From assembly GCA_013153475.1 (NCBI GenBank), contig JAADEJ010000059.1, positions 1 through 47,746 of the forward strand: a DNA stretch of 47,746 nucleotides, read 5' to 3'. Position 1 is the stretch's first letter. Every line of letters starts with the position of its first letter. This stretch comes from Campylobacterota bacterium. Its GTDB lineage: Bacteria; Campylobacterota; Campylobacteria; Campylobacterales; Hydrogenimonadaceae. The notes beneath the pieces are model-generated. The model ran no database searches and was not told the origin of the DNA. It worked only from the letters and a program-made list of their open reading frames with translations. Positions 1-47,746 of this stretch are shown one piece after another. The position numbers and the translations under genes are program-made.

Positions 1-153
1 CGCCGCCGCAACGAGGCCGAGCGCCGTTTTGTGGCGGGTGACCTGGCGGGGGCACGGGAGCGGATGGCGCCCATTGCCAACCTGATGTTGCCCGTTAATA
101 TCGCCCTGGGCGTTTTGGCGCTGGTGCTTGGGATCTTTTTGCGGGGCTTTTAG
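1..153 (+). CDS. C-terminal fragment of an integral membrane protein (5' end outside window)
   Basis: Frame 1 reads RRNEAERRFVAGDLAGARERMAPIANLMLPVNIALGVLALVLGIFLRGF* with a C-terminal hydrophobic segment; its stop abuts the next ATG at 154. Confidence 0.55.
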   Translation, partial: RRRNEAERRFVAGDLAGARERMAPIANLMLPVNIALGVLALVLGIFLRGF

Positions 154-702
154 ATGGTGATACTCGCTTCCGGCTCCGCTACACGGGCAAAGATTTTAAA
201 AAAAGCGGGGGTGGCCTTTTGGCAACAACCTTGCGATTTTGACGAAGAGAGCCTGCGGTATGAGGTGCCGGCCCACTTTGTCTACCACGCCGCCATGGGG
301 AAAATGCGCGCGTGTGAAGCCGAACGTGGGCTTGAGACCCCCTTGCTCTGCGCCGATACGGTCGTAAGCGCGGGCGGCAAGATTTTGCGCAAGGCCAAAG
401 ACGAAGCGGAGGCAAGAGCGCTCCTGCTGAGCCAAAGCGGCGCGGAGGTTGAGATTATCACCTGCATGGTCTACAAGTCGGTGCGCAAGACCTTCATAGA
501 CCTCTCTGTCACCCGCTACCTTTTTGATCCTTTCGATGAAGCGGAGCTGGCGCGTTATCTCGCAAGCGGCGAGTGGCGCGGCAAGGCGGGGGCGTGCATG
601 GTGGAGGGCTTTTGCAAACCCTACATCCGCGAAGTGGTGGGGTATGAGAGTTGCGCCATGGGGCTGACGGTGGAAAAACTGCTCCCGTGGCTGGAAGGGT
701 AG
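154..702 (+). CDS. maf: Maf-like nucleotide pyrophosphatase
   Basis: N-terminal MVILASGSATRAKILKKAG, CADTVV motif, GKAGAC..EG region, as in the Maf/Ham1 fold family. Confidence 0.85.
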   Translation: MVILASGSATRAKILKKAGVAFWQQPCDFDEESLRYEVPAHFVYHAAMGKMRACEAERGLETPLLCADTVVSAGGKILRKAKDEAEARALLLSQSGAEVEIITCMVYKSVRKTFIDLSVTRYLFDPFDEAELARYLASGEWRGKAGACMVEGFCKPYIREVVGYESCAMGLTVEKLLPWLEG

Positions 703-709
703 ATCGCAG

Positions 710-1810
710 ATGTTTTATGAAAAGGAGCTGACAGCCCTCAAGCGCGCGGGGCGTTTTCGCGAGCCGATCGCGCTTGATGTCGATGCCGTGGATATGGCCT
801 CCAACGACTACCTGGGGCTGGCGCATAAAAGAAAGCTCTTTAAACGGGCCTGCAAGCGTGTCGGCGCCTTTGCCTGGCACGCCCCCAAAGCCTCACTCTA
901 TCTGGGAGGATACCACCCGCTTCACCGGGAACTGGAAGATCTGCTGAGCAAACGCACGGGCTTTGAGAAGAGCACGCTGTTTGGGAGCGGTTTTTTGGCC
1001 AACCTGGGGCTGATTGAGGCGCTGGTGCGGCGTCGGGACGTGCTCTTTATGGACGCGCGTTACCACGCCAGCGGCATGACGGCGGCCAGACTTCTGCAAG
1101 GCAAAGTGGTGACCTTTGCCCATAACGACATGGACGATCTGGTGCGAAAGCTTTCCGAAACACCCGTCAAAGGGCGGTGCATCATTGCCGTGGAGGGGGT
1201 CTACTCAATGGAGGGCGACATGGTGCCCAAAGAGGTTTTTGAGGTCGCCGACTGGTTTGGGGCGCTTTTGATTGTGGATGAGGCCCATAGCGTGGGCACC
1301 GTGGGGCCCCGTTTGATGGGGGTGTTTGACCGCTACGGCATTACGCCCGCGCCCAACCATATTAAAATGGGTACTTTGGGTAAGGCGCTGGGCAGTTACG
1401 GCGCTTACGTGTCGGCGAGCGCGGAGGTTGTAAGCTATCTGCAAAATCGGGCCAAATCGCAAATTTACGCCACGGCCCCGTCGCTCTTTGATACGGCGTT
1501 GGCCATTGAGGGATTTGGCTATATTCACAAAAAAAGAGAAAAGCTCAAAGAAAAGATCAAGGCCCTGCGTCTTGGTGCCGAGGCGGCAACGGGCCGGTTG
1601 CCCGAGGGGATGATCGTGCCGGTGCCCATGCCCGATATCGCCACGGCGATGGCCGTACGCCAAAGCCTGCGCCGGGAGGGGTTTGAGGTGGGGGCCGTGC
1701 GCCCGCCGACGGTACAGACGCCGATGCTTCGGGTCATTTTGCGCACGCTGTTTAAGCCAAGCCTCTATCGTCGGCTCTTCGCGCGGATCGGGGAGTTGGC
1801 GGGTGGATAG
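710..1810 (+). CDS. bioF: Class II PLP-dependent aminotransferase, 8-amino-7-oxononanoate synthase-like
   Basis: ASNDYLGLAHK, DEAHSVGTVGPRLMG, and HIKMGTLGKALGSYGAYVSAS lysine motif of the AONS/KBL family. Confidence 0.75.
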   Translation: MFYEKELTALKRAGRFREPIALDVDAVDMASNDYLGLAHKRKLFKRACKRVGAFAWHAPKASLYLGGYHPLHRELEDLLSKRTGFEKSTLFGSGFLANLGLIEALVRRRDVLFMDARYHASGMTAARLLQGKVVTFAHNDMDDLVRKLSETPVKGRCIIAVEGVYSMEGDMVPKEVFEVADWFGALLIVDEAHSVGTVGPRLMGVFDRYGITPAPNHIKMGTLGKALGSYGAYVSASAEVVSYLQNRAKSQIYATAPSLFDTALAIEGFGYIHKKREKLKEKIKALRLGAEAATGRLPEGMIVPVPMPDIATAMAVRQSLRREGFEVGAVRPPTVQTPMLRVILRTLFKPSLYRRLFARIGELAGG

Positions 1811-2501
1811 GTTTGTCTGCGAGCGCCTTGAGATCTTTCGGGGCGATGAGGTCTTTGTGGATATCGCTTTTACGATCGAGCGCTCCATGGCCCTGGTGGG
1901 TGAGAGCGGTAGCGGCAAGAGCCTGACGCTCAAAGCCCTGCTGGGAATGTTGCCCAAAGGGTTTGATTCAACCCTTTCTTATCGGGCCCCCTTTGGGTTG
2001 AGGCGGGGCGAGACGGTGGGGTATGTGCCCCAAAACCCCTTTACCGCGCTCTCGCCCCTGACCCGGATTAAAGATCAGTGGATCGTGGGGGCGCACAGGG
2101 CGGCGGCGCGGATGGAAGAGGTGGGGCTTGATGCGTCGCTTTTGGAGCGCTTTCCCCCCGAGCTTTCGGGCGGGCAACTGCAACGGGTGGTGATCGCCAT
2201 GGCGCTCTCGTCCAGCCCCCGGTTACTGCTCTTGGACGAGCCCACCACGGCGCTGGATGCCGCCTTGCGTCACACGGTGGTGCAATTACTGCTACAATTA
2301 CAGAAAAACGAAGGATTTTTGATGCTTTTTGTCACCCACGACATCGCCACGGCGGCGGCGTTGTGCGAAGAGATGACCGTGATTCGCTCCGGCAGGGTCG
2401 TGGAGCGCGGGCCGACGGCCCTGTTGACGGCTGAGCCGGCCAATGACTATACCCGTGCCCTGATGGAGGCCAACTTCGCCAACCGGGAGTTTCGACGTTG
2501 A
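1803..2501 (+). CDS. ABC transporter ATP-binding protein (peptide/nickel DppD/NikD-like)
   Basis: GTG start at 1803 overlaps the bioF stop by 8 nt. Walker A GESGSGKS, signature LSGGQLQR, Walker B LLLLDEPTTALD, H-loop FVTHD. Confidence 0.8.
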   Translation: MDRFVCERLEIFRGDEVFVDIAFTIERSMALVGESGSGKSLTLKALLGMLPKGFDSTLSYRAPFGLRRGETVGYVPQNPFTALSPLTRIKDQWIVGAHRAAARMEEVGLDASLLERFPPELSGGQLQRVVIAMALSSSPRLLLLDEPTTALDAALRHTVVQLLLQLQKNEGFLMLFVTHDIATAAALCEEMTVIRSGRVVERGPTALLTAEPANDYTRALMEANFANREFRR

Positions 2502-4456
2502 TAGGCAAGCTTTTTCGCTGGACATTTTGGCTGGGCGTATTGGGTCTTTTGGCCGGTGCGGGGTATCTGGTATGGCTCTATTGGCAGATTGGGCATAGGA
2601 TCGAGCCGCTGGTAGATTTCAACCCGCCCAAAACCACCCAGGTTTTTGACCGCAACGGCGCGCTAATCGCCAACGTGTTCGCCAAGGAACACCGCCTCTA
2701 TGTCCCTTACAAAGAGATTCCCGGGCGGGTGATCGAGGCGCTGGTGGCCATTGAGGATACCCGTTTTTTCGAACACCACGGTGTCAACCCCGAAGCGATT
2801 TTCAGGGCCGTCATCAAAGATATCAAGGCCCGCCGGCTGGTGGAGGGGGCCTCTACGCTGACCCAGCAGTTGATCAAGTCGACGCTTTTGAGCCGGGAGA
2901 AGAAGCTCAAACGCAAAATCATAGAAGCGCTTCTTGCCGTAAAACTTGAGCAGACGCTGAGCAAAGAGGAGATACTGGAGCGCTATCTCAACGCCATCTT
3001 CTTCGGCCACGGCTACTACGGCATCAAGACGGCGGCAAAGGGCTATTTTCATAAAGACCTGGATGAGCTGACGTTAAAGGAGATCGCCGTGCTGGTAGGG
3101 CTTCCCAAAGCCCCCAGCGCATATGATCCCACCCGTCATTACGCCAACGCCATGGCCCGGGCCAACCGGGTTTTGGAGCGGATGCGCACCCTGGGGTGGA
3201 TCGACGAGGCGACCTATCTCAGAGAGATCAAGGCGGCCCCGAAGGTGTATGACGATACGCTGACGCAAAACAGGGCTCCCTATATTGTGGACGCGGTAGT
3301 GCAGAAGCTTCAAAAACGGCTTCCCGATCTGAAAACCGGAGGGTATCGGATCGAGACGGCGGTAGATCTGGAGTATCAGAAGATGGCCCGGAATGCACTG
3401 CGATACGGTTATGACGCCTACTGGAAGCGTCACGAAAAGCTCAAACCCGACGAGAACGTTTCGGAGAGTTTCAACGGGGCGATGGTGGTGCTTGACGGCC
3501 GAAGCGGCGACGTGCTGGCGCTGGTAGGCGGGGTGGATTACGCCAAAAGCGCCTTTAACCGCGCCGTCTCCTCCCGCCGCCAGCCCGGATCGGCTTTCAA
3601 ACCCTTCATTTACGAAACGGCTTTGAACCTGGGGTACAACCCCGAAAGCCTCATTCCCGATATCGCCCGAACCTACCGTTTCGAGGAGGGTGATACCGAC
3701 AAACTCTGGAAGCCCAAGAACTACGAGAAGGATTTCAAGGGACTCATGACGCTAAGGGAGGCGCTGGTGCATTCGCGCAACCTGGCCACCATCAACCTGG
3801 TCAGCGCCATCGGTATTCCCACACTGCATAAAAAGCTGGCGGTTTTCGGTATCAAAGATCTGCCCTATAACCTCTCCATTGCATTGGGTAACATCGCCGT
3901 CTCGCCTTTGCAGATGGCGCGTCTTTATACGGTCTTTGCCGATATGGGTGTATTGCACGAGCCCCGGCTGGTACTTGGGGTTTTGGATGATGAGGGGCAA
4001 GTGGTATGGCGCAACGAAGCCAAAGCCCAACGGGTCTACCGCCCCGAGCAGGCCTATTTGCTGGTCGATATACTGCGGGATGTGGTGAAGCGGGGCACGG
4101 GGCGGCGCGTCTACCTGCCCGGTGTGGATATCGCCGGAAAAACCGGTACCACCAACAACAGCGTCGATACCTGGTTTTGCTCTTTTACCCCCGATGTGGA
4201 GACGATTGTGTGGTTCGGTAACGACGACAATACCCCGCTACCCAAACATGAGACGGGGGGACGGACCGCCGGACCGAGCGCCAGATATTTCTATCGGGAT
4301 CTGATTGCCCGGCATCCCGAGTTCAAACGCCGTTTCAAGGAGCCAGAGGGGGTCTATCACGTCAAACGCAACGGACGGGATCTGATCTATACCGATCTGT
4401 CACCTCTGCCGCCCGAGTCGGTGACGGAGGGAGAAGAGGATGAAATTATCTTTTAA
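2498..4456 (+). CDS. Penicillin-binding protein 1A (transglycosylase/transpeptidase)
   Basis: GT51 motifs EDTRFFEHHGVN, GASTLTQQLIKS; transpeptidase motifs SRRQPGSAFKPF, SRN, KTGTTN. Confidence 0.92.
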   Translation: MIGKLFRWTFWLGVLGLLAGAGYLVWLYWQIGHRIEPLVDFNPPKTTQVFDRNGALIANVFAKEHRLYVPYKEIPGRVIEALVAIEDTRFFEHHGVNPEAIFRAVIKDIKARRLVEGASTLTQQLIKSTLLSREKKLKRKIIEALLAVKLEQTLSKEEILERYLNAIFFGHGYYGIKTAAKGYFHKDLDELTLKEIAVLVGLPKAPSAYDPTRHYANAMARANRVLERMRTLGWIDEATYLREIKAAPKVYDDTLTQNRAPYIVDAVVQKLQKRLPDLKTGGYRIETAVDLEYQKMARNALRYGYDAYWKRHEKLKPDENVSESFNGAMVVLDGRSGDVLALVGGVDYAKSAFNRAVSSRRQPGSAFKPFIYETALNLGYNPESLIPDIARTYRFEEGDTDKLWKPKNYEKDFKGLMTLREALVHSRNLATINLVSAIGIPTLHKKLAVFGIKDLPYNLSIALGNIAVSPLQMARLYTVFADMGVLHEPRLVLGVLDDEGQVVWRNEAKAQRVYRPEQAYLLVDILRDVVKRGTGRRVYLPGVDIAGKTGTTNNSVDTWFCSFTPDVETIVWFGNDDNTPLPKHETGGRTAGPSARYFYRDLIARHPEFKRRFKEPEGVYHVKRNGRDLIYTDLSPLPPESVTEGEEDEIIF

Positions 4457-4465
4457 GGATACGCC

Positions 4466-5848
4466 ATGACACCGAAAGAACGTTACAAAAAACTCAAACA
4501 GCACCTCAGTGAGGAGAATCCGGTACTGTTGGATGTCATCAAACAGTATGAGCAGTTGGACAAAACCGCCCACGCGCTCGGTTTTTTGGAGCCGGAGCAG
4601 AGTTTTACCGAAAAGATCTCCTGGTGGCCGCTCATTTCGGTGTTGGGGACCTTCTCGGCGGGAAAATCGACATTTATCAACAGTTACCTGGGGGTCAAGG
4701 TACAAGAGAGCGGCAACCAGGCGGTGGACGACAAATTTACCGTCATCACCTACGGCAACGACGAAAAGCCCATGACCCTGCCGGGTCTGGCGCTGGATGC
4801 CGATCCCCGGTTTCCTTTTTACAATATCAGCGAAGAGGTGGAGAAAGTAGAAAAAGGGGAGGGAAACCGGGTCAACCTCTATCTACAGCTCAAAACCGTC
4901 AAGTCCGACGCCATCAAAGGGGAGATTCTCATCGACTCGCCCGGTTTCGACGCGGACAGCCAACGCGACGCCGTTTTGCGTATTACCGACCATATTATCG
5001 GCATGAGCGACCTGGTGCTCATCTTTTTTGACGCCCGGCATCCCGAACCGGGCGCCATGCGCGATACCCTCAAGCATCTGGTGGGCGCGACGATGGGACA
5101 GCGCGACAGCGACAAAATTTTGTATATCCTCAACCAGATCGATACCACCGCCAAAGAGGACAACCTCGAAGAGGTGATGGGCGCGTGGCAGCGGGCGCTG
5201 TCGCAACAGGGGTTGATTTCGGGCAACTTTTTCGCTGTCTATGACGAGTCGGCCGCCGGCCCCATTGACGACGCGGCGGTGGCGGAGCGGTTGAGGCGCA
5301 AACGGGATGAGGATATGGCCAAGATCGTCAGTCGCATGGAGGGAGTGAAGGTGGAGCGGGCCTACCGTATTTCCAAAGCGCTGGAGGACTTTGCCAAGGA
5401 GATTATCCAGAACAAGCTGCCGACTCTCAAAGAGAGTCTCAACCGCTGGGGGCGGCGGGTGTTGCTGGCCGATCTCTTGACCCTCGGGCTTCTGGGCGGC
5501 GGCGCCTGGGCCGCCGTGATGTTAGGGGCGGTGCCCGCCGGTCTGGCGTGGGGGCTTTACGGTGCGGCGGCGTTGCTGATTGTATTGCTGCACTTTCGCT
5601 ACCGTAAATGGTTCGCCGCCGCCGAATTGCATCGGTGGGGCGAAAAAGATGAGAAGATGGCTGCTGCCGTGGCCCACAATACCCGTTGGTACCGCCCGAT
5701 GCTAAGGGTCTGGCTGCCGGGTTGGAGCCGCCGTGCCGCCGAGCGGCTGGAACGGGTGATCGACTACTCCAAAGCGGCGATTCGCCGCCTGAACGATCAG
5801 TATGTCAGCCCCGCTGGGGCGGATGTCAAAGAGGAAACGACGCTTTAA
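4466..5848 (+). CDS. Dynamin/EHD-like GTPase with C-terminal transmembrane hairpin
   Basis: P-loop GTFSAGKSTFI, DSPGFD (G3), LNQID (G4-like), hydrophobic pair LLTLGLLGGGAWAAVMLGAVPAGLAWGLYGAAALLIVLL. Confidence 0.75.
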   Translation: MTPKERYKKLKQHLSEENPVLLDVIKQYEQLDKTAHALGFLEPEQSFTEKISWWPLISVLGTFSAGKSTFINSYLGVKVQESGNQAVDDKFTVITYGNDEKPMTLPGLALDADPRFPFYNISEEVEKVEKGEGNRVNLYLQLKTVKSDAIKGEILIDSPGFDADSQRDAVLRITDHIIGMSDLVLIFFDARHPEPGAMRDTLKHLVGATMGQRDSDKILYILNQIDTTAKEDNLEEVMGAWQRALSQQGLISGNFFAVYDESAAGPIDDAAVAERLRRKRDEDMAKIVSRMEGVKVERAYRISKALEDFAKEIIQNKLPTLKESLNRWGRRVLLADLLTLGLLGGGAWAAVMLGAVPAGLAWGLYGAAALLIVLLHFRYRKWFAAAELHRWGEKDEKMAAAVAHNTRWYRPMLRVWLPGWSRRAAERLERVIDYSKAAIRRLNDQYVSPAGADVKEETTL

Positions 5849-7509
5849 CGCTTCAAAAAGGCGGGTACCTCTTTGTAGGTGACGGGCTTGGCGAAGAGAT
5901 AGCCCTGCATCTCTTCGCATCCCATCTCTTCGAGTATCTGTTTCTGTCTTCCTTTTTCCACCCCTTTGGCCAGGGCGTCCAGTCCCATGGCCGATGCGAC
6001 CGCCAAAGAGGCTTTGACGATATGGTTGGGGGTATCGCTTTCGATCCGGCTGATAAGGTTGCGGTCGATCTTGAGTTTCTTGAAATCGTACTTTTTCAGA
6101 TCGCTTAATGAGGAGTAACCGCTTCCGAAGTCGTCGATGCTGATTTGGCAGCCGAGCTCCGTAATCTTTTTGATATTCTCCAATCCCTCTTTCCCGGCCT
6201 GTAACAGGCTCTTTTCGGTAATCTCGAATTCGATGCGCCGGGCGGGGATCTCGTAACGCTCCAGGATGGTCTTGGTAAAGGCGAACCAGGATTTGTCCAT
6301 GACCTGTTTATGGGAGAGATTGATGGAGAGGAGAAAATCGTCGATGGCCGTCTCCCGTTCCCACTCCCTGAGACGTCGGCAGCAGTTTTCGAATACCCAG
6401 CGGCCGATACGGATGATCAGTGTACTCTCTTCGGCGACGGGGATGAATTCTGTTGGGGTGAATGTCTCTCCGATGGAGGCTTTGAGACGAAGGAGCGCCT
6501 CGAAACCGATTACCTTGCCGCCCAGAATATCGATCTGCGGTTGGAACAGAAGGTAGAAATTCCCTTTTTCCAGCGCTTCGCTGAGAATCTGCTCGATGCG
6601 GTAGTGGCGTTTGATGGCATGGTCGATGGCGTCGGTGTAGTAGCGGAAACCGTGTTTGCCCTCTTTTTTGGCCAGGTACATGGCGTTGTCGGCGTTTTTG
6701 ATGAGTGTTTCGGTGGTGGTGCCGTCTTTGGGGAAGATGGCGATGCCGATACTGGTGCCGATATGATAGGCGACTTTGTTGACGACAAAAGGTTCGTCGA
6801 ACGCTTTGATGATCCGTTTGGCCAGATACATCAGCGCCTTGCGGTTTTTGTAGGGTTCGACCAACAGCAAAAACTCGTCTCCCCCGAAACGAGCGAGAAA
6901 GTCGCTGGTTCTTAGGACCTTTTGAAGACGTTGCGCCGCCTCTTTGAGAACGTTGTCTCCCGCTTCGTGGCCCAGGGTATCGTTGATGGTTTTGAAATTG
7001 TCCAGGTCGATGAAAAAGAGCGCCCCTTCGGTACCGTTGCGCTGGGCATGGCGGATCGCCTCTTCCAGTTTTCGGATAAAATAGAAACGGTTGGGCAGAC
7101 CGGTGAGGCGGTCGTGGGTGGCTTCGTAGAAGAGCTTTTTGGAAAAAGCCGACTCTTTCCGGTTGGCGGGTTGAAAGAGCAGCGCGTGGCCGAGCAGTCG
7201 GTTGGCGGGATCGAAAATCGGCGTGATGTCGGCATGGGTGGGAATGGGTCCCTGGGAGGTTCTGACGGTGACCCTGCCGTGGAACCCCTCCTCCTTTTCC
7301 AACGCGTGCCGTATCCGCTTGCGCTCACGGGGAAGGAAAAGGCTGTAAAGGTCGGTGATCTCCTCTTTGTCGAACAACTCCTCGAAAGATTTGTTGCAGA
7401 AGAGGTCGCCCTTGATGCGGTAAAAGAGGAAAGGAATACTGCTTTCGACGAAAAGGGTTTGAAGCGTCGTCAGGCATATGTCTGTTTCAGGGAGGGATTC
7501 GTAACGCAA
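5845..7509 (-). CDS. PAS-GGDEF-EAL domain protein (c-di-GMP signalling)
   Basis: RTSDFLARFGGDEF (I-site plus GGDEF), FEALLRL, SINLS, EITEKS, IDDFGSGYSSL, LKIDR, AKGVE, MQGYLF; N-terminal PAS-like region. Confidence 0.9.
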   Translation of the reverse strand: MRYESLPETDICLTTLQTLFVESSIPFLFYRIKGDLFCNKSFEELFDKEEITDLYSLFLPRERKRIRHALEKEEGFHGRVTVRTSQGPIPTHADITPIFDPANRLLGHALLFQPANRKESAFSKKLFYEATHDRLTGLPNRFYFIRKLEEAIRHAQRNGTEGALFFIDLDNFKTINDTLGHEAGDNVLKEAAQRLQKVLRTSDFLARFGGDEFLLLVEPYKNRKALMYLAKRIIKAFDEPFVVNKVAYHIGTSIGIAIFPKDGTTTETLIKNADNAMYLAKKEGKHGFRYYTDAIDHAIKRHYRIEQILSEALEKGNFYLLFQPQIDILGGKVIGFEALLRLKASIGETFTPTEFIPVAEESTLIIRIGRWVFENCCRRLREWERETAIDDFLLSINLSHKQVMDKSWFAFTKTILERYEIPARRIEFEITEKSLLQAGKEGLENIKKITELGCQISIDDFGSGYSSLSDLKKYDFKKLKIDRNLISRIESDTPNHIVKASLAVASAMGLDALAKGVEKGRQKQILEEMGCEEMQGYLFAKPVTYKEVPAFLKR

Positions 7510-7699
7510 ATTCCGCCTTTTTTACAGGTAATATTCTATTATACAATAAATTTTTAAAAGAAAAAATTCTATTCGGTTACGAAAATTCGTACCGGATGAT
7601 GCTTTTCCTCCCCTGTTTGATAAAAAGATTATAGCGAAAAAGCGTTACCCGTTAAAAAACGGTGATAGTGCAGACAACCATTAATCTATATTGTCACTA

Positions 7700-7724
7700 A
7701 ACTTGACATAGTTTCTGTCAAGTT
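7700..7724. promoter_or_regulatory. HAIR-like (HspR-type) inverted repeat AACTTGACA-N7-TGTCAAGTT upstream of htpG
   Basis: Perfect 9-bp arms with a 7-nt spacer, overlapping the -35 box; compare HAIR consensus CTTGAGT-N7-ACTCAAG. Confidence 0.6.
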
Positions 7725-7731
7725 GTACAAT
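7703..7731 (+). promoter_or_regulatory. Putative sigma70 promoter of htpG: TTGACA-N17-TACAAT
   Basis: Near-consensus -35 (7703-7708) and -10 (7726-7731) with 17-bp spacing, 28 bp before the htpG ATG. Confidence 0.75.
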
Positions 7732-7759
7732 TGCAACTAAAAAACAAGGAGTTTTGCGC

Positions 7760-9580
7760 ATGGCGAAACATCAATTTCAGACCGAGGTGAATCAACTGCT
7801 TAACCTCATGATCCACTCTCTTTACTCCAACAAAGAGATCTTTTTGCGTGAGCTTATCTCCAACGCTTCCGACGCGCTGGACAAGCTGCACTATCTCAAA
7901 CTGACGGACGAGAAATACAAAGGACTCGACCAACCCGAGAAGATCGTCATTGCCTATGACGAGGAAAAGAAGACCCTGCGCGTCAGCGATACGGGGATCG
8001 GCATGAATGACGAAGAGATGGTGGAAAACCTGGGTACCATCGCCAAAAGCGGTACCAAAAGCTTTATCGAGAGTCTGACCGGCGACGCCCAGAAAGACAG
8101 CCATCTGATCGGGCAGTTCGGCGTGGGCTTTTACAGCGCCTTTATGGTGGCGCATAAGGTGGAGGTGCTCAGCCGTAAGCCGTTGGAGGAGAAAGCCTGG
8201 CGATGGGTGAGCGACGGCAGCGGTGAGTATGAGATCGAAGAGGCCGAAAAAGAGGGGTACGGCACCGAAATCACCCTTCACCTAAGAGAGGAGGCGGCGG
8301 AGTTCGCGTCCGAGTGGCGGATTAAAAGCATTGTGGAAAAATACTCCAACCACATTCCTTTCCCCATCTACCTGCTAAACGACAAGGGCGAAGAGGAGCA
8401 GATCAACAAAGCCTCGGCCCTGTGGCGCCTGAGCAAAAGCGAGCTCAAAGAAGAAGATTACAAAGAGTTCTACAAGCAGATCAGCCATGACAGCGAAGAT
8501 CCGCTTTTGTGGGTGCATACCCGCGCCGAGGGGACACTGGAGTACTATACCCTCTTTTACGTGCCCAAAAAGGCGCCCATCGACCTCTTCCGCGTCGACT
8601 ATCAGCCCGGCGTGAAACTCTATGTCAAACGGGTTTTCATTACCGACGAGGAGAGGGAACTGCTGCCTACCTACCTACGCTTCGTGCGCGGCATCATCGA
8701 CGCCGAGGATCTGCCGCTCAATGTCAGCCGCGAGATTTTGCAGGAAAACGTCATTCTTTCCAAAATCAAAAAAGCGAGCGTCAAAAAGATTCTGGGCGAA
8801 CTTAAAAAGCTGATGGAGAAGGATCGCGAGGCGTATGAAGGGTTCTTCGCCGAGATGGGCAAGGCGCTCAAAGAGGGGATCTACTCCGATTTCGAGAACA
8901 AAGAGACCCTGCTGGATCTGATGCTTTTCAAATCGAGCGAGCGGGATGGCTGGGTGAGCTTCAAAGAGTACAAAGAGCGGATGAAAGAGGGACAGGAGAA
9001 GATCTATTACCTGATGGGTGAAGATGAAAATCTTCTGCGCCACTCTCCGCTTCTGGAGAAGTACAAGGCCGAGGGTATCGAGGTTCTGCTTTTTGCCGAC
9101 GAGGTGGACGCCATCGTGATGCCGGGTGTGAGCGAGTACGACGGCACGCCGCTGGAGAACATCGCCAACGTGGAGGATGAGGGCGAAGTGGATGAAAAGA
9201 CCAAAGAGAAGTACGCCCCGCTCCTTGCCGCCATGAAGGCGGAGCTGGGTGATGCGGTCAAGGAGATTCGCCTGACCAAACGGCTCAAAGACTCACCCGC
9301 CGTCGTGGTCTTTGACAAAAACGATCCCGATCTTCAGATGCAACAGATTTTGCGGCAGATGGGGCAGGAGGTGCCCGAGCCCACCCCGATTTTGGAGATC
9401 AATCCCGATCACGAGATTTTCAGCCGGCTCCTGTTGGTCGATGACGAGAGCCAGACCAGAGAGGTGGCCCATGTGGTCTTTGACGCGGCCAAAATGGCCG
9501 CCGGCCTGGAGGTGAAGGATGTGGCCGATTTCAACGCCCGTCTCAATCGTCTGATCGCCAGGGCGATCGGGCAGGCTTGA
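7760..9580 (+). CDS. htpG: Molecular chaperone HtpG (Hsp90)
   Basis: MAKHQFQTEVNQLLNLMIHSLYSNKEIFLRELISNASDALDK, DTGIGM, GTIAKSGTKSF, GQFGVGFYSAFMV. ATG at 7760 preceded by AAGGAG. Confidence 0.97.
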   Translation: MAKHQFQTEVNQLLNLMIHSLYSNKEIFLRELISNASDALDKLHYLKLTDEKYKGLDQPEKIVIAYDEEKKTLRVSDTGIGMNDEEMVENLGTIAKSGTKSFIESLTGDAQKDSHLIGQFGVGFYSAFMVAHKVEVLSRKPLEEKAWRWVSDGSGEYEIEEAEKEGYGTEITLHLREEAAEFASEWRIKSIVEKYSNHIPFPIYLLNDKGEEEQINKASALWRLSKSELKEEDYKEFYKQISHDSEDPLLWVHTRAEGTLEYYTLFYVPKKAPIDLFRVDYQPGVKLYVKRVFITDEERELLPTYLRFVRGIIDAEDLPLNVSREILQENVILSKIKKASVKKILGELKKLMEKDREAYEGFFAEMGKALKEGIYSDFENKETLLDLMLFKSSERDGWVSFKEYKERMKEGQEKIYYLMGEDENLLRHSPLLEKYKAEGIEVLLFADEVDAIVMPGVSEYDGTPLENIANVEDEGEVDEKTKEKYAPLLAAMKAELGDAVKEIRLTKRLKDSPAVVVFDKNDPDLQMQQILRQMGQEVPEPTPILEINPDHEIFSRLLLVDDESQTREVAHVVFDAAKMAAGLEVKDVADFNARLNRLIARAIGQA

Positions 9581-10823
9581 GCCCTTCGATCGTGAAGATG
9601 TGTCGTCCCGCCTCGTAGCGGTGGTTGAGGCGGGCGTCGTGGGCCTGTAAAATGGCGTGGATGATATAAAGCCCCAGACCGAAACTGTCTCTGCTTTCGC
9701 CGGGATCGCCCTTGGCGAAAGGTTCGATCAGCTTCTCGAAAGGTGCCCGCAGGGGCGCTCCCTCATTCTCGAAATGTACCGTTCCCCCTTCTTCGCAGAC
9801 AATGCGCAGTGACCCCTCTTTGCCGTATTTGAGGGCGTTGTCGATCAGGTTTTTGACCACGATGGTCATCAGCTCCTTGTCCACCATATAGGTGTGCTCC
9901 TCCTCACACTCCGAAGGGATCGGTTTGGGAAGGAAGAGGCGGGCGGAAGCCTCCTGTACCAGCGTGTCCATCGAGTAGGGGACGGGGTTGACGGAGAAGG
10001 ATTTGGAGGTAAAGCGCTCCACCTCCGCCAGTTGGGCAATCAGCTCCTCCATCCGCTCAAATGCCCGCCGCAGCACCTGCTCCTCTTCGCTCTCGTCGAT
10101 CAGCGCCACGGAGAGTTTCCCTTTGGTGATCGGGGTTTTGAGCTCGTGCATGATGTTGCGCATAAAGAGGTTGCGGGCCTCCCGCATCGCCTGGATTTTC
10201 CGGATGGCTTCGTCGAAACGGTTGGCGATGGTGGCGATTTCGTCCTTTTTGTCGCTGCGTAAAGAGTCGGGGATCTCCCCGTCACCGAAACGTTCGATGG
10301 CCCGGCTCAGTTTTTTCAGCGGTTGAAGGGTACCGCGAATACTCAGATAGAGCGCCACAAAGAGCAGCAAAACGGCCAGTCCGTAGAGCAGGGTCTGGTG
10401 GATATCCGGGGTGTGCAGATCGGTGGCGATGATGTGTTGGTTATGGGGACCGCGGAAGACAAGGTAGAGTCGTTGGCCGTTTTCGTAGACTTTCAGACGG
10501 CCGTCTTTGAGCCGTTCATTGATATTTTTGCCAAAAATAGGCGGCGGGTGGGGGGAAAAGAGCCGTCTGGGAACCGGTAGTTCGTCCGCCAGGGTGGGGA
10601 GCAGTTCGTAACCTCTCGACTGTAGACGGGGAGAGAGGAGGGATCGGGGGGTCTCCAGCAAAATGCGTCGAATCTGCTTTTCATGGAAGAGAAAACTTTT
10701 TTGAAGGGTCTCTTCCCGGGTTCTCTGGCTCTCCCGGTAGGCGGTGAAACCGAGCCACAAGAGTATGCCGAGTGCCGTCAGGAAGAGCAGATTGAGACGG
10801 AAAAAGAGGGAGTGGCGGTTCAC
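9543..10823 (-). CDS. Sensor histidine kinase (ArsS-family-like)
   Basis: HAMP region, H-box MHELKTPITKGKL, N-box NLIDNALKYG, G-box SFGLGLYII; N-terminal transmembrane segments. Confidence 0.88.
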   Translation of the reverse strand: MNRHSLFFRLNLLFLTALGILLWLGFTAYRESQRTREETLQKSFLFHEKQIRRILLETPRSLLSPRLQSRGYELLPTLADELPVPRRLFSPHPPPIFGKNINERLKDGRLKVYENGQRLYLVFRGPHNQHIIATDLHTPDIHQTLLYGLAVLLLFVALYLSIRGTLQPLKKLSRAIERFGDGEIPDSLRSDKKDEIATIANRFDEAIRKIQAMREARNLFMRNIMHELKTPITKGKLSVALIDESEEEQVLRRAFERMEELIAQLAEVERFTSKSFSVNPVPYSMDTLVQEASARLFLPKPIPSECEEEHTYMVDKELMTIVVKNLIDNALKYGKEGSLRIVCEEGGTVHFENEGAPLRAPFEKLIEPFAKGDPGESRDSFGLGLYIIHAILQAHDARLNHRYEAGRHIFTIEGLKPARSPWRSDD

Positions 10824-11485
10824 GGTGTAAATTTGTACCCGGAGCCGCGAATGGAGTGGATATAACGGGGTTGACGCGACTCTTCGCCCAGTTTTTTGCG
10901 AATACGGCTGATGATGACGTCGATGGTACGCTCACTGCTCTCCCAGGAGATCGATTCGGCGTTGTTGGCCAGGTAGTCGCGGGAGAGAATGGTGCCGGGG
11001 TTGAGAAGGAAAAGACGCAAAATCTCGTACTCGGCGGTCGTGAGCTCAAGCGGTTCGCCCCGAAAGGCGATACGCATACGGCTTTCGTCCAGGTCGAACT
11101 CGCTCTCCTCTTTTTGCAGGGTGGGGCGGTAGCGGCGCAAGACGGTCTGGATACGGGCCACCAGCTCCCGCGGTTCATAGGGTTTGGGCAGGTAGTCGTC
11201 GGCGCCGTACTCCAGGCCGATGATCTTGTCGTTCAGGTCGCTGCGGGCACTGGAGATGACGATGGGCGTGGTATGCTTTTGCCGAATCAGGCGGCACAGT
11301 TCCAGGCCGTCCATCTGGGGCAGGGTAAGATCAAGAATGATCAGATCGTAGTGGTCGAGTTCCAGTGCGTTGAGGGCCGCTTTGGGGGTGGCCACGGTGG
11401 TCACGTTCATCTGGTAGCGTGCCAGGTATTTGGTCAGCATGGCGCTGATATCGGGATCGTCTTCGATCATCAGAATCTCGATCAT
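10820..11485 (-). CDS. OmpR-family response regulator
   Basis: REC domain MIEDDPDI/LDLTLPQMDGLEL/SSARSD/PKPYEPREL plus winged-helix C-terminus; 4-nt overlap with the kinase. Confidence 0.92.
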   Translation of the reverse strand: MIEILMIEDDPDISAMLTKYLARYQMNVTTVATPKAALNALELDHYDLIILDLTLPQMDGLELCRLIRQKHTTPIVISSARSDLNDKIIGLEYGADDYLPKPYEPRELVARIQTVLRRYRPTLQKEESEFDLDESRMRIAFRGEPLELTTAEYEILRLFLLNPGTILSRDYLANNAESISWESSERTIDVIISRIRKKLGEESRQPRYIHSIRGSGYKFTP

Positions 11486-11574
11486 GGTGAGCCTTTGGTC
11501 GTACGTTTTTCTCCGTTAATCATAACGAAAAAAGGTAAGAGAAAGGCCGGTCTATTGTAAACGGATATGAAGAG

Positions 11575-11594
11575 ACGCCCCCAAAAAGGGGCGT
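11575..11594 (-). terminator. Putative terminator hairpin downstream of glnA
   Basis: ACGCCCC-CAAAAA-GGGGCGT inverted repeat a few nt after the glnA stop; the following tract on the minus strand is only moderately T-rich. Confidence 0.5.
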
Positions 11595-11598
11595 GAGG

Positions 11599-13029
11599 TT
11601 AGCAGGAGAAGGTGCTTTTGAACTCGAACGCGGTCGGGCGGGACTCGTCGGGCCAGATCTGCGTCTCGAATTTGTAATCTTTGTAGGTGGTCAGGAACTC
11701 TTCGCTCATGACGGGTTTGAGGAAGTCGTTGTCCACCAGCATCGCTTCGATCGCTTCGCGCAGGGTGTGAGGCATCTGCTGAATGCCTTTTTCGCGAATC
11801 TCGTCAAGGGTCAGCTCGAAGAGGTCTTCATCCATCGGGCCGTGGGGCTCGTATTGGTTCTTGATACCGTCGATACCCGCCAGCAGCAGGGCGGTGAAGG
11901 CCAGGTAGGGGCAGGCCGAGCTGTCGGGGAAGCGGGTTTCGATACGGGTCGATTTTTCGCCTGAGCCGTAGGGAATACGGATGGAAGCGGAGCGGTTCTG
12001 GCTGGAGTAGGTCAGGATGCTGGGCGCTTCGAATCCGGGAATCAGGCGTTTGTAGCTGTTGGTGGTGGCGTTGGTGAAGGCCGCGACCGCTTTGGCGTGT
12101 TTGAGCACACCGCCCATGTAGTGGCGCGCGGTGTCGCTGAGGTTGCCGTACTCGCCCTCTTTGTAGAAGAGGTTTTTGCCCTCTTTCCAGATGGACTGAT
12201 GCACGTGCATACCGTTACCGTTGTCGCCAAAGAGGGGTTTGGGCATGAAGGTGGCCGTTTTGCCGTTGAGATGGGCGACCATTTTGACCACATATTTATA
12301 TTTTTGCACGTTGTCGGCCGCTTCGACCAGGGTACCGAATTTGACGCCGATCTCGCCTTGCGCCTGCGCCACTTCGTGGTGACCCAGAACCACTTCAAGG
12401 CCTACTTCCTCAAGGACCTGCATCATCTCGGCGCGCAGGTCGACCATGCTGTCGGTGGGCGCGACGGGGAAGTAACCGCCTTTGGTGCGGGGGCGGTGGC
12501 CGGTGTTGCCGAAGTCGTCGTTGCGGCTGGGGTCGTTCCACTCACCCTCGTCGCTGTCGACACGATAGTAGCTCTCGTTGATCTCGTCTTTGATCTGTAC
12601 GTCGTCGAAGATGAAGAACTCGTTTTCGGGGCCGAAGAAGGCCATGTCGCCGATGCCGCTCTCTTCCAGGTATTTCAGCGCTTTTTTGGCGATGGAGCGG
12701 GGGCACTTTTCGTAAAGCTCGCCTTTATAGATATCGAAAACGTCACAGAAAACGATGACGGTCGGATCGGCGGTGAAGGGATCGAGGAAAGCGGTTTCGA
12801 TATCGGGTTTGAGGATCATGTCGGACTTGTTGATCGGTTGCCACGCTTCGATGGAACTGCCGTCAAAGGGCAGACCGTTTTGGAGCATCTCTTTGTCCAG
12901 GGCGCTGAGCATATAGGTCAGGTGGTGCCAGGCGCCTTTGATGTCGGTGAAGCGCAGATCGACGAACTTGACGTCGTTCTCTTCGCAAAACTTGTAAAAC
13001 TCGTCCACGTTGTTGACAAATTTGCCCAT
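11599..13029 (-). CDS. glnA: Glutamine synthetase type I
   Basis: [68 protein letters not shown]. Confidence 0.97.
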
Positions 13030-13183
13030 GGTCTCTCCTTGAGGAAGTTTGAAGTAGTGAGTATTGTAACAAAAAGATTATGACAAACGGGTGATTGTTG
13101 TGATTAAAAAATAGGCAATTGTTTTGGTTGTTACCAAAAGAGCCCCAAAAGGGGCCAAAGCCGTAACGTGTTACAATGGTTTT

Positions 13184-14164
13184 ATGACAGGAAGCCTTTT
13201 GCGAATCGTCACGGCGTCGCTGTTGGCCGTTACATTGGCGTCGGCACAGGAGGGGTGGGCGGATAGGCTTCACCGCCGTCTGTCCACCGCCTGGTTGGCA
13301 TGGAGCGATCGGTTGGATCGCTCTCTGGCCGCGTGGTTGGGGGACAAAAACGCCACGGAGCCCGCCGGTGTGGATGCGACGACGGAAAACGATACCTTTT
13401 TCCAGACGGGGAAATTTCTCAGTGAAACGCCGGCTTCGTATGTCAGGGTCCGCGCCATCGCGGCGCTGAACAGTTATGAGGGCGGGCGGCAGAAGATCCG
13501 CTTGCGGGCCCACCTTCCTCTTCCCCGCACCACCCGCCGTCTCAAACTCTTTATTAGCGGTGAGAGTGAACGTGACACCGTCGCCGGACGAAGCGGTACG
13601 GACGAGACCCGTGTCGGGGTGCGATACGGGTTGCCGGCCTGGCGAAACTGGCACAGCCGGGTTTCGATCGGGATCGGCGGGTGGCGTCCCTACCTTCGGG
13701 GACGGGTATACAGGACGTATAGGGGCGGCGTCTGGCGGATTGAACCGGTCGAGACGGCGGAGGTCGGGATCGGCGGGCGCTGGGGAGAGCGGACGGATCT
13801 GTATTGTGATTATCCGCTTGAAGGGGGGAGATTGTGGCGTTTGCGTCTGATGCGCGGCACGCAAAGCGACGACGATCTGCCCCGATTCTACGGCGGGGCG
13901 ATCAGTTACTCGGTTCGTGCCGCCAAGGGGCAGGGGTGGCGGATCGCCGGGGTGGTGAGCGCCTCACCCGATTACGGGGGTGACGATGGAGCGCGTTACG
14001 CCGGGGTCTATCGTTATGTGGGGGGTGCGGGATACCGTCTGAATGTATGGCGTCCCTGGTTTTTCGTGGAGACGGTGGCCGCGGTCAACTTCCGAAGAGA
14101 GCGGCGTTTCAGACCCGACTACGGTATCGGGCTGATGGTAGACCTTTTTTTCGGGAAACAGTAG
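13184..14164 (+). CDS. Secreted/outer-membrane-like hypothetical protein
   Basis: Signal-peptide-like MTGSLLRIVTASLLAVTLASA, then amphipathic beta-rich sequence ending GIGLMVDLFFGKQ, with a C-terminal strand-like segment. Confidence 0.55.
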   Translation: MTGSLLRIVTASLLAVTLASAQEGWADRLHRRLSTAWLAWSDRLDRSLAAWLGDKNATEPAGVDATTENDTFFQTGKFLSETPASYVRVRAIAALNSYEGGRQKIRLRAHLPLPRTTRRLKLFISGESERDTVAGRSGTDETRVGVRYGLPAWRNWHSRVSIGIGGWRPYLRGRVYRTYRGGVWRIEPVETAEVGIGGRWGERTDLYCDYPLEGGRLWRLRLMRGTQSDDDLPRFYGGAISYSVRAAKGQGWRIAGVVSASPDYGGDDGARYAGVYRYVGGAGYRLNVWRPWFFVETVAAVNFRRERRFRPDYGIGLMVDLFFGKQ

Positions 14165-14172
14165 AGCCCCTC

Positions 14173-14961
14173 TCAAAACGGCACGAAGACCGGCTCTTTT
14201 TCGCGGTAGATCACCGCCCGGTCGTAACCCGCCTTGCGGGCCAGGTCGATACACGCCTGTTGCTTGAAGCCCACCTGTTCGGGAGCGTGGGCGTCGGAGC
14301 CGAAAGTTATGGGAATCCCCATGGCGCGGGCCCGCTTGAGCAGCGCGAGAGAGGGGTAGGCCTCTTCGATCGGCTTGCGAAAACCCGCCGCGTTGATCTC
14401 GATGGCCATGCCCGCCTCCTTGATCGCTTCAAGCGCCCCTTCGGCGAGGGTGAGCATATCGGCGCGGGGGAGGTGGCGGAAGACTTTGAGCAGATCCAGG
14501 TGCCCCGCGATCTGAAAGTGCCCGGAAGCCGCCATATCGGCCACAAGCGAGAAGTATGTTCGCCACAGGGCATCGATGTCCACCTCCCGGTAACGGCCGA
14601 TAAACTCGGGGTTGTCGAATCCCCACCCCTCGATGAAGTGGATGGAGCCGATCAGGTAATCCACATCCGCTTCCAACACGCGGCGGTCCATGTGGCCCGG
14701 TAGCCAGTCTACCTCGTAACCCAGTAAAATCTCCAGGCGGTCGGCATATTGTTTTTTTAGCGCCAATGTCCGGGCTTCGTAGTCGGCCATCTCGTCAAAC
14801 CCCATGCGGTAGCGGGTGTCGAAATCCATCGGGGCGTGGTCGGAGAAGCCAAAGACGCCGACCCCCTTTCTGAGGGCTTCCTCCACATACTCTTCCATGC
14901 TCCCCTCGGCGTGGTTGCAAAGGGTCGTGTGGTTGTGCAGATCGACAATGACCGGTCTCAT
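14173..14961 (-). CDS. PHP-domain phosphatase, histidinol-phosphatase HisJ-like
   Basis: VDLHNHTTLCNHAEGSMEEYV, GFSDHAPMDF, EVDWLPG, GSIHFIEGW, HLDLLKVF, GSDAHAPEQVG. Confidence 0.85.
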   Translation of the reverse strand: MRPVIVDLHNHTTLCNHAEGSMEEYVEEALRKGVGVFGFSDHAPMDFDTRYRMGFDEMADYEARTLALKKQYADRLEILLGYEVDWLPGHMDRRVLEADVDYLIGSIHFIEGWGFDNPEFIGRYREVDIDALWRTYFSLVADMAASGHFQIAGHLDLLKVFRHLPRADMLTLAEGALEAIKEAGMAIEINAAGFRKPIEEAYPSLALLKRARAMGIPITFGSDAHAPEQVGFKQQACIDLARKAGYDRAVIYREKEPVFVPF

Positions 14962-15830
14962 CGTTTCGCTCTTTTTGGAATCAAACGGGTTTGTCCGCGT
15001 TCGGCCGAAACCTCAATGAGGCCCCTTTCCTGAAGCTGTGTCAGCGCCTTTTTGAAGTGTTTTTTGCTCATGCCAAGCAGCGCTTTGATCGCCTCCGGGT
15101 CGCTTTTGTAGTGCAGGGGCAAAGAGCCCCCGTGTCGCCGTAGCGCCTCAATCAGATCATTTTGGCTCGCTTTGTCGGCACGTTTGCCGATGGGGCGGCT
15201 GAGCAGGTCTATTTTGCCGTCAGGACGGACAAACCGGACATAGGCGGTAAGGAATTGGCCCGTTTGGACGGGGGCAAAAATGTCGGTGTGGTACAAAAGT
15301 CCCTCAAAGCGCCCGTTGACAACGGCTTTATAACCCAGCTCCGTCTTTTTAAACAGGAAGACTTCGACGGCCTGGTTGCGCTTCAGATCCTTCGATGTGG
15401 CCTTTTTGAGACGGTTTTCGAACCGTTCCGTTCCAAAGAGTCGGCCGGTTCTGGTATCCAGCGCCACCATGATTGTCCGTGTCTCTTCTTTTTTCATGGG
15501 GCGAAGTTGTTGGCTTTTGGGAACAAAAAGGTCTTTGGGAAGTCCCCAGTCTACAAACGCGCCGGCGGGGGTGACGTCGACCACGCGCATGGTCGCCACT
15601 TCGTCAAGAAGCGCGACGGGTCTGTCGGTGGTGGCGACGGGGCGGTCTTCGCTGTCGGTATACAAAAAGACTTCCATCGCGTCGCCTGTTTGGCACGACG
15701 GGTCGGCGTAACGGGCGGGTAGAAGTACCTCCAGGCCTTCGGGGGTCGCCAAAACGGGGCCGTGGGGGGTCAGACGTACTATCCGAAGCGTGACGACACG
15801 TCCGACGGGCAGGGCGGTTGTGCGGTTCAT
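14958..15830 (-). CDS. CvfB/YitL-family S1-like RNA-binding protein
   Basis: Repeated S1-like beta modules (VVDVTPAGAFVDWGLPKDLFVPKSQQ) and C-terminal winged-helix KALLGMSKKHFKKALTQLQERGLI. Confidence 0.75.
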   Translation of the reverse strand: MNRTTALPVGRVVTLRIVRLTPHGPVLATPEGLEVLLPARYADPSCQTGDAMEVFLYTDSEDRPVATTDRPVALLDEVATMRVVDVTPAGAFVDWGLPKDLFVPKSQQLRPMKKEETRTIMVALDTRTGRLFGTERFENRLKKATSKDLKRNQAVEVFLFKKTELGYKAVVNGRFEGLLYHTDIFAPVQTGQFLTAYVRFVRPDGKIDLLSRPIGKRADKASQNDLIEALRRHGGSLPLHYKSDPEAIKALLGMSKKHFKKALTQLQERGLIEVSAERGQTRLIPKRAKR

Positions 15831-16570
15831 GCCGCTCCTTTTTCCAGTTGTCGGCGTGTCTGGGTACCAAGAACCGTATAGACTTTTACCAGTCGGGCCA
15901 GATAGCGCTCCAGACTTTCGGGGGTATCGGGATTTTCGACATCGAAACGGCAGATCGAATCGCCGCTTAGAGGGTCGTAGAGTTCGGCACGGCCGGGCGG
16001 CAGCGAGGGATCGGTATCGGGAAAGAGCGGCAGGATGGGAAAACCCAGCGCCTGTGAGAGGGCTTCCCTGATCTGCGCGAAGCGCGGCACGAAATGGTCG
16101 GGGTGGTGAGCAATCAGGTCGGCAAGCCCCCGGCCCAGTCGCATACGCAGCCGATTGATTGGCAAAATGCCCGCAAAAAGAATTCTGACCGGATGTTCCG
16201 AGAGCTTTTCTACCCGCTTGACACCGAAAACCGAATGCTGCAGCGGGTCGCTCAGGCCGTGTATGTAACGGGCGAAGTTCTCGATATGCGGGAGGGAAGC
16301 GCCGTCCTCTTCGTAAACGGTGACGACGGCGGCGGCTTCGGAGAGTTTGCGTTTGATCTTCTGCTCCCCGATCTCACGTTCGAGATCTTCGTAACGGGCT
16401 TTGAGCAACAGGTAGCCCCCCGGACGCTTCAGCGCTTCATAAAGGGCGGCTTCGGGCAGCGGGACGGGGTCGGTTACGCTGCACCGCATCGCCATGACGG
16501 TTTCGATCGCCTCTTTCAGATCGCTTTCGGGGGTGTGGGCGAGAAGGTGGGTAAGAATGCGGTCGTCCAT
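15827..16570 (-). CDS. Conserved hypothetical protein
   Basis: Open 247-aa frame with 4-nt overlap to the downstream CvfB-like gene. Confidence 0.6.
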   Translation of the reverse strand: MDDRILTHLLAHTPESDLKEAIETVMAMRCSVTDPVPLPEAALYEALKRPGGYLLLKARYEDLEREIGEQKIKRKLSEAAAVVTVYEEDGASLPHIENFARYIHGLSDPLQHSVFGVKRVEKLSEHPVRILFAGILPINRLRMRLGRGLADLIAHHPDHFVPRFAQIREALSQALGFPILPLFPDTDPSLPPGRAELYDPLSGDSICRFDVENPDTPESLERYLARLVKVYTVLGTQTRRQLEKGAA

Positions 16571-16573
16571 CTT

Positions 16574-16954
16574 TTACGCCGGTTCGGCGCCCTCCATATA
16601 GGCGGCGTAGGCTTTGACGGTATTGTTCTGCTTCTCAATATCGCTCAGGGTTTGAAGAAACTCCACGGTCGAGGCGCCTCCCAGATCGTAGGTATCCCCC
16701 GTCAATCCCGTCATGTAGATTTCAAAACGGCTTTTGACCGACTGGACGGCGGTATAGCCCACGGCCACCTCCCGGATCGTATCGTTGCGTTCCTGTCGCT
16801 TCGTTTCGATCTCGTCGAGTCGTTCGGGATCGAGCGGTTCGGGTTGCGGGCGCTCGGGGATCGTGACGGGCGCTTTGGGCTCTTTTTCGGGGGGCAGGGG
16901 TTGCTGATAGCGGGCGAGATGGTCATAACCCGGCTTGTAATCTGTTACCGTCAT
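16574..16954 (-). CDS. Hypothetical protein, proline-rich N-terminus
   Basis: 126-aa ORF followed closely by the 16570 ORF on the same strand; AGGAGAG ribosome binding site upstream. Confidence 0.55.
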   Translation of the reverse strand: MTVTDYKPGYDHLARYQQPLPPEKEPKAPVTIPERPQPEPLDPERLDEIETKRQERNDTIREVAVGYTAVQSVKSRFEIYMTGLTGDTYDLGGASTVEFLQTLSDIEKQNNTVKAYAAYMEGAEPA

Positions 16955-17084
16955 CCTCTCTCCTTGCTTTCAAAAGATACCCCGATGCCGAAAAAGCGCA
17001 TCTAATCTTCTTCCATTATAGCACAATTAACGCGTGCTGTGGCATAATGCTTTCTACTCAAAATCCCTGCATGAAGGCATTCGC

Positions 17085-18812
17085 ATGATCGAATCGATCT
17101 GGCATTTTCTGGAAGCCTCCACGGTCTACCTGCTGTCGCTCCTTTTTGTGTTGATTCTCTTTCTCTACATTTACGACCGCTTCATTCAGCGGCGGCACCA
17201 GCTGCTGATCAACTATCCGGTCATCGGGCGGTTCCGTTACCTTTTCGAACTGTTGCGCGAGCCCCTTCGCCAATATTTTGCCGACGAGAAGTTTTTTGAG
17301 TCCCGTGACAAGGTGGATTGGGTCTACAAGGCGGCCAAGAATAAGCCAAACTACGTCTCCTTTTCGGTCTCCCAGCCTTTCCCGGAGTCGCGTTTCATTC
17401 TCAAGCATGCCCAGGGCGGGGTGTTGAACGACGATGAGGTCAGCGAGGACGTAAGCGTGACGTTCGGCGCCGAGAGGCCCAAACCCTTCGTCTCCAAAAC
17501 CCCTATTATCCGCTCCGCCATGAGCGACGGGGCTCTAAGCCCCGAAGCGACCCGGGCTTTCAGTCTGGGGGCGAAACTCTCGGACCTGACCTACAATACC
17601 GGGGAGGGCGGTCTGACATCCAACCATCTCTACACCTATCGGCCCGATCCCGCAAACGACCGTTTTCTGGAGATTATCGAGGGGACGCCCTTCGCCAAGA
17701 AGGTGTTCGAAATAGTCGAAAAGCTCTTCAACCGCAATTACGCCATCAAGGCGTATCGCAAGATTCTGCTCAAAGGCAACCGAACCGCCAACACCTATAT
17801 CTATGACGAGACGACACAGGTGCTTTTCAGGGTCAATTGGCAGGCGCCGCTGGAAGCCTTTCCCGAAGAGGTGCCCGAATCGCTGCCCAATCTGATCTTT
17901 CAGATGAGTTCGGGGCTCTACGGGGTGCGCGACGAGAAGGGGGAATTCGACCCCGAGCGGTATCAGAAAGTGATGCGCTTTTGCCGGATGACCGAGATCA
18001 AACTGGCCCAGGGGGCCAAGCAGACCGGCGGAAAACTGGCCGGCTCCAAAGTGACCGCCGATATCGCCTACTATCGCGGCGTACCGGAAGGAAAGGACCT
18101 CTTTTCTCCCAACCGCTTTCCCTATGCCGATACGGCCGACCACCTGCTGGAGTTTATCGGGCGGCTTCAGGAGCTTTCCGGCAAGCCGGTAGGCGTGAAG
18201 ATCGTGGTCAGCGATATGCAAAAGACCGAGGAGCTGGTGGCCAGGGCGGCCGAACGTTACAAAGAGGGCAAACCGCTGCCCGATTTCATTACCGTGGACG
18301 GCGGGGACGGCGGCAGCGCCACGGCGCCGTTGGAGATGATGGAGTCGGTGGGGTTGACCCTGCACAACGCGTTGTATGTGCTCGATTCCGCCCTGAAAAA
18401 ATACGGTTTGCGGGAGAAGGTCCGCATTGTCGCCAGCGGCAAGATTCTAACTCCCGATGACGTGGTGATCGCCCTGGCCATGGGGGCGGACGCCGTGGGA
18501 ATCGCCCGGGGGTTCATGATGAGCGGCGGCTGTATCCGCGCCCGGATGTGTTCGGGGTTCGGATCGCACCAGTGCCCCGTGGGTATGGCTACGCAGGACC
18601 CCAAGCTTCGGGCCTCCTACCTGGTCGTGCGCAAAGGGCATGAGATCGCCAACTACCATCGCAACCTGGTCAAAGGGGTGCGAACGCTGTTGGCCATCAT
18701 GGGCAAACGCCACATTGCCGAGCTGTCAAGAAAAGATCTGACCTACAAGACCAATACGGGTGAGATCTATTTCGATGTCGATCGCTACTTTGCGGAGAAG
18801 TTTCACGCGTAG
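17085..18812 (+). CDS. FMN-binding glutamate-synthase-family protein, membrane-anchored
   Basis: N-terminal transmembrane segment; GEGGLTSNHL, KIVVSDMQK, FITVDGGDGGSATAPLEMM, ASGKILTPDDVVIALAMGADAVGIARGFM, CHQCPVGMATQDP-like segment. Confidence 0.85.
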   Translation: MIESIWHFLEASTVYLLSLLFVLILFLYIYDRFIQRRHQLLINYPVIGRFRYLFELLREPLRQYFADEKFFESRDKVDWVYKAAKNKPNYVSFSVSQPFPESRFILKHAQGGVLNDDEVSEDVSVTFGAERPKPFVSKTPIIRSAMSDGALSPEATRAFSLGAKLSDLTYNTGEGGLTSNHLYTYRPDPANDRFLEIIEGTPFAKKVFEIVEKLFNRNYAIKAYRKILLKGNRTANTYIYDETTQVLFRVNWQAPLEAFPEEVPESLPNLIFQMSSGLYGVRDEKGEFDPERYQKVMRFCRMTEIKLAQGAKQTGGKLAGSKVTADIAYYRGVPEGKDLFSPNRFPYADTADHLLEFIGRLQELSGKPVGVKIVVSDMQKTEELVARAAERYKEGKPLPDFITVDGGDGGSATAPLEMMESVGLTLHNALYVLDSALKKYGLREKVRIVASGKILTPDDVVIALAMGADAVGIARGFMMSGGCIRARMCSGFGSHQCPVGMATQDPKLRASYLVVRKGHEIANYHRNLVKGVRTLLAIMGKRHIAELSRKDLTYKTNTGEIYFDVDRYFAEKFHA

Positions 18813-21800
18813 ATGGGCCCGGTACGCTATTTTCTGACCAACAAACGACTCAACCATATTCTGCTCCTTTTTGTCCTGCTGGCGGGCATCAACGCCTGGC
18901 GGGAGATTCCCAAGGAGCTCTTTCCCGACGTGACGCTCAACATGATCGACGTCTCCGGCGGTTACGCCGGTTCCAGCGCCAGGATTCTGGACAAGATGGC
19001 GGTGCGGGACATCGAGGACGCCATCGAGAGCATAGAGGGGATCAAAACCAGCGAAACCATCATCACTCCCGGACGGTTTGACATCATTCTCACCCTCGAA
19101 GACGGGGTGGAGCCGGTGGATATTCTCAGCAAGGTCAAAAACGCCATCGCCGCCAGCCGCCAATACCTGCCCGCCGATATGGTGGAACCGGTGGCGACCA
19201 TTCTGACCCGCAAACATGAACTGCTCTCTTTGTCCCTGGCTTCCGAAAAGCTGGACAAAAAGGCCCTTCTCGATCGCGCCAAGGCGATCAAAAGCGAACT
19301 GATGCGTATCGACGGGTTGGCGGAGATCAGGATTTTCGGCGATTCGGACGAGGAGATACTCTTTCGGGTCGATACCCGGGCCCTGGAGGCGTTGGGTGTG
19401 GATCCCAATCTCTTTCTCGAAGCCCTTTCTGCGGTATCGTATATCTATCCCGTCGGCGATATCGAAAAGCCGGGAGCCTACGCTTTCGTCTCCACCGTAC
19501 ACGGCAAAGGGGGTGAGCGTGCCTGGCGACAGACCTGGATACGGGTGGGGCAAAAGGAGGTGCGGCTGGGCGACGTGGCCCGCGTGAGTCGCCGGTTGAC
19601 ACCCACCGCCACCCTCTCCTCTTTCGACGGTCTGGATAACGTGACGCTCAAAATCTACAAAAACGTCCGAAGCGACGCCATCGCGCTTTCCAAAAAACTC
19701 CATGCCGAGGTAGCGACACTGCAGAAACGTTATCCGAACGTGGTTATGAGTATCTACCACGACACCTCCGTGCCCATCAAGAAGCGTCTGAATGTCATTA
19801 TCGCCAATATCATGTTCGGGCTGGTGCTCATCTTCATCACGATGGCGTGGCTGATCAATACCCGCATCGCGGCGGTGGTGACATTGGGCATTCCCTTTTC
19901 GTTTGCCATCGGATTGCTTATCATCTACTACTTCGGTTATACGATCAATATCGTCTCTTTGCTGGGCGCTTTGATCGTGATCGGTATCGTGGTGGATGAC
20001 GCGGTGGTGGTGGCCGAGAATATTCAGCGCTACCTGGATGAGGGGATGCCTCGCGAGGAGGCGGTGCTTAAAGGGGTGCGCCAGATGGTCTTGCCCGTGA
20101 CCCTGGCCACCGTCACGACCGTGGCGGCTTTTTTGCCCCTCTTTCTTTTAAGCGGCGAAGTGGCCCACTTTATCATCCTCATTCCCATTGTGGTGGTGGC
20201 GGTGCTGACGGGTTCACTGCTGGAGGCCTTCTTCTTTTTGCCCCTGCACGCCAAAGAGTGGCTCAAACCGGGCGGTATGCGGGTGGACTGGACACCCCTG
20301 CAGCGGCTTTATACCCGGGTGTTGGCCTCTCTCGTCCGCTACAAGCGGGTGTCGCTGGCGCTCTTTCTTGTGGCGGTTCCCCTGGCGGGAACCTGGCTGC
20401 TGGGACGGCTGCACTACCAGTTTTTTCCCTCGTTTGACAGTCGTTATATCTATGTCACGGGCCGAACCGATCTGAACACGCCCATCGAAAAGACCCATGC
20501 CGTGGCCAAAGAGATCGTTCGGACGTTGCTGGCCCACAGGAAGGAGCTGGGGATCAAGTCGGTGTCGGCGGTGGCGGGATCGCGTACCACGTTGGGCGGC
20601 GAGAACGAAAAAGACAACGGCGCCTTTTACATTACCGTGGAACTTTGGGAGATGAAAGACAAAGACTGGATCAACCGGTGGCTCAACCCGGTGCTCAATC
20701 TCTCGTTTGATTTCAACAACCCCGAAAAACGGCGGGAGAGACATACCTATGAATTGGCCAAACCCATCGGCAAACTGATCGCCCCGTTCAAAGAGCGCTA
20801 CCGTCTGGAGGAGCTGGGGGTGCGTCAGCGCCATATCGGGGTGGTGCGCAACGATATCAAGATCAACTTTTTCGGGGCGCCGCAAAAAGAGATTCTGGCG
20901 GCGATGGAAAACGTCAAAAAGGCTCTGAAAGCCATACACGGGGTGGTGGCGGTCAGTGACAATCTCCAATACGGCAAACGGGAGTACCGTATCCGCCTCA
21001 ACGATTACGGGGAGCGGCTGGGGTTGAGCGAAGGGGGAGTGGCCCGAATGCTTTCCGGGTACTTTCTCACCCGACGCCGCGCGTTGACCTTCGGCCCCGA
21101 AGGGGTTGTGGAGATCCGTACCGAGGCGCTGGACAAAGATGAGCTTGCGCGCCTGAAACAGTTCGCGCTGCCCCTGCCGGATGGCCGTTATGTACGTCTC
21201 TCCGCGGTGGCGGATCTGGAGGCGGAGCGGGATTTCATGCAGATCAAAAAGCGTGACGGGGTGCCGGTGAAATCGGTTTTCGCGACGGTGGACAAACGGA
21301 TTGTCACCCCCAATGACGTACTGGCTGACCTGGAACCTTTGCTTGACAAACTCAAACAGCAGGGTATCGGCATCCGGTTGATGGGCGAGAAAGAGAAGAA
21401 CGCCCAACTGGCCAAAGAGATGCGCCACGCCACCATGATCGCGCTCTTTCTGATTTTGGCGGCGTTGCTGATTATCTTTGACCGTCTCCGGTCGGCTTTG
21501 ATGGTCATGAGTGTCATTCCCCTCTCCATTTTCGGGGCCCTGGCGGGGCACTGGGTAATGGGCATCAACCTCTCCATGCCTTCGATCATCGGTATTCTGG
21601 GGTTGGCCGGGGTGGTGGTGAATGACGGGATCATCATGCTCGATTTTCTGCACGGCACCCGGGACTACGAGACCTTCCTCAAACGGGCGGCCCTGCGTCT
21701 GCGCCCCATTCTGATTACGTCGCTAACCACTTTTTTGGGGCTTTTTACCCTCATCTTCTACGCCACGGGACAGGCGGTGATTTTGCAGCCGATCGCCGTG

Positions 21801-21896
21801 GCCATCGGATTCGGGCTTTTGTGGGGGACGGTGCTCAATCTATTCTATCTGCCGGTGCTGTATGCCGTGTGGTACGGGATTGGGCGAAAAGGTTAA
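18813..21896 (+). CDS. RND-family efflux/transport permease (AcrB-like)
   Basis: 1027 aa, IPKELFPDV, paired hydrophobic clusters, VDDAVVVAENIQRYLDEG motif, VNDGIIMLDF in the second half. Confidence 0.9.
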   Translation: MGPVRYFLTNKRLNHILLLFVLLAGINAWREIPKELFPDVTLNMIDVSGGYAGSSARILDKMAVRDIEDAIESIEGIKTSETIITPGRFDIILTLEDGVEPVDILSKVKNAIAASRQYLPADMVEPVATILTRKHELLSLSLASEKLDKKALLDRAKAIKSELMRIDGLAEIRIFGDSDEEILFRVDTRALEALGVDPNLFLEALSAVSYIYPVGDIEKPGAYAFVSTVHGKGGERAWRQTWIRVGQKEVRLGDVARVSRRLTPTATLSSFDGLDNVTLKIYKNVRSDAIALSKKLHAEVATLQKRYPNVVMSIYHDTSVPIKKRLNVIIANIMFGLVLIFITMAWLINTRIAAVVTLGIPFSFAIGLLIIYYFGYTINIVSLLGALIVIGIVVDDAVVVAENIQRYLDEGMPREEAVLKGVRQMVLPVTLATVTTVAAFLPLFLLSGEVAHFIILIPIVVVAVLTGSLLEAFFFLPLHAKEWLKPGGMRVDWTPLQRLYTRVLASLVRYKRVSLALFLVAVPLAGTWLLGRLHYQFFPSFDSRYIYVTGRTDLNTPIEKTHAVAKEIVRTLLAHRKELGIKSVSAVAGSRTTLGGENEKDNGAFYITVELWEMKDKDWINRWLNPVLNLSFDFNNPEKRRERHTYELAKPIGKLIAPFKERYRLEELGVRQRHIGVVRNDIKINFFGAPQKEILAAMENVKKALKAIHGVVAVSDNLQYGKREYRIRLNDYGERLGLSEGGVARMLSGYFLTRRRALTFGPEGVVEIRTEALDKDELARLKQFALPLPDGRYVRLSAVADLEAERDFMQIKKRDGVPVKSVFATVDKRIVTPNDVLADLEPLLDKLKQQGIGIRLMGEKEKNAQLAKEMRHATMIALFLILAALLIIFDRLRSALMVMSVIPLSIFGALAGHWVMGINLSMPSIIGILGLAGVVVNDGIIMLDFLHGTRDYETFLKRAALRLRPILITSLTTFLGLFTLIFYATGQAVILQPIAVAIGFGLLWGTVLNLFYLPVLYAVWYGIGRKG

Positions 21897-21945
21897 TATA
21901 AAGCGAAACCTTTTATAATAGACAACAAAGCCTAAAGGTGGGACG

Positions 21946-22617
21946 ATGACACAGGAAGAACTTGACGCGTTGATGGCCGGTGAGCTGGATCTTGACGAGG
22001 TGGCCGACGAGGCGGAGGAGAAGGCGTCTGCACCCGAAACGCAGGAGGCGTCCGACGAGGCGGAAGGGGATGAGGTGATTACCCCGCCGCCGGCGACCAA
22101 GGAGCACCGTGTCGTCAGCCAGCTCGATGACGTCACCCGTGACAGCGAGGAGAAGGCGAGCGAGATTTTCGACGCCCTTGATTCGGTGATGAACCATGTG
22201 GACGAGAGCCTGGGCAAGTTGGAGCGCATGGGCAAGATCGCCGACGATTACGAATCGCTCTTTGCGACGTTAAGAGAGAAGTTTCCCCATATCAACCGCT
22301 TCGCGCGGGCGCAGGAAGAGGCCGAAGAGCTCAAGGGGCTCATCGACGAGACGACCGAAAAGCTCCAGGAGGCCAACGACCAGGTGTTGGGAGCCATGGA
22401 TACCATGCAGTATCAGGATATCCACCGACAAAAGATCGAGCGGGTCATCAACATCATGCGCGCGCTCAGCAAATATATGAGTGCCCTGTTTGAAGGGAAT
22501 ATCGAGGATGAGAAGCGGGTCAAGTCGGCCAAACATATCGAGGGTGACACCCACACCGAAGATGTCATCAGCAATGACGACATCGAGGCGCTGATCGCGC
22601 AGTTTGGAGGCAAATAG
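21946..22617 (+). CDS. cheZ: CheZ-like chemotaxis protein phosphatase
   Basis: Central DTMQYQDIHRQKIERVINIM typical of CheZ; C-terminal SNDDIEALIAQFGGK; N-terminal MTQEELDALMAGEL. Confidence 0.8.
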   Translation: MTQEELDALMAGELDLDEVADEAEEKASAPETQEASDEAEGDEVITPPPATKEHRVVSQLDDVTRDSEEKASEIFDALDSVMNHVDESLGKLERMGKIADDYESLFATLREKFPHINRFARAQEEAEELKGLIDETTEKLQEANDQVLGAMDTMQYQDIHRQKIERVINIMRALSKYMSALFEGNIEDEKRVKSAKHIEGDTHTEDVISNDDIEALIAQFGGK

Positions 22618-22621
22618 ATTG

Positions 22622-23893
22622 GTGGAACTGCTTTCGCCCGCGGGCAATCTGGAGAAGCTCAAGATCGCCCTGGCCTACGGGGCCGACGCGGTATACGGCG
22701 GGGTGAGCCACTTTTCGCTTAGAATCCGAAGCGGCAAGGAGTTTACCTACGAGAGTTTCGCCGAAGGCATAGACTATGCCCACGCCCGGGGCAAAAAGGT
22801 GTATGTCACCGTCAACGGTTTTCCCTTCAACGCCCAGCTTGACCTGTACCGGGAGCATCTGGAACGCATGGCGGCCATGGGGCCGGACGCCTTTATCGTG
22901 GCGACGCCGGGGCTTGTGCGCATGGTCTCGGAGGTGGCGCCCGACGTGCCGATTCACCTCTCTACCCAGGCCAACGTGATGAACGTGCTGGACGCGAAGT
23001 TCTATTACGATCTGGGGGTGCGGCGTATCATCGCCGCCAGGGAGATCAGCCTCAAAGACCTGGAAGCGATCAAAAAGGAGCTGCCCGATCTGGAGCTGGA
23101 GGTGTTCGTGCACGGCTCCATGTGTTTTGCCTACAGCGGGCGATGCCTCATTAGCGCCCTGCAGAGCGGCCGGGTGCCCAACCGCGGGAGTTGCGCCAAC
23201 GACTGCCGTTTTCCCTATGTGCTCTATGCCGAAAACCCCGAAAGCGGCACCTTGCTGAGGCTGGAGGAGTACCCGGAGGTGGGTACCTACATCATGAACG
23301 CCAAAGACCTGAATCTCGCCTCTCATGTGCACGAGATTTTAAAGAGCGGGGCGGTCGATTCGCTGAAAATCGAGGGACGCACCAAAAGTCCCTATTACGT
23401 GGCCGCCGCCACCCACGCCTACCGGATGGCGATAGACGATTTTCACGCCGGACGCCACCGGCCCGGGTTGTACCAAAAAGAGTTGCGTACCACCAAGCAT
23501 AGGGGATTTACCGACGCCTATTTGATCCACCGCCCCTTTGAGCGGGATGCCACCCAGAGCCTGGAGAGTTCCATCAGCGAAGGAACCCACCAGGTGCACG
23601 CCCAGGTGGATGAGCGGGGACTGGCCTTTTTGACCAAAGAGAAGATTTGCGAGGGGGATGTGCTGGAGATTCTGGCTCCCGCCGGCGCCCCCCTTCGGCC
23701 CGCCTCGTCGGAGCGTGGGGAGATTTTTGAGCAAGAGGGGGTCTGGAAAGTGCGCTTACGCCGGCTGGAGACACCGACGGGCAAAGTTTATGAGTGTATC
23801 CACAGCGGCAACGAAAACCCGGTCTTACTGCCGGGGGTCTTGCCCCCCTTTAGCTTTTTGCGCAAACCTACAGCATCGAAAGGAGAGTTATGA
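22622..23893 (+). CDS. Peptidase U32 family protein (TrhP/RlhA-type)
   Basis: LLSPAGNLEKLKIALAYGADAVYGG, HLSTQANV, EVFVHGSMCFAYSGRCLISALQSGRVPNRGSCANDCRFPY cysteine motif. Start GTG 22622 or TTG 22619. Confidence 0.88.
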   Translation: MELLSPAGNLEKLKIALAYGADAVYGGVSHFSLRIRSGKEFTYESFAEGIDYAHARGKKVYVTVNGFPFNAQLDLYREHLERMAAMGPDAFIVATPGLVRMVSEVAPDVPIHLSTQANVMNVLDAKFYYDLGVRRIIAAREISLKDLEAIKKELPDLELEVFVHGSMCFAYSGRCLISALQSGRVPNRGSCANDCRFPYVLYAENPESGTLLRLEEYPEVGTYIMNAKDLNLASHVHEILKSGAVDSLKIEGRTKSPYYVAAATHAYRMAIDDFHAGRHRPGLYQKELRTTKHRGFTDAYLIHRPFERDATQSLESSISEGTHQVHAQVDERGLAFLTKEKICEGDVLEILAPAGAPLRPASSERGEIFEQEGVWKVRLRRLETPTGKVYECIHSGNENPVLLPGVLPPFSFLRKPTASKGEL

Positions 23894-24387
23894 GATTTGT
23901 ATCTATCATTATCGGCAGCAAGAGTGATTATGACGTGATGAAAGAGTGTGCCAAGACGCTGGAGAAGTTCGGTGTTCCCTATGAGTTGATCATCTCGTCG
24001 GCCCACCGCAGTCCGGAGCGGACCAAAAACTACATCAAAGAGGCCGAGGCGCGGGGCGCGGTGGTTTTTATTGCCGCGGCGGGCATGGCGGCCCACCTGG
24101 CCGGCGCCGTTGCGGCCACCACCATCAAACCCGTCATCGGCGTGCCCATGAGCTCGTCGGACCTGCGGGGGGAAGACGCGTTGTTAAGCACGGTGATGAT
24201 GCCCGCGGGTATGCCGGTGGCCACGCTTGCCATCGGCAAGGCGGGGGCCATTAACAGCGCCTATCTGGCCATGCAGATTCTGGCTATCGATGATGATGAA
24301 CTGCGGGTCAAACTGACAGAAGACCGCCTGGCCAAAGCCAAAAAGGTGGAGACCGATTCGGCGGAGATCGAGGTTTTGATCAAGTGA
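23890..24387 (+). CDS. purE: 5-(carboxyamino)imidazole ribonucleotide mutase
   Basis: IIIGSKSDYDVMKECAKTLEKFGVPYELIISSAHRSPERT, AAAGMAAHLAGAVAATTIKPVIGVPM. Confidence 0.96.
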   Translation: MRFVSIIIGSKSDYDVMKECAKTLEKFGVPYELIISSAHRSPERTKNYIKEAEARGAVVFIAAAGMAAHLAGAVAATTIKPVIGVPMSSSDLRGEDALLSTVMMPAGMPVATLAIGKAGAINSAYLAMQILAIDDDELRVKLTEDRLAKAKKVETDSAEIEVLIK

Positions 24388-24423
24388 CGGCACGGTGTAC
24401 GCGGACGTGAGGAAGGAGGGGCT

Positions 24424-24912
24424 GTGGGTACCTGGTTGAACATTCGGGCATACGCCAAACTGACCGGCAAAGATTTTGACGAAGTGTTGGAAATGGTGGA
24501 CAACGGCCTGGTGGAGCATAAGGAAGAGGAAGACGGCGAGATATTTATCAAAGCCGATCCCCAGGAGAGTATGCCCGTCAAGTCCGAGCCGGCGGCCGGT
24601 GAGGTGCTGAAGGTTGATATGGAGAGCGCCGACGGGTTGCAGTTTGTGGAAAAGACCATCGGCACCATCCTCTCCATGCACGAGAAGGTGGTGGACGCCA
24701 AAGAGGAGACTGTTGAGGCGCTTAAGAGCGAAAACGAGTTTTTGAAAGAGGCGCTTACCTCCATGCAGGAGCTTTATGACGAGGATCGCCGCACCATCGA
24801 GACGCTCACCAAAGAGCTGGACGCTACCCGGGAGGAGCTGGAGTTCGTGAAGCGCAAATATAAATTGATGTGGGGCAAAATGGTGGAGAAACACGCGGGG
24901 AAAAAGGCGTGA
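24424..24912 (+). CDS. Conserved hypothetical coiled-coil protein (possibly DUF3972-type)
   Basis: 162-aa ORF with N-terminal helix-turn-helix-like segment and long C-terminal coiled coil; GTG start after AAGGAGG. Confidence 0.6.
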   Translation: MGTWLNIRAYAKLTGKDFDEVLEMVDNGLVEHKEEEDGEIFIKADPQESMPVKSEPAAGEVLKVDMESADGLQFVEKTIGTILSMHEKVVDAKEETVEALKSENEFLKEALTSMQELYDEDRRTIETLTKELDATREELEFVKRKYKLMWGKMVEKHAGKKA

Positions 24913-25778
24913 AGCTGACGCCCGAATGTGTCAATTGCATCTTCTCCCAGGCCCTGCGGGTCTGCCGAACCCTCGGTGTGGACGATGTTACGGCCAAAAA
25001 GGTACTGGACGCGGTGGCGTTGGACGTGCCGGGATGGCGCATGGAAGAGACCCCGCCGCAGGTGGCATCCCGGGTCTATCCGTTGATCGGCCGGCTGCTT
25101 GAAAAGAGAGACCTCTACGCCGAGCAGAAGGCCGAGGCCACCCGTCACGCCGCCGGGTTGGTATCCGAAGCGGCCGCTCTGGCCGCGCGGGAACCCGACG
25201 CGTTGACGGCGGCGCTCAAAGCGGCGGTGGCGGGCAACGTGATCGATCTGGCGGCCACCCATACGTTCGATCTGAAAGAGGAGATCGCCAAGATTTTTCA
25301 GACCCCTTTCGCGGTGGATGATACCGCTTCGCTCAAAACGGCCCTGGCTTCGGCCCGGGAAGTGATGGTAGTGGGTGACAACGCCGGTGAGCATCTGTTT
25401 GACAAACTGCTTTTGCAATCGCTCAAAACCCTCTACCCGCATCTAAAACTCACCTACGCGGTGCGGGGTGCGCCCATCATTAACGACATCACCTACGCGC
25501 AAGCGCAAAGCGCGGGGATTGGCGAGGTGGCGGAGATTCTGGACAGCGGGGTGGATACGCCGGGGTTGGATCTTTCGCGCGCCTCTCAAGCCTTTATGCG
25601 CCGGTACGAGGCCAGTGACGTCATTATCGCCAAGGGGATGGGCAACTATGAGTGCCTCGACGACACCGCCACCCGGCCCACCTGGTTTTTGCTCAAGATC
25701 AAGTGTGAGGTGGTGGCCGCCTCTTTGGGGCGGTCGGTCGGGGAGATCATCTGCAAACGAGGAGGTCCCGATGCTTGA
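24909..25778 (+). CDS. DUF89/ARMT1-like family protein
   Basis: Starts VKLTPECVNCIFSQA; VVGDNAGEHLFDKLLLQSL, VRGAPIINDITYAQA, IAKGMGNYECL motifs. Confidence 0.8.
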   Translation: MKLTPECVNCIFSQALRVCRTLGVDDVTAKKVLDAVALDVPGWRMEETPPQVASRVYPLIGRLLEKRDLYAEQKAEATRHAAGLVSEAAALAAREPDALTAALKAAVAGNVIDLAATHTFDLKEEIAKIFQTPFAVDDTASLKTALASAREVMVVGDNAGEHLFDKLLLQSLKTLYPHLKLTYAVRGAPIINDITYAQAQSAGIGEVAEILDSGVDTPGLDLSRASQAFMRRYEASDVIIAKGMGNYECLDDTATRPTWFLLKIKCEVVAASLGRSVGEIICKRGGPDA

Positions 25779-26268
25779 GAAGTGGATCGACGACAGACTG
25801 TTGCCTTTTCTTTTTACCCATCCGCGCCATCCGATGCGTTTTAACGAACTGATGCGTGCCAACAAGCTGCTGGTGGACGATATGCCGTTGGAAGGGCAGA
25901 TTCCCGGCATGAAGTTGCGGCTTTTCAGGGCCTACCTGGTGATGTTTGCGCTCTTTAACGCCGTGCTGATTCCTCTGGCGATGCTGTTGCACGGTATTCT
26001 GGCCAAAATCGACTGTCACGCCGCGATTGTGCTGGCGGTCTTTTTTACCCTCTTCTTTTTCGGTGTGCTGACCATTTTCAAACAGTGGGCCGCCGAGAAG
26101 ATGGCCGAGAAGTTGATCAAAGAGGCGTGGGCGATTCACTTTCCCTTTTACGATTATGCGCAGTATCATGTGAAAGTGGCCCGTTTTTACGATGACGCCG
26201 TGGAACGGGGCGTCACAGGGGCCAATCTGGAGATGTATATTCAAAACGCCCTCTCGCTGGAAGCGTAG
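25771..26268 (+). CDS. Hypothetical membrane protein
   Basis: MLEKWIDDRLLPF start after an AGGAGG site; two hydrophobic segments. Confidence 0.65.
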   Translation: MLEKWIDDRLLPFLFTHPRHPMRFNELMRANKLLVDDMPLEGQIPGMKLRLFRAYLVMFALFNAVLIPLAMLLHGILAKIDCHAAIVLAVFFTLFFFGVLTIFKQWAAEKMAEKLIKEAWAIHFPFYDYAQYHVKVARFYDDAVERGVTGANLEMYIQNALSLEA

Positions 26269-26278
26269 GGCGCTTTTT
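26243..26278. terminator. Putative bidirectional intrinsic terminator overlapping the 3' end of the 25771-26268 gene
   Basis: AAAACGCCCT-CT-CGCT-GGA-AGCG-T-AGGGCG-C-TTTTT. Confidence 0.75.
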
Positions 26279-26285
26279 CGCGAAA

Positions 26286-28526
26286 CTAAAAGCGGGGTTT
26301 GTGCCGTTCGTTTTTCATGCTGTCGAGCAGTGAGAAGAGCAGTTCGCTGTTTTTCTCCGCCTCTTTGAAGTTGTTGACGATGGTCTCCTCCTCTTCGAGC
26401 CGCCGGTCGCCGTTTTGAATGAAATGGAGATTTTCGCGAACCAATTGGTGAATTTTGCGATGGGGTTCGGCGATTTTGGGGTAACTGGGCGTCATGGAGA
26501 AGCGCTCTTTGCCGGTCGTGGCGTACCATTTGCCGAAACGGCAGTGGTTTTCGTCGGCCAGTTTGGCGTCGGGATCGAAATCGATCACGGCGCGGTAGCC
26601 GTCTGATTTGAAGATGATGTGGTCGATTTTCGTCAGGATGACAAAGGCCTGATCGCCCATTTTGTCGATGAGTCCCGCCATCTCTTCGGCGTCGTCGTCG
26701 AGCTTTTGCATCGTCTCTTTGAAATCGCTTACCAGATTGGAAACGTCTTCGGCCACCCTTGTCATATGTTCCGATTTGTCCAGAATGGATTGGGTCTCCT
26801 GGTTCATGGTGCTGATGGAGACGTTGATCTCGTCGGTGGCCTTCTGGGTGCGTTCGGCCAGTTTGCGCACTTCGTCGGCCACGACGGCGAATCCCCGGCC
26901 GTGCTCGCCGGCCCGGGCCGCCTCGATGGCGGCGTTGAGGGCCAGCAGGTTGGTCTGGTCGGCGATCTCTTTGATCAGGTCCACCACCGACGTGATGTCG
27001 GCGCTCATGCTGTTGAGCTGCTCGATGGAGCTGTTGGAGTCGTGAATCTGCTCCATCAGGTTTTGCAGCTCCTGAAGGATCCGCTCCAGCCCGCCGATGC
27101 TCTCGACCGACTGATCCCGTGTCTCTTTGGTGGTATCGAGTACTTTGGTCAGATCGTCGATCAGTTGGGCGATTTCGTCCTGCATCAGAACCAGTCCGTC
27201 GCTGACGCTGCCGATTTCATGGAGTCGGGAAGCGAAGTTGATGAGTTTTTGTTTGTCGTGGGCCTCTTTCATGGCGGCGATACCGCTTTGGACCATCTGA
27301 ATGGCGGTTTTGAACTCGCCGTCCATATCCCGGTCGCTCAGCGGTTGACTGAAATCCCCCTGGGCCGCTTTATGGACACTGGTGTTGATACGGTTGATAA
27401 GTTCCCGCACCACACCGACCAGTTTGTCAAGCAGTCCCGCCATGATATCCATCTCGTTGGGATTTTCCCGGTTGTAGGAGATTTTGACCGACAGATTGCC
27501 GCGGCTGATCTCCTCGATGGTCGCTTTGAGGCGGTCGATCGCTTCCATGATCGAACCGGTGACGCTGCGGACGATAAAACCGATGAGAAGCAGAACGATC
27601 ACGATCAAAACGGCGACGGCGACAAGCTGGAAAATGGCCGTGTGCATTACGCTCTCCGCCTGGTCACCGATCTGTTTTTGAATGAAGTTTTCCACCTTTT
27701 TGAGGCCGTTGATCTTCTGGGTGATGGTTTTGAACCAGTGCGTGGCGTCGATACCGAAACCGGAATCTCTGCTCATGGCGATTTTGCGCATGCGCTCCAC
27801 TTCAACGAAGGCGGGCTCCCGGCTGGTTTGGTGATAGAACTTCAGTAGTGTCGGATTGGCGGTGGACTCAAAAAGCTCGAAAAAGCCCCGCTGCTGGGCG
27901 ACTACCGAAAGAAATTTGTTGTAAAGAAAGTGGGTAAAGTGATCTTTTGCGAAGACGCCCGAAAGAACCGCCCGCTCGATTCCTGCCCGCTCTTTGCCGC
28001 TGATAAAAAGAACCAGCGAATTCATCAGGTTGCGCAATTCGGGATCTTTGGTTTCGGTAGAGAACCGGGCGATGGTGTGAATGATAGAGGTATTGAGGCG
28101 GGTGTAGTAGTTGACCGCCGTTTTGGTATCGACCTGCTGTTCCCGTACCTTGCGACGCATGGCATCCAGCCGGCTCAGGTCGATGTTGGCCGCCGCCTCT
28201 TTGACGAAATGGCTGGGGTGTTTCTGGGCGTATTCAAGATAAATTTTGACTTTTTCGGCACTCGTTTTTTGCTGGCCGGGCAGAATGTCGTGGAATTTCG
28301 TTCCTCCGGAACTGAGATAACCGGCACTGGCTCCCCGCTCCTTCTGGAACTCGTGGAGCATATTGCTCAACACCACCGAAAGGCGCGCCGCTTCCCGGGT
28401 ATCTTTGGCGTCGAAGTAGGATCCGATATCGTCATAGACGATCCTCGACGAGAAGATCAGGATGGAGGCGATGGCGATCAGCCCCAGAATGAACAACCGT
28501 TTTCTGATGGTCAGTTTCTCTAACAC
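26286..28526 (-). CDS. Methyl-accepting chemotaxis protein with NIT-type sensor and CZB domain
   Basis: NIT-like [24 protein letters not shown], signalling tip [42 protein letters not shown]-terminal [11 protein letters not shown] (CZB). Confidence 0.9.
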
Positions 28527-28710
28527 ATGAAACTCCTTACTGCTCTTTTGCGCGGAAAATCCGTTTACTATATGGTATATCGTTTTTATTCAAAATTTAT
28601 TGAGAGTTAACATTTTCGACAAGCGGGAGGCGGCGGATCGGGGTGGGATCGCCGTTTCGCTATAATTGCGAATTGAATAAAGATCGAACGAAAAGGAAAA
28701 AGGAGAGAGA

Positions 28711-28971
28711 ATGGCCGAACAGAAGCCGAAAAGACGGCAAAAACCGGTGGTACTTTTCACTTCACCCGGATGCGTATGGTGTACGCGGGCCAAAACCTTT
28801 TTCAAAAAGAACGACATCAAGTTCAAAACCATCGACATCTCCCGAGACCGGCAGGCGGCCAAAGATTGCGAGCGCCACGGGTGTCGGGGCGTGCCGGTGA
28901 TTCTGATAGGCAGTACGTGGATCTGCGGATTTGACGAACCCAAAATCAAAAGAGCATTGGATCTTACATGA
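28711..28971 (+). CDS. Glutaredoxin-family protein (CVWC active site)
   Basis: [54 protein letters not shown]. Confidence 0.85.
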
Positions 28972-29861
28972 TAACCTTTACCGACCTGCTACTTAAACTG
29001 CAAACCTTCTGGGCCGAGCAGGGTTGTAACATTGTGCAACCCTACGACATTCCCGCGGGAGCGGGAACCTTTCACCCGGCGACGCTTCTAAGGAGTCTCG
29101 ATAGCAAACCGTGGGCGACCGCCTACGTGGCACCCAGCCGTCGCCCTACTGACGGCAGGTACGGCGAAAACCCCAACCGGCTGGGGGCTTATTACCAGTT
29201 TCAGGTGCTCATCAAGCCCAGTCCCGACAATATCCAGGATCTCTACCTCAAAAGCCTTGAATATTTGGGGCTTGATCTAAGCAAACATGACATCCGCTTT
29301 GTCGAGGACAACTGGGAGTCGCCCACATTGGGCGCCTGGGGGCTTGGCTGGGAAGTGTGGTTGGACGGCATGGAGGTGACGCAGTTTACCTATTTTCAGC
29401 AGGTCGGCGGCCTGTCCTGCGACCCGGTGGCCGCGGAGATCACCTACGGCACCGAGCGGCTGGCGATGTATCTGCAAGGCGTTGAGAGCGTATTCGACAT
29501 TGTGTGGAACGAAAAGGACGGCCGGGTGACCACCTACGCCGACGTACACAAAGAGGGAGAGTATGAGTTTAGCCGCTATCACTTCGAGGTGGCCGACACC
29601 GCCATGCTCTTTCGCCATTTCGACGACGCGGCTACCGAATGCCGCCGCTGTTTGGAAGCGGGGCTTCCCCTGCCGGCGTACGATCAGTGCATGATCGCCT
29701 CACACCTTTTCAACACCCTCGACGCCCGCAAAGCCATCAGCGTCACCGAACGGGCCAACTATATTCTCAAAATCCGTGAACTGGCCAAAGGGTGCGCCGA
29801 GCTTTATAAAGAGCAGGAAGCGGAGCGGGAAGCGCGGATCAAAGGGGAGAAAGAGGCGTGA
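28968..29861 (+). CDS. glyQ: Glycyl-tRNA synthetase alpha subunit
   Basis: [76 protein letters not shown]. Confidence 0.97.
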
Positions 29862-30580
29862 GAGTCGGTGAGATTCTAAAGCTTCTGGATGGGCTGAGCC
29901 CTTTTGAGTGGCAGGAGAGCTGGGATAACAGTGGCCTGCTGGTAGGCTCTTATGAGCAGGAAGCGGCGCAGGTTGTGCTGAGTATCGACCTGGATGAGGC
30001 GCTGATTGATGAGGCGGAGGAGGGGACGCTGTTTGTGGTGCACCATCCGCTCATTTTCGGCAAACTCAAGCGGCTGGTCTGGGAGGAGTACCCGGCCAAT
30101 CTGTTAAGAGCGCTTATTCGCAAAAACCAGGCGCTTATCGCCCTGCATACCAACTTCGACCAAAGCCACCTGAACCGCTACGTCTTTACCGAGGTGCTGG
30201 GGTTTGAGGCGCAGGCGTGCGAGGGATTTGTCTGCCGTGCCGAAGGGGCGTGGCAGACGCGGGACCTGCTTGAGAGTGTCAAACAAAAGCTGGGGCTTCA
30301 GAAGCTTCGGGTCGTGGGGTGGAAAGAGCGGATAACCTCCGTGGCCCTGACGACGGGGGCGGGCGCGAGCCTGATGGAGAGCGTCAAGGCCGATCTCTTT
30401 TTGACGGGCGATTTGAAGTTTCACGACGCCATGAAGGCGCAAAGTGAGGGGTTGATGCTGGCGGATATCGGGCACTTCGAGAGCGAGCGTTTCTTCGCCC
30501 GCGCCCTGGCGCCCCATTTGAAAAATCTGCCGATTCCGGTTATAATTGCGGAATCGAAAAACCCCTTTCGCTACGTTTAA
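29858..30580 (+). CDS. Nif3-like dinuclear metal center protein
   Basis: [46 protein letters not shown]. Confidence 0.92.
30518..30546 (+). promoter_or_regulatory. Putative sigma70 promoter TTGAAA-N17-TATAAT within the 3' end of the Nif3-like gene
   Basis: -35 at 30518-30523, -10 at 30541-30546, 17-bp spacer, upstream of the 30608 gene. Confidence 0.65.
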
Positions 30581-30607
30581 GCACCACACGACTTTTGAAG
30601 GAAACAA

Positions 30608-31336
30608 ATGAACAAACATCTTGAAGAGCTTATTGAACTCTCAAAAATCGACCGGGCCATTGACGCGTTTGAACCCAAAATCGAAGCGGCCCGCGCCAAA
30701 CTGAGCGCCCTGGAGGCCAAAGAGACGGCCGTGGCCGAGGAGATCGAAAATCTCAAAGAGGAGATCAAGGAGGCGGAGCTCAAAAAGGCCAAGAACGACC
30801 TGCACATTCAGGAGTTGACCGAAAAACTGGAGGCCAACAAGAAGAAGATGGCCGACGCCAAGACCGAAAAGGAGATCAAGGCGCTCCAGCTTGAGGAGGA
30901 TATCGCCAAGGAGCAGTTGGATTTCGCCAACGAGGAGATCGCGCGGCTGGATAACCTCATAGAGACCCGCAAGGGTGAGATCGAGGCCAAAGAGGCGGAG
31001 CTGGCGGAGCTCAAAGAGCAAAGCGAGGCGCTCAAGGCCGAGGTGGAGGCGGAGCTGGCGGAGATTGAGAAAGAGAAGCAGGCGCTTTTTGAGAAAAAGC
31101 AGGCGCTGGTTTCCAAAATGAGCCAGAAAATTCTGGCCTTTTACGACAAGATCCGCCGCTGGGCCCGCAATACGGCGGTGGTGCCGGTGCGCAAACAGGC
31201 CTGCATGGGTTGTTTCATGAAGATCAACGACAAGACCTACGCCGAAGTGATCAAAGGCGAGGAGATCACCACCTGTCCCCACTGCGGACGGATCCTTTAT
31301 ATGGAACCCCAAAGCGAAGAGGCCGCCACTGAATAA
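30608..31336 (+). CDS. Coiled-coil C4 zinc-ribbon protein (HP0958/FlgZ-like)
   Basis: Long coiled coil, then CMGCFMKI and CPHCGRILY zinc-binding pairs. Confidence 0.85.
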   Translation: MNKHLEELIELSKIDRAIDAFEPKIEAARAKLSALEAKETAVAEEIENLKEEIKEAELKKAKNDLHIQELTEKLEANKKKMADAKTEKEIKALQLEEDIAKEQLDFANEEIARLDNLIETRKGEIEAKEAELAELKEQSEALKAEVEAELAEIEKEKQALFEKKQALVSKMSQKILAFYDKIRRWARNTAVVPVRKQACMGCFMKINDKTYAEVIKGEEITTCPHCGRILYMEPQSEEAATE

Positions 31337-31340
31337 CGGA

Positions 31341-32487
31341 TTGTTCGCCCTTTTTTACACATCTCTTCTTGGGGTCGCCTGGGCGGCGGCCTCTCCTTTT
31401 TTGCTGTTGCTCTCTTTTCAATCGAAATACCGTCGCTCTATCCCTTCCCGTTTTTTCCTATGGAAGAATCCGCCCCTGCCGAAGGGAGGGATATGGTTTC
31501 ATGCCTGTAGTTTCGGAGAGACACGGGCGCTGCGGCCTTTTTTGACGCGCTATGGAGAGAAGGCCCGTTTGAGCGTGACGACCCAGACCGGTTTCAAGGA
31601 AGGGCAAACATTTCTCCGAAATGTCCGATATCTACCATTCGAGCCCTGGTTGTGGTTGTGGGTTCGCCCCCACAACGCGCTGGTGGTGATGGAGGCGGAG
31701 CTTTGGTTTCTGCTCTTTTACCTGGCCAAAGCCCGGGGCGCGAAGACCTATCTGATCAATGCCCGTATCTCCGACCGCTCCTACGGGCGCTACCGAAAGT
31801 TCGCCTGGCTCTATCGGCGGATATTCGCCCAGATCGACGAAGTTTTCGCCCAAAGCGTCGAAGACGCCAAAAGGCTTGAGGCGCTGGGTGCTGTCAACGT
31901 GACGGTGACGGGAAACATCAAACTGGCCGATCTGCCCGAAGCGACCAGGCGGTACGAGAAACCGAAAGGGACGGTCATTACCGCGGCCAGCACCCATGAG
32001 GGGGAGGAGACGTCGGTATTGCGGGCTTTTGAAGTTTTTAGAAAGCGACACCCTGAAGCCAGGTTGTTACTGGTGCCCCGCCACCCGGAAAGGTTTGAGA
32101 AAGTGGCGCGTGAGGCCGAAGCCTTTGCGGTTTCACAGGGGTGGCGTTTTGGACGATGGAGCCGTGAGCCTTCGCTGGAGGCGGATGTGACGGTGATTGA
32201 CGCGATGGGCGAGTTGGTGAATCTTTACGCCGTCAGCGACATCGTGATACTTGGCGGGGCGTTTGTCCCGGTCGGCGGGCACAACCCCGCCGAAGTGCTG
32301 CCATTCGGTTGTCGTCTGATCACCGGTCCCCATATCTTCAACCAGCGGGCGATGTTCGAATCGGTGGAAGGGGCGATTTTCTGCGAGGCCGAAACGCTCC
32401 CGCAGGCACTGGAAAAGGCCCTGGCGGCACCCCCGTTGCGTTTGAAGACGCCCGTGTCGTTGGAGACTGTACTAAAAAGGTTGGACG

Positions 32488-32498
<11 letters not shown>
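31341..32498 (+). CDS. waaA: 3-deoxy-D-manno-octulosonic acid transferase
   Basis: IWFHACSFGETRALRPFL, LVVMEAELWFLLF, NARISDRSYGRYRKF, ITAASTHEGEE, GGAFVPVGGHNPAEVLPFG. Confidence 0.92.
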
Positions 32499-34037
<1,539 letters not shown>

Positions 34038-34054
34038 AAGAGTGGACAAACCGA

Positions 34055-34801
34055 ATGGAAAAAGAGAAAGCGTACAAACTCCTGGCGGCCCAGATGGGTC
34101 TTTCCAACGCCAAAGCCAAAGCGTTGATCGATCGGGGTGTGGTGTACGTGGGTAACCGCAAGGTGGCCATTGCCCGGGGAGAACTGCCGATCGATACGAA
34201 GTTTCGGGTTTTAAACCTTCAGCGGGCGGAGGTGATTTTTGAAAACGAGGAAGTGATCGCCCTGAACAAACCCGCGTTTTTGACCAGTGACGAGGCGATT
34301 CGCGACTTTGAGGGGGCGCGTCTTTTGCACCGATTGGACCGAGAAACCAGCGGTGTTTTGCTCTCTGCCAAAACGAAGAAGTTCGAGAAGCGGGCGCTGG
34401 AGGCGTTTAAAGCCAGGGCGGTCTACAAGGTCTATACCTGCTGGGTGGAAGGGATCGTGAGCGAACCTTTCACCGTGGACAAGCCTATCCTGACCGTTAA
34501 GCGGGGCGGACGGGCCTACAGCAAGATCGATCGCAAGGGCAAGCCCGCCGTCACCCATGTGGAGCCTCTGCTTATTTCGGGCAAGCGGAGCAAGGTGCGG
34601 GTGGTGATCGAGACGGGACGCACCCACCAGATACGGGTCCATCTTCGCAACGCCGGTTTTCCCATTATCGGGGACGCGCAGTATGGGGTGCCCTCCAACC
34701 AGACCAACCGGATGCTTCTACACGCTTTGCAGGTCAGACTGTTGGGGTATGACTTCAAAGCCCCCGAACCCAAAGGGTTCGACGTGTTGGCGGGCGGGTA
34801 G
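34055..34801 (+). CDS. RluA-family pseudouridine synthase
   Basis: HRLDRETSGVLLSAKT, ETGRTHQIRVHLRNAGFPIIGDAQYG; S4-like N-terminus. Confidence 0.93.
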   Translation: MEKEKAYKLLAAQMGLSNAKAKALIDRGVVYVGNRKVAIARGELPIDTKFRVLNLQRAEVIFENEEVIALNKPAFLTSDEAIRDFEGARLLHRLDRETSGVLLSAKTKKFEKRALEAFKARAVYKVYTCWVEGIVSEPFTVDKPILTVKRGGRAYSKIDRKGKPAVTHVEPLLISGKRSKVRVVIETGRTHQIRVHLRNAGFPIIGDAQYGVPSNQTNRMLLHALQVRLLGYDFKAPEPKGFDVLAGG

Positions 34802-34880
34802 GCAATCTTATATTTAATTAAAATTAAAGTAACTATAAGCTAAAATGGCGCACTTTTGAAAAGCGCCCGCAGGAGAATTC

Positions 34881-36224
34881 GTGTTTGAGTCATTGAGCAA
34901 CAGTTTTCAAAACGCCATCAACAAGATCCGCTTTCGCGATGACGAAAAGGCGCTCAAACGCGCGCTGGACGAGCTGAAAAAATCGCTGCTCAAAGCCGAC
35001 GTGCACCACAAGGTGGTCAAGGAGCTTTTGAGCGTTGTCGAGCGCAAGACCAAACAGGCGGGCATCGGCAAGGAGAACTTTCTCAAAGCCCTCAAAGAGG
35101 AGCTGACCGAGATTCTCACGGCCCCCGGCAAGCAGGGGTTTGTCTACGCATCCACGCCGCCGACGGTGGTGATGATGGCGGGCCTTCAGGGGTCGGGTAA
35201 AACCACCACTTCGGGCAAGCTGGCCTATTACCTGAAGCTGAGAAAAAAGAAGGTTCTGCTGGCGGCGGCGGACCTTCAACGCCTGGCGGCGGTGGAGCAG
35301 TTGCGCCAGATCGCCGGGCAGATCGAAGTGGACGTCTTTGCCGACGAGACGATCAAAGATCCGGTGGAAGTGGCCCAAAAGGCCCTGCAAAAGGCCAAAG
35401 AGGGCAACTATGACGTGCTGATTGTCGATACCGCCGGCCGGCTGGCGATCGATGAGGCGCTGATGAACGAGATCAAGCGGGTCAAAGCGGCACTGGATCC
35501 CGATGAGATCTTTTACGTCGCCGATTCGCTCACCGGCCAGGACGCCGTGCGAAGCGCCGCCACGTTCCATAAAGAGTTGGGCCTGACCGGCGTGATTCTT
35601 AGCAAATACGACGGTGACAGCAAAGGGGGCGTGGCCCTGGGTATCGCCCGGCAGGTGGGTGTGCCCCTGCGCTTTATCGGCGCCGGGGAGAAGATGCCCG
35701 ATCTGGAGGTTTTCATTCCCGACCGGATCGTCGGCCGCCTGATGGGCGCGGGAGACGTGGAGTCTCTGGCCGAGAAAGCCGCGGCGGTCATTGACGAGAA
35801 AGAGGCCAAGAAGGTCGCCCGCAAGATTCGCAAAGGGCAGTTCAATTTCAACGACTTTCTGGAACAGCTCGAGCAGATGAAGAAGCTGGGCTCTTTGAAG
35901 TCGCTGATGGGTATGATCCCGGGTATGAGCAAAATGGCCGGGGCCATGAAAGATCTGGATCTGGACAACAGCGAGGAGATCAAGAAGATCAAAGCGCTGA
36001 TCAGCTCCATGACCCCCAAGGAGCGGGAGAATCCTGATCTGCTCAACAACAGTCGAAAGCGCCGGTTGGCCAAGGGGGCGGGGTTGAGCCAGATGGAGGT
36101 CAACAAAGTCCTCAAACAGTTCAAAAACGCCGCCAAAATGGCTAAGAAGTTTTCGGGCAAGAAGGGGATGCAGGATCTGCAGAACCTGATGAGCCAGATG
36201 CAGGGTCCCGGGTTTCCCCGATAA
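34881..36224 (+). CDS. ffh: Signal recognition particle protein Ffh
   Basis: GLQGSGKTTTSGKLA, DTAGRLAIDEALM, LSKYDGDSKGG, C-terminal Met-rich M domain. Confidence 0.97.
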   Translation: MFESLSNSFQNAINKIRFRDDEKALKRALDELKKSLLKADVHHKVVKELLSVVERKTKQAGIGKENFLKALKEELTEILTAPGKQGFVYASTPPTVVMMAGLQGSGKTTTSGKLAYYLKLRKKKVLLAAADLQRLAAVEQLRQIAGQIEVDVFADETIKDPVEVAQKALQKAKEGNYDVLIVDTAGRLAIDEALMNEIKRVKAALDPDEIFYVADSLTGQDAVRSAATFHKELGLTGVILSKYDGDSKGGVALGIARQVGVPLRFIGAGEKMPDLEVFIPDRIVGRLMGAGDVESLAEKAAAVIDEKEAKKVARKIRKGQFNFNDFLEQLEQMKKLGSLKSLMGMIPGMSKMAGAMKDLDLDNSEEIKKIKALISSMTPKERENPDLLNNSRKRRLAKGAGLSQMEVNKVLKQFKNAAKMAKKFSGKKGMQDLQNLMSQMQGPGFPR

Positions 36225-36233
36225 CCCCATATC

Positions 36234-36280
36234 GGGGCATTGACCTAAACGATGCCGTCAATCGTTTAGGCCAATGCCTC
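36234..36280. repeat. Long inverted repeat/hairpin between ffh and rpsP
   Basis: GGCATTGACCTAAACGAT-GCCGTCA-ATCGTTTAGGCCAATGCC, 17/18 paired arms, 7-nt loop. Confidence 0.85.
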
Positions 36281-36317
36281 ATTTGGAAAAAACAAAACAA
36301 TTTGACAGGAGCAAACA

Positions 36318-36548
36318 ATGACAGTGATTCGCCTGACCCGCATGGGACGCAAAAAACGCCCGTTCTACCGCATCGTAGTAACCGACAGCCGCAAACGCCG
36401 CGACAGCGGATGGATCGAGAGCATCGGATACTATGATCCCATGAAAGAGCCCAAAGTGGTCAAACTCGACGAAGAACGCTACAACTACTGGCTGAGCGTC
36501 GGTGCCAAGCCCAGCGAGCGCGTGAAGAAACTGGCCGCAGGCAAGTAA
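36318..36548 (+). CDS. rpsP: 30S ribosomal protein S16
   Basis: [41 protein letters not shown]. Confidence 0.97.
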
Positions 36549-36549
36549 G

Positions 36550-36795
36550 ATGGTTGAGGCGTTCGTGCGCGAATTCGCGAAGCTGATCGTTTCGCATCCC
36601 GAGGCGATTCGGGTGGAGCGTCACAATCTTGCCGAGAAGTTTGACGAGATCGTGATCTACGCGCACAAAGAGGACGCCGGCAAACTGATAGGCAAGGAGG
36701 GGCGAACCATCAATGCCCTCAAGACACTGATCGGCGGTTGCAAAGCCAAAGACGGTATCAGCTACCGCGTCAACGTTCGCACCGACGAGGCGTAA
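36550..36795 (+). CDS. khpA: KH-domain RNA-binding protein (KhpA/YlqC)
   Basis: GKLIGKEGRTINALKTLI KH motif, located between rpsP and rimM. Confidence 0.9.
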   Translation: MVEAFVREFAKLIVSHPEAIRVERHNLAEKFDEIVIYAHKEDAGKLIGKEGRTINALKTLIGGCKAKDGISYRVNVRTDEA

Positions 36796-36798
36796 GAG

Positions 36799-37329
36799 AT
36801 GGGGGATTCCGACCGGATTCCCGTCGCCCGTATCGGCCGAAGCGTCGGCCTGCGGGGCGATATGCGCCTGAACCTCCTGACCGACTTTCCCGAACAGTTT
36901 AAAAAAGGCGCCCGTTTCCAAACCGATCGCGGCGAGTTGACCGTTGCCCGTTACGACGGCAAACGGGGAACGGTGCGCTTTGAGGGAATCGAGAACGTCG
37001 AGGAGGCCAAACCTCTGACCAACCTCTATCTCTATACCACCAAAGCCCGAAGTCAAGAGACGTGTCATCTAAAAGAGGGTGAGTATTTCTGGTTTCAGCT
37101 GATCGGGCTGCCGGTGGTCGAAGAGGGTGAGGTGTTGGGCAAAGTGGCGGAGATTGAGCGGCTGGCGGGTACCGATTACCTGGTAGTCAAGACCGATGAG
37201 AAGTTAAAGGCGCAGGGAGCGCCCGCCCGTTTTCTTATTCCTTACCTGGATCGCTACATTCTTCAGACACGGCTTGAGGAAGGGCGTATTCTTACCCGCG
37301 ACGCGCGGGATATTCTGGACGCCAGCTGA
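36799..37329 (+). CDS. rimM: Ribosome maturation factor RimM
   Basis: IPVARIGRSVGLRGDMRLNLLTDFPEQF, PRC-barrel region EYFWFQLIGLPV. Confidence 0.95.
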   Translation: MGDSDRIPVARIGRSVGLRGDMRLNLLTDFPEQFKKGARFQTDRGELTVARYDGKRGTVRFEGIENVEEAKPLTNLYLYTTKARSQETCHLKEGEYFWFQLIGLPVVEEGEVLGKVAEIERLAGTDYLVVKTDEKLKAQGAPARFLIPYLDRYILQTRLEEGRILTRDARDILDAS

Positions 37330-38042
37330 TGCGTTTTACCTTTGTTACCCTTTTTGAGGGGTTGGTACGGGGCTATTTTGGCGACTCCATTCTTAAAAGA
37401 GGGGTCGAAAAAGGGCTCTTGCGCTACGATTTTGTCAATCCCCGCGACTATGCCAAAAACCGTCACAAAAAGGTGGACGATACCGCGGCGGGGGGTGGGG
37501 CCGGCATGGTGATGATGCCCCAGCCTCTCGATGACGCGTTGGCCGCCGTTCGGGCCGCTTCCGCCGGGGCCCATATCGTCTTTCCGTCGCCGGTGGGCAA
37601 ACCCTTTACCCAAAAAGACGCCAGGAGGTTGGCGAAGATGGAGCATCTGGTTTTCGTGAGCGGCCGGTATGAAGGGATCGATGAGCGGGTGATTGAGCGG
37701 TGGGCCGATGAACTTTTCAGCATAGGCGATTATGTGCTCACGGGCGGGGAGCTTCCCTCTTTGGTGATGTGTGACGCCGTGGCCCGACTGGTGCCGGGGG
37801 TGCTCGGTAACGCCGAATCGCTGAGTGCGGAGAGCTTCGAGACGCCGCTCTTGGAGGCCCCGATGTTCACACGACCTAAAAGTTTCCATAAATTAAGCAT
37901 TCCTTCAGAATACTTAAAGGGAAACCATAGTAAAATTAACGCCCTGAAAAAAAGGCTGGCCTTGGCCAAAACGAAATATTTTCGCCCTGATCTGTATCTG
38001 AAATTTACCCAAAGGGACTACGATGAAAAATCGCTATATTGA
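37329..38042 (+). CDS. trmD: tRNA (guanine37-N1)-methyltransferase
   Basis: [55 protein letters not shown]. Confidence 0.97.
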
Positions 38043-38382
38043 GTCTTTCGAGAAAGCCCAGACCGAAAGCAAAAACATTCCTGACTTCCGTGCCGGCGAT
38101 ACCGTCCGCGTCGCGGTTAACATCAAAGAGGGTGACAAGACCCGTATCCAGAACTTCGAAGGTGTCTGTATCTCCGTCCGCGGCGAGGGAACAGGCAAAA
38201 CCTTTACCGTTCGCAAAATCGGTGCCAACAACGTCGGCGTGGAACGCATCTTCCCGATTTACAGCGACAGCATCGAAGGTATCGAAGTAGTTCGCCGCGG
38301 CCGTGTCCGCCGGGCCAAGCTCTACTATCTGCGCGGCTTGCGCGGCAAAGCGGCCCGTATCAAAGAACTCCGCCGCAAATAA
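38023..38382 (+). CDS. rplS: 50S ribosomal protein L19
   Basis: [60 protein letters not shown]. Confidence 0.97.
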
Positions 38383-38384
38383 AC

Positions 38385-38405
38385 CTCTCCCTTTTGGGGG
38401 AGTTT
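38385..38405 (+). terminator. Putative terminator after rplS
   Basis: CTCTCCC-TTTTG-GGGGAG-TTT hairpin immediately after the rplS stop. Confidence 0.55.
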
Positions 38406-38509
38406 CCCCTCTCTTCTGCTACAATACGCTTCAGAAACCTTTTTCTATCCCGAAACAACCGTTTTGATCGCACCATTATAATTATAATGTACCTTACAAA
38501 GGAGTGGCA

Positions 38510-39052
38510 ATGGTACGGCGTTTTGTCCTGATTCTGGCTCTTTGTTGGGGTGTTTTGCTGAGTGCTTCCGATACAGGCAAATACCCCAGGGTATTGTTGC
38601 GTACCGATAAAGGCGATATTGTGTTGCAGATTCGCCCAGACTGGGCCCCGAAAGCTTCGGAAAACTTCTTGACCCACGTGAAGGAGGGGTACTACAACGG
38701 GGTCCTTTTTCACCGGGTGATCCGCGGCTTTATGATCCAAAGCGGCGATCCGACGGGAACGGGCATGGGGGGTGATTCCATCTGGCACAGACCCTTTAAA
38801 AATGAATACGCCAAAAACGTGGTTTTTGACAAACCCGGCCTGCTGGCCATGGCCAACGCGGGGCCCGATACCAACCGCAGCCAGTTTTTCATTACCGTCG
38901 CCCCCGCTCCCTGGCTCAACGGCGGTTATACCATCTTTGGCCGGGTGCTTGAAGGCATGAAGACGGTGGTCGCCATTTCACGGGTACCGGTGAATGGAGA
39001 GAACCGTCCTTTGCAAAAGGTGCGTATTATCGAAGCGAAGGTGCTCCCTTGA
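38510..39052 (+). CDS. Exported peptidyl-prolyl cis-trans isomerase (cyclophilin type)
   Basis: Signal-like MVRRFVLILALCWGVLLSAS; FHRVIRGFMIQSGDPTGTGMGG, LAMANAGPDTNRSQFFIT. Confidence 0.93.
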   Translation: MVRRFVLILALCWGVLLSASDTGKYPRVLLRTDKGDIVLQIRPDWAPKASENFLTHVKEGYYNGVLFHRVIRGFMIQSGDPTGTGMGGDSIWHRPFKNEYAKNVVFDKPGLLAMANAGPDTNRSQFFITVAPAPWLNGGYTIFGRVLEGMKTVVAISRVPVNGENRPLQKVRIIEAKVLP

Positions 39053-39807
39053 GCGGTACGCCCCAAAAACTCGAAGAGGCGTTGGAAAGCGGTACGCTGA
39101 CACTCCGTTTTCAGCCCTGGATCAACCTCTGGACCGATGAAGTGGTGGGGGTGGAGGCGCTGGTTCGCCTTTCGGACGAGAACACCCTGCCTGCCGAATC
39201 CTTTCTGCCGCCCTACGGAGATGAAACGCTGATGCCCCGTCTGGGACACTGGGTTTTGGATGCCTGTTGTCGTCAGGTCGCCGCCTGGGAGAGAGCGGGT
39301 ATGCCGCCGTTGAAGATGGCCGTGAACGTATCGGTGCCCGAGCTGTTGGATTCTGAGTGGATCAAAACGGCAGAACGCCTTTTTGCGCGTTACAATGTGG
39401 CCCCGGAGCGTTTCGAGTTCGAGTTTTCCGAGCGGGTTTTTCGACATGAAACCCCGGAATTTGCCAAACGCTTTGAAGCGCTGCGTGCGATGGGCGCGAC
39501 GCTGGTTATCGATGATTTCGGTACCGGCTGCTCCTCTTTGGGATTGTTGAAACGGCACCGTTTCGGCAAACTGAAGATCGACGGTCGCTTCATTCAGGGA
39601 ATGCGCAAAGACGAGATCGATCTGGCGATTGTCCGGGCGTCGGTAGGGCTGGCCCATACCATGGGGATGCGGGTGGCCGCCGAAGCGGTGGAGACCCTCT
39701 CCCAGCGTACCGAACTCTCTTTGATGGGATGCGACGAGATTGCCGGCAACGTCTATGCGCCGCCGCTGGAAGCGGAGAGGATTCAGAAGATGCTGAGAAC
39801 CTTTTAG
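39049..39807 (+). CDS. Stand-alone EAL domain protein (divergent)
   Basis: VGVEALVRL, NVSVPEL, EFEFSE, VIDDFGTGCSSLGLLKRHRFGKLKID, AEAVE, DEIAGNVYAPPL. Confidence 0.88.
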   Translation: MSGTPQKLEEALESGTLTLRFQPWINLWTDEVVGVEALVRLSDENTLPAESFLPPYGDETLMPRLGHWVLDACCRQVAAWERAGMPPLKMAVNVSVPELLDSEWIKTAERLFARYNVAPERFEFEFSERVFRHETPEFAKRFEALRAMGATLVIDDFGTGCSSLGLLKRHRFGKLKIDGRFIQGMRKDEIDLAIVRASVGLAHTMGMRVAAEAVETLSQRTELSLMGCDEIAGNVYAPPLEAERIQKMLRTF

Positions 39808-39829
39808 GCCTCAGCTTTCTCCTTTTTTT
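39792..39829 (+). terminator. Putative intrinsic terminator overlapping the stop codons of the convergent genes
   Basis: GCTGAG-AA-CCT-TTT-AGG-C-CTCAGC followed by TTTCTCCTTTTTTT. Confidence 0.75.
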
Positions 39830-41033
39830 CGGTTCTCTCTTCGGAGGATTCCCTCGTCTCCTCCTGGTCGGTTGTCCTCTCCTCTTCTTTGTCCTCACTC
39901 TCTTCTTCGGGTGTTTGCGGTGCCGTGTTCTCCTCTTCCTGGCGCGTCTCTTCTTCCTCCTCCGGGGAGATTTCGGCGTGCTCTTGCGACGCTTCTTCTT
40001 GGGCTTGCGCCTCCGTTTCGATCGGCGGTTGCTCCTCTTCGCTCTCTATGACGGTCGTTTCGATATAGGGAACGGGAATTTCCCGCTCTTCCACCAGGGC
40101 CGCCACGACGCTTTGGGCCTGTTCGATGGCTTGCGTGAGCGCCGGGGAGGGGACGTTTTCCTCTTCGACGATAGAGACGGCAATGAGAGGGGTAACCGCC
40201 TTGGCGCAGGTAACGGCGCGCTCGATCACAATTTTGGAGGGGGCGCGCAGGGTGTCGTAGTCGTTGCCTTCTACATGGATGATACGTCGTACCGTCGCGC
40301 CGTACTCGTCGGTGTAGATTTCACAGGTCTCCAGCAGGTTGCCGTATCGGGTCAGGGCCTCTTCCAGTTCGGCCAGCCGGGCTTGCGCCTCTTGCCGATT
40401 TTGACAGTAGCTGTCGGCCGCCGCTTTGACGGCTTCGGCTTTTGAGAGATTTTTTCGGGCCGCTTTGCCCATGGAAAACCCCTTGGCCATAAACCAGACC
40501 ACCAAGGCGAGCACCGCCAGTAGCACGCCGCCCACATAGGGGTTTCCGTAAGAGGGGTAATAAAAATCGCCGCCGATGAAGGTGAGAATTTTCATGATAT
40601 TGTCGGGGTTGGTGAAGGTTTCGGGTTTTAAGGGCAGGCCCACCGCCGCCGCGCCGCCCGCCGCTGCCGCCGCCAGGGCGGCAAGCGTCAAGAGCAGGGC
40701 GACAAAAAAGGACCCCCCTTTGCCCTTTTGGATATTTTCGATCTTGACCGGCTCGCAGGAGAGTCTGTCAATGAGCGCCACCGCCTCGGCCCGGCTGCCG
40801 GGAAGATCGTTCGGGGTATCCGCGTGTTTCTCACCCTCGAACGTCTCGTAAAGGCGTTGCAGAAGGTCTCGACTCTTTTGGGCGAGCGACTTTTTGATCC
40901 GGTCGACCCGTTCGGCCGCTTCCAGCAGCCTCTCTCGGGTTTTCAGAAAGGCTTCATCACTCTGGGAAACCTCTTCGACGGCTTGCTGCACCAGTTTTTC
41001 GGCCCGGTTTTGATGCTCCATGGCGGTAAACAT
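39804..41033 (-). CDS. Membrane protein with coiled-coil N-terminus and acidic low-complexity C-terminal tail
   Basis: Hydrophobic segments FFVALLLTLAALAAAAAGGAAAVGL and VGGVLLAVLALVVWFMA; C-terminal ~85 aa dominated by E/Q/T/S. Confidence 0.7.
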   Translation of the reverse strand: MFTAMEHQNRAEKLVQQAVEEVSQSDEAFLKTRERLLEAAERVDRIKKSLAQKSRDLLQRLYETFEGEKHADTPNDLPGSRAEAVALIDRLSCEPVKIENIQKGKGGSFFVALLLTLAALAAAAAGGAAAVGLPLKPETFTNPDNIMKILTFIGGDFYYPSYGNPYVGGVLLAVLALVVWFMAKGFSMGKAARKNLSKAEAVKAAADSYCQNRQEAQARLAELEEALTRYGNLLETCEIYTDEYGATVRRIIHVEGNDYDTLRAPSKIVIERAVTCAKAVTPLIAVSIVEEENVPSPALTQAIEQAQSVVAALVEEREIPVPYIETTVIESEEEQPPIETEAQAQEEASQEHAEISPEEEEETRQEEENTAPQTPEEESEDKEEERTTDQEETRESSEERTEKKEKAEA

Positions 41034-41104
41034 CGCATACTCCTGAAGTTGGGATAAATGTTTCTATATTTTGCCAAAAAACCGGTTTAACTTTTATTGG
41101 CGCG

Positions 41105-41563
41105 CTAATAACGCAGCTTCATGGCCCTTTGCGCCTCCCGTTCGGCGGTTTTGCGTTTGAGGGTTTCGCGTTTGTCGTAGAGTTTTTTCCCTTTGGCCAG
41201 GGCGATTTGGAGTTTGGCCCGGTTCTTTTCATTAAAGTAGAGCATCAACGGCACGATGGCCAGTCCCTCCTGTTTGACGCGGCCGTACCATTTGTCGATC
41301 TGTTTGCGGTGCAGCAGGAGGCGACGGGGTCGTTTTTCGTCGGGACGGTAGTGGGGGTTGGTGGTCTCCAAAAGCGTGATATGCATACCGAATACCCACG
41401 CTTCGCCTTTGATGATACGCACATAGGCGTCTTTGAGATTCACCCGTCCCATGCGGATACTTTTGACTTCGCTTCCTTTGAGTTCGATGCCCGCTTCCAG
41501 GGTCTCCAGAATCTCGTAATCGTGCCGGGCTTTTTTGTTGGTGGTGACAATCTTGATGGACAT
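41105..41563 (-). CDS. smpB: SsrA-binding protein SmpB
   Basis: [48 protein letters not shown]. Confidence 0.96.
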
Positions 41564-41571
41564 GGCGGGAA

Positions 41572-42339
41572 TTATAGCGCAACTTGAAAGAAGGTGCTGC
41601 CGCTGCCGCTGAGAAACCATGTGCCCGCTTTCGGCGGGGCCAGTTCCGGGTAGAGAACCTTGGCGGGTAGATAAAGGTCGTTGGCCTCTTCGGGCGAAAG
41701 GGTTGCCAAGAGTTCACGACTTGGTGTCTGTAACCACTTTTTCCCCGCGTCGGGACGGGCCCGGGAGAGCAGGTGCGTGCGGTAGTAGCCGTAGACTTTG
41801 GCGGTATCGCAGTGAACGGGAGGGGTCACGAGGCTCAGCGCCGGCGGTTCCTCGTCGAAGGGGTGAATGATTTCGCCGATTCCCTCTACGTTGGCGCTGG
41901 GATAGTCGTAGATAAAAAATGGGACATCGGCGCCGATCTTCTCGCCTATCGCGGCCAGCTTTTTGGTCGAGAGTTTCAGACCGATCTCTTCGTTGCACGC
42001 TTTGAGGAAGGTGGCGGCGTCGGAGCTGCCTCCCCCCAATCCCGCGCCGGTCGGGATGGCCTTGTCCAGGAAAAGGGTGTGGGTGTCGAAGAAGCGTTCG
42101 ACCTTTTCCCGGTTGACCTCAAGCAGCAGTTCGTAGGCGCGGGTGAGCGTGTTGGTTTCGGGAAGCGGGGCCGACGCGCGCCACCGGAAAGTGCGGCCAG
42201 TGCTTCGGGAGGGGATGAAATGGATGGTATCGACCGGCTCTTTGAGGCGAACGAAGCGGGAACGCAGGGTGTGGTAGTCTCCCCGCCTGCCGGTTATTTT
42301 CAAAAAGATGTTGACTTTCGCCGGTGCGTAATAGGTCAT
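41572..42339 (-). CDS. ispE: 4-diphosphocytidyl-2-C-methyl-D-erythritol kinase
   Basis: [43 protein letters not shown] motif. Confidence 0.94.
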
Positions 42340-42569
42340 GGCCTCTCCAGCTGGATTTTCAGGTCGGCCAGCAGCGCGCTGTCGGCGCCCACCGCCGCTT
42401 TTTTGTTCTCTTCCGAGACCGCCTGTACCAACTCTTCCCGCAGGATGGTCATCTTTTCGGGCGCTTCGATTCCCAGGCGTACGCCGTTTTTATCGACGGC
42501 CACCACTTTGATGACGATATCCTCTCCGATACGGATCGCTTCGTTCTCTTTGCGTGTCAATACGAGCAT
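42336..42569 (-). CDS. csrA: Carbon storage regulator CsrA
   Basis: MLVLTRKENEAIRIGEDIVIKVVAVDKNGVRLGIEAPEKMTILREEL. Confidence 0.97.
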   Translation of the reverse strand: MLVLTRKENEAIRIGEDIVIKVVAVDKNGVRLGIEAPEKMTILREELVQAVSEENKKAAVGADSALLADLKIQLERP

Positions 42570-43396
42570 CGTTTCACCTTGTTGAGCAGATAGGCGGCCT
42601 GGCCCCCCTCTTTTATCTCTATAATAGCGAAAAAATCTTTGAAGGCAAGGGTATAGGGGCCGGGGGTTCGCTTTTCGAAACGTTCGGCCGAAAGCTTTTT
42701 GCCCAGGAGAATATCCCGGGTGTCGCCCAGATAGCGGTTGGGGGGCGGGGCCAGAAAGTCGACGGGATCAAGCGGCTTCTCGTTCTCAAACGAAAACGCC
42801 CCCTCCCGTACCCTCTCCAGGGCGCTCAACGCCCCCGCGCATCCGAGCGCTTCGGCCACGGCTTCGCCCAGGGAGCGGATGTAGGTGCCCTCTGACACCG
42901 TCGCCTCAAAGGTGATGAAAGGGTGGCGGTAGTGAAGCAGGGTAAGGGTGTGAATATGGGAAGTTACCGGTTGCAGGGCCGCCCTCTCGCCCCGTCGGGC
43001 CAGGGCGTAGGCGCGTCGGCCCGCCACTTTTTTGGCGCTAAAGGCCGGGGGGGTGTAGGTAAAGGGGCCGACAAAGCCCTCCAAGGTCTCTTTGACGCGC
43101 GCAAAAGGCAATGGCGCGGTAGGTAAAACGCGGGTGACGCCCTCGATGTCCAGTGTTGGGCTCTGGGCTCCCAGCCACAGTGTGGCCCGGTAGGTTTTCG
43201 GGGTCTTTTCAAGAAAACGGAAGAGCTTGGTGTATTGCCCGAACGCCACGATCAGCGTGCCTGTCGCGAACGGATCGAGCGTGCCCGAAAAGCCCGCCTT
43301 CTTGACGCCGTAGCGCCGTTTAAGGCGCGAAAGGTAGGTGTTGGAGGAGAGAAAGAGGGGTTTTCTCGCGACAAAGAGACGGTTGGGACACGCCAT
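42557..43396 (-). CDS. truB: tRNA pseudouridine55 synthase
   Basis: YGVKKAGFSGTLDPFATGTLIVAFGQYTKL, YTPPAFSAKKVAGRRAYALAR, SEGTYIRSLGEAVA. Confidence 0.95.
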   Translation of the reverse strand: MACPNRLFVARKPLFLSSNTYLSRLKRRYGVKKAGFSGTLDPFATGTLIVAFGQYTKLFRFLEKTPKTYRATLWLGAQSPTLDIEGVTRVLPTAPLPFARVKETLEGFVGPFTYTPPAFSAKKVAGRRAYALARRGERAALQPVTSHIHTLTLLHYRHPFITFEATVSEGTYIRSLGEAVAEALGCAGALSALERVREGAFSFENEKPLDPVDFLAPPPNRYLGDTRDILLGKKLSAERFEKRTPGPYTLAFKDFFAIIEIKEGGQAAYLLNKVKRCSY

Positions 43397-45445
43397 CTAC
43401 ACCTTCTCCACAAACGAGGAGAGGATCTCCTTGCGGTCGCCCCCGAAATTGATCTTGAGTTTGTAATCCCGTCCGGCCCGGGCCACCTCCAGCACCCGCC
43501 CGATGCCGAAAATCTTGTGTTTGACCAGATCCCCTTTTTTGTAACCGGTACTCTTTTCAATGGAGAGCGCCCCTTTAAGGAGTCCCGCTTCGGTGAGAAA
43601 CCGGCTCTTCTCCAGATGCTTGCGCCGCCCTTTGTGAAAGCGGCTCTGCACGGTTGAGAGGGTGAGGGTCTCTTTGGCCCTTGTCATGGCCACGTAACCC
43701 AGGCGCCGCTCCTCTTCCATGTCGCACCCGTCACCCAGCAGCGGGAAAAACTCCTCCTCCATGCCGATAACAAAGAGGTGGGTAAACTCCAGCCCTTTGG
43801 AGGCGTGCACGCTCATGATGGAGATCTGCTCGCCTCTTATCTGATCCTGGTCGCTCTGGAGCGAAATTTCGTTCAAAAACGTATCCAGACTCATATCGGG
43901 GTTTTTCTTGACCATATCCCTGAAAAGACCGTAGAACTCGTCCAGGTTGAGCACCCGTTCCATCCCGTCGGGTAGGGAAGCGTAGTAGTTTTTCAGGCCG
44001 ATGGTCTTGTCGAAATGGTCGATAAAGCCCATAACGGAGTGCTCCAGCATCTCCTGTAAAATCTCCAGGTCGTTGATAAAGCGGTTGACGGCGGCGTAGG
44101 CTTTTTTGCTCAGCAGTTTGGAGAGTTCGGCCTTGGGGGTTTCGGCCAGGTACTGGTAGAGCGAGAGGCGTTTTTCGTAGGCGGCCTTTTCGATCTTGTC
44201 GATGGTGGCTTTGCCGATCCCCCGTTTGGGACGGTTGATGACCCGTTTGAAACTGAAATCGTCATGGCTGTTGGCGATGATGCGCAGATAGCTGATGGCG
44301 TCTTTGATCTCGGCCCGCTCATAAAAGCGCACGCCGCCCACAAGCTGATAGGCGATGCCCGCGCGCCCAAGTCCCTCCTCCAAGGAGCGCGAGAGGGCGT
44401 TGATGCGATAAAGCACCGCGATCTCCCCGGCGGGAACGCCGCTGTTGATCAGCCGTTTGACGGCGTCGGCGATCTTGTCCGCCTCCTCCTTTTCGTCCAC
44501 GCTCTGAAAGAGGGTGATCTCTTCTCCCTTTCCTTTGATGCTCTTGAGGGTTTTGCCCAGCCGTCCCCGGTTGTGGCCGATAAGCCGGTTGGCCGCCTCG
44601 AGAATCTGCTCGGTGGAACGGTAGTTGATCTCCAGTTTGACCACTTCGGTATTTTCGAACATTTTGGAAAAATCCAGAATGTTGCGGATATTCGCGCCCC
44701 GCCAGCCGTAGATACTCTGGTCGTCATCACCCACCACGCAGAGATTGGTATGGGTGTCACACAGCTTTTTGAGCAGTTGCAACTGCAATTCGTTGGTGTC
44801 CTGGTACTCATCCACCATGATGTACTGATAACGGCGGCTGGTCGCTTCTCTCAGGTCGTCATGCCTCTCCAGCAGTTCGTGGGTAAGCATCAGAAGGTCG
44901 TCAAAATCGACCAGGTTGTTTTCGATGATGTAGTTTTGGTACTTTTGGTAAATGGCGGCGATCTTTTTGTACTGGGGATGCTCGGCCTGGGCCACCGCCT
45001 CTTCGGGGGTAATGAGCGAGTTTTTGTAACGGCTGATCTCACTGGCAATCAGTGAGGTGGGCAACTCCTTGTCGATCTGTTTGATAATCCGCTTTTTGTC
45101 GTCGGTGTCAATCACGACAAAATCGTTTTTGCGTCCCAGCTTCTCGATATGAAATTTCAAAAAGAGCAGCCCGAATTTGTGAAAGGTGCAAAGCAACGGC
45201 GGGTAGACGGGATTGTCGATCATGGACAGGGCACGCTCCCGCATCTCGGCGGCGGCTTTGTTGGTGAAGGTGAGCGTCAGGGTATTGGCCGGATCGATGC
45301 CTACCTCCCCTATCAGGTAGGCCAGGCGGGTGGTGACGGTTTTGGTTTTGCCGCTGCCCGCGCCGGCCAGAATGAGCAGGGGGCCGTCGATATGGGCGGC
45401 GGCGAGACGCTGCTGTTCGTTGAGTTGGTCGAGTATGCTGTCCAT
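43397..45445 (-). CDS. UvrD/Rep/PcrA-type ATP-dependent DNA helicase
   Basis: LNEQQRLAAAHIDGPLLILAGAGSGKTKTVTTRLAYLI, MVDEYQDTNELQ, GDDDQSIYGWRGA, VHASKGLEF, YVAMTRAKETL. Confidence 0.95.
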   Translation of the reverse strand: MDSILDQLNEQQRLAAAHIDGPLLILAGAGSGKTKTVTTRLAYLIGEVGIDPANTLTLTFTNKAAAEMRERALSMIDNPVYPPLLCTFHKFGLLFLKFHIEKLGRKNDFVVIDTDDKKRIIKQIDKELPTSLIASEISRYKNSLITPEEAVAQAEHPQYKKIAAIYQKYQNYIIENNLVDFDDLLMLTHELLERHDDLREATSRRYQYIMVDEYQDTNELQLQLLKKLCDTHTNLCVVGDDDQSIYGWRGANIRNILDFSKMFENTEVVKLEINYRSTEQILEAANRLIGHNRGRLGKTLKSIKGKGEEITLFQSVDEKEEADKIADAVKRLINSGVPAGEIAVLYRINALSRSLEEGLGRAGIAYQLVGGVRFYERAEIKDAISYLRIIANSHDDFSFKRVINRPKRGIGKATIDKIEKAAYEKRLSLYQYLAETPKAELSKLLSKKAYAAVNRFINDLEILQEMLEHSVMGFIDHFDKTIGLKNYYASLPDGMERVLNLDEFYGLFRDMVKKNPDMSLDTFLNEISLQSDQDQIRGEQISIMSVHASKGLEFTHLFVIGMEEEFFPLLGDGCDMEEERRLGYVAMTRAKETLTLSTVQSRFHKGRRKHLEKSRFLTEAGLLKGALSIEKSTGYKKGDLVKHKIFGIGRVLEVARAGRDYKLKINFGGDRKEILSSFVEKV

Positions 45446-45515
45446 GGTCCACTTCTGATTGACTTAAAGTAATTTGAGTATATCAAAAAAAGATTAAAAC
45501 CAACAAAAAGATTAA

Positions 45516-45560
45516 CTTATTAAATAAGGAGAAATTTTGTCGAAATAATAAAATATTATT
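45516..45560. promoter_or_regulatory. Two AT-rich palindromes upstream of the LysR gene (candidate operators)
   Basis: CTTATT-A-AATAAG (45516-45528) and AATAATA-AAA-TATTATT (45544-45560), both perfect. Confidence 0.4.
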
Positions 45561-45614
45561 GATTTTACGGCTCCGATCTGTTAAGATAACAAATAAAAAT
45601 ATTAAGGATTTGTT

Positions 45615-46520
45615 ATGTTGAAAGATTTCGCGAAACTGGAGACCTTTTTAACCGTCATTCGGGAGCACAGCTTTTCCAAAGCTTCGGCGAAATTGGGAAT
45701 ATCCCAACCTGCGGTGACCCAGCAGATCAAATTTATCGAGAAATATCTCGACTGCAAAGTGATCGAACGGCGCAAAAACGGTGTGGTGCTGACCAAAGAG
45801 GGGGAAGACCTCTACCGTATCGCTTTGCGGCTGGAGAAGTGTATCCACAATGCCGAGCGGGATCTGATCAAGATCATCAACAAAGAGATCACCTTCCGTA
45901 TCGGCGCCTCTTTTACCATCGGCAACTTCATTCTGCCGGGCAAGTGCCTCAACAACATCAAGCAGGTGATCCAAAACGATGTGCAGATCAAGGTGGCGCT
46001 CAGTGAACAGGTGGTCAGTGACATATTGGCGCGTCAGATCGACTTGGGATTGATCGAGTCGCCGGTCATGCGGGATGACATCATCTACCGGGAGTGGTTG
46101 GAAGACGAACTGGTGCTCTTTTCCAACCGGCCGCTTCCCCGCTCCCTGAAGCCGGAAGATCTGAACAACTACCGCTGGATCTGTCGGGATGAGGGTTCCC
46201 ACACCCGTCGGCTGCTCAAAGAGGTGTTTGAGGAGATCGGCGTGGAGTGTAAGAACCTGGATGTCCTCTACGAAGTGGACAGCTCCGCCACCCTTAAAGC
46301 CACGCTTCTCAAAGCGGGAGAAGATGACGATGAACGACCCATCCTCTCGTTTATTTCCCATGTGGCCATCGCCGACGAGGTGGCCGCAGGCAGGTTGTAT
46401 GAGTCACGTATTCGGGGGCATCGCATCAAGCGCAAGCTCTATATCGCCTACTCCAAAGAGCGCAAACACGACGCTTTTATCGAGAATGTGGTGAGCTACC
46501 TGCAGCAGAACCGCTGCTGA
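45615..46520 (+). CDS. LysR-family transcriptional regulator
   Basis: N-terminal HTH FLTVIREHSFSKASAKLGISQPAVTQQIKFIEKYLDCKVIERRKNGVVLTKEG and substrate-binding domain. Confidence 0.92.
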   Translation: MLKDFAKLETFLTVIREHSFSKASAKLGISQPAVTQQIKFIEKYLDCKVIERRKNGVVLTKEGEDLYRIALRLEKCIHNAERDLIKIINKEITFRIGASFTIGNFILPGKCLNNIKQVIQNDVQIKVALSEQVVSDILARQIDLGLIESPVMRDDIIYREWLEDELVLFSNRPLPRSLKPEDLNNYRWICRDEGSHTRRLLKEVFEEIGVECKNLDVLYEVDSSATLKATLLKAGEDDDERPILSFISHVAIADEVAAGRLYESRIRGHRIKRKLYIAYSKERKHDAFIENVVSYLQQNRC

Positions 46521-46529
46521 TCATTTTTT
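46503..46529 (+). terminator. Putative intrinsic terminator overlapping the last codons of the LysR gene
   Basis: CAGCAG-AACCG-CTGCTG-ATCA-TTTTTT. Confidence 0.7.
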
Positions 46530-46979
46530 CAGGAATTTTCGGTTTTCCGGGTTATTCAAAAAGCTCTCCAACGAGTTTTTAATGCCGCTTTCCTTTTCCC
46601 GGTTCGTTGTGTAATCGGGAGGAAAGGGACGGGCCATATTGAGCAGAATGGGGGTCTCTTCCACCGTCAACTGCAAAACCGCCAGAATAGGCATGGCAAC
46701 GACGCTTCCGAAATTTTGCGGGCCGAACCCCGCCTCAAACGAGAGGGTGTGCCCGTCATACTCGAAACTTTCCAGCGTATAGCCGGCAATCATGAAAAGG
46801 GTCACTTCCCGTAATCCCTGTGCGATCTCTTCGGGTAAGGGGGGATCAAAAGTGACATACTCAAGGTTGCAAAGCAGGCCGAAAGGCTGGTCATAGGCCA
46901 GAAGGTAGTCGAAAACCTCCTTGATATGAACCTCCATCATCTCCTGAAAACGCGGCTCCTTGATCATGTCAATCAGCAT
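46521..46979 (-). CDS. Conserved hypothetical protein
   Basis: 152-aa ORF MLIDMIKEPRFQEMMEVHIKEVFDYLLAYDQPFGLLCNLEYVTFDPPLPEEI...; clean frame. Confidence 0.65.
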   Translation of the reverse strand: MLIDMIKEPRFQEMMEVHIKEVFDYLLAYDQPFGLLCNLEYVTFDPPLPEEIAQGLREVTLFMIAGYTLESFEYDGHTLSFEAGFGPQNFGSVVAMPILAVLQLTVEETPILLNMARPFPPDYTTNREKESGIKNSLESFLNNPENRKFLKK

Positions 46980-46994
46980 CGTGCCCCTCTTTTT

Positions 46995-47570
46995 TTACCC
47001 AATTTTACCATGTTTGACCACCAAAAAACCGATCATGGCGTTCATGAGCGCGAATTGGCGGAAACGGGGGAGCGCTTTGGGGGTGATGTCAACAGGAGTC
47101 AAAAAGCCGGAAGCAAGCAGTCTGGCCCTGACGGTACCGGGAAGCAGGGGGGTTTGGGGGGTGAACCATCGGCCGTCACGGTAAAAGGCGATGTTGGCGA
47201 CGGTGGTGTCGGTCAGCAGGCCGTCGCGCACGATCAGCACCTCGTCGGCTTCTCCACGCTCGGCAAAAAGTGCGTCAAGGGCGGAGCGGTCGGCGTATTT
47301 GTATCGGTAGTCGGGGTCGGCGTGAACCAGGCGCAGACGGCGCAGGGGCCTGGGGGTGTAGGGATGGTAGGTGACGGTGGCGGTATCGGCGTCGTAAAGA
47401 ATGCGGGCGCGAAGCAGGGGGGCGTCGGCGGGCGGTTGAAGCAGGTCACGCAGGCTGACGGGGGACGGGTTGTCAAAGTGGGCCTGGCGGGTTTGATCAA
47501 AACGGCGCTGGTGCCACGCCAACCGCAAGGGGTGGCCCCGTTTGACGCAGACTGTCTCCAAAAACCTCAC
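46995..47570 (-). CDS. Class IV aminotransferase-like protein (aminodeoxychorismate lyase-like)
   Basis: GTG start at 47570 overlaps the upstream [65 protein letters not shown]. Confidence 0.8.
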
Positions 47571-47746
47571 GCAAAGAGCTCCGTACTCAGGTAGCGCTCT
47601 CCCGTGTCGCACAAAACCGTGACGATCCGTTTGCCTCGGTTTTGGGGACGCTGGGCGATTCGCATAGCCGCCGAGACGTTGGCGCCGCTGGAGATGCCCA
47701 CCAGCAAGCCCTCCGTTTGGGCGAGTCTGCGGGCGGTTTGCATGGC
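47567..47746 (-). CDS. cysK: Cysteine synthase, C-terminal part (5' end outside window)
   Basis: Minus strand reads [66 protein letters not shown] and DTGERYLST are CysK motifs. Confidence 0.92.

Follow-up and report, generated by a model that had tools for sequence, protein, structure and literature searches.

The htpG gene of this Hydrogenimonas genome is preceded by a palindrome that overlaps its promoter, and the question is which protein, if any, reads it. HspR is a MerR-family regulator. An earlier note on the DNA considered here (the window, a stretch of 47,746 nucleotides) had described the palindrome as a variant HAIR-type operator of an HspR-like repressor acting by occlusion of the −35 box. 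Comparative analysis of the sequences makes it very probable that the palindrome is bound by HspR, the heat-shock repressor. That it is the operator of the genome's own HspR, whose dimer would repress htpG and release it upon heat, is assigned a probability of about 0.87.

The proposed htpG operator and the promoter

The features of the locus are listed in Table 1. As the earlier note had claimed, the two arms form a perfect 9-bp inverted repeat around a 7-nt spacer, TTGACA lies in the left arm with TACAAT 17 bp downstream, and the htpG start codon follows after a further 28 bp; all this can be read directly. Each half-site contains CTTGA and the spacing is exactly that of HAIR elements, again as claimed; compared with the strict Streptomyces arms CTTGAGT/ACTCAAG, 10 of 14 positions match. 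The −10 hexamer is TACAAT or TAAAAT across the genus. The gene product was identified as HtpG by the NCBIfam model (768.9 bits, cut-off 371).

Table 1. Features of the htpG upstream region and its surroundings (positions in the window)
Feature	Position	Strand	Remark
Proposed HspR operator, HAIR-like inverted repeat AACTTGACA-N7-TGTCAAGTT	7700..7724	.	core 21 bp = 7702-7722
Left operator arm AACTTGACA	7700-7708		read from sequence
Operator spacer TAGTTTC	7709-7715		read from sequence
Right operator arm TGTCAAGTT	7716-7724		read from sequence
−35 hexamer TTGACA	7703..7708	+	within left operator arm; same fusion at clpB, hrcA, hsp20 in genus
−10 hexamer TACAAT	7726..7731	+	immediately after right operator arm, 17 bp from −35
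Shine-Dalgarno-like AAGGAG	7746..7751	+	read from sequence
htpG, 606 aa, Hsp90 family, proposed regulated gene	7760..9580	+	NCBIfam NF003555
GGDEF-EAL protein gene, divergent neighbour of htpG	5845..7509	-	probably outside the system

Pattern searches of the 1.76-Mb genome found CTTGACA-N5..9-TGTCAAG only once, at htpG; assuming uniform bases, the chance expectation for the repeat with fixed N7 is about 0.007 per genome. The looser pattern CTTGA-N11-TCAAG has three further matches, with inner bases unlike those of the htpG operator, and two of them overlap long open frames. Two other genes of the window lie close by: that of an ArsS-family sensor kinase (9543-10823) is convergent with htpG, and that of a dynamin-family GTPase (4466-5848) adjoins the GGDEF-EAL gene.

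HspR and the sites at other heat-shock operons

The hspR gene was found directly behind a cbpA-type DnaJ gene (G000:C7:2939-3310). Its product scores 124.4 bits against a cut-off of 105 with the NCBIfam HspR equivalog NF047375 and is the sole PF13411 (MerR_1) protein found in the Hydrogenimonas assembly. The earlier note had named a lack of hspR as the first argument against its reading, and thus this objection falls. Among the 60 genomes searched, hspR was detected in 56.

Similar repeats, which the earlier note had expected at other chaperone promoters, are indeed present in this genome. HAIR-like sites were found upstream of cbpA-hspR (GTTGATT-GACATGG-ACTAAAC), clpB (CTTGACA-ACAATTG-ACTAAAT), hrcA-grpE-dnaK (GTTGACA-ATAGAAC-ACTCAAT) and groESL (CTTTAGT-CTATCTG-ACTAAAT), and the 7-nt spacer is common to these sites both here and in the genus. 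Fusion of the left HAIR arm with the −35 box is not confined to htpG: it is also seen at clpB and hrcA-grpE-dnaK, and congeners have it at hsp20 as well. At cbpA, TTGACA is found a few bases inward of the arm of the site. The groES site stands well ahead of its promoter; in locus L088 and the groES loci of the genus, groESL has this HAIR-like site about 140 bp upstream. These groESL loci also have a CIRCE-like repeat after the −10 box.

The left arm of the genus sites is CTTGACA in 9 of 11 cases at clpB and in 13 of 15 at hrcA. Thus, while the presence of hspR, the sites common to the heat-shock operons and the conservation described below support the proposal of an HspR-type operator, the htpG left arm is not a variant, as had been suggested: CTTGACA is the ordinary form where a HAIR arm doubles as a −35 box. 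Left arms with the inner CA are likewise present at the clpB and hrcA sites of the genus, so that the strict Streptomyces arms are seemingly not required here. The right arm is another matter. It is ACTMAA at the four classical targets of the genus (cbpA, groES, clpB, hrcA), unlike the TRTCAA of htpG, and this symmetric form is particular to htpG and, in congeners, hsp20.

The pattern STTGACA-N9-TMAA occurs in the genome at exactly three places, the hrcA, clpB and htpG promoters. The reversed pattern used as a control also has three matches genome-wide, so the count is not above chance; yet each of the three places is a heat-shock promoter.

A search of 18 genomes for STTGAYA-N7-TRTCAAS yielded htpG and, in several congeners, also the promoter of a gene of the Hsp20 family (PF00011; loci L312, L314, L315, L316 and L319), where AACTTGACA-N7-TRTCAA, its arm fused to the −35 box, is followed by TATAAT. 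At these loci the gene, located at 1500-2008 in L312, is divergent from a short-chain-dehydrogenase-like gene. In a survey covering part of the pattern matches, all examined loci with both arms and a −10 box precede hrcA or grpE, clpB, htpG or hsp20. The Hydrogenimonas genome itself contains no STTGAYA-N7-TRTCAAS match outside htpG.

Conservation of the htpG site

A half-site matrix was trained on the cbpA, groES, clpB and hrcA sites of the genus, with htpG excluded. It ranks the 21-mer at 7702-7722 highest in the window (15.4; the runner-up scores 11.7), and when the 150 bp upstream were shuffled with dinucleotides preserved, 1 of 1000 shuffles reached this score. The htpG promoters of 12 genus members score 11.1-15.4, values equalled by 0-7 of 1000 shuffles. 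Among the spacings compared, N7 alone gives a score of at least 10 in every one of the 13 genus genomes; other spacings do so in none or one.

The arms and N7 are retained in all 12 aligned genus members and the sequence of the spacer drifts: the columns of this alignment average 2.0 bits of information in the left arm and 1.65 in the right arm, as against 0.48 in the spacer. The right arm sits between the −35 and −10 boxes and is not known to have a promoter role. That such an arm is conserved while the adjacent spacer varies points to binding by a protein. In the 13th genus member, G002, the site and promoter are kept with the outer base pair changed on both sides (ATTGACA-N7-TATCAAT with TAAAAT behind it, about 190 bp ahead of the htpG start codon). 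Operator and promoter there (locus L013, about −190 to −1) are separated from htpG by some 130 bp more than their counterparts in congeners, and the leader between promoter and gene contains a G+C-rich stretch, as if an insertion had occurred.

Beyond the family, 44 of 70 htpG upstream regions from the rest of the order Campylobacterales score at least 10 within 130 bp upstream of the gene; shuffles give an expectation of 1.3, and in far upstream control sequence 4 of 68 reach this score. The regions at or above this threshold represent 15 families. A few of the matches lie over the ribosome-binding region (−22 to −36) and are likely due to chance. The sites vary in form: symmetric CTTGATA-N7-TATCAAG in families f9 and f10; hybrid CTTGATA-N7-ACTAAAG (f20), CTTGATA-N7-ACTAAAT (f18) and CTTGACA-N7-ACTAAAC (f12); and classical CTTTAGT-N7-ACTAAAG in f5 and f16. 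It is chiefly on this continuum at a single gene that the assignment of the symmetric htpG form to HspR rests. The matrix scan of upstream regions found no site at htpG in some hspR-bearing relatives, e.g. G019. This speaks against the assignment, as do the differences of the htpG site from the Streptomyces HAIR in the inner dinucleotides and from the classical targets of the genus in the right arm. Two genomes in which no hspR was detected, G023 (f7) and G057 (f8), have no htpG site and a borderline one, respectively, too small a number to bear on co-loss.

Alternative explanations

One possibility is that a separate dimeric repressor binds the symmetric class CTTGAYA-N7-TRTCAAG at htpG and hsp20, leaving the ACTMAA class to HspR. 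The symmetric right arm does set these two genes apart from cbpA, clpB, hrcA and groES, and it recurs at htpG in f9 and f10. However, clpB and hrcA have this very half-site, CTTGACA, as their left arm, with the same N7, other families have hybrid or classical forms at the same gene, and no PF13411 protein other than HspR was found in the assembly, which makes this explanation improbable. In a related suggestion, the symmetric sites form a second operator class, recognised either by another repressor or by HspR, whose mode of binding or affinity would then be distinct; Hsp90 and the holdase Hsp20 would thereby be timed apart from DnaK, GroEL and ClpB; we regard this as tentative and rather doubtful.

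The membership of HspR in the MerR family and the way in which the operator, like a MerR activator site, fills the interval from the −35 to the −10 box might instead suggest that HspR or a relative twists the promoter and activates htpG. MerR-activated promoters have 19-20 bp between these boxes. Here the spacer is 17 bp, and 17-18 bp in relatives, which is near optimal, and thus such activation is very unlikely. Moreover, the HspR proteins known from this phylum are repressors (PMC7464140, PMC6102357). It is still harder to believe that the palindrome is fortuitous and htpG merely has a strong constitutive promoter: although TTGACA-N17-TACAAT alone would be active, the right arm is conserved and the seven spacer bases are not, STTGACA-N9-TMAA matches only heat-shock promoters in the genome, and the site is enriched throughout the order.

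The CIRCE element, the operator of HrcA, has the form TTAGCACTC-N9-GAGTGCTAA and lies near the start site; reading of the htpG upstream sequence revealed none. The PF01628 (HrcA) profile had no match in 40 genomes, though the gene upstream of grpE looks HrcA-like; probably the model misses a divergent HrcA family.

Proposed regulation and comparison with known systems

Under HspR control of htpG, an HspR dimer would read the two CTTGACA half-sites set 7 bases apart. When bound, it would sit over the −35 box and the spacer of the promoter, excluding the sigma70 RNA polymerase at ordinary temperature; heat or unfolded-protein stress would lead to release of HspR, and the near-consensus promoter would then fire. 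Binding, repression and heat release at htpG are all inferred from the known biology of HspR.

HAIR sites in Streptomyces coelicolor and S. albus share with those considered here the CTTGA half-site core and the 7-nt spacing, but have the inner dinucleotides GT/AC, as opposed to CA/TG at the Hydrogenimonas htpG. The transcriptome of a C. jejuni hspR mutant was reportedly described by Andersen et al. in 2005.

HAIR sites and the repression of chaperone genes by HspR are established (PMC7464140, PMC6102357). In C. jejuni, the sites at Pcbp, Pclp, Pgro and Phrc are imperfect CTTGAGT-N7-ACTCAAG repeats, similar to the Hydrogenimonas sites, and at Pcbp and Pclp HspR protects the core promoter and is sufficient for repression (PMC7464140), the precedent for the mechanism proposed here. 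On the other hand, each C. jejuni promoter has several HspR sites, unlike in Hydrogenimonas, and those of Phrc lie upstream of the core promoter, whereas the Hydrogenimonas hrcA site is fused to the −35 box (PMC7464140). The situation in H. pylori is analogous, with one HAIR per promoter, N7, essential arms and autoregulation of the cbpA operon; however, the direct HspR sites described there are Pcbp, Pgro, Phrc and speA (PMC6102357).

The HspR footprinting and ChIP studies of C. jejuni (PMC7464140) and H. pylori (PMC6102357) do not mention htpG, and no report of htpG or hsp20 as an HspR target was found in the literature searched, its scope being publications other than older subscription papers. 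Since related htpG sites are found in many families, its absence from these two studies may reflect loss of the site or non-detection of htpG as a target.

These predictions would add Hsp90, and in Hydrogenimonas also Hsp20, to the published HspR targets of Campylobacterota. The candidate sites suggest economy of design: at several heat-shock promoters, a single half-site of the repressor doubles as the −35 box.
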